Origin: Desulfobulbus sp.
GTDB lineage: Bacteria; Desulfobacterota; Desulfobulbia; Desulfobulbales; Desulfobulbaceae
Direction: 5' to 3'
Length of the DNA stretch: 58,119 nucleotides
Assembly: GCA_011051875.1 (NCBI GenBank)
Contig: DRKI01000123.1
Span: forward strand, 1 to 58,119
The notes beneath the pieces are model-generated. The model had not been told where the DNA came from. It ran no database searches and saw only the letters and a program-made list of their open reading frames with translations. Below, piece by piece: positions 1 through 58,119 of the stretch. A program made the position numbers and the translations under genes. Each line of letters opens with the position of its first letter. Position 1 is the first letter of the stretch.

Positions 1-594
1 CAGTGGCACCAGGGCCGGCCGCACCGGCACGATCCGGTGCCCGGCCGCACCGGCCATCCTGTAGCCGTCGCCCGTGGAGCCGGTGGCCGGGTAGGAGGCG
101 CCGCCGGTGGCCAGGATAACGGCCCGGGCACTGATCCTGCGGCCCTGGCAGAAAACACCCCGGACCATGCCCTGCTCAACGATAATCCCCTCCGCCGGTG
201 CCGAACGGTGCAGCTCGACCCCCTCCCGGCCGAGCCAGCCACGCAGCGCAGCCACCACCTCCGGGGCCCGGCCCGAGGCAGGAAAGACCCGGCCGCCCCG
301 CTCTGTGACCAAGTCCAGGCCCAGGGACTGAAAAAACTCCATCAGCTCGGGCGCGAAAAAGCGGTGAAAGGGCTGGCGCAGGAAACGGCCGTTGCGGCCG
401 AAATGGTCGATGAACTCGGGCAGGGGCGCAATATTGGTCAGGTTGCAGCGTCCCTTGCCGGTGATGCCTACCTTGCGGCCCGGGGAACGCATCTTCTCCA
501 GCAGCAGGACCCTGGCCCCGGCGGCGGCCGCGCGGCCGGCCGCCAGCATGCCGCCGGCGCCGGCACCAATGACGACGATCCTGTCCATGCTCAT
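1..594 (-). CDS. FAD-dependent oxidoreductase, HI0933/YhiN-like family (partial, runs off left edge)
   Basis: The N-terminal 198 residues are visible; the rest lies beyond the window. Residues about 5-35 form an FAD-binding Rossmann motif (VVIGAGAGGM, then LLLEK). The segment GRKVGITGKGRCNLTN at about 42-57 is the signature of the HI0933/YhiN (BaiN-like) flavoproteins, and ILATGGASYPATGSTGDGY near 155-175 is the second family motif. The ATG at 594 overlaps the TGA of the upstream antiporter gene (ATGA), which points to translational coupling. Substrates of most members are unknown, so a precise reaction cannot be given. It probably acts in the cytoplasm as a flavin-dependent reductase or dehydrogenase. 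Family identity is confident; function is not. Confidence 0.9.
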   Translation of the reverse strand, partial: MSMDRIVVIGAGAGGMLAAGRAAAAGARVLLLEKMRSPGRKVGITGKGRCNLTNIAPLPEFIDHFGRNGRFLRQPFHRFFAPELMEFFQSLGLDLVTERGGRVFPASGRAPEVVAALRGWLGREGVELHRSAPAEGIIVEQGMVRGVFCQGRRISARAVILATGGASYPATGSTGDGYRMAGAAGHRIVPVRPALVPL

Positions 595-2735
595 GCCCCT
601 TCCCGGCCCATCCCGTCCAGCCGTGACCTGTCCGGGGTATAGACCACGAAGACCGGGAACCGGCAGTAGTGGACCACCGAGTTGGCCAGGGACCCGAAGA
701 TGAGGCGCCTGAAACGTCGCCGCCGGGCCGCGGTCATGATAACCAGGTTATGGGTCCTGGCGCTGTCCAGGATCGACTCCAGCCTTGATTCCGCCGCCTC
801 GACCCGGAAGTCGGTCCTGACGTCCACCAGGTGCAGGTCCAGCCACTGCCGGAGCTGTTCCCCGGCGGTCCGGATCTCGCGCCGGCTGCAGTCGGCATGG
901 AGCAGGTGGAGAAAGGTGATCTCCGGCTGGACGGCCGTGGCCAGGGCCTCGAGGACCGGCAGCAGCTCGTCGAGTTCGCCGGCGGCGAGAAAGGGGACCA
1001 GCAGCCGGTCGCAGGAGAGAGTACCCGCGAAACGGACCGCAACCAGGGGACAGAGTATATTGGCCGCCACCTCGTCCAGGACCTTCTGGAAAGCCAGCGG
1101 ATTGCGGCCCAGGGGATAGGCCAGGACCACGGCCCGGGCATCGTTGTATTCCACGGCCGAAACCAGGCCCGAGGCCAGGCTGTCATGGATCGCCTCGGTG
1201 AGCAGCGGGTAACCGAGCCCCCTGGCCTCGTCGATCTCCGGCAGGAACATGGCGGCGAGTTCCTCCTCGCTTTTCCGGCCCCGTTCCGACCTGTCCAGGA
1301 TCCGCACCGACATGGGCAGGGCATGGTAGTGGTGGGCCAGGATGGTGGCGACCCGGGCCAGGCCGCGGGCCGTGGCCGCGTGACATGCCCCGAACACCAC
1401 CACGCTCTCGGGATGCGCCGGCGGATGCAGAGGTTCCCGGGACCACGGCGCCAGCCTGACCCCCTGCGGTCCGCGCAGCCAGGAGTCACAGGCCCGGCCG
1501 CGTAGCTCGCCGCACTGGGGATGACCCTGGCGCTCTTCGGTCTCTCCGGCCCGGTCCAGGGTGAGGTGGACCAGGAGCGGACCGCCAAGCTCGGAGAGCA
1601 CGACCCCGGCCAGGACCACCGGCGTGATGATGGTGGTCCAGGCCGCGAGGCGCGGATCGCTGCTGATCATGAAGACCAGGCCGATGGCCACCCCGGCCTG
1701 GGGAATCAGGGCCAGGCCGAGATAGTTGCGGACCATGGCCGGCGCACCGGACAGGATGGCGCCGAGCCAGGTGCCGCCATACTTGCCCAGGATGCGGGCA
1801 ACGAAGTAGACCAGGCCGACCCAGCCCGCCAGCCGCAGGGCCGCCAGGTCGAGATGGGCTCCGGCCAGGGTGAAGAAGAGAACATAGATTGGTGGCTCGA
1901 AGGCGTTGAGCGCCCGGAACAGCCGCACGTCCCGTTCGGCCCGGTTGATGATCACGAACCCGGCCATCATGCCGGCCAGCAGCGGCGACAGGCCCAGCAA
2001 ACGGGTGGTCTCGCCGCAGAGCAGGAGCAGGGCCAGGCCGCCGGTGAGCATCTCGCCCCGCCGGTGCAGCCGGTGCAGCACGATGTCGATGAGCAGTCCC
2101 GTTGCCACGCCCATGAGCAGTGAAAAAACGATCTCATAGACGCTGGCCAGCACCGCGTGCACCAACCCAGCCTGCTGGCCGACGAGCTGATGGGCCGCGG
2201 ACATGGCCATGCCGAAGATGATGATGGCGATACCGTCATCCACTGCCACCACGGCCATGAGGGTGGCGGTGAGCGGTCCACGGGCGCCCTGCTCCCGCAC
2301 CACGTGCAGGATGGCGGCCGGCGCGGTGGCCACGGCCACGGCGCCCAGGAGCAGCGAAAGGACCAGCCGTTCACGGAACTGTCCCGGATCACCCAGGAGC
2401 CAGGTGGTGCAAAGGACAGCCGCCACAACCATAACAAAGGCTCCCAGGGCCTGGACCACCGAGATGTAGCCCACATCCCTGGCAATGGCACCAAGGCGGC
2501 GCAGCTCGATATGTTCGCCGATGCCGAAGGCGATGAGCATGAGCGCGATCTGGGTGAAGTGGTCCAGCCGGTGGCCCATGGTTGCCATGGTGATCAGGCC
2601 CAGGCCCGACGGTCCGAGGACCAGGCCGGCCAGGATGAATCCCGTGACCGACGGCAGCCGGACCAGCTGGGCGAGCTTGGCAAAGAGCAGTCCGCTGGCC
2701 AGCAGAATGGCAATGCCGAAGGTCACTTCCTGCAT
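591..2735 (-). CDS. CPA2-family cation/proton antiporter with C-terminal universal stress protein domain
   Basis: This 714-residue protein has two parts. Residues 1 to about 390 are a run of about a dozen hydrophobic segments with the Na+/H+ exchanger (Kef/CPA2) pattern; the first helices read ILLASGLLFAKLAQLVRLPSVTG. Residues about 430-714 are hydrophilic and carry UspA-like features, ending in TAARRRRFRRLIFGSLANSVVHYCRFPVFVV, where GSLANSV is the nucleotide-loop motif of stress proteins. The role is probably monovalent cation or K+ efflux in exchange for protons at the inner membrane, gated through the cytoplasmic stress domain. It overlaps the preceding small gene by 13 bases and the flavoprotein gene by 4, so the three are likely cotranscribed. 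The ion transported cannot be read from sequence. Confidence 0.92.
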   Translation of the reverse strand: MQEVTFGIAILLASGLLFAKLAQLVRLPSVTGFILAGLVLGPSGLGLITMATMGHRLDHFTQIALMLIAFGIGEHIELRRLGAIARDVGYISVVQALGAFVMVVAAVLCTTWLLGDPGQFRERLVLSLLLGAVAVATAPAAILHVVREQGARGPLTATLMAVVAVDDGIAIIIFGMAMSAAHQLVGQQAGLVHAVLASVYEIVFSLLMGVATGLLIDIVLHRLHRRGEMLTGGLALLLLCGETTRLLGLSPLLAGMMAGFVIINRAERDVRLFRALNAFEPPIYVLFFTLAGAHLDLAALRLAGWVGLVYFVARILGKYGGTWLGAILSGAPAMVRNYLGLALIPQAGVAIGLVFMISSDPRLAAWTTIITPVVLAGVVLSELGGPLLVHLTLDRAGETEERQGHPQCGELRGRACDSWLRGPQGVRLAPWSREPLHPPAHPESVVVFGACHAATARGLARVATILAHHYHALPMSVRILDRSERGRKSEEELAAMFLPEIDEARGLGYPLLTEAIHDSLASGLVSAVEYNDARAVVLAYPLGRNPLAFQKVLDEVAANILCPLVAVRFAGTLSCDRLLVPFLAAGELDELLPVLEALATAVQPEITFLHLLHADCSRREIRTAGEQLRQWLDLHLVDVRTDFRVEAAESRLESILDSARTHNLVIMTAARRRRFRRLIFGSLANSVVHYCRFPVFVVYTPDRSRLDGMGREGA

Positions 2736-3136
2736 GAACGGGATTCTCCATGGTTTCCGGTTTCCGGCGGGGCGAGCAACCGGTCCACCTGCCGCCGCAA
2801 CCGGTCCCGGTCTCCGGCCGGCACCAGGGCCAGCAACTCTTCCGCCGCCGCGGCAAGATGCGTCTCCAGGGCAAGGTCATCCTCTGCCAGCTGCCCGGCA
2901 TGTTCGACGGCAATGATGGAGGCCGCCAGTTCCACCCCCTCCCTGTCGTCCAGGAGCAGGGCCGCCCAGAGCAGATGATCGGCCCTGGGGTTGATCTTGG
3001 GATCCCGGACCCAGAAGGCAGGCGGCATCCGGACCACGGCCAGTTTCTTGGTCAGGGCCGCCCGGAACCACTGCCTGAGCCGGACCGGGTCCGGCTGTCC
3101 ACCCCGGCCCGGGGCTGCCATCATCTCGCTGAACAT
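2723..3136 (-). CDS. Conserved hypothetical protein upstream of the antiporter
   Basis: A 137-residue soluble protein of unknown function. It is mostly helical, rich in Ala, Leu and Arg, with no signal peptide or membrane segment. The middle part (PPAFWVRDPKINPRADHLLWAALLLDD) looks structured and not like a shadow frame. The start at 3136 is chosen because a strong GGAGAGGGAGA Shine-Dalgarno sequence precedes that ATG by a few bases; the frame stays open further upstream without one. The 3' end overlaps the antiporter start by 13 bases, so it is probably the first gene of that operon and might be an accessory factor. I do not recognise the family. Confidence 0.65.
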   Translation of the reverse strand: MFSEMMAAPGRGGQPDPVRLRQWFRAALTKKLAVVRMPPAFWVRDPKINPRADHLLWAALLLDDREGVELAASIIAVEHAGQLAEDDLALETHLAAAAEELLALVPAGDRDRLRRQVDRLLAPPETGNHGESRSCRK

Positions 3137-3278
3137 CTGGTCTCCCTCTCCCGCGGCCCTGAACCGCGCCCGCCCCTGCAGGCGCAACAGACCGCACCCT
3201 GTGTTCCCTCTTCAGTCCCGGCCCGGACCATTGTACCCGAACCGGGGCCACAGGAAAACTCCGGAACCGATGGAAAGA

Positions 3279-4388
3279 TCAGCCGCCCTGCCGGGGCAGG
3301 GGAACAAACGGCAACGGCAGTTGCCGACAGGCGCCCTCCGGTATCCCGGCCAGGCCGGAGACCGTGATCCCCAGCAGGCGCACCTTGTTCCTTCCGGCCG
3401 CGGTGGCGGCCAGCAGGCCCGGGACATGGCCCATGATATCTCCGGAATCCATGAACAGGATACCCGGTGTCCGGGAGCGGGTAACCGTTGTGAAGTCCCG
3501 GTAGCGCACCTTGAGGGTCAGGGTGCGGCCGCAGATGCGGCGCTGCTCCAGGGCGCCGCCGACGCGGTCGGCCAGGCCGGCAAGAATGGTCAGCATCTGC
3601 TGCCGGTCCCCGGTGTCGCGGGCCAGGGTGGTCTCGGCGCCGATGGACCGCCGCTCCCGGCGCGGCCGGACCGGGCGGCGGTCAATACCACGGGCGATAT
3701 CGAAAAAGAACTCTCCGGCCTTGCCAAAGACGGCTACCAGTTCGCGACGGCTGTAGCGGTACAGGTCCGCGCCGGTGCGGATGCCGAGCGCCTGCATCCG
3801 CCGTTCGGTAACCGGGCCCACGCCGAAAAACCTGCCCACCGGCAGCCGGTGGATGAAGGCCAGGGCCTGCTCGGGCCGGATCACGGTCAGGCCGTCGGGC
3901 TTGTTCATGTCCGAGGCGACCTTGGCGAGAAACTTGTTGCAGGAGACACCGGCCGAGGCGGTGAGGCCGGTCTGCTCCCGGATCTCCCGCCTGATGGCCA
4001 CCGCGATCCGGGTCGCCGAGGGAATGCCCGGATGGTTGCGGGTCACATCCAGGTAGGCCTCGTCCAGGGACAGGGGCTCCACCAGGTCGGTGTAGCGGCA
4101 AAAGATGGCCATGATCTGCGCCGAGACCCGCCGGTACCGGTCCCGGTCCGGCCGGAGAAAAACCGCGTCCGGACAGAGACGAAGGGCCCGGGCGCATGAC
4201 ATGGCCGAGTGGATGCCGAAGGCACGGGCCTCGTAGGAGCAGGCAGCCACCACGCCACGGCCGCGCGGGTCACCGCCCACGATGACCGGCCGGCCTCGCA
4301 GGGCCGGATTGTCACGCTGCTCCACGGCCGCGAAAAAGGCATCCATGTCAACATGGATGATCTTACGGGCCCGGGTCACGGCCACCAT
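3279..4388 (-). CDS. dinB: DNA polymerase IV (Y-family translesion polymerase)
   Basis: A 369-residue Y-family polymerase that copies damaged or mispaired templates. The catalytic carboxylates are present: VDMDAFFAAVEQ at the N-terminus and PLSLDEAYLDVT around residue 100. Finger residues YEARAFGI and the helix-hairpin-helix segment FFGVGPVTERRMQALGI follow, and the little-finger domain ends in QLPLPF, a plausible beta-clamp-binding motif. The start at 4388 leaves only seven residues before the conserved IIHVDMDAFF strand and gives the usual family length. The frame is open for 86 more codons upstream, including an ATG at 4466, but that extension resembles no polymerase domain. Transcribed leftward and alone. 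No clear LexA operator was seen in the upstream region. Confidence 0.95.
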   Translation of the reverse strand: MVAVTRARKIIHVDMDAFFAAVEQRDNPALRGRPVIVGGDPRGRGVVAACSYEARAFGIHSAMSCARALRLCPDAVFLRPDRDRYRRVSAQIMAIFCRYTDLVEPLSLDEAYLDVTRNHPGIPSATRIAVAIRREIREQTGLTASAGVSCNKFLAKVASDMNKPDGLTVIRPEQALAFIHRLPVGRFFGVGPVTERRMQALGIRTGADLYRYSRRELVAVFGKAGEFFFDIARGIDRRPVRPRRERRSIGAETTLARDTGDRQQMLTILAGLADRVGGALEQRRICGRTLTLKVRYRDFTTVTRSRTPGILFMDSGDIMGHVPGLLAATAAGRNKVRLLGITVSGLAGIPEGACRQLPLPFVPLPRQGG

Positions 4389-4757
4389 GTCCCGGCCGGC
4401 CGGCCGCGCGCCGGCAGATGGACCGGTTCCTGCTTCGCCATTGACATTCGCATACACCGGAGGCATAGTACAAGAAGAGTTCTTCCGTGCACGCCCGTTT
4501 CGTTCTTCCTTCCCTTTCCCGGCAGACAGGATGCAACGCGCATGGTCACAGGGTTGTGGTCCAAACCACCACCGGCAGGCAACCCCGTGATCGAAACCGG
4601 TCATGGGATATGCTGATCGAACTTCACAATTCCACATCCCCTGCATCGGGATGTTCGAGCGCGTGCAGGCAAGCTGGGCACGAAACTCCGGATGGGGTGC
4701 CCTGTGGCCGCCTGCCAGCGATCAGTACCAGGTCTACTTCAACCCGCAAGGTCCGGC
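4389..4757. other. Divergent intergenic region between dinB and the epimerase gene
   Basis: About 370 bases without a supported gene. The short open frames here are GC-rich shadows or the upstream extension of dinB. The only translation signal recognised is AAGG at 4749-4752, ahead of the epimerase ATG at 4758. No convincing promoter, LexA box or terminator was found by eye. Confidence 0.5.
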
Positions 4758-5792
4758 ATGACGACATACCAGCAAAGACAGCAGCAGCTCACCGAAAACC
4801 CTCACACGTGGCTCATAACCGGCGTTGCCGGATTTATCGGCTCCAACCTGCTGGAGACCCTGCTCCGCCTGGACCAGCGGGTCGTCGGCCTGGACAACTT
4901 CTCCACCGGTTTTCGCCACAACCTGGACGAGGTGCGGAACCTGGTCACGGACGAACAGTGGCGCCGCTTCTCCTTCATCGAGGGTGACATCCGGGACATG
5001 GAGACCTGCCGGCGGGCCTGCGCAAAGGCGGACTACGTGCTCCACCAGGCGGCGCTCGGCTCGGTGCCCCGCTCCATCGAGGACCCAGTGACCACCAATG
5101 CCAACAACATCTCCGGCTTTCTCAACATGCTGGTGGCTGCCCGGGACGCCGGGGTGAAACGGTTTGTCTATGCCGCGTCCAGCTCCACCTACGGTGATCA
5201 CCCGGATCTGCCCAAGCAGGAGGAAAAAATCGGCAACCCCCTCTCGCCCTACGCGGTGACCAAGCTGGTCAACGAACTCTATGCCCGGGTCTTTGCCAGA
5301 ACCTACGGCTTCAGGACCATCGGCCTGCGCTATTTCAACATCTTCGGCCAGCGCCAGGACCCGGATGGGGCCTATGCCGCGGTGATCCCAAAGTGGTTCG
5401 CCGGCCTGCTCAAGGACGAGCCGGTCTATATCAACGGCGACGGCGAGACCAGCCGCGACTTCTGCTTCATCGACAACTGTGTCCAGGCCAACATCATGGC
5501 CGCCACCGTGGAAGACGACCGGGCCACGGACCAGGTGTATAACATCGCCTTTGGCCAGCGGACCACGCTCAACGAGCTGTTTGTCCTGATCAGGGAGCGG
5601 GTGGCGCCGGAGCATTCCGGGGCCGCGACAGCACAGCCTGTCTACCGCGACTTCCGGGCCGGAGATGTCCGCCATTCGCTTGCCGACATCAGCAAGGCGG
5701 CAGAACTGCTGGGCTACGAGCCCGCCTACTCGGTGCGCGACGGGCTGGACAGGGCGGCGCGCTGGTACATCCGCAGGTTCACCGCCGGCTGA
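4758..5792 (+). CDS. NAD-dependent UDP-sugar epimerase (WbpP/TviC type, UDP-GlcNAc/UDP-GlcNAcA 4-epimerase)
   Basis: A 344-residue extended short-chain dehydrogenase that interconverts the C4 configuration of a UDP-hexosamine for surface polysaccharide synthesis. It shows the [12 protein letters not shown] dinucleotide loop (about 18-29), [18 protein letters not shown], the catalytic SSSTYGD serine/threonine and the YAVTK tyrosine-lysine pair, then [13 protein letters not shown], typical of the WbpP/TviC subgroup. The length matches WbpP (about 340). The ATG at 4758 was preferred to one 66 bases upstream because it has AAGG in front and removes an unrelated leader. It stands alone, divergent from dinB. 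Exact substrate (N-acetylhexosamine or uronate form) is an inference from the subgroup. Confidence 0.93.
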
Positions 5793-5814
5793 CACACAGC
5801 AGAAACGTACGCTG

Positions 5815-5988
5815 TCACAGGCAACTGCTGCCTCCCCTCTCCTCCACCAGCACGGTATCATTGCCCCGGGGAACAAGGACCAGCGAACGGTCCCGCTTCC
5901 AGGTCAGCAGCTCCAGCTTTCCGCCGACCGGGAGCTTCTGCAGACGACCGGGGACAACGGTCACGGCCTCGCCGATGTCAATCACCAT
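5815..5988 (-). CDS. Small protein of 57 residues overlapping the end of the binding-protein gene
   Basis: A very short gene reading MVIDIGEAVTVVPGRLQKL, then VGGKLELLTWKRDRSLVLVPRG and a Gly-rich acidic tail. The alternation of hydrophobic and charged residues suggests a small beta-barrel or beta-sheet protein. Its ATG at 5988 lies 11 bases inside the upstream gene, in another frame, and AGGGG at 5995-5999 provides a Shine-Dalgarno site at good spacing, so translation is probably coupled. An alternative ATG is at 5994. I know no function. It lies below usual gene-caller length limits, and the evidence is codon-like composition plus the start signal only. Confidence 0.5.
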   Translation of the reverse strand: MVIDIGEAVTVVPGRLQKLPVGGKLELLTWKRDRSLVLVPRGNDTVLVEERGGSSCL

Positions 5989-6754
5989 GGTCATACCCCT
6001 GTGAAAGGCCCTTGTAGCGGCAGAGAATCCGCTCCACGGTGCCGTCCTTCTTCATGGCGGCCAGGGCCGCGCCAACCTTGTGAACAAGGGTATCCGGGGT
6101 GTTGGGGTTGAAGGCCATGTAATACTCCTGCCGGAAGAGAAACAGGGCCTTGGCAAAGGTCGCAGGGGGAACCCCCAGCCGTTCCGCCCGCAACCGGACC
6201 GTCTTCTCCACGTCAACGATCAGGTCGACCCGGCCGTTGAGCAGTTTCTTCATGTTCAGGAGCTGGTAAGAGACCGGGTCAAGGCTGACAGAACCGAAAC
6301 CGTGCCGGCGCAGGAACTGGCCGTGCACGCTGTCTCTGAGGATACCGATCCGGTATGCGCGGGCATCGGCAAGGGTCTGGAGCCGGATATCGTCCCTGGC
6401 CGCAAGCTTGAAAAAATAAAAGCTGTCCGGCGGGACCAGGGGGCCCACCCACTTGAACAGGGATTCCCGATCCGGCGTGCGGAGGATGGTGTAGATCAGG
6501 GTGTTTTCCCTGTGCAGGGCCGTGTAATAGGCCCTGGCCCACGGCATGATCCGGATCCCCCCACCGGCGATGGCCACGCCGGCCCGATGCAGGGCCTGCT
6601 CAACGATCTCGGTGGAGATGCCGACCACCTTTCCCTTGCTGACAAAATTGTACGGCACCCACTCCTCGGTAACCACCGCCACTTCGACGGCGGGAAGATA
6701 GCGCGGCGCACAGAACAGGTACAACAGAAAACAGAGAACAAAATATATCTTCAT
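5978..6754 (-). CDS. Periplasmic substrate-binding protein, family 3 (amino-acid-type) solute binding
   Basis: A 258-residue secreted protein with a signal peptide (MKIYFVLCFLLYLFCAPRYLPA) and a type II periplasmic binding fold: VVTEEWVPYNFVSKGKVVGISTEIV at the start, LKLAARD/IGILRDSV in the middle, and GRVDLIVD with the C-terminal hinge strands. It probably captures an amino acid or other small polar ligand. No ABC permease or ATPase gene is adjacent. It is instead divergent from a membrane hybrid kinase gene (6994), so a signalling role as extracytoplasmic sensor is possible. The start at 6754 is chosen because it begins the signal peptide; an in-frame ATG 39 bases earlier would add an acidic stretch. 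Confidence 0.85.
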   Translation of the reverse strand: MKIYFVLCFLLYLFCAPRYLPAVEVAVVTEEWVPYNFVSKGKVVGISTEIVEQALHRAGVAIAGGGIRIMPWARAYYTALHRENTLIYTILRTPDRESLFKWVGPLVPPDSFYFFKLAARDDIRLQTLADARAYRIGILRDSVHGQFLRRHGFGSVSLDPVSYQLLNMKKLLNGRVDLIVDVEKTVRLRAERLGVPPATFAKALFLFRQEYYMAFNPNTPDTLVHKVGAALAAMKKDGTVERILCRYKGLSQGYDHGD

Positions 6755-6993
6755 GGACTGGGAATACTGGTCGACCTGGAAACGTTCATCCAACTCCTCT
6801 TACCCCTGGACCGAAAAAAAAACAATCACTATGAGCCATTGTCGGGCAAGGACTTTCCGGCTCCAGGGCCCTGTCCGCCGCCGCAGGTGTCACTTTGTAT
6901 TATACTTTTTCTTTTTTCCTGTGATATCCTGAACAATGAACCGGGCCCCGCCCTTTCCGTCAACCATCCGGCTACGACTTTGTTTCCGCCTCC

Positions 6994-9216
6994 ATGCAGT
7001 TTCGCCCATCATCACTGCTGAAAAAACGCACCGTTGCCCGTGACATGGTCCTTGGCCTGACCCTGACCGTGCTCCTGGTGGTTGCCCTGCTGGGCGTCTC
7101 CTACCTGGTGATCTCCAACCGGGCCCTGTCCCGGGACCTCCGGACCAGGGCCGACCGGCTCATTGGCGAGGTGGCCAGTGTCCTCTATTTCCCCCTGCTC
7201 AACCTGGACAACCAGACCATCCGTCATATTGCCGGCGTCTACCTGGAAAGCAACGATTACATCTCCGGCATCACGGTGCGCACCGACTTCGGCGAAACCG
7301 TCATCGACAAGAAAGACGAATCCGACTGGCTCCTGAGCCGGACCAGGGTCCTGAAAAAAAACGACCGGGAGATCGGTACGGTCTCCCTCTACTTCAACGA
7401 CGGCAAACTGTTGGGCGCCCGGCGCAATACCATCCGTACCGCCCTGGTGCTCACCCTGGTCATCATCGGCATCATGGTCATCTGCATCAACCTGTTTCTG
7501 CACTACTGGCTCAACCGGCCCTTTGAGCAGCTTATCATGGGCATCAGGCGCATCGCCAGCGGTGACTACGACAACCCCCTCCCGGCCCCGCCCCAGACGG
7601 AGCTGGCCGCCATCACCCACGAGGTCAACATCATGGCCCGCCAGATCGCCACCAAGAACGAGGAGCTGGCGAAGTCGGAAAAAAAATACCGGTCCATCTT
7701 CAACGGCGCCCAGGAAGGGATCTTCCAGAGTACAGTGGGCGGCAGGTTTCTCACCGCCAACCCGGCCATGGCCAGGATATTCGGCTACGATTCACCGCAG
7801 GAACTGATCCGGAGGTGTACCGATATTCCCCACCAGCTCTATGTCGACCCCATGCAGCGCCAGGAGCTGATCAACAGGCTGCGCAAGGGCGAAGCGGTCA
7901 CCAGGTTCACCACCCGGTTCCGGCACCGCGACGGTCATACCCTTTGGGTCTCGCTCAACGCCCGCGGCATCCCGGGCCCTGACGGCGACCTGCAGTACAT
8001 CGAGGGCATGCTCGAGGATATCAGCGAGCAGAAGAAGATGGAAGAGGAGCTCCGCCAGGCCCAGAAGATGGAAGCCATCGGCACCCTGGCCGGCGGCATC
8101 GCCCATGACTTCAACAACATCCTGTTTGCCATCTTCGGCTACCTGGAGCTGGCCCAGGCCCAGGCCGGGCACAACCCCCAGCTGACCGCCAGCCTGGCCC
8201 GGGCCCTGGAAGGAGCCAAGCGGGCCCGCGACCTGGTCCGGCAGATCCTGACCGTCAGCCGCAAAGCGGCACGGGAGGTGCGGCCGGTGCGGGCGGCCGA
8301 TATCGTGACCGAGGCCCTTGGCCTGCTGCGCTCCTCGATCCCGGCAACGGTGGCCATCCGCCAGGAGATCGAATCCACGGCCACCATCCTTGCCGATCCG
8401 ACCCAGATCCACCAGGTGGTGATGAACCTGTGCACCAACAGCTACCATGCCCTCGGCGACAGCAGCGGCACGGTCCGGGTCACGCTCAGGGATATCGTGG
8501 TGGGCCGCGACACCGGTACCACGGGCGCAGACCTTGCCCCGGGCCGATACGTCCTGCTGGAGGTGGAGGATACAGGGTGCGGCATGGACGAGGAAACCAT
8601 GGCCAAGATCTTCGAACCCTACTTCACATCCAAACAGCAGGGCAAAGGGACCGGACTGGGCCTGGCCATGGTGCACGGCATCGTGGAGAGCTACCAGGGC
8701 AGGATCACGGTGCAGAGCAGGCCGGGTGAAGGTTCCCTGTTCCGCATCTTCCTGCCGGCGGCAGAGATCAAGGCAGGGGAGCAGCCGCGGCAACAGGTTC
8801 TTCCCGAACGGGACGGCAACGGCCGGGAACGGATCATGCTGGTGGATGACGAGCCGATGATCCGGACGCTGCTCCAGGAATACCTGTCAACCTGCGGCTA
8901 CAGGGTGGCGACCTTTGCCTCCGGTGAGGCGGCGCTGGCCGCCTTTGCCGGGGCCCCGGACTCCTGGGACCTGGTCATCACCGACATGACCATGCCCGGC
9001 ATGACCGGCATAGAACTGGCGGCGGAGATCATGAAACTCCGTGCCAGCCAGCCGGTCATCCTCTGCACCGGATACTCGGCAGCGATGAACAGGGAACAAA
9101 ACGAGGCGACCGGCATACGGGCCTACCTGCAGAAACCGGTCTCCATGGAAGATCTTTCCCGCTGCGTCAGCGAGCTCCTGCAGGCCGAACCGCATACCGC
9201 GAGCGCCCCGGCCTGA
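6994..9216 (+). CDS. Hybrid sensor histidine kinase (periplasmic sensor, HAMP, PAS, HisKA/HATPase, receiver)
   Basis: A 740-residue inner-membrane sensor. Transmembrane helices at about 17-40 and 150-170 flank a periplasmic domain of about 110 residues. A HAMP-like linker, then a PAS domain (about 230-345, [13 protein letters not shown]...) lead to the phospho-acceptor box [11 protein letters not shown] with His371. The ATP-binding N, G1 and G2 boxes ([31 protein letters not shown]) follow, then a C-terminal receiver with acceptor Asp664 in VITDMTMPG. There is no DNA-binding output, so phosphate is probably passed to a separate protein. It is divergent from the binding-protein gene, a possible partner. 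About 240 bases separate the two; I did not find a convincing promoter pair there. Confidence 0.95.
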
Positions 9217-9255
9217 CACAACCATGCACCGGGACACCGGCACCCCGGCATTCTC

Positions 9256-10695
9256 CTATTCTCTCCCTGTCCTGATCCGGTCCACCGAGATCCCCTCCAG
9301 CACCTCCTCGAGCAGCCGCTGCAGTTCGGCCGAGGCCCTGCTCCTCTCTTCAGCCGTTTCCTCTTCCTGCATGGCCCGCAGAAACCGTTCGCAGCTCCTC
9401 CTGGCCGCCCGGTCCCAGGTGGTGGTGAATCCATGCCGTGCCCCCGCCCTGGCAAGGGGCACTTCGCAGCGATCGTAGTCACGGCGGCCGTGCGCCCAGT
9501 TGATGATATGCCGGTAGAAGAGCAGGGCCCGGTCGAGGAGGATGTAAAGAAGCTGGATATTGGTTACCGGCCCCACCTGCAGCCGCTCCCGGGCCAGACG
9601 CATACCGAGCAGGCGGGCACCGGAAAGCAGTTCCCGGCCGCGCAGGGCCGTACCGGCCGCGCCGAGCACACCGCCGATGCCGGAAAAGACACCAAAGGTG
9701 ATGCCGGCCGCAGCCACGTCCACCCCGGCGCCGATGACGGCGCCGCCCACGGCGCCGGCCAGGATAAGCTGTTTCGGGCTCAGGCCGAGGAACTGCCAGG
9801 TCCTGGCGCTGGCCAGGTTCTCGTGCAGGATGGACTGGGGCGGCAGCCGGCAGTCGAAGATGTTGTGCTTGAACAGGCTGCGGATCCGGCGCTGGGCGCG
9901 CTGCTCGAGCTGCTCCACGTACCGGACGTACTCGTCGTGCAGCCGCCTCCGGACCTGCTCTTCCTCCTGCCCTTCCCGCAGGGCCACCGACTTCCTGTAG
10001 GACAGGGCATCGGCGAGCATGGCGGTAATGATGGCCGCGGTGCGGGCATTGCGGGCCGCCCAGTCCCTGCGAAAGGCGGTGATCACCGTCTCCAGCGCCT
10101 CCTGCAGTTCCTGGTCAATGGCCTTGAGACTCTCCAGCAGTGCGATCCGTTCGCCATAGGTGGCGCGGCAGGAGTTGAAGATGCGGATGGCGTTGAAATG
10201 TTTTCTGAACTCGCTGCGCCACTGGTCAAGCCAGGTGGTTTCCTCCTCCTTGCAGTTGATGATCGCCATGCGGGGACGCCCGGTGAGCCGCAGGATCTCC
10301 ATCTCGGCGCGGTCCACGTTGCGCACCGGCCGCGAGCCATCCACCACGAAGATGACCCCGGCCCCGTCGCGCAGGGGCGTGAGCAGCTCGCAATCGTCGT
10401 GAAAGGCGGGATCGGCGCGGTGCGATTCGATGAAGTCGGCCAGCATGGCATCCTCATCGCCCCGGTACTCCTGCATCCAGCGCAGCACGCGGCGCGGATT
10501 CTGGAATCCCGGCGTGTCGATGAACCGGATCACCTCCCGGCCGTCGATGACCACGGGAAAGGCACACCACTCGGTGGTCTCGCCGGGGACCGGGCTGATG
10601 CGCACGGAATCGTCCTCGGCCAGGGTGGAGAGGACCGAGGACTTGCCCTCGTTGGGATGCCCGATCACGGCGAATTCCGGGACTGTACGCTTCAT
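9256..10695 (-). CDS. DUF3482-type GTPase with membrane-associated C-terminal region
   Basis: A 479-residue Era/TrmE-like GTPase. The P-loop GHPNEGKSS lies at about 12-20, a switch segment PGETTEW near 38, and the G3 motif DTPG near 60. The G4 position reads NCKEEE, so the usual NKxD is degenerate. The C-terminal half has coiled, charged helices and then a Gly/Ala-rich hydrophobic stretch (about 310-350, LILAGAVGGAVIGAG) that could insert in the membrane. Its start overlaps the end of the DUF2868 gene by four bases. These two families are habitual neighbours, which suggests a joint membrane-associated function, still undefined. Confidence 0.9.
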   Translation of the reverse strand: MKRTVPEFAVIGHPNEGKSSVLSTLAEDDSVRISPVPGETTEWCAFPVVIDGREVIRFIDTPGFQNPRRVLRWMQEYRGDEDAMLADFIESHRADPAFHDDCELLTPLRDGAGVIFVVDGSRPVRNVDRAEMEILRLTGRPRMAIINCKEEETTWLDQWRSEFRKHFNAIRIFNSCRATYGERIALLESLKAIDQELQEALETVITAFRRDWAARNARTAAIITAMLADALSYRKSVALREGQEEEQVRRRLHDEYVRYVEQLEQRAQRRIRSLFKHNIFDCRLPPQSILHENLASARTWQFLGLSPKQLILAGAVGGAVIGAGVDVAAAGITFGVFSGIGGVLGAAGTALRGRELLSGARLLGMRLARERLQVGPVTNIQLLYILLDRALLFYRHIINWAHGRRDYDRCEVPLARAGARHGFTTTWDRAARRSCERFLRAMQEEETAEERSRASAELQRLLEEVLEGISVDRIRTGRE

Positions 10696-12434
10696 GGCGC
10701 CACCATTTCAACAACCTCCAGCCGCGGATCACCCAGGGCGGCCAGGCTCTGGTGCCAGATCCGGAGGTCAAGGGCACTGACCGGGGTGAAGATGGTACCG
10801 GGTTCGGGCCTGCCGACCAGGGCAACGATGATCCGCCCCTCCCTTCCCGCCAGGTCGCATAACCTGGCGAGAAAATCCAGAAATTCCCGGATGGGCGGCT
10901 GCCACGCCTCCTGGAGGACCAGGATGCCGCCCGCTTCTTCCGCCCCGAACAGGTCCCGGATCAGCCCGAGCTCGCCGGCCATCTCGTCCTCTGCCCCGAT
11001 CCTCAGCATGCCGGCAAGAGCGGCCCCGGTCCGCGCCGGGAGCAATTCTGCCAGGATCTCCCGCGGACACTGGTCATGGAGTTCGTCCGGCACCAGGGCC
11101 AACAGGGAGGCCTGGTATCTTGCCCTATCCTCGACAGACCCGGCCGGCGGCGCCGGTTGCGGCTCCGGGACGGCCGGCGGACGGTGGCCCGGCGTCCTCT
11201 CTTCCTGCTCCGGCGCCGCGCGGCGCGGGACGCTGCGTCGTGATTCTGCCAGGCCTGCCGTGCGCTCCTCCCAGCCGCCGGCATCCGGCGGTCCGGATCC
11301 CGCCGTCGTCCGGCGCATCCCCGGCGCCGTGCTGCTCTCTGCCGGCTGTGCCCCCTGTCCGGAGGCACCGGTCCTGAGGCCGGGCGCCAGCATCCGGTGC
11401 AGGAGCCGGCTGCAGGCAGGACCGTCACAACGGTACCGGGCCAGGGCGCGACGCAGGCCGAGATGGCCGGCGAGGAGCAGGGCAAGCCTGGGCAGCAGGC
11501 CGTAAAAGAGCACGGCCAGGCAGAGAAAGGGCCACCAGGAGACCAGGTCAGTGGTGGCCAGGTGATAGATACCGTCCTTGAGTACCATCCGGCTGCCCTC
11601 GATCCGGGCCAGGGACGGGTAACTGATCCCGGGCGGGAGGAACCAGGACCAGGGCAGGGCGAGCAGGCGCACAAGACGGGCCACGGCGCCGGCCGAAACC
11701 TGGAGGGTCGATTGCCAGCCAAAGGCGACATCCGCGGTGACCACCTTGACCAGGGTGGCCGCCAGGACGCCGGTGTTGAAACTGGCGGCAAAGAGCTGCA
11801 CCAGGATGAACATGGGCCACAACAGCAGGGAGCCGTGGCTGCGCAGCCGGGCACTGCCGTGACCGAGGACGGCCAGCAGGCGCAGCCGCCGGCCGGCGTC
11901 CAGCTGCCGCAGAAGTCCGCCCCTGAGCCTGACAAGCAGATTGGTGACCAGGCGGGCGAGCAGGGAATAGAGCAACGACGAGCGCAGGCCGCGGCCGGAG
12001 AGGAGACGGTAGAGCGCAAGCGTCGCGAGCAGAAGAAGAAGACACTGCTGCGTGACCACAAAGGTGCCCAGGTAGAGCGCGACATTGACCGGCCTGGTTC
12101 CGGAATAGGCGAGAAATGAGTAGGCGAGGCCACCGCCTGCCACCAGGCCGGCCAGCATGGCCAGAAACCGTAAAAGGCTGTAGATCTCCTCCCAGAGCCG
12201 GCCCGGCAGGATGGTCCCGGCCCCGCCCTCCTCCTTCGCCATCCGGCGCCGGATTTGCAGCCAGCGATGGAGCAGCACCCCGGGCTCCGGCCGGGAATCG
12301 CCATCCTGCGGCCCGATGAACTCCAGGTAGATGCCACGGTCCCGCCGGGCCAGCTCCGCCGGGTCGGTATCTTCGTCCTGGGCCAGGAGGTACTCCAGGT
12401 CCAGGATATCGGGTATGCGCCAGAGTGTCTTCAT
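10692..12434 (-). CDS. DUF2868 domain membrane protein
   Basis: A 580-residue integral membrane protein of unknown function. It starts with a soluble segment (KTLWRIPDILDLEYLLAQDEDTD), then several hydrophobic helices between about 95 and 340 (LAMLAGLVAGGGLAYSFL, LFVVTQQCLLLLLATLAL, WWPFLCLAVLFYGLLPRLALLLAG). A Pro/Glu/Arg-rich linker at about 350-420 looks disordered, and a C-terminal soluble domain ends in a region that reads like a response to the partner GTPase gene (ATGA overlap at 10692-10695). The pair is transcribed leftward and ends convergently with the hybrid kinase gene. Biochemical role unknown. Confidence 0.88.
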   Translation of the reverse strand: MKTLWRIPDILDLEYLLAQDEDTDPAELARRDRGIYLEFIGPQDGDSRPEPGVLLHRWLQIRRRMAKEEGGAGTILPGRLWEEIYSLLRFLAMLAGLVAGGGLAYSFLAYSGTRPVNVALYLGTFVVTQQCLLLLLATLALYRLLSGRGLRSSLLYSLLARLVTNLLVRLRGGLLRQLDAGRRLRLLAVLGHGSARLRSHGSLLLWPMFILVQLFAASFNTGVLAATLVKVVTADVAFGWQSTLQVSAGAVARLVRLLALPWSWFLPPGISYPSLARIEGSRMVLKDGIYHLATTDLVSWWPFLCLAVLFYGLLPRLALLLAGHLGLRRALARYRCDGPACSRLLHRMLAPGLRTGASGQGAQPAESSTAPGMRRTTAGSGPPDAGGWEERTAGLAESRRSVPRRAAPEQEERTPGHRPPAVPEPQPAPPAGSVEDRARYQASLLALVPDELHDQCPREILAELLPARTGAALAGMLRIGAEDEMAGELGLIRDLFGAEEAGGILVLQEAWQPPIREFLDFLARLCDLAGREGRIIVALVGRPEPGTIFTPVSALDLRIWHQSLAALGDPRLEVVEMVAP

Positions 12435-12842
12435 GGTTACCGATCACGGGATGGTTAGCCCGAATAGCATGGGTTGCCGCCGATGGTATCCTGATCTCTT
12501 CTCGCCGGCAAGCTGTCAGCGGCGGGTCCTGGCCCGCATGTTTCACAAAGGTCGTCGCGAACGGTGTGAAAATGCCATGAATGAAGGGAACAGCAAAGGT
12601 CCGCAGACATACTGAAATATTCCGAGAAATCCTTTTTGCGCTGTGATGCTGCAGGCAAGGTGTTTCCGGGCCTTGCAGCAGATCGCCTGTGAACCATGGG
12701 GGCTAGAGTACAGGAGAAGCCCCCTGTTGTGCAACCGCGGCAGCCCTCTTTCCTGCCAACATGACAAAACACGCATGCCATTCTGACACGGACAGCAGGG
12801 ACCGGTCCACGATTTTTCTTGAAATTATTACATTTTTTAAAC
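12435..12842. other. Intergenic region upstream of the sigma-54-type promoter
   Basis: About 400 bases with no supported gene; leftward open frames here show no recognisable protein. An imperfect inverted repeat at 12647-12680 (TGCTGC...AAGG paired with CCTTGCAGCA, four-base bulge) lies about 170 bases before the sigma-54 element and could be an activator site. A perfect ten-base palindrome GGACCGGTCC lies near 12796. An AT-rich tract at about 12811-12841 would suit IHF-assisted bending. These assignments are weak individually. Confidence 0.35.
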
Positions 12843-12857
12843 TGGCACACCGCTGGC
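12843..12857 (+). promoter_or_regulatory. Sigma-54 (RpoN) -24/-12 promoter candidate
   Basis: TGGCAC, five bases, then TGGC, with the GG and GC dinucleotides exactly twelve bases apart as in the consensus TGGCAC-N5-TTGC. One -12 base (T to G) deviates. It is 75 bases before the start of the small membrane protein gene and is preceded by an AT-rich tract. Predicted transcription start near 12869. Confidence 0.65.
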
Positions 12858-12931
12858 AATACTGAAGGCAAACACGGACAACACCATCTGGACAAGTACA
12901 AAGTTCTCACCATATCCCGAGAGGAACGATC

Positions 12932-13135
12932 ATGACCGCAGCCACCACCAAAACCCGCGTACAGAGCACAGTCAACACCCAGGCAGAGATCTCCAGGGGC
13001 GCTCTCATCTCCATGGCATCCGCCGGCGCCGTCGTCGGCCTCTGGGCCTTTGCCAGCCTGGCCAGCGCCATGGTCATGACCGGCGGTCCGGTCGCCCTGG
13101 CCAGGGCATGGTTCAGCGCAGTCATCGGCGCATAA
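12932..13135 (+). CDS. Small single-pass membrane protein (67 residues), unknown function
   Basis: A 67-residue protein with a polar N-terminus (TAATTKTRVQSTVNTQAEISR) and a hydrophobic C-terminal half (GALISMASAGAVVGLWAFASLASAMV) that forms one long or two short membrane helices. GAGAGGA about six bases before the ATG is a strong Shine-Dalgarno site. A sigma-54-type promoter lies 75 bases upstream and a perfect hairpin terminator follows at 13160, so this is a complete monocistronic unit, which argues for a real and regulated gene. I do not recognise the family; similar Gly/Ala-rich small membrane proteins accompany respiratory complexes, but nothing here links it to one. Confidence 0.7.
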   Translation: MTAATTKTRVQSTVNTQAEISRGALISMASAGAVVGLWAFASLASAMVMTGGPVALARAWFSAVIGA

Positions 13136-13159
13136 AACCTGCCGTCCAAGACAAAAAAA

Positions 13160-13198
13160 CACCCCCGGCTGCCAGGTGCAGCCGGGGGTGTTTTTTTT
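13160..13198 (+). terminator. Rho-independent terminator, probably bidirectional
   Basis: Perfect 13-base-pair GC-rich stem (CACCCCCGGCTGC with its complement at 13178-13190), five-base loop, followed by eight Ts. Seven As on the left flank (13153-13159) make it usable for leftward katA transcripts too. Confidence 0.92.
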
Positions 13199-13244
13199 GG
13201 TCCCCGCGGTCCGGGACCGGATTCCGGTGTTCCAGTTCCCGGAT

Positions 13245-14693
13245 CTACCCTTCGAACGTCATGCCCAGGGCCTCGGCCACGCCGCGTCCATAGGCGGGAT
13301 CGGCCTTGGCGCAGTTGGCGATGTGCCTCTTCCTCACCTCCTCGGAGACCCCCGCCATGGCCCGGGCCGTGTTCCCGAACAGGACCTGCTGCTGCTCCGG
13401 GCTCATCAGCCGGAACAGCTTTCCGGGCTGGGTATAGTAGTCGTCGTCCTCGCGGTGATTCCAGTGGTCCGCCGCCCCGTCCAGACCGAGCGGCGGCTCC
13501 CTGAATTCCGGCTGCTCCTGCCACTCGCCCCGGCTGTTGGGCTCGTAACCGATGGTGGAGCCATAATTGCCGTCCACCCGCATGGAGCCGTCCCGGTGGT
13601 AGCTGTGGAAGGGACACCGGGGCCGGTTGACCGGAATCAGGTGGTGATTGACCCCGAGGCGGTAGCGCTGGGCGTCACCATAGGAAAACAGCCTGCCCTG
13701 CAGCATGCGGTCAGGCGAAAAACCGATGCCGGGTACGACATTGGCCGGGTTGAAGGCAGACTGCTCCACCTCGGCGAAATAGTTCTCCGGGTTGCGGTTC
13801 AGCTCCAGGACACCCACCTCGATGAGGGGATAATCGGAGTGATACCAGACCTTGGTGAGGTCAAACGGATTGTAGGGACACTCCGAGGCCTCCTGTTCCG
13901 GCATGACCTGGATGTACATGGTCCAGCGCGGAAAATCACCCCGTTCGATGGACTCGTAGAGGTCCTGCTGATGACTCTCGCGGTTGCGGCCGATCAGCTC
14001 CTGCGCCTCGGCATCGGTCAGGTTCCTGATTCCCTGCTGGGTGTGGAAATGGAACTTGACCCAGAACCGCTCATTGCCGCCATTAATCAGGCTGAAGGTG
14101 TGGCTGCCGAAACCGTGCATGTGCCGGTACGTTGCCGGAATGCCGCGGTCGCTCATGGTGATGGTCACCTGGTGCAGGGCCTCGGGCAGGGAGGTCCAGA
14201 AGTCCCAGTTGTTCTGGGCGCTGCGCATGTTGGTCCGCGGATCCCTCTTGACCGCGTGGTTCAGGTCCGGGAACTTGAGGGGATCCCGGAGAAAGAAGAC
14301 CGGCGTGTTGTTGCCGACCAGGTCCCAGTTCCCCTGGTCGGTATAGAACTTGACCGCAAAGCCGCGGATGTCCCGCTCGGCATCTGCGGCGCCCCTCTCA
14401 CCGGCCACGGTGGAAAAGCGGCAGAACAGCTCGGTCTGCTTGCCGATCTCGCTGAAGATGGAGGCCCGGGTGTACCGGGTGATGTCATGGGTGACGGTGA
14501 AGGTGCCATAGGCGCCGGAACCCTTGGCGTGCATCCGTCGCTCCGGGATCACCTCCCGGTCGAAATGGGCCAGTTTCTCGAGAAACCACACATCCTGCAG
14601 CAGCATGGGGCCTCTTGGTCCGGCGGTAAGAACGTTCTGGTTGTCCGGTACAGGTGCGCCGTTGTTGGCGGTCAGTTTTCTTTTCTCGCTCAT
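13245..14693 (-). CDS. katA: Catalase, small-subunit haem type
   Basis: A 482-residue monofunctional haem catalase that dismutates hydrogen peroxide to water and oxygen. The catalytic His55 lies in [12 protein letters not shown], the distal Asn in [12 protein letters not shown] (about 128), and the proximal haem-ligand Tyr in [14 protein letters not shown] (about 338). The length fits the clade 3, small-subunit enzymes. The start at 14693 is preceded by AGGAGG at seven bases and removes 33 unrelated upstream residues. No signal peptide, so it is cytoplasmic. A sigma-70 promoter is recognisable upstream (14783-14811) and the gene ends at a shared terminator. In an anaerobe it would serve oxygen tolerance. 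No PerR or OxyR site was identified. Confidence 0.98.
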
Positions 14694-14782
14694 CGTGATC
14701 CTCCTGGGATGGCTTGGTAGGTGTTCGCGACCCGCAGGCCGCACAAGCGGAATTTTTTGCAAATAGGATTTAATCTTACAGG

Positions 14783-14811
14783 AGCGTAGCATTACCGATA
14801 CCAGAAGTCAA
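14783..14811 (-). promoter_or_regulatory. Sigma-70 promoter for katA
   Basis: On the minus strand TTGACT, 17 bases, TACGCT, with TG one base before the -10 hexamer (extended -10). It gives a leader of about 80 bases before the katA start. Confidence 0.6.
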
Positions 14812-14860
14812 TAAAAAACAATTCCCAATAAGCCCTCTTCCGGATCCGATGCTCCCAAAA

Positions 14861-14888
14861 TTGCCAATTACCGGATTTCGGGTATACT
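14861..14888 (+). promoter_or_regulatory. Sigma-70 promoter for the GemA-like/two-component operon
   Basis: TTGCCA, 16 bases, TATACT, about 45 bases before the ATG of the GemA-like gene. It is divergent from, and close to, the katA promoter, so the two could influence each other. Confidence 0.6.
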
Positions 14889-14934
14889 GTGGACCGATAT
14901 GGTTCGGCGGCGGCAGCAGTGACCGGGAGGAAGC

Positions 14935-15318
14935 ATGGGGCTGGACAGGAAGAAACTGGCAGTGATCCATATCGTCAAGCGGGAGCTGGGGCTCTCGGAC
15001 GAGGAATACCGCGACATCCTGGAGCAGGTCACCGGCGTGCGCTCGGCCCGGGACCTGGACGAGGCCGGTTTCCGCAGGCTCATGCGCCGCTTCGCCCGCA
15101 GCCGCCACTATCGCAGCAGCCGGGACGGCATCACCTTCCGGCAGAAACTCTACATCCGCCACCTGGTCCGGGACCTGGGGTGGGACGAGCGCCATTTCAC
15201 CAACTTCCTGAAAAAATATTATCACCAGGACACCATCGACACGATGAGCAGGAAAGAGGCGGGCAAGCTGATCGAATCCCTGAAAAACATCCTGCGTCGA
15301 CATACCGCCGACCGATGA
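14935..15318 (+). CDS. GemA/Mu gp16-like regulatory protein (DUF1018)
   Basis: A 127-residue basic protein matching the phage Mu GemA (gp16, DUF1018) pattern: an N-terminal helix-rich segment with HIVKRELGLSDEEYRDILEQVTGVRSA and a C-terminal part (FRQKLYIRHLVRDLGWDERHFTNFLKKYY...). In Mu, GemA is an early protein that modulates host gene expression and DNA supercoiling. Here no other Mu gene is nearby. The gene overlaps the histidine kinase start by four bases (ATGA), so it is cotranscribed and translationally coupled with a two-component system. That suggests domestication as a regulatory or DNA-associated partner. The Shine-Dalgarno sequence GGGAGGA is just upstream. Confidence 0.8.
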   Translation: MGLDRKKLAVIHIVKRELGLSDEEYRDILEQVTGVRSARDLDEAGFRRLMRRFARSRHYRSSRDGITFRQKLYIRHLVRDLGWDERHFTNFLKKYYHQDTIDTMSRKEAGKLIESLKNILRRHTADR

Positions 15319-16794
15319 AGATCTCGACCCGGCTCTTTCTCTACATCCTGACCCTGATCCTGCTCACCTCGCTGGGCCTGGGCTGGATCTCGGTGCAGGA
15401 CGAGCGGGCCCACCTGCTGGGCAGCGCCGGCCTCATGGCCCGTACCCTGGCCCGCACCCTGGCCGCCACCTTCAAGTACTATCACATGCAGGACCAGCAG
15501 CAGCGACTGAGCGAGATCATCCATGCCCTGCTGCCCCATGACGCCAACGTCAACCGGCTGCTGATCAACATCTACGACCGGCGCGGCAACCGCATCGACC
15601 TCACCTTCGAGCATGGCCTGCAACGCCGGACCCTGCGCCGAGACCGGCTGCCGGTTCCGCAGGGGCGCGGAAGCAGCGAGGAGATCATCCGCGACGGCGG
15701 CAGCGACTATCTCTCCGTGCTCAGCCCGATCATCGACTCCGGGGGCAAGGTCCAGGGTGCGGTGGAGGTGCTGCTCTCCCTGGACGGGATCAACCGCAAC
15801 CTGGCCGCCCTGGTGCGCAAGTTCCTGCTCTTTGTCCTGCTTACCACCCTGCTGCTTGGCCTGACGCTCTACCTCATCAGCCGCTGGAGCATCACCCTGC
15901 CCCTGGCCCGGCTAGGCGGGGCGGCCCGCCAGCTCGGCCACGGTGACCTGGGGATGCGGATCGAAAAGAGCGGCGTCCACGAGATCGACGAGCTGATCGG
16001 CGAGTTCAACCGCATGGCTGGCAACATCGAGGAACAGAGCAGAAAACAGGAAGAGCTGTTCAGGGAAAAGATCCGCCTGGAACGCGGCCTCCGCCACCGG
16101 GACAAGCTCGCCTCCATCGGTCAGCTTGCCGGCGGCCTGGCCCACGAGATCGGCACCCCGCTGGGCGTGATCAGCGGCCGGGCCGAACAGCTGCTCCGGC
16201 AGTGCGGGCCCGACGACCCGGCGCGGCCGGGCCTGGAGGCCATCATCCGCCAGGCCGACCGGATCAGCAGGATCATGCGCCGGATGCTCGCCTTTGCCAG
16301 GAAACCGGAGAGCGGGCAATCCGAGGTGGACCTGGCGGCGCTCATCGATGACGCCTTCTCCCTCTGTCGCCTGCGGCGGCGCGGCAGCCGAACGGAGGTC
16401 ACCCTGGAGACGGACCTGGCCTGCACCTCGATCACCGCCGATGCCGACGGCCTGCGCCAGCTCTTTGTCAACCTGATGCTCAACGCCTTCCAGGCCATGA
16501 CCGACGGTGGCACCATCCGCATCGCGAGCCGGGAGGAAAAGGGCGAGCTGATCGTCACCTTCAGCGACACCGGGCCGGGTATCGACGACGCCATTGCCGA
16601 CCGGATCTTCGACCCCTTTTTCACCACCCGGGAGGTGGGCGAAGGAACCGGCCTGGGCCTGTTCATGGCAGCCAGCATCGTCCAGGAACAGGGCGGCCGC
16701 ATCGAGGTGGACCGGGAGCACGGGGGCGGCGCCCGCTTCATCATCCGCCTGCCGCGGCGCCGGATAACCGTTGCAACTGAAACAGGGAACAACC

Positions 16795-16805
<11 letters not shown>
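15315..16805 (+). CDS. Membrane sensor histidine kinase
   Basis: A 496-residue kinase. Helix 1 (about 7-27) and helix 2 (about 168-189) flank a periplasmic sensor domain of about 140 residues (LLINIYDRRGNRIDLTF...DYLSVLSPIID, a Cache/PAS-like fold). A HAMP domain (about 190-245) leads to the acceptor box GQLAGGLAHEIGTPLGVI with His277. The HATPase domain carries LMLNAFQAM, SDTGPGI and GEGTGLGLF. It overlaps the GemA-like gene by four bases and the regulator gene by eleven, so kinase and regulator form a cognate pair. The signal is unknown; the position suggests periplasmic redox or metabolite sensing linked to cytochrome c maturation. Confidence 0.95.
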
Positions 16806-18177
<1,372 letters not shown>

Positions 18178-18426
18178 CATCCCGACCGAAGGAAATCGCA
18201 TCTTCCCACCGCGCAGGATCGCCGATCCTGCAGGACAGGAAACCGACCCGACGCCCTCCGGGACATTTTGCCCCGCCCCGGCCCGTTGTGTCCCCCTCCC
18301 CAGGCCCTTTCCCGTCGGCTCCGCCCCGGACCCGCAATGAGCACCGCCCCCGGTGACACCCTATCTCCCTGCCGGTTGGTCTCTTTCACGACATTCCGCC
18401 TCTCTTTTCCTCCCCATGCCACATCA
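18178..18426. other. Intergenic control region of the ccm operon
   Basis: About 250 bases between the regulator stop and the sigma-54 element, without a gene. It holds the 18213 palindrome and pyrimidine-rich sequence. No uracil-rich terminator follows the regulator gene. Confidence 0.5.
18213..18231 (+). promoter_or_regulatory. Palindrome, candidate enhancer (UAS) for the NtrC-type regulator
   Basis: Perfect inverted repeat with eight-base arms GCAGGATC and GATCCTGC around a three-base centre. It is about 200 bases upstream of the sigma-54 promoter at 18427, a usual distance for an enhancer-binding protein. No T-run follows, so a terminator is less likely. Confidence 0.5.
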
Positions 18427-18441
18427 TGGCACATCCCTTGC
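18427..18441 (+). promoter_or_regulatory. Sigma-54 (RpoN) promoter of the ccm operon
   Basis: TGGCAC, five bases, TTGC: all ten conserved positions of the -24/-12 consensus match and the GG-to-GC distance is twelve bases. The start of ccmE is 42 bases downstream; predicted transcription start near 18453. Confidence 0.78.
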
Positions 18442-18482
18442 CTCTCTTACCGGGATAACCGACCAGCAGAACCAGGGGACCG

Positions 18483-18893
18483 ATGAAAAAAAATACCCAA
18501 AAAACCCTTCTCGCCCTGTTGCTGATCCTGGGTGGAGTGGGATTTCTGATCATGAAAGGCGTCTCGGATACGGGTGTCTACTACCGGACCGTGGCCGAGA
18601 TCATCGAGGACGGCCTGCCACGGCAGCGCGGGGTGCGGGTCAGCGGCAGCGTCCTGCCCGGCACTATCGACTATGACCAGCAGCGGCTGCTGCTCCGCTT
18701 CACGGTCCGTGACACGGAACAGGAGGACAAGACCATGCAGGTCCTTTACCGGGGTGTCCGGCCCGATGCCTTCAGGGAAGAGGCCGAGGTGATCCTCGAG
18801 GGACGCCTTGACGGGGCCGGACAGACCTTTGTCGCCGAGACCCTGCTGGCAAAATGTCCGTCCAAGTATGAAAGCGAGGTACGCAGGCAATGA
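18483..18893 (+). CDS. ccmE: CcmE, haem chaperone of cytochrome c maturation (CxxxY variant)
   Basis: A 136-residue membrane-anchored haem chaperone that receives haem from CcmC in the periplasm and delivers it to CcmF. An N-terminal signal anchor (LLALLLILGGVGFLIMKG) is followed by the OB-fold barrel (VRVSGSVLPGTI...VILEGRL). The haem-binding site is Cys125-Pro-Ser-Lys-Tyr129, the CxxxY form known from archaea and Desulfovibrio, in place of the HxxxY of E. coli. The first gene of the operon; its stop overlaps the ccmF start (ATGA). Placing ccmE first is unlike the ccmABCDEFGH order of enterobacteria. Confidence 0.95.
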   Translation: MKKNTQKTLLALLLILGGVGFLIMKGVSDTGVYYRTVAEIIEDGLPRQRGVRVSGSVLPGTIDYDQQRLLLRFTVRDTEQEDKTMQVLYRGVRPDAFREEAEVILEGRLDGAGQTFVAETLLAKCPSKYESEVRRQ

Positions 18894-20851
18894 ACATGGT
18901 GACCCTTGGCAATCTCTCCCAGGCCGCGGCCTTTGCCGCCGCCCTGCTGGCCATGCTGCTCCTGCTGCTTGGCCTGGCGCGCAACGACCTGCGCTCCATC
19001 GAGGCGGGACGCCGTGCCCTGGCCGCAGTGGCCCTGTTCACCACCATGGCGGCCTTTGCCCTCTCACGGCTCTTCCTGACCGACAATTTCCAGGTGGAAT
19101 ACGTGGCATCCTACTCGGACCGTGCCCTGCCCCTCTTCTACAAGGCCACCTCTTTCTGGGCCGGGCAAAAGGGGTCCCTGCTCTTCTGGGCCTGGGTGCT
19201 CAGCCTCTACATCGCCCTGGTGGTCCGGAACACGCGCAACGAGACCCGGCGCAGAAATACGCCCTACATCTACCTGGTCCTGGCCTCCATCGTCGCCTTT
19301 TTCCTGCTTCTGCTCAACACGGTCTCCTCGCCCTTTACCCTGCTTCCCTTCACGCCGCCCGACGGCCAGGGGCTCAACCCCATGCTCCAGAACCCCGGCA
19401 TGATCTTCCATCCGCCGACCCTCTTTCTCGGCTACATCGGCTTCACCATCCCCTTTGCCTATGCCGTGGCCGCCATGATCTCCGGCCGGCTCGACCCGGA
19501 CTGGCTGCGCAAGACCAGGCGCTGGAACATCCTATCCTGGATCTTCCTCACCATCGGCATCATCCTCGGCGGCCAGTGGGCCTACGTGGAGCTGGGCTGG
19601 GGCGGATTCTGGGCCTGGGACCCGGTGGAAAACGCCTCCTTCATACCCTGGCTCGTCTCCACCGCTTTCATCCACACCGCCATCATCCAGGAACGGCGCA
19701 ACATCATGCGGGTCTGGAACATGGTCCTCATCGTGCTCACCTTCCTGACCTGTATCTTCGGCACCTACCTGGTGCGCAGCGGCGTGCTCCAGTCTGTCCA
19801 CGACTTCGGGGCCACGGGCCTGGGCGGATTCTTCCTGGTCTTCCTGGTTGTGACCGGTATCGGCTCGCTGATCCTGATCGCCGAAAGCTACAGCCAGCTC
19901 CGGACCGACCACAGCCTGGAATCACTGCTCTCCCGCGAGTCCACCTTCCTGTTCAACAACGTCATCCTGCTGGCCATCGCCTTTTCCACGCTGTTTGGCA
20001 CCATCTTTCCCCTGATCTCGGAGATGGTGACCGGAAAGAAACTCACCGTGGGCGAACCCTTCTTCAACCAGGTCAACACGCCGCTCTTCCTGCTCCTGCT
20101 GCTGCTCACCGGACTCTGTCCCCTGATCGGATGGCGCCGGGCCTCCATCGACAACCTGAAGAAGAACTTCCTGCTGCCAGCCTCCCTGGCCCTGGCCGGC
20201 GGCCTGGTCCTGTTCGTTCTCGGGGTGCGCACCTTCTATCCCCTGGCGGCCTTTTCCCTGGCCGTCTTTGTCAGCGCCACCATTCTCCTCGAATTCGCGG
20301 CCGGCGCCAGGGCGAGGAAACGGCTGACCGGCGAAAGCCTGCTCCTCGCCCTGCCGCGGGTCCTCTGGCGGCTCAGGCGGCGCTACGGCGGCTACGTGGT
20401 CCACTTCGGCATGGTGCTCATGGTCATCGGCATCACCGGCTCCACGGCCTTCAAGCAGGAAAAGGAGGCCACCCTCCGGCAGGGCCAGGCCATGACGATC
20501 GGCGACTACCAGCTCCGCTACACCGGCTTCAGGAGCTTCCAGGACCGGAACCGGACGGTCTATGCCGCCACCCTGGGCGTCACGAGAAACGGCCGTCCCG
20601 CCGGCGAGATGACCACCGAGCGACGGTACTACATCAATGCCGAGCAGCCGACCACCGAGGTCAGCCTGCGCATCAGCGCCCGGGAGGATCTCTATCTCAC
20701 CATGCCCATGATCGGCAGGAACAACGAGATCACCCTCAGGGCGGCGGTCAATCCCCTGCTGGTCTGGGGCTGGGTGGGCGGCGGCCTGATGGTGCTGGGC
20801 GGCATCATGACCATTATTCCCTCGCGCCGGCAGAAGAGACGGACAACATGA
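18890..20851 (+). CDS. ccmF: CcmF, haem lyase subunit of cytochrome c maturation
   Basis: A 653-residue polytopic inner-membrane protein that ligates haem from CcmE to apocytochromes. It has the family tryptophan-rich WWD motif (GWGGFWAWDPVENASF, about 237-252), conserved His-bearing loops (QNPGMIFHPPTLFLGYIGF), more than a dozen membrane helices and a large periplasmic domain near the C-terminus (about 515-625). ATG at 18890 overlaps the ccmE stop; a second ATG two codons later is also possible. Length is usual for the family. It overlaps the next gene by four bases. Confidence 0.97.
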   Translation: MNMVTLGNLSQAAAFAAALLAMLLLLLGLARNDLRSIEAGRRALAAVALFTTMAAFALSRLFLTDNFQVEYVASYSDRALPLFYKATSFWAGQKGSLLFWAWVLSLYIALVVRNTRNETRRRNTPYIYLVLASIVAFFLLLLNTVSSPFTLLPFTPPDGQGLNPMLQNPGMIFHPPTLFLGYIGFTIPFAYAVAAMISGRLDPDWLRKTRRWNILSWIFLTIGIILGGQWAYVELGWGGFWAWDPVENASFIPWLVSTAFIHTAIIQERRNIMRVWNMVLIVLTFLTCIFGTYLVRSGVLQSVHDFGATGLGGFFLVFLVVTGIGSLILIAESYSQLRTDHSLESLLSRESTFLFNNVILLAIAFSTLFGTIFPLISEMVTGKKLTVGEPFFNQVNTPLFLLLLLLTGLCPLIGWRRASIDNLKKNFLLPASLALAGGLVLFVLGVRTFYPLAAFSLAVFVSATILLEFAAGARARKRLTGESLLLALPRVLWRLRRRYGGYVVHFGMVLMVIGITGSTAFKQEKEATLRQGQAMTIGDYQLRYTGFRSFQDRNRTVYAATLGVTRNGRPAGEMTTERRYYINAEQPTTEVSLRISAREDLYLTMPMIGRNNEITLRAAVNPLLVWGWVGGGLMVLGGIMTIIPSRRQKRRTT

Positions 20852-21330
20852 AAACGGACAGGTCATCACAAAAATCGCCGATCCTGCTCCTGGTCCTGTT
20901 CCTGGCAATCCTGGCCGGAACGGCCCAGGCCCTGACCAGGACCGAGGTGGAAAAGAACCTGCTCTGCTACGGCTGTCCCGGCGAGCCCCTGAACATCGAC
21001 CGCTGCAGCCGCGGCGATCAGATGCGGGCCGAGATCGACCGCCGCCTGGCCCGGGGGCAGGACCTGGAGACGATCCTGGCCTTCTTTGTCAGCCGGTTCG
21101 GCGAGGAGATCCTGACCGTGCCGCCAAGAAGGGGGTTCAACCTGGTTGCCTGGGCCGCTCCCTTTGTCATGCTCCTCATCGGCCTGGTGACGGCCACCAT
21201 CCTGGTCCGCAGGTGGAAGGGAGCCGGCCGCAGCGGGAAAGCGGCACAGGGACACGGAAAAACGATACCCGACCCTGCCCTGCGCAGACGGGTGGAAGAA
21301 GAACTGCAGCAGCTGGAGGACGAACAGTGA
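20848..21330 (+). CDS. ccmH: CcmH/CycL-type thiol-disulfide protein with atypical Cys motif
   Basis: A 160-residue protein with an N-terminal signal sequence (ILLLVLFLAILAGTAQA), a short periplasmic domain and a C-terminal membrane helix (NLVAWAAPFVMLLIGLVTATILV). It should reduce the apocytochrome CxxCH thiols. The active site reads LLC40-YG-C43, followed by an extra Cys53, where the family usually has LRC-xx-CQN. Otherwise the domain follows the family pattern (QMRAEIDRRLARGQDLETILAFFVSRFGEEIL). A charged tail of about 35 residues follows the last helix. Coupled to ccmF and the next gene by four-base overlaps. Confidence 0.88.
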   Translation: MKTDRSSQKSPILLLVLFLAILAGTAQALTRTEVEKNLLCYGCPGEPLNIDRCSRGDQMRAEIDRRLARGQDLETILAFFVSRFGEEILTVPPRRGFNLVAWAAPFVMLLIGLVTATILVRRWKGAGRSGKAAQGHGKTIPDPALRRRVEEELQQLEDEQ

Positions 21331-21872
21331 CCATGGTCATCTTTTTTTCCGCCGTCGCCGGCACGGCTTTTGTCTATACCATCCTGCCCCTGCTGCGCCC
21401 CAGGCAAGGCTGGCTGCCGGCAGAAGAGGAGGGGGTGCGGCGGCAGGCCCTGCTGGCCGAAAAACGCGCCTATCTGCGGGCCATGCAGGACATCGACTTC
21501 GAGCACGCCTCGGGCAAGATCAATGACCGGGATCACGCCGAACTGCGCGACCACTATGCGGCAGAAGCAGCCAGGATCATCGGCGAGATCGAACTGCTCG
21601 ACCACCGTGGCCGGGACATGGAATCCTCCCCGGCTGTCGCCGGCAACGGTTCAGGCCGGAAGACAGCGCAGGAACCGGCCAGGGGCGGCAGCGCTCCGGC
21701 AGCGGCCCGCATCGCGGCGCTGCGGGAAAAACTGGACCAGCTCGAGATCGGCTGGGAGATGGGCGAGATCCGAAACGATGCCTATTTCGCCCTGCGCGAC
21801 ACCTACCGGCAGGAACTGGACTCGCTGGCCGGCCGCCTTCGGGAGCAGGAGAAGGACCATGGCCGCGGATGA
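21327..21872 (+). CDS. CcmI-like membrane-anchored assembly factor (N-terminal module)
   Basis: A 181-residue protein with an N-terminal membrane helix (MVIFFSAVAGTAFVYTILPLL) and a hydrophilic helical remainder with two copies of a repeat resembling the CcmI N-terminal domain (LAEKRAYLRAMQDIDFEHASGKINDRDHAELRD and LREKLDQLEIGWEMGEIRNDAYFALRD). It probably tethers the haem ligation complex. The GTG start at 21327 is preferred because GGAGGA lies six bases before it and it overlaps the ccmH stop (GTGA); an ATG at 21333 is an alternative. It lacks the TPR part of a full CcmI, which a later gene (24185) may supply. Confidence 0.75.
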   Translation: MTMVIFFSAVAGTAFVYTILPLLRPRQGWLPAEEEGVRRQALLAEKRAYLRAMQDIDFEHASGKINDRDHAELRDHYAAEAARIIGEIELLDHRGRDMESSPAVAGNGSGRKTAQEPARGGSAPAAARIAALREKLDQLEIGWEMGEIRNDAYFALRDTYRQELDSLAGRLREQEKDHGRG

Positions 21873-22581
21873 CTACCTCGAAGTCAGCGGTCTGTGCAAG
21901 GAGTACGAGGGATGCCGGGCCCTGCGCGACCTCTCCTTTCGCCTGGCCAGGGGCGATTTCCTGACCCTTTTCGGCCCGAATGGCGCTGGAAAGTCCACCC
22001 TGCTCCGGATCATCGCCACGCTGACCGCGCCTGATTCCGGCCGGGTGAGAGTGGACGGGGCAGACCTGGAGGATGGATCGGAAGAGTTCAGGAAACGCCT
22101 GGGCTTCATCTCCCACCACGCCCTGCTCTATGACCAGATGAGCGCCCTGGAGAACCTGGTCTTCTCCGCATCCCTGTACGGGGTGGCCGATCCCGGGGCC
22201 AGGGCGGAGGAACTCCTGGCGCAGGTGGACCTCCAACTCCACCGGCACCGGCTGGCCGGCACTTTCTCCAGGGGTATGCGCCAGCGGCTGAGCATCGCCA
22301 GGGCCCTGGTCAACGACCCGGACCTGCTGCTGCTGGACGAACCCTTCACCGGCCTTGACCGGCAGGCGGCGCTCCTGCTCGGTGAACTGCTCCTGGTCCT
22401 GAAAGAACGGCGCCGCACCATTATCATGGTCACCCATGACCTGGACCGCGGCCTGGCCATGGCCTCCCGGGTCGGGATCCTGGCCGGCGGCCGCCTGGCC
22501 TTCCTGGAACCACGGCACAGGATCGATGCCGCCGCCTTTGCCGGGCTCTACCTGGCGACCATCAACGGTGAGACATCGTGA
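21859..22581 (+). CDS. ccmA: CcmA, ATP-binding subunit of the haem/CcmE-release ABC transporter
   Basis: A 240-residue ABC ATPase. Walker A is GPNGAGKST (about 37), the Q-loop is near FISHHALLYDQM, the signature reads FSRGMRQR and Walker B is LLLLDEPF, with a switch His in THDLDRG. With CcmB and CcmC it forms the complex whose ATP hydrolysis releases holo-CcmE. AAGGA is just before the ATG. It overlaps the CcmI-like gene by 14 bases and ccmB by four. Standard length. Confidence 0.95.
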   Translation: MAADDYLEVSGLCKEYEGCRALRDLSFRLARGDFLTLFGPNGAGKSTLLRIIATLTAPDSGRVRVDGADLEDGSEEFRKRLGFISHHALLYDQMSALENLVFSASLYGVADPGARAEELLAQVDLQLHRHRLAGTFSRGMRQRLSIARALVNDPDLLLLDEPFTGLDRQAALLLGELLLVLKERRRTIIMVTHDLDRGLAMASRVGILAGGRLAFLEPRHRIDAAAFAGLYLATINGETS

Positions 22582-23246
22582 GATCCGCCTGGCTCGTCAT
22601 CCGCAAGGACCTGCGCGCCGAACTGCGCCGGCCCCAGGCCATGATCGCCATGCTCTTTTTCGGCTTCCTGCTGCTGGTGATCCTCGACGTGGCAGTCCCG
22701 GCCGGCACGGAGATCACGCCGGAGACCGGGGCCGGTATCCTCTGGGTGGCCATTACCTTTTCCTCGGTGCTCGGCCTGGGCAGGAGCTTTGACCGGGAAA
22801 AGGAGAACCACTGCCTGGAGGGACTGCTGCTCAGTCCGCTCAGCCCGGAGGGACTGTTCGGGGCCAAGATGGCGGTCAACTGCATCTTCATGGGACTGGC
22901 AGAGCTGGCCATCCTGCCGCTCTTTTTCATCCTCTACGGCGATGCCTTTCTCCGCTCCCTGCCCGCGCTGGCCCTGGTCCTGCTGCTCGCCAACAGCGGC
23001 TTTGCGGCCACCGGCACCCTGTTTGCGGCCATCACCGCCGGTGCAGACCGCAACGAGGCCCTGCTGCCCATGCTCTTCTTTCCCCTGGTCATGCCGCTCA
23101 TCGCCATGGCGGTCCGGGCGACCGGCATGATCTTCGCTGGCGCACCCCTGCCGGAGTACAGTTCCTGGCTGCAGGTGATGGCGGCCTTTACCCTCATCTT
23201 CACCGGCCTCGGCTTCCTGGTCAGCCGCCACATATTCCGCGACTGA
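22578..23246 (+). CDS. ccmB: CcmB, membrane subunit of the CcmABCD complex
   Basis: A 222-residue membrane protein with six predicted helices and the N-terminal family motif (AWLVIRKDLRAELRRP) followed by FDREKENHCLEGLLLSPLSP in the first cytoplasmic loop. Starts with GTG in the overlap GTGA with the ccmA stop. It partners CcmA in the transporter that frees haem-loaded CcmE from CcmC. Confidence 0.95.
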   Translation: MRSAWLVIRKDLRAELRRPQAMIAMLFFGFLLLVILDVAVPAGTEITPETGAGILWVAITFSSVLGLGRSFDREKENHCLEGLLLSPLSPEGLFGAKMAVNCIFMGLAELAILPLFFILYGDAFLRSLPALALVLLLANSGFAATGTLFAAITAGADRNEALLPMLFFPLVMPLIAMAVRATGMIFAGAPLPEYSSWLQVMAAFTLIFTGLGFLVSRHIFRD

Positions 23247-23290
23247 AAGACCGGGGCAGACAACACGAACCAGAAACAACAACCGAAAGC

Positions 23291-24004
23291 ATGATCCCCC
23301 GAACCCGGAACCCGGAACCTGTCCTGATCACCTGCACGGCCCTGCTCTTTGCGGCAGCCGTGTACGCGGTTTTTTTCCATGCCCCTGCGGAACGGGTCAT
23401 GGGCCTGGTCCAGAAGATATTCTATTTCCACCTCTCCTGTGCCCTGGTGGCCTTTCTCTCCTTCACCACTGCCTGCATCAGTGGTGTGGCCTACCTGGTC
23501 AGCCGTGACCTAAAATGGGATGTCCTGGGCGCGGCAGCGGTGGAGATCGGCCTGGTCTTCACCACCCTGGTCCTCGCCACCGGCATGCTCTGGGGCCGGC
23601 CGGTATGGAATGCCTGGTGGACCTGGGACCCGCGGTTGACCACGTCACTGATCCTCTGGTTCATCTTCGCCGCCTACTTCATCCTCCGCGCGGCTGTGGA
23701 AAAGCGGCAGCAGAGGGCCGCCTACTGCGCGGTGATGGCCATTGCCGGCTTTGTCGATGTCCCCATCGTCTTTCTCTCGGCCCGCCTGTGGCGATCCATC
23801 CACCCGGTGGTGATCCGGGCGGACGGTGTCAACATGGCACCCCCCATGCTGACCGCGCTGCTCGTCTCCCTGGCGGCCTTTGCAGCCCTGTGGGGCGTTC
23901 TGCTCCGCCGCCGCGTCCGGATCCTGGCCATGGCGGAACAGATCCGCATCCTGGAGCATCGACTGGACCGCGAACCCGCCCAGGCCCGGCGGGCACGGTA
24001 CTGA
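23291..24004 (+). CDS. ccmC: CcmC, haem delivery protein for CcmE
   Basis: A 237-residue polytopic membrane protein that loads haem on CcmE. The WWD haem-handling motif is GRPVWNAWWTWDPRLT (about 98-113), with flanking conserved His residues in KIFYFHLSCA and SIHPVVI. Six helices. A coiled C-terminal tail (MAEQIRILEHRLDREPAQARRARY) is longer than usual. 44 bases separate it from ccmB; no new promoter was recognised there. Confidence 0.95.
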   Translation: MIPRTRNPEPVLITCTALLFAAAVYAVFFHAPAERVMGLVQKIFYFHLSCALVAFLSFTTACISGVAYLVSRDLKWDVLGAAAVEIGLVFTTLVLATGMLWGRPVWNAWWTWDPRLTTSLILWFIFAAYFILRAAVEKRQQRAAYCAVMAIAGFVDVPIVFLSARLWRSIHPVVIRADGVNMAPPMLTALLVSLAAFAALWGVLLRRRVRILAMAEQIRILEHRLDREPAQARRARY

Positions 24005-24035
24005 CAACACGCAACACAAACCTGGGAGGACCCCC

Positions 24036-24188
24036 ATGAACAGCACATTTTTTCTGATCGCGGCCTACCTGGCCATCTGGGCCGGAATCTTCGGCTACCT
24101 CCTTGTCACCGGCCGTCACCAGCAACGGCTGGCCCGGCGGCTGGAAATGCTGGAGGAACGTATCAGCCGGACGGAGGCAGGACAGTGA
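24036..24188 (+). CDS. ccmD: CcmD-like small membrane protein (50 residues)
   Basis: A 50-residue protein with one N-terminal helix (FFLIAAYLAIWAGIFGYLLV) and a charged, coiled tail (QQRLARRLEMLEERISR). Position directly after ccmC, length and topology fit CcmD, which holds CcmABC and CcmE together. GGGAGGA precedes the ATG by five bases. Its stop overlaps the next gene (GTGA). Sequence identity to known CcmD cannot be judged at this length, so the name rests largely on context. Confidence 0.8.
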   Translation: MNSTFFLIAAYLAIWAGIFGYLLVTGRHQQRLARRLEMLEERISRTEAGQ

Positions 24189-24769
24189 CCAACACACGGA
24201 CGACCAGGGAATTCGTGGTCATCTCCTTCTTCTGGACCATCCTGGCGCTGATGGTCACCTTCGGCATCCTCACCACCCTGCGCGGTCCGGCCGCCGAACG
24301 GGGCGCAGTGCCCACTGCCACAGCAGACAAAAAGAAGGAAATCGAGGAAAAGATCGCCATCTACAAAAGCATCCTCCAGGAAAAGCCCGACAGCCTCAAG
24401 GCCCTGATCGGGCTGGGCGATCTCTACTTCGACGACCACAGGTTCGAACAGGCCATCGAGACCTTTCTCAAGGCCCGGGCCATTGCACCGCGGAATGTGC
24501 ACGTGGCCAACGACCTTGGCCTGCTCTACCTCAACACCGGTGAGCCGGACAAAGCCATGGCCCAGTTCAACAGGGCCCTGGAGATCGACCCGGCCCACCT
24601 GGAAAGCCTTTATTATATCGGCATGATCCATGTCTCCAGGGGCGAACCGGAGCAGGGCCTGGAAGTCCTCGGCAAGGTGTTGGCGGCCGGTCCCGGCCCG
24701 GACCTGGCCCGCCAGGTGAACCGGGAGATGGAGGCAATCCGCCGCGCCATGAAGGGGGCCGGGCAGTGA
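24185..24769 (+). CDS. TPR protein of the ccm operon (CcmI C-terminal/NrfG-like)
   Basis: A 194-residue protein with an N-terminal membrane helix (FVVISFFWTILALMVTFGIL) and about three tetratricopeptide repeats (SLKALIGLGDLYFDDHRFEQAIETFLKARAI; VHVANDLGLLYLNTGEPDKAMAQFNRALEIDP; LESLYYIGMIHVSRGEPEQGLEVLGK). It should bind apocytochrome C-termini in the periplasm, as the TPR half of CcmI does. With the CcmI-like gene at 21327 it appears to reconstitute a split CcmI. GTG start overlaps ccmD. Last gene of the operon; no ccmG thioredoxin gene is present in this cluster. Confidence 0.85.
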   Translation: MTNTRTTREFVVISFFWTILALMVTFGILTTLRGPAAERGAVPTATADKKKEIEEKIAIYKSILQEKPDSLKALIGLGDLYFDDHRFEQAIETFLKARAIAPRNVHVANDLGLLYLNTGEPDKAMAQFNRALEIDPAHLESLYYIGMIHVSRGEPEQGLEVLGKVLAAGPGPDLARQVNREMEAIRRAMKGAGQ

Positions 24770-24821
24770 GGGCGCCGTGGCCGGCCACCTTTTCATCCGG
24801 TCCGCTCATACTCAATAAAGG

Positions 24822-24867
24822 TTAACAACCGGCAGCGTCCATGGTATTCTCATCGGTGATCCATCAC
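24822..24867 (+). promoter_or_regulatory. Sigma-70 promoter with palindrome at the transcription start
   Basis: TTAACA, 17 bases, TATTCT (24822-24850) upstream of the acyl-activating operon. A perfect twelve-base palindrome, GTGAT-CC-ATCAC, at 24856-24867 covers the predicted start, which fits repressor binding. The repressor is unknown. Confidence 0.5.
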
Positions 24868-24926
24868 TGAAACACGACTCCCGCAGGCGCGGGCAAGGAA
24901 TACCAGGCCCGTGCCGGAGGACGAGC

Positions 24927-27806
24927 ATGGCCCATGCGACCGGCAACGGACGGCAGCAGCCCGCGGACAGGGCAGACCTTCTCCTGGACCTGGTCCGCCG
25001 CCTGACCAGGGAACTGCACCCGCAGGCGGTGACCCTGCCGGAGATCACCTTGGACAGCCTGCTCGACCGGGACCTGGGACTTGACAGCCTGGCCCGGGTC
25101 GAGCTGCTCAACCGGATCGAAGACACCTTCCGGCTGCGGCTCCCGGAACAGGTCCTGGCCGGCGCCGAGACCCCCCGCGACCTGCTTCGCCACCTGGACC
25201 GGGGCGACCGGCGTCCCGAGCCGGTTGTTCGTCCAGGACCGGGGCCGGCCCCTGTGGGCATGGAGACGGAACAGGGTGATCTCGCCCCCCATGCCGCCAC
25301 CACCCTTCCCGAGGTCCTGGCCGCCCACGCGGCCGCCCGACCGGACCGGCTGCACCTGCTTCTCGAGACACGGGACGGCGACGAACCGCTCACCTACCGT
25401 GACCTCGATCACGCCGCCCGCTCCATGGCCGCCGGCCTGCAGCGCCACGGCCTGCAGGCCGGGGAGACCGTGGCCATCATGCTGCCCACGGGCCTGGACT
25501 ATTTTTTCACCTTCTTCGGCATCCTCCTGGCCGGCGGCGTTCCGGTGCCCCTCTATCCACCGGCCCGGCCCTCCCAGATCGAGGAACACCTGCGCCGGCA
25601 CCAGGCCATCCTGGCCAACTGCGGCGCCCGCTTCCTGGTCGCCGATCCCGGGGTCAAGGGTGTGGCCGGCCTGCTCAAGGGCGCCGTGGCCTCCCTGGAA
25701 CGGGTCGCCACCGTTGCCGAGTTCCGCGGCCGGGCAACGGAATTCACCGCGGTTCCGATCCATGCCGACGACATCGCCTTTCTCCAGTACACCTCGGGTT
25801 CCACCGGCGATCCCAAGGGGGTTATCCTGACCCACGCCAACCTGCTGGCCAACATCCGGGCCATGGGTCAGGCCTGCGCGGTGAACTCCGGGGATATCTT
25901 CGTCAGCTGGCTGCCCCTCTACCACGACATGGGCCTGATCGGCGCCTGGCTGGGCAGCCTCTACCACGGCTGCCGCCTGGTGATCATGCCGCCTCTCTCC
26001 TTCCTTGCCCGACCCGAGCGGTGGCTTGCCGCCATCACCCGCCACCGGGGCACCCTCTCCGCCTCGCCAAATTTCGGCTACGAATTCTGCTGCCGGAGGA
26101 TCGGCGACGCCGCGCTTGCAGACCTGGATCTCGGCTCCTGGCGCCTGGCCTTCAACGGCGCAGAGCCGGTGAGCCCGGTCACCATCGGAACCTTCTGCCA
26201 GCGCTTTGCCGGTTGTGGTTTCCGCAGGGAAGCCATGACCCCGGTCTACGGCCTGGCGGAATCCTCGGTGGGCCTGGCCTTTCCACCACCCGGCCGCGGC
26301 CCGCTCATCGACCGTGTCCGGCGGGGCCCGCTCGTCCGGGACGGCCGCGCCCTGCCGGCCGCGGCCGAGGATGACACGGCCCTGCAGTTTGCCGGCTGCG
26401 GTTTTCCCCTGCCCGGTCACCAGGTGCGGGTGGTGGACGAGAGCGACCGGGAACTGCCGGAACGTACCCAGGGCCGGCTCCAGTTCAAGGGTCCCTCGGC
26501 CACCTCGGGCTACTTCCGCAATCCGGAACAGACCCGGTCCCTGTTCCACGGCCCGTGGCTCGACACCGGCGACCTGGCCTATATCGCCGGCGGGGAGATC
26601 TTTCTCACCGGCCGGGTCAAGGAGATCATCATCCGCGGCGGCCGCAACATCTACCCGCACGAGCTAGAAGGAGCCGTCAACGACATCGAGGGAATCCGGC
26701 GTGGCTGCACCGCGGTCTTCGGCGCCACCGACCCGGAGACCGGCACCGAACGGCTGGTGGTGCTGGCCGAATCGAGAAAACAGGAGAGCCGGGCCCTGGA
26801 GACCATGCGTCAGCAGATCAACGAGGTCACGGTGGACCTGCTGGGCTCACCGCCCGATGACGTGGTCATCGCGCCGCCGGGCACCGTGCTCAAGACCTCC
26901 AGCGGTAAGATCCGCCGGACCGCCTGCCGCGCTCTGTACGAACAGGGCCGCCTCACCGGGCCGCAGCGCGCGGTCTGGCTCCAGCTCGTCCGCCTCTTCC
27001 TGGCAGGACTGGCACCCCGGGCCCGCCGGTTCCTGCGCCGCAGCGGCGAATACCTGTACGCGGCCTGGTGCTGGCTGCTCCTGGCGGTACTGGCCCTGGT
27101 GACCTGGCCGGCGGTGGTGCTCCTGCCGGTGCGCCGTTGGCGCTGGCGCCTGCTCCGTGGTATCCTGCGATTGCTCGCCCTGCTCACCGGCACCGGGATC
27201 ACGGTCCGCGGCCGGGACAACCTGGCGGATCCCTCGATCCTGGTGGCCAACCACGCCAGCTACCTGGACGGGCTGGTCCTGGCCGCGGCCCTGCCCGTGC
27301 ACCCGGCATTTGTGGCCAAGGCGGAGCTTGCGGCCAACCCGGTGTCGCGGCTCTTTCTCTCCCGGCTGGGGGTGATCTTCGTGGAGCGGTTCGACTTTGA
27401 AAAAAGTGTGGAAGATGCCCGCCGGATCGGTGAACTGGTCCGGGCCGGCGAACGGGTGCTCTTCTTTGCCGAGGGCACCCTGCAGCGGATGCCGGGCCTG
27501 CTCCCCTTCCAGATGGGCGCCTTCGTGGCCGCGGCCCGTGAAGGAGCAAAGGTCACGCCGATCATCATCCGCGGCACCCGCAACAAGCTGCGCGCCGACT
27601 CCTGGTTCCCGCGCCCGGGCGCGGTGCATGTCAGCATCCTCAGCCCCATCTTGCCGGACGGCGACGACTGGGCCGCCGCGATCAGGCTCCGCGACCGGGT
27701 ACGGAAGGAGATCCTGCGCCGCGTGGGCGAGCCAGACCTGGCCACGGTCTACACCTCGCTGGCCCAGATGGATATCGAACGACCGGAACAGGAGCAGGAA
27801 GAATGA
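24927..27806 (+). CDS. Three-domain fusion: acyl carrier protein, fatty acyl-AMP ligase, PlsC-type acyltransferase
   Basis: A 959-residue protein. Residues about 15-95 are an acyl carrier domain with the phosphopantetheine serine Ser54 in DRDLGLDSLARVELL. Residues about 130-660 are an AMP-forming ligase of the FAAL type: the P-loop LQYTSGSTGDPKGVIL, the FFGILLAGGVPVPLYPP segment, and DTGDLAYIAGGEIFLTGRVKEIIIRGGRNIYPHE near the C-terminal hinge. Residues about 740-950 are a glycerolipid acyltransferase with NHASYLDG (HX4D) and FAEGTLQRMPGLLPFQMGAF. A hydrophobic segment (about 710-745) precedes it. One chain could activate a fatty acid, load it on its own carrier and transfer it to a lipid acceptor at the membrane. 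It overlaps the next gene by four bases. Confidence 0.93.
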   Translation: MAHATGNGRQQPADRADLLLDLVRRLTRELHPQAVTLPEITLDSLLDRDLGLDSLARVELLNRIEDTFRLRLPEQVLAGAETPRDLLRHLDRGDRRPEPVVRPGPGPAPVGMETEQGDLAPHAATTLPEVLAAHAAARPDRLHLLLETRDGDEPLTYRDLDHAARSMAAGLQRHGLQAGETVAIMLPTGLDYFFTFFGILLAGGVPVPLYPPARPSQIEEHLRRHQAILANCGARFLVADPGVKGVAGLLKGAVASLERVATVAEFRGRATEFTAVPIHADDIAFLQYTSGSTGDPKGVILTHANLLANIRAMGQACAVNSGDIFVSWLPLYHDMGLIGAWLGSLYHGCRLVIMPPLSFLARPERWLAAITRHRGTLSASPNFGYEFCCRRIGDAALADLDLGSWRLAFNGAEPVSPVTIGTFCQRFAGCGFRREAMTPVYGLAESSVGLAFPPPGRGPLIDRVRRGPLVRDGRALPAAAEDDTALQFAGCGFPLPGHQVRVVDESDRELPERTQGRLQFKGPSATSGYFRNPEQTRSLFHGPWLDTGDLAYIAGGEIFLTGRVKEIIIRGGRNIYPHELEGAVNDIEGIRRGCTAVFGATDPETGTERLVVLAESRKQESRALETMRQQINEVTVDLLGSPPDDVVIAPPGTVLKTSSGKIRRTACRALYEQGRLTGPQRAVWLQLVRLFLAGLAPRARRFLRRSGEYLYAAWCWLLLAVLALVTWPAVVLLPVRRWRWRLLRGILRLLALLTGTGITVRGRDNLADPSILVANHASYLDGLVLAAALPVHPAFVAKAELAANPVSRLFLSRLGVIFVERFDFEKSVEDARRIGELVRAGERVLFFAEGTLQRMPGLLPFQMGAFVAAAREGAKVTPIIIRGTRNKLRADSWFPRPGAVHVSILSPILPDGDDWAAAIRLRDRVRKEILRRVGEPDLATVYTSLAQMDIERPEQEQEE

Positions 27807-29653
27807 AGCCCGCCGCCTCCCTCCACGTCATCCCGGCCGACGAGGCCCGGACCCTGCACGGCCTCTTTGCCGCCCGCGCAAGGCAGAGCCCCGACCTGGC
27901 CGCCTTTCACCAGTTCCACCACGCCGGCAAACAGTGGGTCACCTATTCATGGGGCGAGATGTGGCAGATGGTCGCCCGCTGGCAGGAAGGCCTGGCCCGG
28001 GAGCCCCTGGAGCCCGGAGACCGGGTGGCCCTGCTGCTCGCCAACTCCGTAGAGTGGGTCTGCTGCGAGCAGGCGGCCCTCTCCCTGGGCCTGGTGGTGG
28101 TGCCCCTCTATATCTGGGACAGCCCCGAGAACCTGGCCTGGCTGCTCGCCGATTCGGGCGCCAGGCTGCTGCTCGTGGGCACCTGGCACCAGTGGTGCCT
28201 GCTCCTGCCCCACGTGCACCGGTTCCCGGACCTGGCCCGGGTTCTCTGCCTCGAGGATTCCGGCGGCAGCACCGGGCCGCTGCCCGTGGTTCCCGTGTCC
28301 GCCTGGCTGCCGGACAGGGCCGATTTCCGCACCCCCCGGGCCACCGACCCGAACGGACTGGCCACCATCGTCTATACATCCGGCACCACCGGACCGCCCA
28401 AGGGGGTCATGCTCTCGCACCACAATATCCTCTGGAATGCCGAGGCCCTGCAACAGGCGGTGCCAAGCCGTCCCGCCGACGTCCTGCTCTCGTTCCTGCC
28501 GCTTTCGCACAGCTTCGAGCGGACCGTGGGCTACTATGCGCCCATGATGGCCGGCAGCTCCATCGCCTATGTCCGCTCGGTCAAGCAACTGGCCGAGGAT
28601 CTCCTGACCGTGCGGCCGACAATCCTCATCTCCGTGCCCCGCATCTTTGAAAAACTCCACGCCAGGGTGCAGGCTGGCCTGGCGACCAGGGGCGCCCTCT
28701 CCCGCAGGCTGGTCACCCTGGCAGCGGAGACGGGCTGGACCTGGTTCGAGCACCGGCAGGGCCGCCTGCCGACCCCGGGCCTCAAGGCCCGGATCCTCCA
28801 TCCCCTGCTGCAGCGGCTGGTGGCGAAAAAAATCCGGGCCCGTCTCGGCGGGCGGCTGCGTTTCACCGCCAGTGGCGGCGCGCCCCTGCAGGAACCGGTG
28901 GCCAGGTTCCTACTCGGCATGGGCATCCCCCTGCTGCAGGGGTACGGACTCACCGAGGCCGCGCCGGTGATCAGTACCAATACCCTGGAACGAAACGATC
29001 CCGCCTCCGTGGGCCCGCCCCTGTCCGGCGTCCGCTGCCGGATCGGTGAAAACGGCGAACTGCTGGTCAAGAGTCCCGGCGTCATGCTGGGCTACTGGAA
29101 CCAGCCGCAGCAGACCGGGGAGGCCTTTGATAAACAGGGCTGGCTTCGCACCGGCGACGTGGTGGAAATCAGGGACGGCATGCTCTATATCCGGGGCCGG
29201 CTCAAGGAGATCCTGGTCACCTCCACCGGCAAGAAGGTGGCGCCCATGGACCTGGAGATGGCCATTACAGCCGACCCCCTGGTCAGGCACGCCATGGTGG
29301 TGGGCGAGGGCATGCCCCATCTCGCGGCGCTGCTGGTCCTGCGGCGGGAACCATGGCAACGGCTGGCCACCGACCTGGGCCTGAACGCGGACGATCCTGC
29401 TGCCCTCGCCAGCCGGGCGGCCCGGGATGCCCTGCTCAAACGGCTTGCGCAGCGGACGACCCGTTTTCCCCGCCATGCCCGGATCCGAGAGGTGGCCCTG
29501 CTCCTTGATCCATGGACCATAGAAAACAACCTGCTGACCCCGACCCTCAAGCTCAGGCGGCAGCAGATCGAACAGCGCTACAGGGACCTGATCAAAGAAT
29601 TGTTCACAGGGCGCGACCTCCCTGCCGAAGGGAATATTTCGCAGCGAGGATGA
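27803..29653 (+). CDS. Long-chain fatty acid AMP-forming ligase (acyl-CoA synthetase family)
   Basis: A 616-residue adenylate-forming enzyme of the long-chain (FadD15-like) branch. The P-loop is VYTSGTTGPPKGVMLSHHNI, motif A8/A5 regions are YGLTEAAPVIS and GWLRTGDVVEIRDGMLYIRGRLKEILVTSTGKKVAP, with the catalytic Lys region near NLLTPTLKLRR at the C-terminus. It activates fatty acids as acyl-AMP and probably acyl-CoA. Coupled to the fusion gene upstream (ATGA) and the K+ channel gene downstream (ATGA). Whether it feeds the same lipid as its neighbour is inference. Confidence 0.93.
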   Translation: MKPAASLHVIPADEARTLHGLFAARARQSPDLAAFHQFHHAGKQWVTYSWGEMWQMVARWQEGLAREPLEPGDRVALLLANSVEWVCCEQAALSLGLVVVPLYIWDSPENLAWLLADSGARLLLVGTWHQWCLLLPHVHRFPDLARVLCLEDSGGSTGPLPVVPVSAWLPDRADFRTPRATDPNGLATIVYTSGTTGPPKGVMLSHHNILWNAEALQQAVPSRPADVLLSFLPLSHSFERTVGYYAPMMAGSSIAYVRSVKQLAEDLLTVRPTILISVPRIFEKLHARVQAGLATRGALSRRLVTLAAETGWTWFEHRQGRLPTPGLKARILHPLLQRLVAKKIRARLGGRLRFTASGGAPLQEPVARFLLGMGIPLLQGYGLTEAAPVISTNTLERNDPASVGPPLSGVRCRIGENGELLVKSPGVMLGYWNQPQQTGEAFDKQGWLRTGDVVEIRDGMLYIRGRLKEILVTSTGKKVAPMDLEMAITADPLVRHAMVVGEGMPHLAALLVLRREPWQRLATDLGLNADDPAALASRAARDALLKRLAQRTTRFPRHARIREVALLLDPWTIENNLLTPTLKLRRQQIEQRYRDLIKELFTGRDLPAEGNISQRG

Positions 29654-30507
29654 CCAGCGTGGCATGGAAGGAAAGGCCGCTCGGGCCAAGCAGCCGCAGC
29701 GCGTGGCGCAGACGCCTCTACATCATCATCTTTGAATCCGACACCAGGGCGGGCCGGCTCTTTGACCTGGCCCTGATCCTCGCCATCGCCCTGAGCGTGG
29801 TCGTGGTGATGCTCGACAGCGTGCACGCCTTCCAGGTCCGGCACGCGCAGGGACTGCGGGCGGCGGAGTGGTTCTTTACCCTCCTCTTCACCGTGGAGTA
29901 CCTGCTGCGCCTGCTCTGCGTCAACCGGCCGACCCGCTATGCCCGTTCCTTCTTCGGGGTCATCGACCTGCTGGCCGTGCTGCCCACCTACTTCGCCATC
30001 TTCCTGCCCCAGGCCTCGCTGGCCGTGGTGATCCGGGTGCTCCGTATCCTGCGGGTTTTCCGGATCCTCAAGCTGGGTGCCTATCTCGGCGAGGCGGATA
30101 TCCTGATCCAGTCGCTGGTGGCGAGCCGGAAAAAGATCGAGGTCTTCCTGTTCACGGTCCTGCTCCTGGTCATCATCTTCGGCTCGCTGATGTACCTGAT
30201 CGAGGGCGAGGAGAACGGCTTCACCTCGATCCCGCGCTCCATCTACTGGGCCATCGTCACCCTGACCACGGTGGGATACGGCGATATCGCGCCCAAGACT
30301 CCCCTGGGCCAGGCCCTGGCCTCGGTAATCATGATCTGCGGCTACGGTATCATCGCCGTGCCCACCGGCATCGTGTCCGCGGAGATGGCGCTGGCCTCGG
30401 GCCGCGACAAGCGCTACCGCATCTGTCCCCATTGCGGCGACCGGTTCCACGAAGAGAACGCCGTCTACTGCAAGAGCTGCGGCAAACCCCTGCCCGGCGG
30501 CGGCTGA
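29650..30507 (+). CDS. Voltage-gated-type potassium channel with C-terminal zinc ribbon
   Basis: A 285-residue channel subunit with six helices. S4 carries spaced arginines (RVLRILRVFRILKL), the pore helix and selectivity filter read TLTTVGYGDIAP (TVGYGD), and S6 is SVIMICGYGIIAVPTGIV. After S6 a short tail forms a zinc ribbon with two Cys pairs (CPHCGDRF, then CKSCGKPLPG). Homotetramer in the inner membrane. The ATG overlaps the stop of the ligase gene, an unexpected operon partner. It ends exactly where a convergent regulator gene ends, with no spacer. Confidence 0.94.
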   Translation: MTSVAWKERPLGPSSRSAWRRRLYIIIFESDTRAGRLFDLALILAIALSVVVVMLDSVHAFQVRHAQGLRAAEWFFTLLFTVEYLLRLLCVNRPTRYARSFFGVIDLLAVLPTYFAIFLPQASLAVVIRVLRILRVFRILKLGAYLGEADILIQSLVASRKKIEVFLFTVLLLVIIFGSLMYLIEGEENGFTSIPRSIYWAIVTLTTVGYGDIAPKTPLGQALASVIMICGYGIIAVPTGIVSAEMALASGRDKRYRICPHCGDRFHEENAVYCKSCGKPLPGGG

Positions 30508-30807
30508 TCAACGGACGACGATCCGGTAACGGGGCCGCTGCAGGTGCGATCCCCGGCAGCCGGGACAGTGGCCCGGCGGGGCCAGCTTTGTCCGCTTGCG
30601 GAACACGAAGCCGCAGTCCAGGCAGCGGGCCGGCTCCACCTCCAGGCGCAGCCCCCGCGTCTTCAGGCTCCTGGCAATATGTTCGAGGTGGCCATAGACC
30701 TCCCGCTCCGGGATATGGAGCGCCCGGGACAGCTCCCTGGCCCCGGCGCCCCGGTCTCCTCCCAGCAGCTCGATCATCTGCCGCCTTATTGTCTTCTCAT
30801 CCTGCAT
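30508..30807 (-). CDS. Small winged-helix type regulator with zinc ribbon
   Basis: A 99-residue protein. Residues about 1-50 look like a winged helix-turn-helix (TIRRQMIELLGGDRGAGARELSRALHIPEREVYGHLEHI). The second half holds four cysteines, Cys62/Cys65 and Cys81/Cys84, as a zinc ribbon (CLDCGFVF...CPGC). The ATG at 30807 is preceded by GGGAGGA, while 46 further upstream codons show no signal. Probably a DNA-binding regulator, perhaps metal or redox responsive. Convergent with the channel gene and abutting it. The target is unknown. Confidence 0.8.
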   Translation of the reverse strand: MQDEKTIRRQMIELLGGDRGAGARELSRALHIPEREVYGHLEHIARSLKTRGLRLEVEPARCLDCGFVFRKRTKLAPPGHCPGCRGSHLQRPRYRIVVR

Positions 30808-30869
30808 GGATCCTCCCATTACTCCCTGCTCCGCGCATGGTGCAGTGCCGTTCCCGGTTGAGGCCGGAG

Positions 30870-31073
30870 TTGAAGACCATCCGTATCCCCGTGATCTTTC
30901 CGTGGTTGCTGCCAGGCACCTTGCTCCTCCTGTTCGTGGTGCCACAGCTGTTCCTTACCCTGCTGGAAACGTGGCGGATACGTTTTCATGCCCGGCTCCG
31001 CCGGTCCCTGTCAACGCCCGATAAGAAAAAAAGCCCCGGATGCTCTTGCCACATCCGGGGCCTTCGCAGGTAG
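30870..31073 (+). CDS. Possible small membrane protein (weak)
   Basis: An open frame of 67 residues from a TTG (78 from an ATG at 30837) with one clear hydrophobic helix flanked by basic residues (IPVIFPWLLPGTLLLLFVV then RIRFHARLRR). There is no Shine-Dalgarno sequence at good spacing, and the last 15 codons run through a terminator hairpin of the opposite strand. It may be a chance frame. Confidence 0.25.
   Translation: MKTIRIPVIFPWLLPGTLLLLFVVPQLFLTLLETWRIRFHARLRRSLSTPDKKKSPGCSCHIRGLRR
31025..31061 (-). terminator. Rho-independent terminator of the mer-like operon
   Basis: Perfect ten-base-pair stem GCCCCGGATG/CATCCGGGGC with a nine-base loop, followed on the minus strand by seven Ts. 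It lies 59 bases after the stop of the thioredoxin-like gene. Confidence 0.9.
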
Positions 31074-31119
31074 TGTCTCCCGGGCTGTCCGGCCCGCCTC
31101 TACCCGGGAGAGACCACCT

Positions 31120-31386
31120 TCAATCCAGGGGCTGGCCCAGGCCGGCGCTGCGCAGGACGGCCTCGTCCGGACCGGTTGCCGTGCAGCAGCCGGCAAGCCT
31201 GCCGTTGACCGCAACGGCTGGCACGGTGCGGACATTGAGCTCCCGCGCCCGTGCCGCACCCTTCCTGTCTCTCATATTGACGACTTCGACCTCACACGAC
31301 GGACAGGCCAGACGTTCGACCATGGCCACCGCCTCCTCGCAAAGCGGACACCCGGCACTGAATACTTCTATTTTCCTTGCTGTCAT
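31120..31386 (-). CDS. Thioredoxin/glutaredoxin-like protein of the mer-like operon
   Basis: An 88-residue protein with a thioredoxin fold: beta strand KIEVFSAG, active site Cys-Pro-Leu-Cys at about 12-15, and the cis-Pro loop in RTVPAVAVNGRL. Additional Cys pairs occur in CPSC (about 27-30) and CC (about 66-67), giving seven or so cysteines that could bind or pass on a soft metal. The ATG at 31386 has AGGAGG eight bases before it; the frame upstream has no signal. Cytoplasmic. Last gene of the operon with a MerR and a MerC-like transporter, so a role in handling Hg(II) or its reduced thiol adduct is likely but inferred. Confidence 0.85.
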   Translation of the reverse strand: MTARKIEVFSAGCPLCEEAVAMVERLACPSCEVEVVNMRDRKGAARARELNVRTVPAVAVNGRLAGCCTATGPDEAVLRSAGLGQPLD

Positions 31387-31511
31387 TGTCAGAACCTCCT
31401 GTGTATATTTTTCCGCAGAGTACCGAGACACGTGCTCCCTGCACGCGTCCCCTGCTCGTCCTTCCACCCGGAACCGGCCGGATGAACCACGACCTTGCGC
31501 AACCGAACCAA

Positions 31512-31535
31512 CATGGAACATCAGGATGTTCCATG
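31512..31535. repeat. Perfect inverted repeat between the selenoprotein and thioredoxin genes
   Basis: Eleven-base arms (CATGGAACATC and its complement) around a two-base centre, inside the 167-base spacer. No T-run follows on either strand. It could be a protein-binding site or an mRNA stem-loop that sets the relative amounts of the two products. Confidence 0.7.
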
Positions 31536-31553
31536 ACCCGTGATACTATCTCC

Positions 31554-31958
31554 TTACTCCCGCCCGATACCATCCGGCGGACCCGTCAGCTCGCGGACTC
31601 CTCCTCGTGCCGGCAAGGCGTTCCAGATGGAGGCGAGGATCAGCATCCCTGTTCCCCCATACACCAGGGGATCGTGAACCAGGTAGAATTTTCCGATCAC
31701 GATGGATACCGAAGCCAGCAGGCCGACGACGAGTGGTCCATAGCCGTTCCTGTTCCGGACCCTGTAGCCAAAGGCAGCAAGGGTGACGAGCAGGAAAAAA
31801 ACCGTTATTGGCAGCAGGTAGGTATCACCAATCAGAAAATTGAGCCCGACCGAGCCCAGAATGCCCGCATAGGCGGGCCAGCATCCGGGTCAGGCCAGTC
31901 TCGGCAGCAGGGCGACCGTTACAGCCGGCAGTGCGGCCAGCATTTCTTTGCTTCGCAT
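31554..31958 (-). CDS. MerC-like membrane transporter, predicted selenoprotein (in-frame UGA as Sec23)
   Basis: A 134-codon frame from ATG 31958 (AAGGAG six bases before it) to TAA 31554, interrupted only by TGA at 31890-31892. Before it stands MRSKEMLAALPAVTVALLPR-LA; after it PGCWPAYAGILGSVGLNFLIG, then several further hydrophobic helices and IVIGKFYLVHDPLVYGGTGM near the end. Relatives in mer operons, as I recall them, have Cys at this point in a CPxCWP motif, so selenocysteine would replace the first metal-ligand Cys (Sec23-Pro-Gly-Cys26). A SECIS-like hairpin starts two bases after the UGA. Flanked by merR and a thioredoxin-like gene. It probably moves Hg(II) or a related soft metal across the inner membrane. 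Gene callers would truncate or miss it. A nonsense mutation is the alternative. Confidence 0.8.
31856..31889 (-). promoter_or_regulatory. SECIS-like stem-loop directly after the in-frame UGA
   Basis: On the transcript, a lower stem CCGGAU with AUUCUGG (one bulge), a four-base 5' bulge, and a six-base-pair upper stem GCCCGC/GCGGGC with loop CUAU. The loop starts 18 nucleotides after UGA, inside the usual bacterial range. A G in the first two loop positions, common in bacterial SECIS, is absent. Confidence 0.6.
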
Positions 31959-32155
31959 AGATTGCTCCTTGTACTTACGAATCTTCTGCCAAGCCTTTTT
32001 CTTTTCAAAAAAAACATCGGCCTTGTTCACGCCCTCGACTTTGGTGAGCCCTCGTTATGTTCTGTTTTTTCCCACCGGTCAGTTGCCGCCATAAGCACAT
32101 CTGAAGCCGCAACCCACCGTGACAGGAGTCCGCCACCTGTCCGACCAGGGGAGAA

Positions 32156-32560
32156 TCACCCATCCCTGGCGATGGCCCGCAGGATCGGGCACTCGTTGAA
32201 GGGAGCATTGCCGGTACAGGACGCCAGCAGCGTGTCCAGGGCCAGACGCATTTTCTTCAGCCCCTGTATGCGCCGGTCGATATCGGCCCGCTTCTGTTCG
32301 GCCCGCTGCCTGACATCGGCACAGGTAGCCCTTGGATTTCCACACAGGGCCAGAAGTTCACCGATCTCCTTGAGCGTGAATCCAAGTTCCTTGGCCCTTC
32401 GGATGAAAAGCAGGCGCTGGACCGCCTCTTCCGGGTACTGCCTGTAACCCGATGAAGTGCGGGGTGGTGGTTCCAGCAACCCCTTGCGCTCATAAAAACG
32501 TATCGTCTCAACGCCGACGCCTGCCCGGGATGCAAGCCTGCCGATGGTCAACACCTTCAT
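32156..32560 (-). CDS. merR: MerR-family regulator with mercury-type three-Cys site
   Basis: A 134-residue regulator. The N-terminal winged helix reads TIGRLASRAGVGVETIRFYERKGLL. The dimerisation helix and metal loop follow, with Cys80, Cys115 and Cys124. Their spacing (35 and 9) equals that of Cys82, Cys117 and Cys126, the Hg(II) ligands of Tn501 MerR. An extra Cys73 is present. It should repress, then on binding Hg(II) untwist, a promoter with an overlong spacer. Such a promoter lies upstream of this gene itself (32699-32730), so the whole leftward operon, merR first, appears autoregulated. The ATG at 32560 has AAAGGA before it. Response to Hg(II) specifically is inferred from the cysteines. 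Confidence 0.92.
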   Translation of the reverse strand: MKVLTIGRLASRAGVGVETIRFYERKGLLEPPPRTSSGYRQYPEEAVQRLLFIRRAKELGFTLKEIGELLALCGNPRATCADVRQRAEQKRADIDRRIQGLKKMRLALDTLLASCTGNAPFNECPILRAIARDG

Positions 32561-33009
32561 TTTCTTGTCCTTTTCTGGGTGGCAAGCTCACCGAATCCGC
32601 ATCGGCACCAGGTACTCGATATATTTTTCACCCTCCTGCGCCCATGATGCATCACGTCATCGGCGGACCTGCAATTGGCGGAATCCGGCCATGAACATAC
32701 TGTAACCACTGTACCATACTACGGGGTCAAGAACTTTTTTGTCCCACCCTGTTCCATTGCATCCTCTCCCCGCCTGATTGACCAGGAAGGTGTCATCCAT
32801 GTGAAGCAGGCTATCGTGAACAAGGGATCTCACACGGCTGCAGCAACCCCGACCACAGGAAATTATTTTCGGTTCCTCGGGGTCAGGACGAACAGTCGTG
32901 ACGCTATCAGCCTCGGACTCGGCCTGGAAAGAGCCTCAAAGCGTGGCATGCTGTCCGATTTCCCGGGTCCACTATAACCCGGTCATGCCGGTTTGAATGT
33001 CTGTCGGGT
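32561..33009. other. Intergenic region between merR and azlD
   Basis: About 450 bases. It holds the MerR-type promoter (32699-32730), the merR leader and, between 32731 and 33009, sequence with no gene I can support. Open frames there on both strands have no start signal or recognisable protein. Confidence 0.5.
32699..32730 (-). promoter_or_regulatory. MerR-type promoter with 20-base spacer and dyad
   Basis: On the minus strand TTGACC, 20 bases, TACAGT. The spacer holds CCGTA, six bases, TACAG, an imperfect dyad close to the CCGTAC...GTACGG operator of Tn501 mer. The overlong spacer is the hallmark of MerR control. It points at merR, leaving a leader of about 130 bases. Confidence 0.6.
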
Positions 33010-33354
33010 TCAGCCCAGCCAGTGAGGTACCGAGTGAATGACTCCATAAGCCAGGGCGGGCGCCAGTGTAGAGAGAGCCAGGTTATCCGTCAACCGCTGC
33101 ACCGCCGCAACAGCAACTACTCCGGCAGCAAGGGAAAATATTTCCAGCAGGGAGAAATCATGCGCCTTCAGCAGCGAGGAAAGAGACACTGTCACCAGGG
33201 CGGCAATGGCGGCAGGTCCCAGGGACAGCAGCATTTTGTACCTAAAGGATTTTTCCGGCATCCTGGAGAAAATCCGCGTCCCTGCCATGGGCAGAAAACG
33301 CAGGAGCCATGTGCCCACTCCTACGACAATAACGGCCAGTTCAACGGTTTTCAT
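33010..33354 (-). CDS. azlD: AzlD-family branched-chain amino acid exporter subunit
   Basis: A 114-residue membrane protein with about four helices and the family start VELAVIVVGVGTWLLRFLPMA. With AzlC it forms the two-component (LIV-E) exporter of branched-chain amino acids or analogues. The ATG at 33354 overlaps the azlC stop by four bases (ATGA). An in-frame upstream extension is only shadow of azlC. Lower GC than the surrounding genes. Confidence 0.88.
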   Translation of the reverse strand: MKTVELAVIVVGVGTWLLRFLPMAGTRIFSRMPEKSFRYKMLLSLGPAAIAALVTVSLSSLLKAHDFSLLEIFSLAAGVVAVAAVQRLTDNLALSTLAPALAYGVIHSVPHWLG

Positions 33355-34103
33355 TTCTTGTTTTTCTTGATTGTTTTTTTCTTTTCCGTCGCTGCGGGTG
33401 TGGCCGGTAACGGCAGGCCTCCGAAAACCGCACCACTCAACATGCCGCCAAGCAGAGCAAGATGGTTTTCCAGCCATATTCCCAGCAAAGCAGTCCCTGC
33501 CAGGGCAAAAAGAACCGCACTTCTACCGCCATGCCGGGTACACTGCAACAGGAGGGAACAAAAAAGCGCTGGCAGCACAAATTCCAGTGTATCCCTGATA
33601 AAGGCTGACTGTTCAAGCAATTGCATCCCTGTGCATGCTCCGAGGACAGTACCGCTGAGCCAGGAAGACCAGGCCCCGGTTTCCAGACCGAGCAACCAGA
33701 CATCCATTTCCCCTTCTTTCTGCTTTGCTGTCCCGGCAATAGCAGTGGCAAATACTTCATCTGTCAGGCCAAAGGCAAGTAGTGCCAGGGGAATCCGCTG
33801 CTGCTTCCTGTCAAGATAAGAAAGAAGAGAAGGGCCGTAAAAAGCGTGACGCACATTCATGAGAAGCGCCGCTGAAATCAGGGTCCAGGCGGAAGATCCG
33901 GTCCCGACAAGGGCGACAAAAACAAACTGGCTGGCCCCGGCGAACACCAAAGCCGAAATCATCAGGGCCTGCCCGGCCGACAGACCGGCCTGGATCGCCC
34001 CGACTCCAAAGGTAAAGGCAACCGGCAGATACCCGGCAACTATGGGCAGGCTGTCCCTGATCCCCCTTCCAAAGGAGGAGACAGAAGACATAACAGCATA
34101 CAT
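33351..34103 (-). CDS. azlC: AzlC-family branched-chain amino acid exporter subunit
   Basis: A 250-residue membrane protein. Family motifs are RDSLPIVAGYLPVAFTFGVGA, FAGASQFVFVAL, MNVRHAFYGPSL and FGLTDEVFATA. The C-terminus is a Lys-rich tail. It works with AzlD as an exporter. It starts five bases after the stop of the regulator-methyltransferase gene, so the three genes are one leftward operon and the regulator probably controls export. A second ATG four codons in is possible. Confidence 0.92.
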   Translation of the reverse strand: MYAVMSSVSSFGRGIRDSLPIVAGYLPVAFTFGVGAIQAGLSAGQALMISALVFAGASQFVFVALVGTGSSAWTLISAALLMNVRHAFYGPSLLSYLDRKQQRIPLALLAFGLTDEVFATAIAGTAKQKEGEMDVWLLGLETGAWSSWLSGTVLGACTGMQLLEQSAFIRDTLEFVLPALFCSLLLQCTRHGGRSAVLFALAGTALLGIWLENHLALLGGMLSGAVFGGLPLPATPAATEKKKTIKKNKK

Positions 34104-34108
34104 TCGCG

Positions 34109-36133
34109 TTACTCTCCACTAATTTTCCTGAAGCAAAACACATGGGTTCCCCCGCCATACCGACCACGTCCCGCCGTTGCAAATACACGACGATGACGAC
34201 ATAAAACAAAACCTGCAAAACCGGCAAGTTCAAGCAAGCGCTCAGGATGTGTTTTCCGCTCAATTTCATAGTCCAGTCCGGTAACCAGCGCTTCCAGTTC
34301 ACGCTGAAAAAATCGGGCATAAGCGCCGGACAGATGGCTTGGCGGGCCGGCGAGGTCGTATTTCCTGGTGAACGTATGAAGAGCACGCACCCGTTCAACA
34401 GCCTCGTGGAGCAAACCGCACTGTGCCTCATACGCCACAAGAGGAATATTCTCCCGGAAAGCCCGGAAGACCTGAACACCAGCAGCTTCGCCATCTTCTC
34501 CCCCAAGCGCGGAGAACCAATCCAGCACGGAAAGAATATAGGCACAGTGGTGCCTGACCAGCGCGATCTGCCGTTCCTCCAGCATGGAAAAAGAAGGCAG
34601 AAACTCATCGGCTATAACCAGGATTCCGTTTCTTTCAAGTTGCTGCCGACATTTCTGAAAGAAAAAGGCTGTATTCAGGTGACGGGAAGCCCCCATGCAA
34701 ACCACCAATGGAACCGATTCTTTTTCTCCCGTATATTCAAGGAAATCAATCTGCCTGAGCTTAATGTCCTGTACGGCCATGGTGTTCTGTTTCAGGTACT
34801 GAAATGCCGTTTCGTCCGGCTCAATTGCCTCAAACACCAGTTCAGGTAATAGCTGATGGAGCATAACCAGCGGTACCCCCGAACCGGTACTGACACCAAT
34901 GCATGGTATCCGGCTTTTCTCCCGCCGGGATTCAGGAAGAAATTCCATAATATCCTGTGCCGTTGCAACAATCTGGCGACCATATCCCGGCTGCAGAGAC
35001 TCAAACCCGTCATGCAGACTTACAGGGATTCGACCGGAAAATGATCGGTCATGCGTCATTGATACCGAAACGTCTTCCTTTGCCGTATCTCCCTGCATCG
35101 ACGGAGTAAGCTGCATGTATCCATGCATGGCAAGAAGTTCCCTTGCCAGTATTCCTGTGATCAGGCCCGGACCGCGAACATGCGCCATTAATTCCTGAAC
35201 CATGGAAGGGGGCAATTCCATGCCGGCCTGTTCCGCTCTTGCCGCTAGACTCACACATTGCTGCACAAGGCTGAATCCGGAGGAAGCCACCCGAAAAACA
35301 GTATCTGAAAACGCACAAGTCGTCCGGACGGCAAACACCACAACATAAGGGACACCCTGATCCACACCTGCAAAGCACATCACGGGCCAGCGAAACCGTG
35401 AGGCCAACACCCTGCCGACATGTTTGCAAAGATCCATGCCGGCGGATAAGAGCGAGGTACATCCATGAAACCGAAGCATATGAGCGCTCACTCCGTTGGC
35501 TACGTCGATCATGATTCGATCAAGCACAGAGCACACGCCATCCCACCCACTCTCATCTTCAGGCCATTTACGCAGTGTTACGAACTTCCCCGGATAATCG
35601 GCCTTTTTCGGATACTCAACAAAAACAAAGGCCCTTGCTTCCTGTTCAAGGGCGCCGTAAACATGAGGCACATCCGCCCGGAAAACATGGGAATGCCCTG
35701 CAGATACCATGCTCGGACTATTCGAATCGCCAACAAGCATGGTGCCTGAAACAACCATTACCCGTTCTTTCACACCGGAAGGGTGCGGAGCTGACTCCTT
35801 CCGGGACCCGGGACGCAGGGTCATGGAATATATTTCAATACGAGGCTCTGACGATGAGCGTTCTATAAAATGAACCACTGAACCATCGTCAGGAAGCTGT
35901 CCCCCGGATACCGGCTCTTTTTCATGGACAGCAGAGACCAACTCGCCAAAAGGGACATCAAGGGCGTTAGCTATGGCCCATATTGTCTCGACTGTTGGAT
36001 TGCCGCATCCTGTTTCAATTACAGAAAGAGTTGATTTTGCCACACCGGAGCGCTCAGCCAACCCGGTTAACGTCAATCCTCTCTGTTTTCGCAGCCGAAC
36101 AAGATTCTTTGCCAGTACCTCTCGTTGTTCCAC
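34109..36133 (-). CDS. XRE/cupin regulator fused to a methyltransferase-like domain
   Basis: A 674-residue protein. Residues about 5-62 are a helix-turn-helix of the XRE type (NLVRLRKQRGLTLTGLAERSGVAKSTLSVIE). Residues about 95-175 form a cupin sensor (HPSGVKERVMVVSGTMLVGD...HVFRADVPHVY). About 200-400 is a helical part of unknown type. About 410-520 has a Rossmann-like methyltransferase pattern (IPCIGVSTGSGVPLVMLHQLL, then FEAIEPDETAFQYLKQ, then VCMG). The N-terminal part alone equals a usual XRE-cupin regulator. It starts with GTG at 36133, with a sigma-70 promoter and repeats upstream, and precedes azlCD. A sensor enzyme that reports SAM or a methyl acceptor is possible. The methyltransferase assignment is moderate. 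Confidence 0.75.
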   Translation of the reverse strand: MEQREVLAKNLVRLRKQRGLTLTGLAERSGVAKSTLSVIETGCGNPTVETIWAIANALDVPFGELVSAVHEKEPVSGGQLPDDGSVVHFIERSSSEPRIEIYSMTLRPGSRKESAPHPSGVKERVMVVSGTMLVGDSNSPSMVSAGHSHVFRADVPHVYGALEQEARAFVFVEYPKKADYPGKFVTLRKWPEDESGWDGVCSVLDRIMIDVANGVSAHMLRFHGCTSLLSAGMDLCKHVGRVLASRFRWPVMCFAGVDQGVPYVVVFAVRTTCAFSDTVFRVASSGFSLVQQCVSLAARAEQAGMELPPSMVQELMAHVRGPGLITGILARELLAMHGYMQLTPSMQGDTAKEDVSVSMTHDRSFSGRIPVSLHDGFESLQPGYGRQIVATAQDIMEFLPESRREKSRIPCIGVSTGSGVPLVMLHQLLPELVFEAIEPDETAFQYLKQNTMAVQDIKLRQIDFLEYTGEKESVPLVVCMGASRHLNTAFFFQKCRQQLERNGILVIADEFLPSFSMLEERQIALVRHHCAYILSVLDWFSALGGEDGEAAGVQVFRAFRENIPLVAYEAQCGLLHEAVERVRALHTFTRKYDLAGPPSHLSGAYARFFQRELEALVTGLDYEIERKTHPERLLELAGFAGFVLCRHRRVFATAGRGRYGGGTHVFCFRKISGE

Positions 36134-36170
36134 AGCAGCACAATGTTCGTTAAAAAAATCTTTTCCCCTC

Positions 36171-36218
36171 TTTCACGAATATCTTGTTTTTTATATTGAA
36201 CGTATCGTGAAAAATCAA
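36171..36218 (-). promoter_or_regulatory. Sigma-70 promoter with paired operator half-sites for the regulator-azlCD operon
   Basis: On the minus strand TTGATT (36213-36218), 17 bases, TATAAA (36190-36195). TATCGTGAAA lies in the spacer (36203-36212) and its near complement TTTCACGAATA lies at 36171-36181, at about the transcription start, some three helical turns away. The layout fits autorepression by the XRE protein. Confidence 0.6.
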
Positions 36219-36733
36219 CACATAAAATACAGATGCCCTCAAGAAGCTATCCGATTGCCATTTCGTTGATTTATCGTTGATTGTGAAATTTTCCCTTGCG
36301 CCGCCAAGGTCATCTTGTTATCGTTTACCTGAAATATCAAACAGATGAAGGCAATCGAAAAGTCACTTTGGACCATGCGGGACCTGCCCGCCGCAGAGGG
36401 CGTCGAGGATATCATTTTTCGTTCTACCCCGGAACGTGGAAAAAGATCCCTTTTGCCGACCCCAAGCTGGGCAGCAAGGGAAGAATCATCAGCTGACCGC
36501 AGGGGACGGTGCCCGTCAGGGTGAAGATAACCAGGGCCGGTGTGGAGGCAACCATGCCCGAGTTCGACCGCCGAACCGGAGTTAAGCACCTCCGGGTCCG
36601 GGGCATGAAAGCAGTACGGTTTGCCGCCATCAAAATACCGGCCATGATACAATCCGGCAGATTGCACTCACCGACAATGGCAAAAGCCGCCGGAACGTCT
36701 GCCTTATGGAGCCGCTGCCTGCAGGGCCACAAA
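36219..36733. other. Intergenic region between the regulator gene and pgaA
   Basis: About 515 bases. GC content rises from low on the left to high on the right, marking the edge of the lower-GC block. Short open frames (for example 36344-36520, beginning MKAIEKSLWTMRDLPAAEGV) have no start signal or family. I could not place the pga promoter with confidence. Confidence 0.45.
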
Positions 36734-39172
36734 ATGCGCCGCCCGCACCCCGCCACCTGGGCGGTGCTGACGCTCTTCATTCTGCTCTTTTCGTGGACAT
36801 CCCTGTATGCGAGGCCACTGCCCTCACCGGCTGTCCGCCGCCAGCAGGAACAGGCGGTACTCCTGGCCAGGGCCGGCAGGCCGGGAGAGGCCGCGGACCA
36901 GCTCGAACTCCTGCACAGGCAGTGGCCCCGTGACCGGTCCATCACCAACGACCTGATCGTTCTTCTGACCTGGGCTGGTCGCGACGACAGGGCCATCAGG
37001 CTCTTCCTCACCCGGCCGCCGGCACAGTATCCGGACTACGTCCTCTTTGCCGTGACCAACAGCTACCGCAACCTGCACGATCCCGATGCCGGCCTGCGCA
37101 TACTGGAGGATCTCCTTGCCCGGCACCCCGGCAACCAGCCCTGGCTGCTGCGCAAGGTCCTGCTGCTCATCGACAAGGGCAGCCTCGAGCCTGCCCGGAA
37201 GATTCTTGCCGACATTGCCCGGCACGGAAAAAAGAACCGTGATTTCTTCCTGGCCAGGGCCTATCTTCACGAACAGGAGCACAAGACGATCAAAGCGCTG
37301 GCCGACTACCAGGGCGCCCTGACCCTGAACCCGGCAGACCGGCGCCTCCTGCGCCGGATCCTTGTCAATCTCAACCATATCCGCGCCCCGGCCAGGGCCT
37401 GCCAGCTCGATACCCCTCCTTCCCCGCTCACAGCCGAAGAAAAGGCAGCCCTGCTCACCGGCCGGGCGGCCGAACTGCTGCGCTGGAGCACGGATGCACA
37501 AAAAGATTTCAAGGAAACAGGACTGTTCGCCTTCAAGGCCCTGGCCCTGCAGCTCCAGGCCCTGGCCGTGCTGCCGGACCAGGACCGTTCGCGGGTGCAG
37601 CGGCGGCAGGTATACCTGGACATGCTCATCACCCTTCGCAACCTGCGCCGCATGCGAGACCTGCAGTCACTCTACGCGACCCTTGCCCACCAGGGGCCGA
37701 TGCCGGATTACACCCGCCAGGCCCTGGCCGACAGCCTGCTGGCCTCCCGTGAACCGGACCGGGCCCGGCGTATCTACAGCGAGCTGGTGGACAAGAACCC
37801 CGGGAACTACGGCGCATCCATGGGACTCTTCTATTCCTGTGTCGAGGATGAGGATTTTGACCACGCCTTCACCCTCATCGACTCCATGATCAGGCATGAG
37901 CCGCGATATCGCACCTTCTGGGACACCAAGGCAAAATTCCCCAATGAACGTTATCTCAGCCTTCAGGTCACGGGAATCCAGGCCAGGTTTTACGCCGATC
38001 AGCTGGGAGTGGCCTGGGACCGCATCGATGCGCTGGTGAACAGGGCGCCGGCCAACAACTGGCTGTACGAGGTGCGGGGACAGATCGAAAACGCCCGCGG
38101 TTGGCCACGGCAGGCCCTCGATGATTTCCGGACCGCCTCCCTGCTCCGGCCCGACAGCCTGGACGCCATTGCCGGCAAGGGGGCCAGTCTCATCCAGTTG
38201 CACCGCTACGATGAAGTTCGGCCGATCCTGGCCGGCCTGCTCCGGGACCACCCGCACGAACACGTGACCCGCTCCCTTGCCCGTGACTATCGTTTTGCCC
38301 GCAAACCATCCTACTGGGGCGACATCACCTTTTCCCACTCATCGGGTCCGGAACTCAACGGTGACGGCATGCTGGCCACTGCCGAGCTGATCTCGCCGCC
38401 CATCGACGACAACTGGTACCTGAACGCCGGCTTCCGCCACGCCTGGAGCGAACTCATCGAGGGCGAGGAGACCTTTGACCGCACCGCCCTTGGCCTGGAA
38501 TATCATCGGGGAAACTGGGACATCCTGGGCCATCTCACCTACAACAATTCCACCAGGAGGGAGATGGGGGGCACCCTGAAGGCCATCTACCAGCCATCCG
38601 ATTTCTGGCGGTTCATGGTCTCCGGTGAACGGTTTGCCGCCGACACCCCCCTGCGTGCGCTCTATCACGATATCCGGGCCGATGCCGTTTCCACGGCCGT
38701 AACCTACCGGGCCAGCGAACGGCGGCAGCTCACCGCCTCTCTGCGTCTCTCCGACTTTACCGACAACAACACCCGGATCGAGGCCGGCGCGGGCATCAGC
38801 CAACGCCTCGTCGATATTCCGCACCTTGACATCGATGGCCGGCTGGAGCTCTATGGCTCAACCAATGCCAAGACCGATGTCCCCTATTACAGCCCGGACC
38901 ATGACCTCAGCTTCCAGGGCGCCATTCACATCGATCATGTCTATTACCGCCACTACGATCACCTGCTGGCCCAGCAGCTCGATATCGGCTACGGTTTTTA
39001 CGACCAGGAGGGATATGTGCCTCGCTGGATCGGCCATATCCGTTATGAACACCGCTACCGTTTCACCCCCTGGCTGGAGGCGCTGGCCGGGGTGGAATTC
39101 GGCCAGAACGTCTATGACGGCCACGCCGAGCCATACCGGATGGCCCGTTTCATGATCAATGGAAAATTCTGA
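36734..39172 (+). CDS. pgaA: PgaA, outer-membrane porin for poly-beta-1,6-GlcNAc export
   Basis: An 812-residue protein with a signal peptide (WAVLTLFILLFSWTSLYA). Residues about 30-510 are TPR-like helical repeats in the periplasm (for example PEARKIL...RALADYQGALTLNPADRR). The last 300 residues form an outer-membrane beta-barrel ending in MINGKF with a C-terminal aromatic. The length fits PgaA (about 807). The ATG at 36734 is chosen because it starts the signal peptide; the frame is open further upstream but that part lacks family features. First gene of a four-function operon for biofilm polysaccharide. Confidence 0.93.
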   Translation: MRRPHPATWAVLTLFILLFSWTSLYARPLPSPAVRRQQEQAVLLARAGRPGEAADQLELLHRQWPRDRSITNDLIVLLTWAGRDDRAIRLFLTRPPAQYPDYVLFAVTNSYRNLHDPDAGLRILEDLLARHPGNQPWLLRKVLLLIDKGSLEPARKILADIARHGKKNRDFFLARAYLHEQEHKTIKALADYQGALTLNPADRRLLRRILVNLNHIRAPARACQLDTPPSPLTAEEKAALLTGRAAELLRWSTDAQKDFKETGLFAFKALALQLQALAVLPDQDRSRVQRRQVYLDMLITLRNLRRMRDLQSLYATLAHQGPMPDYTRQALADSLLASREPDRARRIYSELVDKNPGNYGASMGLFYSCVEDEDFDHAFTLIDSMIRHEPRYRTFWDTKAKFPNERYLSLQVTGIQARFYADQLGVAWDRIDALVNRAPANNWLYEVRGQIENARGWPRQALDDFRTASLLRPDSLDAIAGKGASLIQLHRYDEVRPILAGLLRDHPHEHVTRSLARDYRFARKPSYWGDITFSHSSGPELNGDGMLATAELISPPIDDNWYLNAGFRHAWSELIEGEETFDRTALGLEYHRGNWDILGHLTYNNSTRREMGGTLKAIYQPSDFWRFMVSGERFAADTPLRALYHDIRADAVSTAVTYRASERRQLTASLRLSDFTDNNTRIEAGAGISQRLVDIPHLDIDGRLELYGSTNAKTDVPYYSPDHDLSFQGAIHIDHVYYRHYDHLLAQQLDIGYGFYDQEGYVPRWIGHIRYEHRYRFTPWLEALAGVEFGQNVYDGHAEPYRMARFMINGKF

Positions 39173-39185
39173 CCCGGTCTTCGAC

Positions 39186-40964
39186 ATGCAGAGGATTTCC
39201 GCCGCCATCATCGCCAATCTCCTGCTCCTGCTGACACTACAGCCGGCGTGGTGCAAAGAGACCCGTTTTATCGCCATTGCCTATCATGATGTGGTCAGGA
39301 GCCGTGATGAACTGGCCAGCGACGCGGTAACCGTCGATCACCTGGTGGACCAGTTCGAGTGGCTTGTTGCCAACAACTATCACCCGGTCTCCATCGACGA
39401 TCTTCTCGCCGCCCGCAACGGGACCAGGCCACTGCCCTCCCGGGCCGTTCTCCTCTGCTGGGACGACGGCTACCGGAGTTTTTACGACCTGGTCCTTCCC
39501 CTCCTCCGGGCCTACCGTTTCCCGGCGGTCCTGGCCCTGGTCGGCTCCTGGATCAGGCCGGACATGTCATCCACCATTCTCTATGGCAACACGCGGATGC
39601 CGCGCAGCAAATTTCTCTCCTGGCCGCAATTGCGGGAGATTGCCGCCTCCGGACTGGTCGAGATCGCCTCCCACTCCTACAACCTGCACCGGGGTGTCCT
39701 CGCCGACCGGGCCGGTGACAAGCTGCCGGCGGTCATCGCCCATATCTTCGATCCGGTTTCCGGGACCTATGAGAGTGACGGGAAACAGTTCAGGCGCATC
39801 TATGATGACCTCTGTAAGAACCAGGCATTTCTCGAAAAACGGCTCGGCATCCGACCCAGGGTCATGGTCTGGCCCTATGGACGATACACTGCCAGCGCCC
39901 TGGCAGCGGCCGGCAAGGCGGGGATGGACATCACCCTGACCCTGAACGCCGTGCCCGGCAATATTGCCAACCTCCGGGAGATCGGCAGGGTCTACCCGAC
40001 ACTGAACCCGGATCTTGCCGATTTCCGGAACTATCTCAACCCCAACATCTCCCCGCCCATCCGTCACTTCATCAAGGTGCGCACTGAAGACCTGCTCGAT
40101 CCGCAGCCAGGGGGCGAGCACCGATACAGCGCCTTTCTCGACCGCCTGAAGGCCCTGGATCCGGGCATGGTCACCTTTGAACCGGTCCTGCGGGGAAAGC
40201 AGGGGCTGGAGGCCCTTTTTCCCAACCAGGCCCTTCCACTCGCCCGGGACCGGCTTTCCCGGCTGACCTGGCATACCGCCCACCGTGGCGGAACCGATAC
40301 CTTTCTCTGGCTTTCGGCCACGCTTTTTGCCGCCCCGGCCCTGGCAGACCAGGCAACGGCCCACACCTTTTTCCGCCGGATGGGGCAGCACGCCTTTACC
40401 ACCGGTCTCCTCATCGACCGGCCAGGACTGGCCGCGCGGATCATACAATCCACCCGCGGCAAGGAACCCATGCCCGGGATACGCTTCTGGAATCCGAGCC
40501 GGCAACGGCGACAGCGGCAGAGACTGCTCCGGCAAAGCAGGGATCCGCTCATTATCCGGACCATGGATGCCATGGAGGCCTTTCAGGAGGGGCAGCCCTT
40601 CATCGAGGCGGGCCTGGTTCTTCCCCTCCAGGCGCTCAGGGGACTGGGCAGGCAGGGGGCGGCATGCTTACTGCGATACTTTGATTTTCTTCTCATCGAC
40701 GGCAGCAAAGGCAATCCGGCCGCCCTGGACCGGCAACTGCGGACCGGCCTTGCTCCCTTGCAGGGTACCGGCCTGCTTGCCAAGATCAGCCTCCTGCTGC
40801 CAAGGCGTCCCGGCACCGACCCGGGGCAATTGATGGCCTCCCTGCCTCGTTACAACATCATCAACTGGGGGTATGCCCATGACGACTTTCTCCATCGACT
40901 GCCGGCGGCGTCCCGGATCCGGCCGCTGATCTCCAAGGCCACCAACCCCTTTTTGCCCCGCTGA
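39186..40964 (+). CDS. pgaB: PgaB N-terminal part: poly-GlcNAc deacetylase with a divergent second domain
   Basis: A 592-residue secreted protein. After a signal peptide (MQRISAAIIANLLLLLTLQPAWC) comes a carbohydrate esterase 4 deacetylase (about 25-290): YHDV, the metal/base pair LLCWDDGYRSF, the SHSYNLH metal site and WPYGRY. It removes some acetyl groups from the polymer so that it can be exported. The remaining 300 residues (RHFIKVRTEDLLD...RYSAFLDRLKALDPGMVTFEP onward) look like a degenerate copy of the PgaB C-terminal glycosidase domain, with its acidic motifs lost. The canonical version is the next gene. Start 39186 avoids an acidic leader from the ATG at 39159. The stop overlaps the next ATG (TGATG). 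Confidence 0.88.
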   Translation: MQRISAAIIANLLLLLTLQPAWCKETRFIAIAYHDVVRSRDELASDAVTVDHLVDQFEWLVANNYHPVSIDDLLAARNGTRPLPSRAVLLCWDDGYRSFYDLVLPLLRAYRFPAVLALVGSWIRPDMSSTILYGNTRMPRSKFLSWPQLREIAASGLVEIASHSYNLHRGVLADRAGDKLPAVIAHIFDPVSGTYESDGKQFRRIYDDLCKNQAFLEKRLGIRPRVMVWPYGRYTASALAAAGKAGMDITLTLNAVPGNIANLREIGRVYPTLNPDLADFRNYLNPNISPPIRHFIKVRTEDLLDPQPGGEHRYSAFLDRLKALDPGMVTFEPVLRGKQGLEALFPNQALPLARDRLSRLTWHTAHRGGTDTFLWLSATLFAAPALADQATAHTFFRRMGQHAFTTGLLIDRPGLAARIIQSTRGKEPMPGIRFWNPSRQRRQRQRLLRQSRDPLIIRTMDAMEAFQEGQPFIEAGLVLPLQALRGLGRQGAACLLRYFDFLLIDGSKGNPAALDRQLRTGLAPLQGTGLLAKISLLLPRRPGTDPGQLMASLPRYNIINWGYAHDDFLHRLPAASRIRPLISKATNPFLPR

Positions 40965-42229
40965 TGCGTTGTTCCTGTCTTTTTCAGCCGAAAACCGCGG
41001 CAGCCGGGGATGCCGGCCGACGGGCCACGGTCCGGATCCGGCCGTCCCGTACCGGCATGACAACGCTGCTGCTTGTCCTTGCCTTCACCACCCTCTGCAC
41101 CGGCTGTGCGCCGCACCGCAACAGGGACCATTGCACCTTTTTTCCACCAAAACCGATCATCGCCGCCCAGGTCGACCTTGACTATGTCTATGATGCGGAC
41201 CGGGCACAGCAGGAGCACAACCTGGCCCTTCTCATTGACCGGGTCCAGGGCCTCGGCATCACCACTGTCTGGCTGCAGGCATTTGCCGATCCCGATGGTG
41301 ACGGAGTGGCACGGGAACTCTATTATCCCAACCGTTTCCTGCCCATGCGGGCCGATCTCTTCCACAAGGTGGCCGGATCGCTGCGCCGGGCAGGCGTCGA
41401 GGTCTATGCCTGGCTGCCGCTGCTCGCCCTTGATCCTGGCCCCGGCCACGGAGACCTCCTGGTTCACTCCTTTCGGGACCAGGGCAACGAAAAGCCCGGG
41501 TCCGGCCTTCGCCTCTCCCCCTTTCATCCGCTGGCCAGGAAGATAATCCGCGGCATCTACGAGGACCTGGCCGTCGGCGGTCCGCTGGACGGAATCCTCT
41601 TTCACGATGACGGCACCCTCTCGGACTTTGAAGACGATTCTCCGGCAGCGCGCAAGGTGTATCAGCAGGCCGGTTTTCCCGGCTCCATCGGGGCTATCCG
41701 CAGCAACCCGGCCCTGTTCCGACGCTGGAGCAGCTTCAAGACACGATACCTGGTCGACTTCTCCCTCTCCCTGCTGGACACTGTCCGGAGAATCAGGCCC
41801 GGCATCCGTTCGGCCCGGAACCTTTATGCCCTGGCAGTGCTGCAGCCACAGAGCGAAGAGTGGCTGGCCCAGTCCCTGCCCCTGTTTCTCCAGGCCTATG
41901 ACTATACCGTTCTCCTGGCGATGCCTTACATGGAAGAGGCCGCCGACCCGGAGCAGTGGCTGAAGAGACTGGCCCGAAAGGGACTGGCCCGCACCCTGCG
42001 TCCGCAGTCCCTGGTCTTTGAACTGCAGACAGTGGACTGGCGGCAGCGCAGGAAGATATCAAGCCCGGAGATCGTCCGCCAGGTCAGGTTGCTGCGGCAG
42101 CAGGGGGCACTATCGTTTGCCTACTATCCCGATGACTTTTTTCACGACCATCCGAACAAGGTGCTCCTGGGACTGGCCTTTGCCGGTGCTGCGGGAACGC
42201 CTGCGGGAGGAAAGGAACACCATGATTAA
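40964..42229 (+). CDS. PgaB C-terminal part as a separate lipoprotein: GHL13-type glycosidase domain
   Basis: A 421-residue protein matching the C-terminal half of PgaB: QVDLDYVYDADRAQQEHNLALLIDRV, then WLQAFADPDGDGVARELYYPNRFLPMRADLF and VYAWLPLLAL. This domain binds and cuts partly deacetylated poly-GlcNAc. A lipobox LCTGC about 48 residues in suggests lipid anchoring at the outer membrane. The ATG at 40964 is kept because it supplies basic residues ahead of the hydrophobic stretch; an ATG at 41057 directly starts that stretch. Together with the previous gene it replaces the single PgaB of E. coli. Confidence 0.85.
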   Translation: MRCSCLFQPKTAAAGDAGRRATVRIRPSRTGMTTLLLVLAFTTLCTGCAPHRNRDHCTFFPPKPIIAAQVDLDYVYDADRAQQEHNLALLIDRVQGLGITTVWLQAFADPDGDGVARELYYPNRFLPMRADLFHKVAGSLRRAGVEVYAWLPLLALDPGPGHGDLLVHSFRDQGNEKPGSGLRLSPFHPLARKIIRGIYEDLAVGGPLDGILFHDDGTLSDFEDDSPAARKVYQQAGFPGSIGAIRSNPALFRRWSSFKTRYLVDFSLSLLDTVRRIRPGIRSARNLYALAVLQPQSEEWLAQSLPLFLQAYDYTVLLAMPYMEEAADPEQWLKRLARKGLARTLRPQSLVFELQTVDWRQRRKISSPEIVRQVRLLRQQGALSFAYYPDDFFHDHPNKVLLGLAFAGAAGTPAGGKEHHD

Positions 42230-43487
42230 GCAGCTCTCCTTCCTCACGGCATTCTTTTTCAACTTCACCTACTACTATCCGCTCTTCATGGCCTACCTGT
42301 GGATGACCGGAGCCCTCATCTATTTCTTCCGCTGGGAAAAACCCTTTGGCGACAGCATCGCGTCTCCACCTGATCTCGAGGAGTACCAGGGGGTTTCCTT
42401 TCTTGTTCCCTGTCACAACGAAAGCGGCCAGATCAGGGAAACCATCGCCTGGCTCTGCCGCCAGCAGTATGACACCTATGAGATCATCGCCATCAACGAT
42501 GGCAGCACCGACGATACGGGGGACATTCTCGATGAGCTGGCCGGAAAGTACCGCCAGCTGCGGGTCATTCATCTTCTCACCAACCAGGGCAAGGCCCGCG
42601 GCCTTACCATGGCTGCCCTGGCGGCCCGGTACGACTACCTGATCTGCATAGACGGCGACGTGATTCTCGATCCCTGGGCCGCACGCTGGATGGTCTGGCA
42701 CCTGCAGACCAGTCCCCGGGTGGCCGCGGTTACCGGCAACCCGCGCATCCGCAACCGCTCGACCCTGCTCGGCAAGGTCCAGGTCGGTGAGTTCTCCTCC
42801 ATCATCGGCCTGATCAAGAGAGCGCAACGGGTCTACGGCCGCGTCTTCACCGTTTCCGGGGCAGTGGTCGCCTTTCGACGGTCCGCGCTCCAGAACGTCG
42901 GCTTCTGGAGCACGGACATGGTCACCGAAGATATTGATATCAGCTGGAAGCTGCAGTTGAACTTCTGGGACATCCGGTACGAGCCCCATGCCCTCTGCTG
43001 GCTGCTCATGCCGGAAACGTTCCGGGGCCTGTGGAAGCAACGGCTCCGCTGGGCCCAGGGCGGGGCCGAGGTCTTTCTGAAAAACTTCCGCCGGATATGG
43101 GACTGGAAACGGCGACGGATGTTCATGGTCTTTGTCGAATACTGTACCAGTGTCCTCTGGGCCTATTCCATGCTGGTCATCACCCTGTTTTGGGCCCTGG
43201 GCAAGGTGATCGTCATGCCGGCCCCTCTCCAGGTCAAGACCCTGCTGCCCGGCTGGACCGGACTGCTGCTCGGCATCACCTGCCTGCTCCAGTTTGGCGT
43301 CAGCATGGTCATTGACGCCAGGTATGACCGCAGGTTCGGCAAGATCTATTTCTGGATCATCTGGTATCCGGTCGCCTTCTGGCTGATCAACATCTTCACC
43401 ATAGCCGTTGGTCTGCCAAAGGCCCTGGCCAAGCCCAGGGGAAAACGGGCCACCTGGAAAAGCCCGGACCGGGGAATCCGGTCATAA
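42222..43487 (+). CDS. pgaC: PgaC, poly-beta-1,6-GlcNAc synthase (GT2)
   Basis: A 421-residue membrane glycosyltransferase that polymerises GlcNAc from UDP-GlcNAc. The motifs are NDGSTDD, the DxD CIDGDVIL, the acceptor-site TEDIDISWKL and QRLRW. Helices at the N-terminus (FFFNFTYYYPLFMAYLWMTGALIYFF) and C-terminus form the pore. AAAGGA precedes ATG 42222, which overlaps the previous gene by eight bases. Slightly shorter than E. coli PgaC (441). Confidence 0.95.
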   Translation: MIKQLSFLTAFFFNFTYYYPLFMAYLWMTGALIYFFRWEKPFGDSIASPPDLEEYQGVSFLVPCHNESGQIRETIAWLCRQQYDTYEIIAINDGSTDDTGDILDELAGKYRQLRVIHLLTNQGKARGLTMAALAARYDYLICIDGDVILDPWAARWMVWHLQTSPRVAAVTGNPRIRNRSTLLGKVQVGEFSSIIGLIKRAQRVYGRVFTVSGAVVAFRRSALQNVGFWSTDMVTEDIDISWKLQLNFWDIRYEPHALCWLLMPETFRGLWKQRLRWAQGGAEVFLKNFRRIWDWKRRRMFMVFVEYCTSVLWAYSMLVITLFWALGKVIVMPAPLQVKTLLPGWTGLLLGITCLLQFGVSMVIDARYDRRFGKIYFWIIWYPVAFWLINIFTIAVGLPKALAKPRGKRATWKSPDRGIRS

Positions 43488-43517
43488 CCCGCACATCATC
43501 TCCGCAAGAGCGTTCTC

Positions 43518-44042
43518 ATGCCCCGATCACACGCCATAGCCCCGGACCGGAACGATCCCCTCTCCGGTTACCCGGACAACCTGATCATCAACCGGCCGGA
43601 CCTGAAATCAAAACCGTTGATCCTCGGCGAGCAGTTGCTGACCATCATCTTCTGGGGGTTCTGGTTCTACCTCTGGCTCCCGTTGATCAGTGTCATTGCC
43701 TGGCTGCTCGGCTTCCGTATCCTCTACACGCACCTCATGGAACTGGGAGGGGTGGACAACTTCTTTGCCCAGTTCGACACCTTTTCCCGGGGAGTCGCCC
43801 TGGCATCCGGGCTTCTGGCCTGCTGGAGCTTCTACAACCTGAAACGGTACGGATCCTACAACCGGAGAACAGCGGTACTGAAGACAGACGTTGCACGGCT
43901 CAAAAAGGACTTTTCCCTGTCCGACCGGGACTGGCGGACCTTGCAGGAAGCAAGGATCCTGCGTCTTTCTTTTGATACCAGGGGAGGAATCGTACAGGTG
44001 GTGGATGCCACAAGGGAGGCGGCGGCCATCAAAAGGGCATAA
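43518..44042 (+). CDS. pgaD: PgaD, accessory subunit of poly-GlcNAc synthase
   Basis: A 174-residue protein with two helices (LLTIIFWGFWFYLWLPLISVIAWLLG and GVALASGLLACWSFYNL) and the family N-terminus LIINRPDLKSKPL. In E. coli PgaC and PgaD together bind cyclic di-GMP, which switches on synthesis. The C-terminal tail is longer than in E. coli. It ends the operon and faces the tRNA gene. Confidence 0.9.
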   Translation: MPRSHAIAPDRNDPLSGYPDNLIINRPDLKSKPLILGEQLLTIIFWGFWFYLWLPLISVIAWLLGFRILYTHLMELGGVDNFFAQFDTFSRGVALASGLLACWSFYNLKRYGSYNRRTAVLKTDVARLKKDFSLSDRDWRTLQEARILRLSFDTRGGIVQVVDATREAAAIKRA

Positions 44043-44074
44043 AAAAAGGGCCTGCGGCAGAAACCGCAAGCCCT
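44041..44074 (-). terminator. Rho-independent terminator after the tRNA gene
   Basis: Stem AGGGC-TGCGG/CCGCA-GCCCT with one mismatch and a six-base loop, followed on the minus strand by seven Ts. It starts ten bases after the tRNA 3' end and overlaps the very end of pgaD. Confidence 0.8.
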
Positions 44075-44083
44075 TGATATCTT

Positions 44084-44160
<77 letters not shown>

Positions 44161-44196
44161 TCACGTCCCGTAATATTACCATGACCGTGGTGTTTG

Positions 44197-44667
44197 TCAA
44201 GGTATTGTTGTCCCTGTATCGGGGCGGCTGAAGATCGCCTCGATCCGCCTGCGGACCGCAGGGGGAAAGGGGGTGAGCCTGCCGTCACGGCCTATGCAGG
44301 CATGCTTGGTGAAGCCGCGAACCAGGAGCTGCTCCCGGCCGTCGTCCCGCTGCCGCGTGATCCGGTAGTGGAAGCGGCAGGAGACCTTTTTCAGCTCCAC
44401 CAGGGAGGTGGCGACGGTGATCAGGTCGTCGTAGCAGGCCGGGGCCTTGTAGCGGAGGTAGGTCTCGGTGACCGGCAGGATCAGGCCCAGTTCCTCGATC
44501 TCGCTGTAGGGCATGGCCCAGCGCCGCATCATCTCGGTGCGGCCGATCTCGAAGTACCGCAGGTAGTTGGCATTGTAGACCACGCCGCCGGCATCGGTGT
44601 CACCGTAGATCACCCGGCAGTTCGTCCGGAAGACCGGCTCCTTGAGTCCCACCTGCAGGTCAGCCAT
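44197..44667 (-). CDS. YbgC/4-hydroxybenzoyl-CoA family acyl-CoA thioesterase
   Basis: A 156-residue hotdog-fold enzyme. The active-site motif is YGDTDAGGVVYNANYLRYFEIGRTE, with the catalytic Asp in the DTD segment. It hydrolyses acyl-CoA or related thioesters in the cytoplasm. AAGGAAGAG precedes the ATG at 44667, which overlaps the phosphoglycerate mutase gene by eight bases. In many bacteria the family is found with tol-pal, which is not the case here. Confidence 0.9.
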   Translation of the reverse strand: MADLQVGLKEPVFRTNCRVIYGDTDAGGVVYNANYLRYFEIGRTEMMRRWAMPYSEIEELGLILPVTETYLRYKAPACYDDLITVATSLVELKKVSCRFHYRITRQRDDGREQLLVRGFTKHACIGRDGRLTPFPPAVRRRIEAIFSRPDTGTTIP

Positions 44668-45898
44668 GGCGCTCTTCCTTTCCGCCACGGATGAAACGGT
44701 CGAAAAAAAGCGCACCGCTCGCCAGGTCGAGACCGTTTTCAGCGACCGCCTGCCGCACCTCCTCCTCGGTATAGGGACGGCCGCTCTTCTTTGCCACGCC
44801 CCTCGAATCATAAAGCAGCATGGGCACGGGCCAGGCCTCGTGGGTGCGACGGCTCAAGGGGGTGTAGTGGTCCATGGTCACCACCAGGCGGAAGGGTTCA
44901 CCGCGCTCCTCCAGGGCCCGGACCATGGGCGCGACGATCCGGGAATCGAAATCCTCGATGGCCCGGACCTTGTCGGCCAGGTTTCCCTGGTGGCCGGCCT
45001 CGTCCGGGGCCTCCACGTGGAGGAGAACAAAATCTCCCTGCTCCAGGCCGGCCAGGGCCGCGGCCACCTTGCCCTCGTAGTTGGTATCCAGGTACCCCGT
45101 GGCGCCGTCCACCCGGGGCACGGACAGGCCGCTGCAGACACCGATGCCCTTGAGCAGGTCCACCGCCGAGACCAGGCTGCCGCGGATCCCGTACCGCCGG
45201 GCCAGGGGCGTCATGGCCGGGCTTGCGCCCTCGCCCCAGAGCCAGATGCTGTTGGCCGGCCGCAGGCCGCGGCGAATCCGTTCCCGGTTGACCGGGTGGT
45301 CGGCCAGGACCCGGCGCGAGCACTCCATGACCGTCCGCAGGGTCCCGTTTTCCATGTAGCGGCGATGGAAAACCGTCACGTCCCGGTCCATGTGGTCATG
45401 GGGTGGAACCGTTTCCACGGCCGGAGCCTCGCCGCGCAGCACCATCAGGTGCCGGTAGCTGATGCCGGCATGGAACCGGACCGACGGTGTGCCGCAGCGC
45501 TCCCCGATGGCCCGGATCAGGCGGCCGCTCTCTCCGGTGGAGATGTGGCCGGCACTGTAGTCGAGCATGGTGATTCGGCCGTCCGGGTGGTATTCGACCG
45601 TGACCAGGTTGCAGCGGAAGGCCAGTTCGCCGGGCCCGATCGCCACCCCCATGGAGGCCGCCTCCAGGGGCGCCCGGCCGGTGTAGCACTCCTGCGGCTC
45701 GTAGCCGAGCAGGGAGAGGTTGGCCACGTCGCTGCCGGGCGGAAACCCCTCCGGAACCGTGCGCACAAGGAGCAGCTCGCCCTCTGCGGCCAGCCGGTCC
45801 ATGGCCGGTGTCCGGGCCGCGGCCAGGGGTGTTCTCCCGTCCAGCTCAGGGATCGGGACATCACCCATGCCGTCGCCGACCAGCATCACATACTTCAT
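44660..45898 (-). CDS. apgM: Cofactor-independent phosphoglycerate mutase, ApgM type
   Basis: A 412-residue metalloenzyme of the alkaline phosphatase superfamily converting 3- and 2-phosphoglycerate. YVMLVGDGMGD at the N-terminus supplies metal ligands, SDVANLSLLGY the nucleophile Ser, and HVEAPDEAGHQGN and TMDHYTPLSRRTHE the other metal ligands. The archaeal (ApgM) subgroup is usual in anaerobic bacteria. Start at 45898, 19 bases after hom; an ATG at 45934 would overlap hom. Operon: hom, apgM, thioesterase. It may also serve the serine/threonine branch. Confidence 0.94.
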   Translation of the reverse strand: MKYVMLVGDGMGDVPIPELDGRTPLAAARTPAMDRLAAEGELLLVRTVPEGFPPGSDVANLSLLGYEPQECYTGRAPLEAASMGVAIGPGELAFRCNLVTVEYHPDGRITMLDYSAGHISTGESGRLIRAIGERCGTPSVRFHAGISYRHLMVLRGEAPAVETVPPHDHMDRDVTVFHRRYMENGTLRTVMECSRRVLADHPVNRERIRRGLRPANSIWLWGEGASPAMTPLARRYGIRGSLVSAVDLLKGIGVCSGLSVPRVDGATGYLDTNYEGKVAAALAGLEQGDFVLLHVEAPDEAGHQGNLADKVRAIEDFDSRIVAPMVRALEERGEPFRLVVTMDHYTPLSRRTHEAWPVPMLLYDSRGVAKKSGRPYTEEEVRQAVAENGLDLASGALFFDRFIRGGKEERHG

Positions 45899-45917
45899 CA
45901 GCAGTCCGTCCCGGCCC

Positions 45918-47231
45918 TCAGCAGGGCTCTTCATCGAGAAAACGGATCTTGACCGTGGGCTCGGTGACCACCTCCAGGGTATCGATCTCGGCCAGGGCGC
46001 CCTTCACCGCCGACTCCCGGGCCGAGTGGGTCCGCATGACAATGGAAACCGGCACCGACTCGCGGCGCCCCTTCTGGATCACCGACTCGATACTGATGCC
46101 GTGGTGGCTCAGGATGCCGGCGATGGCGGCCAGCACCCCGGGTTCGTCCCGGGCCGAGATCCGGAAGTAGTAGGGACAGCAGAGCTCGTCAAGCGGCGTG
46201 ATCCGCCGGTCCCCGATCTCCCGCGGCAGGTAGGAGAGCGGCGGTACCCGGCCCACGGAACCGGCCCGGATGTTGCGGGCGATATCGACCACGTCGGCGG
46301 CCACGGCGCTGCCGGTGGGCATCTTGCCGGCGCCGAGGCCGTAGAAGAGGACATTGCCCACCATGTCACCGGTAAAATGGATGGCGTTGAAGGCGCCGTC
46401 GATCTTGGCCAGCAGGTGACTCTCCGGGACCATGGTGGGGTGGATATGGGCCTCCACCGAGTCACCGTGGTTGCGGCTGATGGCCAGCAGCTTGATCCGG
46501 CAGCCGAACTCGCGGGCAAACTCGATGTCCACCGGCTCCACCCTGGAGATACCCTCGGTGGGGATCTCGTTGTGGGTGATATGCATGCCATAGGCCATGG
46601 TCATGAGGATGGCCAGCTTGTGCGCCGTATCGATCCCTTCCACGTCATAGGTGGGATCGGCCTCGGCAAATCCCTGTTCCTGGGCATCCTTCAGGACCGC
46701 GGCAAAGGGAATGCCCTCGTCGGTCATCCGGGTGAGGATGTAGTTGGCCGTGCCGTTCATGATCCCCGTGATGGCAAGGATCCGGTTGGCGACCAGTCCC
46801 TCCCTGAGCGACTTGATCACCGGGATGCCGCCGCCGACACTGGCCTCGAAACCGACCTCCACGCCCTTTTCCGCGGCAGCGGTGAAGATGTCGCGTCCCT
46901 CCTGGGAGAGCAGGGCCTTGTTGGCGGTCACCACGTGCTTGCCCGCGGCTATGGCCTGCATGACAAAGGTCTTGGCCGGCTCGATCCCGCCGATCAGCTC
47001 GACCACGATATCGATCCCGGGATCATCGATCAGTTCCGCGGCGTCCCGGGTCAAGCTGACATCACTGAACTGCGGCGGCAGGGAATCGATGTTGATGTCA
47101 GCCACCTTGGCGAGCCGGATCGTCATGCCGGTCCGCTTCGCAAGACGGTGCTGCTGCGAGAGCAGGACCTCTGCCAGGCCGCTGCCCACTGTTCCGAAAC
47201 CTATCAGGCCTACCTGAACTGTGTTTTTCAT
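45918..47231 (-). CDS. hom: Homoserine dehydrogenase with ACT domain
   Basis: A 437-residue enzyme reducing aspartate semialdehyde to homoserine for threonine and methionine synthesis. The NAD(P)-binding loop is GLIGFGTVGSGL, followed by TANKALLS and the substrate motif MNGTANYILTRM...GFAEADPTYDVEGIDTAHK. A C-terminal ACT domain (about 350-430, ISARDEPGVLAAIAGILSHHGISIESV) gives feedback control by threonine or another amino acid. The start at 47231 puts the first strand right after the ATG. First gene of the leftward operon. Confidence 0.97.
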   Translation of the reverse strand: MKNTVQVGLIGFGTVGSGLAEVLLSQQHRLAKRTGMTIRLAKVADINIDSLPPQFSDVSLTRDAAELIDDPGIDIVVELIGGIEPAKTFVMQAIAAGKHVVTANKALLSQEGRDIFTAAAEKGVEVGFEASVGGGIPVIKSLREGLVANRILAITGIMNGTANYILTRMTDEGIPFAAVLKDAQEQGFAEADPTYDVEGIDTAHKLAILMTMAYGMHITHNEIPTEGISRVEPVDIEFAREFGCRIKLLAISRNHGDSVEAHIHPTMVPESHLLAKIDGAFNAIHFTGDMVGNVLFYGLGAGKMPTGSAVAADVVDIARNIRAGSVGRVPPLSYLPREIGDRRITPLDELCCPYYFRISARDEPGVLAAIAGILSHHGISIESVIQKGRRESVPVSIVMRTHSARESAVKGALAEIDTLEVVTEPTVKIRFLDEEPC

Positions 47232-47626
47232 GGGGTATTGTGTGTCGGTGATTACAGAGTTTTGTCGCCGGTCCCGTCTCCTGCCCGGGAGAACCACGGG
47301 ACACGGAAACGGCGTCGGTGGGGCCGGCCACGTTCGTTCCGGCATTTTGTACCCTCTTTGCGGACGGTTGTCAAAAAGTATGGAGCGATATTTTCATAGC
47401 TTAAAAAAGAGAGTTACGGTATAGTCAGCCGCTGAATGAGATGCCATTCATTGCGTGTGACCGGTCTCTTTCCAATACTGTCAACGGGTTACACCCTTTT
47501 TCACCGTGCAGGCGATCCTGCCGCCGTGGAATGCGCCGGGCGCGGTGACGGTGCAACCGGAGATGGAATACGGTCCGGCCTGCTTACTTTCATCCTCTTT
47601 CACTTCAACACATCAAGGAGATGGAT
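47232..47626. other. Divergent intergenic region between hom and adk
   Basis: About 395 bases with no supported gene. A less GC-rich stretch at 47370-47430 (with TATAGT at about 47420) may hold promoters, but no -35 match of good spacing was found. A weak 64-codon open frame (47436-47630) has no family features. Confidence 0.45.
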
Positions 47627-48301
47627 ATGAACATTCTGATTTTTGGACCAAACGGCAGTGGCAAGGGAACCCAGGGCGCCATCATCAAGGAGAAGTACGG
47701 CCTGGACCACATCGAGTCGGGCGCCATCTTCCGCGAGCACATCAAGGGCGGCACCGAGCTCGGCAAAAAGGCCAAGGAGTACATCGACCGCGGTGACCTG
47801 GTGCCTGACGACATCACCATCCCCATGGTGCTGGAGACCCTGCAGAAGTCCAAGGACAAGGGCTGGCTGCTGGACGGCTTTCCCCGTTCCCTGGCCCAGG
47901 CCGAGGCCCTGGACAAGGCCCTGAAGGAATCGGGCATGGCGCTGGACTACGTGATCGAGATCGTTCTGCCCCGCGACGTGGCCAAGCTGCGCATCACGGG
48001 CCGCCGCCTGTGCGCCAACGACAACAACCATCCCAACCACATCGCCTTTGACGCCATCAAGCCGGTGGAAAAAGACGGCAAGCTGGTCTGCCGGGTCTGC
48101 GGCGGCGAGCTGAGCACACGTCCCGACGACCAGGACGAGGAGGCCATCAACAAGCGTCACGATATCTACTATGACGACAAGACCGGCACCATGGCCGCGG
48201 TCAACTACTTCAAGAACAAGGGTGACGTCAAGGTCATCTCCGTGGACGGCCAGCCGAGCATCAAGGAGGTTTCCGAGGCCATCATGAAGGAGCTTCCGTA
48301 G
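47627..48301 (+). CDS. adk: Adenylate kinase, sulfate-reducer type with metal-binding lid
   Basis: A 224-residue enzyme balancing AMP, ADP and ATP. The P-loop is GPNGSGKGTQ, the NMP site IESGAIFREH and the DGFPRS motif follows. The lid holds Cys129-X5-His135 and Cys155-X2-Cys158, the zinc/cobalt/iron site known from Desulfovibrio gigas adenylate kinase, with a longer middle loop here. This supports a sulfate-reducer relationship, in which adenylate kinase removes the AMP formed on sulfite release. AAGGAG lies six bases before the ATG 47627. Monocistronic, followed by a strong terminator. Confidence 0.96.
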   Translation: MNILIFGPNGSGKGTQGAIIKEKYGLDHIESGAIFREHIKGGTELGKKAKEYIDRGDLVPDDITIPMVLETLQKSKDKGWLLDGFPRSLAQAEALDKALKESGMALDYVIEIVLPRDVAKLRITGRRLCANDNNHPNHIAFDAIKPVEKDGKLVCRVCGGELSTRPDDQDEEAINKRHDIYYDDKTGTMAAVNYFKNKGDVKVISVDGQPSIKEVSEAIMKELP

Positions 48302-48330
48302 GCCCCGGGCGGACCACTTTCCGTATCCAC

Positions 48331-48371
48331 GCGTTTCCACGCCCGGCCAGCGGCGTGGAAACGCTTTTTTT
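48331..48371 (+). terminator. Rho-independent terminator of adk
   Basis: Perfect 13-base-pair stem (GCGTTTCCACGCC and complement at 48352-48364) with an eight-base loop, followed by seven Ts. Confidence 0.95.
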
Positions 48372-48409
48372 GTTTGACAGGAGGGGATTTTTCTTTCATT
48401 GTTGCGGCC

Positions 48410-48994
48410 ATGAAAACGCTCATCTCCACCAGTCTTGTCCAGTCGATCATGGCCAAGGAGGCCTTTGCCAAGGAATCCGCCGGGGAGATGATCCGGCTGG
48501 CCCGCTGGATCGTCGAAACCTTCGAAGATGGCGGCAAGCTGCTCATCTTCGGCAACGGAGGCAGCGCCGCGGACGCCCAGCACATGGCGGCCGAATTCGT
48601 CAACCGTTTTCTCATCAACCGCAGGCCCCTGCCCGCTATCGCCCTGAGCACTGACAGCTCGGTGCTGACCGCCATCGGCAACGATTTTTCCTTTGACCTG
48701 GTCTTTGTCAAGCAGATCCAGGCCCTGGGCAAGCCCGAGGACCTGGCCCTCGGCATCTCCACCTCCGGGACCTCGGCCAACGTGGTCAAGGCCATGAAGA
48801 CCGCCCGGGAGATGGGCCTCAAGACCGCCGCCCTCACCGGCGGCACGGCCTGTCCCGGCCGGGATCTTGCCGGCGCCTGTGATATCCTGCTCAACGTCCC
48901 CTCGGACTCTACACCGCACATCCAGGAGACCCATCTCTGGATCGAGCATCTCCTCTGCGAGATGGTGGAACAGGTCATGTTCGGCGAGACCTGA
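48410..48994 (+). CDS. gmhA: D-sedoheptulose 7-phosphate isomerase
   Basis: A 194-residue sugar isomerase (SIS fold) making D-glycero-manno-heptose 7-phosphate for lipopolysaccharide inner core. Motifs: LLIFGNGGSAADAQHMAAEFVNRF, the STDSSVLTAIGND segment, SGTSANVV and QETHLWIEHLLCE with metal-ligand Gln/His. The length matches GmhA (192). ATG 48410 preferred; a TTG 36 bases upstream is open but lies in the terminator region. Confidence 0.96.
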   Translation: MKTLISTSLVQSIMAKEAFAKESAGEMIRLARWIVETFEDGGKLLIFGNGGSAADAQHMAAEFVNRFLINRRPLPAIALSTDSSVLTAIGNDFSFDLVFVKQIQALGKPEDLALGISTSGTSANVVKAMKTAREMGLKTAALTGGTACPGRDLAGACDILLNVPSDSTPHIQETHLWIEHLLCEMVEQVMFGET

Positions 48995-49048
48995 AAGCCG
49001 GAGCTCCCCTGCCAACCCTTTCCGTACACCACCCCCTGACACGCAGCC

Positions 49049-50005
49049 ATGAAGGACTATACCGTAACACCGCTGGACTTTGACGGCCTCCACACCTACT
49101 CGGTCCATGACCGTCATTCCAAGGTCACGGTGGAGGACTTCGCCCGCCCGGTCCGCCCCGGCATGCGGGTCCGCGACCTGCTGACCGGCCTGCCGGCCCA
49201 ACTGGCCGGGAAAGACCTGCCGGAGCTGGTGCGCCGGATCGCCGCCGCAATCCGCAACCGCCGGCCCGTGCTGCTGGGCATGGGTGCGCACGTGATCAAG
49301 GTGGGGCTCAACCCGGTGCTCATCGACCTGATGGAGCGTGGCATCATCTCGGCCATCGCCCTCAATGGCGCCGGCATCATCCATGACACCGAGATCGCCA
49401 TGGCGGGCCGGACCTCGGAGGAGGTGGCCGACGTGCTCGGCCAGGGCGCCTTCGGCGCAGCCAGGGAGACCGGCGAGATACTCAACGACGCGATCCGCCG
49501 CGGCGCCGACCAGGGGATCGGCATGGGCGAGGCCGTTGGCAACGCGCTGCTTGAACACGGCTTTCCCCACAACGACCAGAGCCTGCTGGCCCGGGCCCGG
49601 GAGCTGAACATCCCGGTCACCGTGCATGTGGCCATCGGCACCGACATCATCCATATCCATCCCGGCGCCGACGGCGCGGCCATCGGCCGGACCAGCCACC
49701 ACGACTTCCGCCTCTTCTGCCGCCTGGTCAGCGGCCTGGAGGATGGGGTCTATCTCAATGTCGGCTCCGCGGTCCTGCTGCCCGAGGTCTTTCTCAAGGC
49801 GCTCACCGTTGTCCGCAACCTGGGCCACCAGGTCCGCCACCTGACCACGGCCAACTTCGACTTCATCCGCCACTACCGGCCTGCCACCAACGTGGTGCAC
49901 CGGCCCACCCTGGAGGGCGGCCGGGGCTACAACTTCACCGGCCACCACGAGCTGATGATCCCGCTGCTTGCGGCCGCGGTTGTGGACGAGTTGGAAAAAG
50001 GTTGA
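49049..50005 (+). CDS. Deoxyhypusine-synthase-like conserved protein
   Basis: A 318-residue soluble protein. GMGAHVIKVGLNPVLIDLMERG, NGAGIIHDTEIAMAGRTSEEVADVLGQGAFG and HVAIGTDIIHIHP resemble the NAD-binding and active regions of deoxyhypusine synthase-like proteins. Bacteria lack eIF5A, so the usual reaction does not apply; some relatives act on polyamines. It lies between gmhA (54 bases) and hemC, with a role in neither pathway known. Family resemblance recalled from pattern only, so the name is tentative. Confidence 0.6.
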   Translation: MKDYTVTPLDFDGLHTYSVHDRHSKVTVEDFARPVRPGMRVRDLLTGLPAQLAGKDLPELVRRIAAAIRNRRPVLLGMGAHVIKVGLNPVLIDLMERGIISAIALNGAGIIHDTEIAMAGRTSEEVADVLGQGAFGAARETGEILNDAIRRGADQGIGMGEAVGNALLEHGFPHNDQSLLARARELNIPVTVHVAIGTDIIHIHPGADGAAIGRTSHHDFRLFCRLVSGLEDGVYLNVGSAVLLPEVFLKALTVVRNLGHQVRHLTTANFDFIRHYRPATNVVHRPTLEGGRGYNFTGHHELMIPLLAAAVVDELEKG

Positions 50006-50083
50006 TATAGTCCCAGAATTCGTCAGCGCCGGCCATCGGGACGCCCCGGACCGGCCACCGCCGCCTCAACCCTTACGATACCG

Positions 50084-51019
50084 ATGAAAAAGACAATAAA
50101 GATAGGCACCCGCGCAAGCCTTCTGGCCGTGACCCAGTCCACCTGGGTCGGGAACCGGATCGAGGAACAGTATCCGGGCACCACGGTGGAACTGGTCAGG
50201 ATCACCACCAAGGGGGACAAGATCCTGGATGTCCCCCTGGCCAAGGTGGGCGGCAAGGGGCTGTTCGTGAAAGAGATCGAAGACGCGCTGCTCGACGGCC
50301 GCGTCGACCTGGCCGTCCACTCCATGAAGGACGTGCCCACCGAGCTGCCCCCTGCCCTGCACGTGGCCATCGTCCCGGAGCGGGAAGTACCGGTGGACGC
50401 CTTCATCTCGACCAGGTACGGATCCATCGACGAGCTGCCCGCCGGCGCCGTCATCGGCACCTCCAGCCTGCGCCGCAAGGCCCAGCTCGCGGCCCTGCGG
50501 CCCGATCTCGCCATCCGCGACCTGCGCGGCAACCTGGACACCCGGCTGCGCAAGCTCGAGGAAGGACAGTACGACGCCATCATCCTGGCCGCCGCCGGCC
50601 TGAACAGGCTGGGCATGCAGGCGCGCATCACCAGCCTGTTCGACCCGGCCCGGATGCTGCCCGCCATCGGCCAGGGCGCCCTCGGCATCGAGCTGCGCAG
50701 GGACGACTCCGAGCTGCTTGCAGGCCTGCAGTTTCTCCACCACCCGGCCACCGCCACCGCGGTGGCGGCCGAGCGCGCCTTCCTGTTCCGGCTCGAGGGC
50801 GGCTGCCAGGTGCCCATCGGCGCCCACGCAACCCTGGCCGGCGCCACCGTCAGCCTGACCGGGCTCATCGCCAGGGTCGACGGCAGCGAGATCCTGCGGC
50901 AGGAGATGAGCGCGGCCGCGGACCAGGCCGCTGAACTGGGGACCCGCCTTGCCGACGACCTGCTCGGGCGCGGCGGCAGGGCCATACTTGACGAAGTCTA
51001 CCAGGCGGAGAACCGATGA
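50084..51019 (+). CDS. hemC: Hydroxymethylbilane synthase (porphobilinogen deaminase)
   Basis: A 311-residue enzyme joining four porphobilinogens to the linear tetrapyrrole. IGTRASLLAVTQS at the N-terminus, VHSMKDVPTELP with the catalytic Asp, GTSSLRRKAQL arginines, and the cofactor-carrying Cys in EGGCQVPIG (about 243) are all present. It overlaps cobA-hemD by four bases. Haem and sirohaem supply suits a cell with a ccm system and siroheme-dependent sulfite reduction. Confidence 0.98.
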   Translation: MKKTIKIGTRASLLAVTQSTWVGNRIEEQYPGTTVELVRITTKGDKILDVPLAKVGGKGLFVKEIEDALLDGRVDLAVHSMKDVPTELPPALHVAIVPEREVPVDAFISTRYGSIDELPAGAVIGTSSLRRKAQLAALRPDLAIRDLRGNLDTRLRKLEEGQYDAIILAAAGLNRLGMQARITSLFDPARMLPAIGQGALGIELRRDDSELLAGLQFLHHPATATAVAAERAFLFRLEGGCQVPIGAHATLAGATVSLTGLIARVDGSEILRQEMSAAADQAAELGTRLADDLLGRGGRAILDEVYQAENR

Positions 51020-52572
51020 GCGGCAGGACAAACAGGGGCAAGGTCTACCTGGTCGGCGCCGGACCCGGCGATCCCGGCCTCATCACCCTGCGCGGCAAGT
51101 ACCTGCTGGAGCGGGCCGAGGTGGTGGTCTATGACTACCTGGCCAATCCGAAACTGCTCCGGCACGTGCCGAAAGACGCCGAACTGATCTATGCCGGCAA
51201 GAAAGGAGGCGGTCTGCACGCCTTCACCCAGGACGAGATCAACCAGCTCCTGATCGACCGGGCCGGCGCCGGCCGGACCGTGGTCCGCCTCAAGGGCGGC
51301 GATCCCTTCATTTTTGGCCGCGGCGCCGAGGAGATCGAGGAGCTGGTGGCGGCGGGCATCAAGTTCGAGGTGGTGCCGGGCGTCACCTCGGCCACGGCCG
51401 CGGCCACCTATGCGGGTATCCCCATCACCCACCGCGAGTACACGGCCTCGGTGGCATTCATCACCGGCCACGAGGCACCGGGCAAGAAGGAATCCAATAT
51501 CGCCTGGGACAAGCTGGCCACGGGCGCGGGCACCATCGTCATCTACATGGGGATCAAGAACCTGCCCGACATCACCCGCAAGCTGATGGATCACGGCCGC
51601 GACCCGCAGACCCCGGTGGCCGTGGTCCGCTGGGCCTCCACTCCTGTCCAGCACTCGGTGGAGGGCACATTGGCCACCATCACCGACATCGTGCGCAAGG
51701 CCGGGATCAAACCGCCGGCCCTGGTCATCGTCGGCGAGGTGGTCCGCCTGCGCAACACCATCGACTGGTTCGAGAAGCGCCCCCTCTTCGGCCGGCACAT
51801 CGTGGTCACCCGGACCCGCGAGCAGGCCAGCGAGCTGGTGGCCGGCCTGGAGGAGCAGGGTGCCGACTGCCTGGAGTACTCCACCATCCACATCGAGCCG
51901 GTGGCCGACTACTCGGTCCTGGACCGGGCCCTGGACGAGCTTGCCGGCTACCAGTGGCTGCTGTTCACCAGCCTCAACGGGGTCACCTACTTCTTCCGCC
52001 GCCTCTTTGCCCGCAACATGGATGCCCGCGACCTGGCCGGTCCGAAGATCGCGGTGGTGGGCCGGGCAACGGCCGGCGAGCTGGAGAAATACGGCCTGCG
52101 GCCCGACCTGGTGCCGGAGAAGTTCACCGGCGAGGGACTGGCCGAGGCCCTGCTGCGGCAGGGGGTGGACGGGGCCAGGATCCTGCTGCCGCGGGCACTC
52201 AAGGCGCGCGAGGTCCTGCCGGAGACCCTGGCCAGGGCAGGCGCCGAGGTCACCGTGGCGCCGGTCTACCAGAACGTGCCGCCCCGGGGCAGGAAGGACG
52301 AGCTGCGCGAACAGCTCAGGGAGGGGTTCATCGACCTTGTCACCTTTACCAGCTCCTCCACGGTGACCAATTTCCTGACCATGGTGGACGCGGCCTCGGA
52401 AGAGGAACTGCGCAGCCTGCTGGCCGGGGTCAGGATCGCGGCCATCGGGCCGATCACCGCCAAGACGGTGGAAGACCACGGCCTTGCCGTGGACATCCAG
52501 CCGGAACGCTACACCATCCCGGACCTGGTGGACGCCATTGTTGCCCACTATCACAACGCAAACACCGGCTGA
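51016..52572 (+). CDS. cobA-hemD: Uroporphyrinogen-III C-methyltransferase/synthase fusion
   Basis: A 518-residue two-domain enzyme. Residues about 8-250 are the SAM-dependent methyltransferase CobA (LVGAGPGDPGLITLRG, LKGGDPFIFGRGAEE, GVTSATAAATYAGIPITHRE) giving precorrin-2. Residues about 260-515 are uroporphyrinogen-III synthase HemD (VVTRTREQASELVAGLEEQGA...FTSLNGVTYFF...VVGRATAGELEKYG...FTSSSTVTNF). The fusion is common in this phylum. It channels hydroxymethylbilane to uroporphyrinogen III and on to sirohaem or cobalamin. Followed by the CULT-domain gene. Confidence 0.98.
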   Translation: MSGRTNRGKVYLVGAGPGDPGLITLRGKYLLERAEVVVYDYLANPKLLRHVPKDAELIYAGKKGGGLHAFTQDEINQLLIDRAGAGRTVVRLKGGDPFIFGRGAEEIEELVAAGIKFEVVPGVTSATAAATYAGIPITHREYTASVAFITGHEAPGKKESNIAWDKLATGAGTIVIYMGIKNLPDITRKLMDHGRDPQTPVAVVRWASTPVQHSVEGTLATITDIVRKAGIKPPALVIVGEVVRLRNTIDWFEKRPLFGRHIVVTRTREQASELVAGLEEQGADCLEYSTIHIEPVADYSVLDRALDELAGYQWLLFTSLNGVTYFFRRLFARNMDARDLAGPKIAVVGRATAGELEKYGLRPDLVPEKFTGEGLAEALLRQGVDGARILLPRALKAREVLPETLARAGAEVTVAPVYQNVPPRGRKDELREQLREGFIDLVTFTSSSTVTNFLTMVDAASEEELRSLLAGVRIAAIGPITAKTVEDHGLAVDIQPERYTIPDLVDAIVAHYHNANTG

Positions 52573-52660
52573 GCCACCGGCGCTGCTCCTGCGCATCGAC
52601 CTGCCCGGCAGAAATGGCCGGAGCGGGCGTCCCGGGAAGGAACCCGGCGACGAGCGGGCG

Positions 52661-52972
52661 GTGGAAAAGGACGCACCATTGCTCTGCGCCCACTGCAGCG
52701 CCCCGGTAACCAGCCGCGACCAGGCCATCGAGATAAACGGCCGCCACGAACACGCCTTTTTCAATCCCGCCGGAATCGCCTACGAGATCCGCTGCTTCCG
52801 GCGGGCGCCGGGCTGCCTGATCCAGGGCGACCCCACGGACGAATTCACCTGGTTTGCCGGCTACCGCTGGCAATTCAGCCTCTGCTCCACCTGCCTCACC
52901 CACCTGGGCTGGTTCTTCAGCTCCCTGGAACGGCCGCCGTTCTACGGCCTGATCAGCAACCGGCTGATTTGA
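52661..52972 (+). CDS. Cereblon-like CULT-domain protein with complete tri-Trp pocket
   Basis: A 103-residue protein that is one CULT domain, the thalidomide-binding fold of human cereblon. The zinc Cys pairs are Cys9/Cys12 and Cys75/Cys78. The pocket tryptophans are Trp64, Trp70 and Trp84, spaced 6 and 14 as in human cereblon (380, 386, 400). Asn35 and Glu61 lie at the distances of human Asn351 and Glu377, in FFNPAG and EFTWFAGYRW. Bacterial single-domain homologues exist (Magnetospirillum MsCI4) and bind cyclic imides or uridine-like ligands in vitro; the native ligand is unknown. The start is uncertain: GTG 52661 is the best in-frame candidate after the cobA-hemD stop, without a good Shine-Dalgarno site. 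Last gene of the hem operon. Confidence 0.88.
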   Translation: MEKDAPLLCAHCSAPVTSRDQAIEINGRHEHAFFNPAGIAYEIRCFRRAPGCLIQGDPTDEFTWFAGYRWQFSLCSTCLTHLGWFFSSLERPPFYGLISNRLI

Positions 52973-53047
52973 CCCCGGAGGCGGCAGATCCTCCGCAGGC
53001 GTTACCGGGGTGCCATCACCTTGGCATTTTCACCGGGTTGCAAACGG

Positions 53048-54283
53048 TCACGGTTCTTCCGTTATCCCTGCCACCGCGGCTGGCTCCGGCTCTTCCGCCA
53101 TTCTGAAGACGGCCAGCCTTTTCTTGATGAAATCGATGCCGTCCAGGGGAAACCGGGCAATGGCCTCCCGGTAGGCCGGCAGGCTGTCGAGCATGGGCAT
53201 GATCCTGGCGTGCAGGCTGTCCACGGCCAGGTCCGGCCAGGGGAGGAAATCCACCAGGCCCTGGCGGCTGAATGCGGTGGCCCGCAGGAGCTGCTCCCGG
53301 CGCGGGGTCTCCCTGGGAATGATGAGAAAGGGGGTATTCTGGCTGAGGATCTCGCAGACCGTATTGTAGCCGCCCATGGAGACCACCAGGTCGGCGGCGG
53401 CAAAAACCTCCTCCATGCGCGGATAGAAGGGCACGATCTTGATCCTGAACGACCGGGCCCGGCGGGCCAGCAGGCGGCGCTGCTGGCGGGGCATGAAGGG
53501 ACCGGTGATGAGGACGCTCCTGATCCCTGTCATGGCCTTCTGCTCGTGCATGGCCAGGTAGGTCTCCATCATGGCATAACCGTCGCCACCGCCGCCGGCG
53601 GTCACCACGATCATCTTCTCCTCTTCGCCCACGCAGAACTTCCTGCGGGTCTTGGCCGCCGCCCTGTCCGAGGCCACCCGCCGCGGCAGGTAGCCGGTGA
53701 AATGGACCCGTTCCCGGATGGAGCCGGGCAGACCATACTCCTCCACGGCATCGTAGATCTCCTGCCGTCCGTAGACCCATATCTCGGAATAGAGTTCCTC
53801 CAGGTAGCGGTAGACGCCCTTGTGGCGCCAGTCGGAGCGCACGGTCTCCCGGTCATCCATGATATCGCGCAGGCCGAGGATGGTCCGGGTCCGGGGCGAA
53901 TACTCTTTGAGCCACTGCAGGGTGGGCAGGACCTCTTTCTTGAGCCCCAATGGCTCCTTGTCGACGATGAAGAGATCGGGCCGGAAGGTCCTGGTGGTGG
54001 CAGCGATGATGGACTTGCGGATATTGAGAGCGTGTTCGGGATCGATGCGGATGGAAAGGGACCGGTACTCGTCGTTGGTCTGCTTAATCATACCGGGAAT
54101 ACGGACAAAATCGACGTTTTCCGGGAAGGAGAACCGGCCGGCGATGGGCGATCCGGTCAGGATGAGGACATTGACGTCGCTGGCCCGCAGGTGACCGGCT
54201 ATGGACATGGTCCGACGGATATGTCCCAGACCGTAGGTGTCATGGGAGTACATCAGAATATTATATAACGGGTTCTGTCCCAT
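53048..54283 (-). CDS. MurG/GT28-like glycosyltransferase
   Basis: A 411-residue GT-B enzyme. The N-terminal half begins YNILMYSHDTYGLGHIRRTMSIA, the GH(I)RR acceptor loop of the GT28 group. The C-terminal half has VTAGGGGDGYAMM, LITGPFMP and the nucleotide-sugar site SMGGYNTVCEILSQNTPFLIIPRETPRREQLLRA. It transfers a sugar, probably from a UDP donor, to a lipid or other acceptor at the cytoplasmic face. Donor and acceptor are not readable. The ATG 54283 is kept because the first beta strand needs it; it overlaps the acyltransferase gene by 31 bases. Confidence 0.85.
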   Translation of the reverse strand: MGQNPLYNILMYSHDTYGLGHIRRTMSIAGHLRASDVNVLILTGSPIAGRFSFPENVDFVRIPGMIKQTNDEYRSLSIRIDPEHALNIRKSIIAATTRTFRPDLFIVDKEPLGLKKEVLPTLQWLKEYSPRTRTILGLRDIMDDRETVRSDWRHKGVYRYLEELYSEIWVYGRQEIYDAVEEYGLPGSIRERVHFTGYLPRRVASDRAAAKTRRKFCVGEEEKMIVVTAGGGGDGYAMMETYLAMHEQKAMTGIRSVLITGPFMPRQQRRLLARRARSFRIKIVPFYPRMEEVFAAADLVVSMGGYNTVCEILSQNTPFLIIPRETPRREQLLRATAFSRQGLVDFLPWPDLAVDSLHARIMPMLDSLPAYREAIARFPLDGIDFIKKRLAVFRMAEEPEPAAVAGITEEP

Positions 54284-54834
54284 TGCTCTCCGAGGTGCTC
54301 CCGCAGGGTGAAGGGTTTTCTGCTGACCAGCTCCCGCAGCTCCTGCGGCGAGAGATCCCGCCGGTCGGCGATCTTCCTGGCCGGCACCCCGGCCCAGATC
54401 TCGTAGGGCCCGGGATTCCTGGTCAGGACCGCGCCCGCGCCGATCACGGCGCCATCCGGGATCTCGGTGACCTGGTAGAGGACGATGACGTTCTCGTGGA
54501 TCCAGACGTCCCGGCCGATGTACTTGTCCTGCCAGACCACACCCAGCTTCTCCTGCTGGGCGAGCAGGGGCCTGCGGCCCTGGTGGATGTGGTCATGGGT
54601 GTAGATCCGGCTGCGGGCCCCGATCATGCACCAGGGACCCAGGTGGATGCTGCCGGTGCAGTCGAGAATGGAAAAGCGGCTGATACAGATATTGGTCTCC
54701 ATGCCGGCCGTGTCCAGTGCCTCGGGAGAAATGTAGAGCCTGCCGCGGTGGACATTGCCATGGGGCCTGCGCCGCGCCTGTTTCAGGGCGGCGCGAAGCT
54801 CGGCCATGCTCTGGGTTGCCGGCTCAAATTCCAT
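54253..54834 (-). CDS. Hexapeptide-repeat (left-handed beta-helix) acyltransferase
   Basis: A 193-residue enzyme of the LbH acetyltransferase family. Hexapeptide turns run through ISRFSILDCTGSIHLGPWCMIGARSRIYTHDH and KYIGRDVWIHENVIVLYQVTEIPDGAVIGAGAVLTRNPGPYEIWAGVPARKI, the last typical of the CoA-binding end. The His in IYTHDH may be catalytic. It probably O- or N-acetylates a sugar and overlaps the glycosyltransferase gene by 31 bases, so the two form a polysaccharide or glycolipid modification pair. The ATG at 54834 was chosen; 54807 is possible. Neither has a good ribosome site. Confidence 0.85.
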   Translation of the reverse strand: MEFEPATQSMAELRAALKQARRRPHGNVHRGRLYISPEALDTAGMETNICISRFSILDCTGSIHLGPWCMIGARSRIYTHDHIHQGRRPLLAQQEKLGVVWQDKYIGRDVWIHENVIVLYQVTEIPDGAVIGAGAVLTRNPGPYEIWAGVPARKIADRRDLSPQELRELVSRKPFTLREHLGEQWDRTRYIIF

Positions 54835-55315
54835 CAGGGAACCATGATCTGTTCTTTCGGGGACAACAGAGAGACGGAAGGTTGCCGGTTCGGCATTCTG
54901 CCGCCCTCTGTCCGGATTGCGGTTGTGATGCCGGACCGTTACGGGTACATGTCGGTCTGTCCGGCCGGATGCTACACTGTGGACAAAGGCCGGATAGAGA
55001 AAAATACCCGCTCTCCCGGCAACAGGCAATAAAAAAGGGAAGCCACCAGGGGATGTGCAACGGGTGGTTTCACCTGTGCGCAACTGCAACCGCCGGAAAA
55101 GGGAAGATCCTCTGCCGGTACGGATGGCGAGGAAAGCGGTGACAAACCCGGGCCGGATGGTTATATTTTTTATTCAGAATGAAAGAACCGTCCATCGTGA
55201 CGGGGCGGCGTTCTTTTGACGGGCTGCCGGCACGAGCCTGTACCTTGATCATCGTGCACTGTCCGCCGATCCGAAAAACCGGGACCGCACACTTTTCCGC
55301 TGGAGGTATCCCTGT
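54835..55315. other. Intergenic region before the lipoprotein gene
   Basis: About 480 bases with no gene I can support. Open frames on either strand have no start signal or family. An imperfect inverted repeat around 55036-55068 (GCCACC...GGTGG next to a run of As) might act as a weak leftward terminator. A lower-GC patch near 55160-55180 (TATATTTTTTATT) could hold a promoter for 55316. Confidence 0.4.
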
Positions 55316-55804
55316 ATGACAATTCGCCCGCGTACACTTGTCCTGCTCGCCTCCGGGATGCTCCTGCTCCTGGTCATTGCCGGCTGCGGCGCATCCAGGC
55401 CCAGCGGCCGGTGGGTCACCAGTTCCGATGTCCTGAAGACATTCCGCTCAGGGACTATTCTTCCCCACCACACCTATTACTACACCGGATCCCCGGTGGA
55501 ACCCGATGCCATAATCGCCATTGACAACAGCTTTCAGCTTCGAACCAGGGTCTGGTCCAAGGTGGATATCACGCAGAAACTGCTCGACCGCTGGATGTTC
55601 TGGGCAAAAACGGACATGAGCGTACTCTGCCCTTACAAGGCCGGGATCATCCTGACACCGGACGGCAGGCAGGCCGGAGTCTGGTTCTCAAAATTCGCCT
55701 TCAACACGATCAGGACCCCGGAACCCGGCGTGATCGAGGTCTACCTGCCGTTCGCACCCGACAACACCACCTGCGGCCGGGAGAGTTATTACGATCAGCG
55801 GTAG
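55316..55804 (+). CDS. Hypothetical lipoprotein
   Basis: A 162-residue protein with a lipoprotein signal ending in VIAGCGAS (lipid-bearing Cys24). The mature part is a small mixed fold (SDVLKTFRSGTILPHHTYYYTGS...DAIIAIDNSFQLRTRVW) and contains two further cysteines. GGAGGT lies eight bases before the ATG. Function unknown; its position among envelope genes suggests an outer-membrane or periplasmic role. Confidence 0.8.
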   Translation: MTIRPRTLVLLASGMLLLLVIAGCGASRPSGRWVTSSDVLKTFRSGTILPHHTYYYTGSPVEPDAIIAIDNSFQLRTRVWSKVDITQKLLDRWMFWAKTDMSVLCPYKAGIILTPDGRQAGVWFSKFAFNTIRTPEPGVIEVYLPFAPDNTTCGRESYYDQR

Positions 55805-55958
55805 GCAGCGGCGGCAGACAGTGGCTCTTGCCGCAACCGCAGGTGGAGGCAATAGCCGTTTTTTTCACATTGTCATGATACCCCTGGAGTTGTAAAATAT
55901 AAGAAAAGGGATTCCCGGGCCGGGGACAAGGTCACCATCCTGACAGACGACTGCAATC

Positions 55959-56660
55959 ATGCGTGGAAGAAACACCCTCATCATGCTCCTGGTCATACCA
56001 CTGCTGTCCGCGGTGGCCGGACCGTCTCCAGCCATGGGGGCGGGGAGGGTGAGTATTGATCCTTCCCTCTGGGACCGTGCTGTTGACAGCCTGCTGGCCG
56101 CCGGCATGTACGGCATCGACCTGTCCGCCGACACGGACTGGATCATCAAGCTGCAGCGGACAGAGGGCATCAGCCTGGTGCAGGCCCCTGATCTTGCACG
56201 GTTCAGCGGTCATGCCATCACTTTTTCCTACAAGGGTTCGTCCGGTCTGCTCGGTTTTTCAGCCGGATACATCTACACCTCGCACAGGACCCCCCGGTCG
56301 GCAGACACTATTTTCGCTGACATGGACCAGCAGCAGTACAGTATCGACCCGGGCGACGACTGGTTCATGGCCATCGACCTGTCCGGTGCCTACCGGCTCC
56401 ACGACGATCTGGCCATCGGCCTGGGCAGCAGGACCATGCTCATAAAGAACCCCCTGGACCGGGAAAAGGGGCGAATGCTCTCCTTTCTTCTCAACATCCC
56501 CATGTCCTACAGGAACTTCATCACCATAACCCCCGAGCTGCAGTGGTCACATTCCCTTTCCGAGGCATCGCTCTCCGCGGCTGACGCCAGGGACGGAGAC
56601 CGGCAGGCGCCGGTGCAGGACATCTTTTACGGTGGTGTCTCGGTGACGTTCTCCTACTGA
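55959..56660 (+). CDS. Hypothetical secreted protein, probable outer-membrane beta-barrel
   Basis: A 233-residue protein with a signal peptide (LIMLLVIPLLSAVAGPSPAMGA). The mature part alternates in short amphipathic strands (ITFSYKGSSGLLGFSAGYIYTS, WFMAIDLSGAYRL, DLAIGLGSRTMLI) and ends in GGVSVTFSY, an aromatic C-terminus typical of Omp barrels. Function unknown. About 150 bases separate it from the lipoprotein gene, so it may have its own promoter. Confidence 0.75.
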   Translation: MRGRNTLIMLLVIPLLSAVAGPSPAMGAGRVSIDPSLWDRAVDSLLAAGMYGIDLSADTDWIIKLQRTEGISLVQAPDLARFSGHAITFSYKGSSGLLGFSAGYIYTSHRTPRSADTIFADMDQQQYSIDPGDDWFMAIDLSGAYRLHDDLAIGLGSRTMLIKNPLDREKGRMLSFLLNIPMSYRNFITITPELQWSHSLSEASLSAADARDGDRQAPVQDIFYGGVSVTFSY

Positions 56661-56899
56661 CAGCCTCTCTTCCGGGGCCGGCCGCACCGGGGCAGCGCCT
56701 TCCCCCCGGCGGCTGAGAAAATCCGCCTTCCCCCCTTTCTTCGACGAAAAAATACTGTATACTGGGTTGCCGAAACCGGAACATGCTGTGCGGCATGCCC
56801 TCTGTGTGCACCCGCGGTCACCTGCAAAGCCAGGTCCGGCCGTCCGGGCAGGGGTACGTGCGGCCCTGCAATCCATCCAACCAACCCGGAGCTTCTACC

Positions 56900-58119
56900 G
56901 TGAACAGAGTCTTTCCCATGCCTGAACCCGGCACCTGCGGGCATCCATATTACCGGATTCATCACCTTGTTCCCACTGCAGCAGTGCTGGGGATCTGCCT
57001 TGTCCTGCTATCCCTGGCCTTTCCCGCGGCAGCGGCGGAGGAAAACAGACAGGACAGGGCCAGGGTGGTCTTTCTTCCCTTCCAGGTCCGGCTTCCCGGC
57101 CAATACGACTACCTGCAGGAGGGGCTGGCCAATATGCTGGCGAGCAGGGTTACGGCCCACGCCGGCATCATCGCTCTCCATCAGAGTGCCCGGACACGGC
57201 AGATGTCCGCCTACCTGCAGGCAGGCAAGGAACAGGAATTTGCCCGCATGCTGGGCAGGATCAGGGCCGACTACGTTATCATGGGGTCCCTGACCGGAGA
57301 CAAGGGCGCCTACCAACTGACAACCCATGTCTTTGCCAGATCCGCGGCAACGACCCCCAGGCGGTTCACCCGCACCATCCAGTCCCTTGACGGGGTCATG
57401 GCCGGGATCGACGAGCTGGCCTGGGATATCGCGGTGGAGGTCTTCGGCAGGCAGCGTCCCGGCCCGGCCCGGGCTGCGGGTACGAAAAAGGAAGGGATCA
57501 ATGCCTTTACCACCGAGCATCCGGAGCGGGCCTTCAGGGAAGGGCTGTACCGCGGCGGCGAACTGGGGCTTGACACGAAATCCGGTTTCGCCCTGGTCAC
57601 CACCCGCCGCAGCCGCAAGATCCCCATCGGTCTCAAGGCCATGGACGTGGGGGACATCGACGGCGACACCACTCCGGAGATCGTGCTCGCAACCAACACG
57701 GAACTGCTCGTCTACCGGTATGCCGATGACTATTTCCAGAAGGTGACCTCGCTGCCTCTTGCCTCCTACCTGCGGGTCCATGCCATCAACCTGGCCGACC
57801 TGGATGGTGACAGCCGCAAGGAGATCTACATCAGCGCCAACAACGGAGCCAGACCGGCATCGCTGGTCGCCGCCTGGAAGGACAACGGCCTGTCGCTCCT
57901 CCGCGGCGATATCCCCTTCTACCTGCGACCGGAACAGGTCGCCGGCCGCAGGCCGATCCTCCTGGGACAGGCCGGCGCCCCCGGCGGACAGCCCGTCTCC
58001 CCGACCATTTACCGGCTGATCCGGAAACCTGATGGCTCCTATGACAAGGGAGAACCATTGCCCCTGCCTTCCGGGCTCAACCTGTTCGATTTTACCCGGG
58101 CCGACATCGATGGTGATTC
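56900..58119 (+). CDS. FG-GAP/VCBS-repeat protein with CsgG/TolB-like N-terminal domain (partial, runs off right edge)
   Basis: The first 406 residues are visible. After a signal peptide (VLGICLVLLSLAFPAAAA) comes a domain with VVFLPFQVRLPGQYDYLQEGLANMLASRVTAHAGIIAL, similar to the curli assembly CsgG or TolB N-terminal pattern. From about residue 250 calcium-type acidic loops follow (MDVGDIDGDTTPEIV, LADLDGDSRKEIYI, ADIDGD), the FG-GAP propeller repeats. It is probably a periplasmic or surface protein. The GTG at 56900 with CGGAG upstream was chosen; an in-frame ATG lies six codons later. Confidence 0.8.
   Translation, partial: MNRVFPMPEPGTCGHPYYRIHHLVPTAAVLGICLVLLSLAFPAAAAEENRQDRARVVFLPFQVRLPGQYDYLQEGLANMLASRVTAHAGIIALHQSARTRQMSAYLQAGKEQEFARMLGRIRADYVIMGSLTGDKGAYQLTTHVFARSAATTPRRFTRTIQSLDGVMAGIDELAWDIAVEVFGRQRPGPARAAGTKKEGINAFTTEHPERAFREGLYRGGELGLDTKSGFALVTTRRSRKIPIGLKAMDVGDIDGDTTPEIVLATNTELLVYRYADDYFQKVTSLPLASYLRVHAINLADLDGDSRKEIYISANNGARPASLVAAWKDNGLSLLRGDIPFYLRPEQVAGRRPILLGQAGAPGGQPVSPTIYRLIRKPDGSYDKGEPLPLPSGLNLFDFTRADIDGD

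Follow-up and report, generated by a model that had tools for sequence, protein, structure and literature searches.

The merC-like gene on the minus strand of the window (the whole stretch of 58,119 nucleotides of Desulfobulbus sp. DNA analysed here) is best explained, with a probability that we put at roughly 0.85, as encoding an inner-membrane protein of the MerC family that contains selenocysteine (Sec) at UGA codon 23 and is a probable carrier of a soft metal. The decoding of this codon as Sec is, on the comparative sequence evidence, nearly certain, and the gene, although it looks "broken", is very probably intact.

The frame runs on the minus strand from position 31958 to 31554 and comprises 134 codons and a stop codon. 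Its sole internal stop is a TGA at 31892-31890 (codon 23), which is followed by 111 further codons, and the sequence AAGGAG, which resembles a ribosome-binding site, can be observed ahead of the ATG (AAGGAGCAATCTATG). Both this frame and the motif that begins at the UGA, UPGCWPAYAG, had been given in a preliminary description made from the sequence of the window, and both were confirmed. Standard annotation will truncate such a gene or label it as a pseudogene. The features considered in this analysis are presented in Table 1.

A search of 146 related genomes yielded 11 clear homologues, including that of the window, each with exactly one in-frame TGA, and a search of 258 genomes of the taxonomic class raised the number of UGA homologues to 14, again including that of the window. 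In all 14 genes the TGA is located on the same column, immediately before P-x-C-[W/L]-P-A-Y-A. As had been expected from the preliminary description, MerC-like proteins outside the Sec clade carry Cys at this column: a Cys codon was identified there in each of the 24 homologues examined outside the class, two of which (L053 and L054) have the variant motif CPACWSAYA. Chance cannot account for the frame, since 14 genomes of the class share it with a single TGA on an identical column, and since Cys homologues exist. In a maximum-likelihood tree that also included 11 Cys forms, the 14 UGA forms constituted one clade (support 95/96), which fits one switch between Cys and Sec.

Table 1. Location of the predicted Sec-containing merC-like gene, its RNA elements and its neighbours in the window.
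Feature	Position	Strand	Basis
merC-like gene, 134 aa, predicted Sec at residue 23	31554..31958	-	Pfam PF03203 over cut-off; 14 UGA and 24 Cys homologues
In-frame UGA, predicted Sec codon 23	31890..31892	-	UGA on the same column in 14/14 within the class, Cys codon in 24/24 outside
UPGC motif, where Cys homologues have their CxxC pair	31881..31892	-	Protein alignments
mRNA hairpin I (NUAY loop), possibly a spacer hairpin	31864..31877	-	Consensus fold; five pairs all kept in 11/14 Sec and 4/24 Cys genes
mRNA hairpin II (GGUC loop, 31851-31848), leading SECIS candidate	31841..31858	-	Covarying wobble positions; loop present in 14/14 Sec versus 1/24 Cys genes
merR-family regulator gene, upstream	32156..32560	-	PF13411, PF09278; conserved neighbour
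MerR-type promoter: TTGACC, 19-bp spacer with dyad, TTACAGT	32699..32730	-	Upstream of merR; similar sites in most relatives
Cysteine-rich thioredoxin/glutaredoxin-like gene (CPLC, CPSC, CC), downstream	31120..31386	-	PF13192 over cut-off; conserved neighbour of Sec and Cys forms

When translated with Sec, the product matched the Pfam MerC family (PF03203) over residues 12-113 with 33.1 bits (gathering cut-off 27.6), and each of the 13 sequences in the first family alignment also matched this model (E <= 0.01). The NCBIfam equivalog cut-offs for Tn21-type MerC were missed by far (NF010318, 23.1 versus 170 bits; NF033784, 20.6 versus 140 bits), and we therefore regard it as a MerC-family protein, but not as one of the classical Tn21 type. 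MerC has been described as a four-helix mer transporter (PMC3466566). The window protein shares with Tn21 MerC the Pfam family, the membrane location, a Cys pair early in the chain and a nearby merR gene; it differs in having Sec in place of the first Cys of this pair, within the motif UPxC[W/L]PAYA, and in the thioredoxin-like gene that adjoins it in place of merT-merP-merA. The window protein also resembles MerC-like proteins with Cys from the same phylum and from Polyangia (L007, L008, L046-L054 and L077-L090), which have a CPxC[W/L] motif in the same frame and, where this was checked, merR before and the thioredoxin-like gene after; in these the Sec column is occupied by Cys, and the GGUC loop is absent in 23 of the 24. 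A distant MerC-like protein, in which a CC pair replaces UPxC, was observed in a genome of the same order (L071, 394-1830); its neighbourhood again includes a MerR gene together with the thioredoxin-like gene. Two weak homologues (L029 and L030) were rejected as not being true relatives. Plasmid records gave no match, and the only match in the PDB was insignificant.

Sec has already been predicted in mercury-transport proteins, namely in putative mercuric transport selenoproteins of the MerT-like type (PF02411, C/SxxU) and in MerP of the GOS survey (PMC13188914, PMC2398784), which differ from the window protein in Pfam family and in the position of Sec. A 2026 inventory of 119 prokaryotic selenoprotein families and subfamilies lists a MerT-like protein, a MerB-like lyase, HgcA, HgcB and other metal proteins, and PF03203 is absent from its 119-entry table (PMC13188914). 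MerC is not mentioned in the main text of the deep-Sep paper or of the 2016 survey, and a Sec-containing MerC was not found in the literature consulted, in which two selenoprotein papers of Haft are represented through the 2026 review. The genes described here thus probably represent an undescribed Sec-containing branch of the known MerC transporter family, and they would extend the predicted selenoproteins to a family of membrane metal transporters. Moreover, closely similar Sec and Cys proteins located in matching gene clusters form a natural pair, which makes it testable whether selenolate in place of thiolate alters the binding or release of Hg(II) in a transporter.

The order merR - merC - thioredoxin-like gene is found in nearly all relatives, both Sec and Cys forms, where the locus extends far enough. 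The best match of the upstream regulator was the MerR model TIGR02051 (138.5 bits, under the cut-off of 150.85). Its alignments, judged by eye, place Cys at all three Hg-ligand positions (82, 117 and 126 in Tn501 MerR), so that the intact Hg(II) site reported in the preliminary description was found, as were the CPLC and CPSC motifs of the Cys-rich thioredoxin-like gene on the other flank. A 19-bp promoter spacer and three Cys ligands are characteristics of Gram-negative mercury regulators (PMC5027573). As shown in Table 1, a spacer of this length is present in the promoter upstream of merR. Lead and cadmium regulators of the MerR family have comparable Cys patterns, and the metal of this regulator is therefore not settled by its cysteines. 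In the window, merR and merC are separated by about 200 nt (31959-32155), and merC and the thioredoxin-like gene by about 170 nt (31387-31553), unlike in most other relatives, where the three genes nearly abut. Two membrane-protein frames located further upstream on the minus strand (33010-34103) resemble, by eye, an AzlD/AzlC pair of branched-chain amino acid exporter proteins.

In the mechanism that we propose, SelB and tRNA-Sec would insert Sec at UGA codon 23. The signal for this would be an mRNA hairpin, and the GGUC hairpin 38 nt downstream is the likeliest one. Sec23 and Cys26 would form a UPxC pair where the Cys homologues have CPxC. The merC-like gene would be controlled by the MerR-type regulator acting on a metal-responsive promoter, and the adjacent Cys-rich thioredoxin-like protein would either serve as the acceptor of the metal or maintain the Se/S pair in its reduced state. 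We lean towards a role in which the protein binds a thiophilic metal ion, with Hg(II) as the foremost candidate, and passes it across the membrane; here we infer the identity of the metal, the direction of transport and the role of the thioredoxin-like partner. MerT and MerE cannot transport Hg without the Cys pair of their first membrane helix (PMC5715351), and Sec23 and Cys26, judging by homology, occupy the place of this pair. In an AF2 model, which is a modest one (mean pLDDT 66), the helix is broken at residue 23. A MerA protein over the family cut-off was identified in only two of the 14 carriers (it was not found in the 80%-complete genome of the window itself), and uptake for reduction is thus not general among them; the metal might be delivered to the thioredoxin-like protein or sequestered, or another soft metal might be transported.

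The absence of MerA over the cut-off from 12 of the 14 carriers also agrees with a different function, which we consider rather unlikely: the UPxC of a Sec-containing protein with the MerC fold would serve thiol-selenol redox chemistry together with the thioredoxin-like protein, for example in the transfer of reducing equivalents from one side of the membrane to the other, and the protein would not be a metal carrier. UxxC is the common redox motif of selenoproteins (PMC13188914), and the thioredoxin-like gene is always adjacent. However, the assignment to the MerC family points to metals, as do the MerR-type regulator with its three metal-ligand cysteines and the MerR-type promoter, and we retain the metal carrier as the preferred reading.

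The genome of the window contains selA (638 bits), selB (388 bits) and two selD genes, all over curated cut-offs. Both selD genes (L043, 1501-2451; L044, 1501-2430) have an in-frame TGA at the Sec position. The complete selABCD set called for in the preliminary description was recovered except for selC: a covariance search did not find tRNA-Sec in this assembly, which is 80% complete and consists of 230 contigs, and the weak matches obtained were identified by ARAGORN as tRNA-Ser, tRNA-Leu and tRNA-Arg. Each of the 13 other carriers of the UGA form, among them the two of the same genus, has a tRNA-Sec that scores well over the cut-off. tRNA-Sec is likewise present in each of the nine genomes of the phylum with the Cys form that were examined for it, and the Cys form there is therefore not due to missing machinery. 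A second, weaker tRNA-Sec match over the gathering score was observed in several genomes of the phylum (G081, at C104:8240-8328, and G404, G165, G360 and G473); in G081 it adjoins a partial second selB match.

For all 14 Sec genes, the 54 nt counted from the UGA could be aligned without gaps, and the consensus fold consisted of two hairpins, at columns 16-29 and 35-52 (numbered from the UGA). Among the 14 genes, 95.8% of the cells of the named pairs were paired, with changes on both sides in 17 cells; the structure was derived from the same alignment that was used for this covariation count. The observed covariation was reached in 0 of 500 shuffles, a figure that is not a probability, because the sequences are related. 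The same count of pairs and covariation gave nothing in nine Cys genes. Among the Sec-specific features, hairpin II with its GGUC loop stands out most strongly; it is kept in all 14 UGA genes, compensatory changes included. At its centre, the codons TCG (Ser) and GTC (Val) are invariant in the Sec genes, in which TCG accounts for 12 of the 93 Ser codons elsewhere.

The published SECIS model requires the first two loop positions to include a G and the hairpin to lie 16-37 nt away from the UGA (PMC13188914). The loop of hairpin II has this G, but at 38 nt it exceeds the range by one; hairpin I is located within the range, and its loop G is mostly missing. The SECIS loops of E. coli fdhF and of Moorella are GGUC as well. 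In our reading, SelB binds at hairpin II, and hairpin I brings this site closer to the UGA. This SECIS candidate is positioned just outside the distance rule of the standard model, and this could explain why searches based on the model would miss the gene. The SECIS-like hairpin of the preliminary description, placed two bases after the UGA, needs correction: hairpin II (31858-31841) is the best-supported candidate, and the helix that begins at the UGA itself (UGACC:GGUCG) was rejected, since it is invariant and consequently carries zero covariation signal. A single extended helix from the UGA, as an alternative to the two hairpins, is compatible with several of the sequences. The wobble pair 18:27 was also considered as Sec-specific (12/14 Sec versus 2/9 Cys genes, Fisher 0.007), but this argument was dropped because 11 of 13 further Cys genes pair there. 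The most far-reaching reading, in which a natural membrane selenolate-thiolate pair is the ligand of Hg(II) or another soft metal and is encoded by means of an unusual two-hairpin SECIS (hairpin I from the spacer, with the SelB-binding GGUC at 38 nt), is proposed tentatively, as less likely than not.

The readings of the stop codon other than Sec are highly improbable. The frame opens with any sense reading of UGA, and an altered genetic code or plain read-through might place a different amino acid, for instance Trp, at the codon. Trp was rejected because the homologous residue is Cys and never Trp; in addition, the genome has Sec machinery, and TGA is the terminal stop of the copies of several relatives. 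An in-frame stop in a fragmented assembly (230 contigs) could also suggest a pseudogene or an assembly error at codon 23, but this is refuted by the recurrence of this UGA in 14 separate genomes, of which one is a single contig, and by purifying selection past the stop. The latter had been named beforehand as the test for decay: dN/dS after the UGA was 0.06-0.37 in seven close pairs, and third codon positions vary most in every comparison with the gene of the window, so that the merC-like gene is not decaying.
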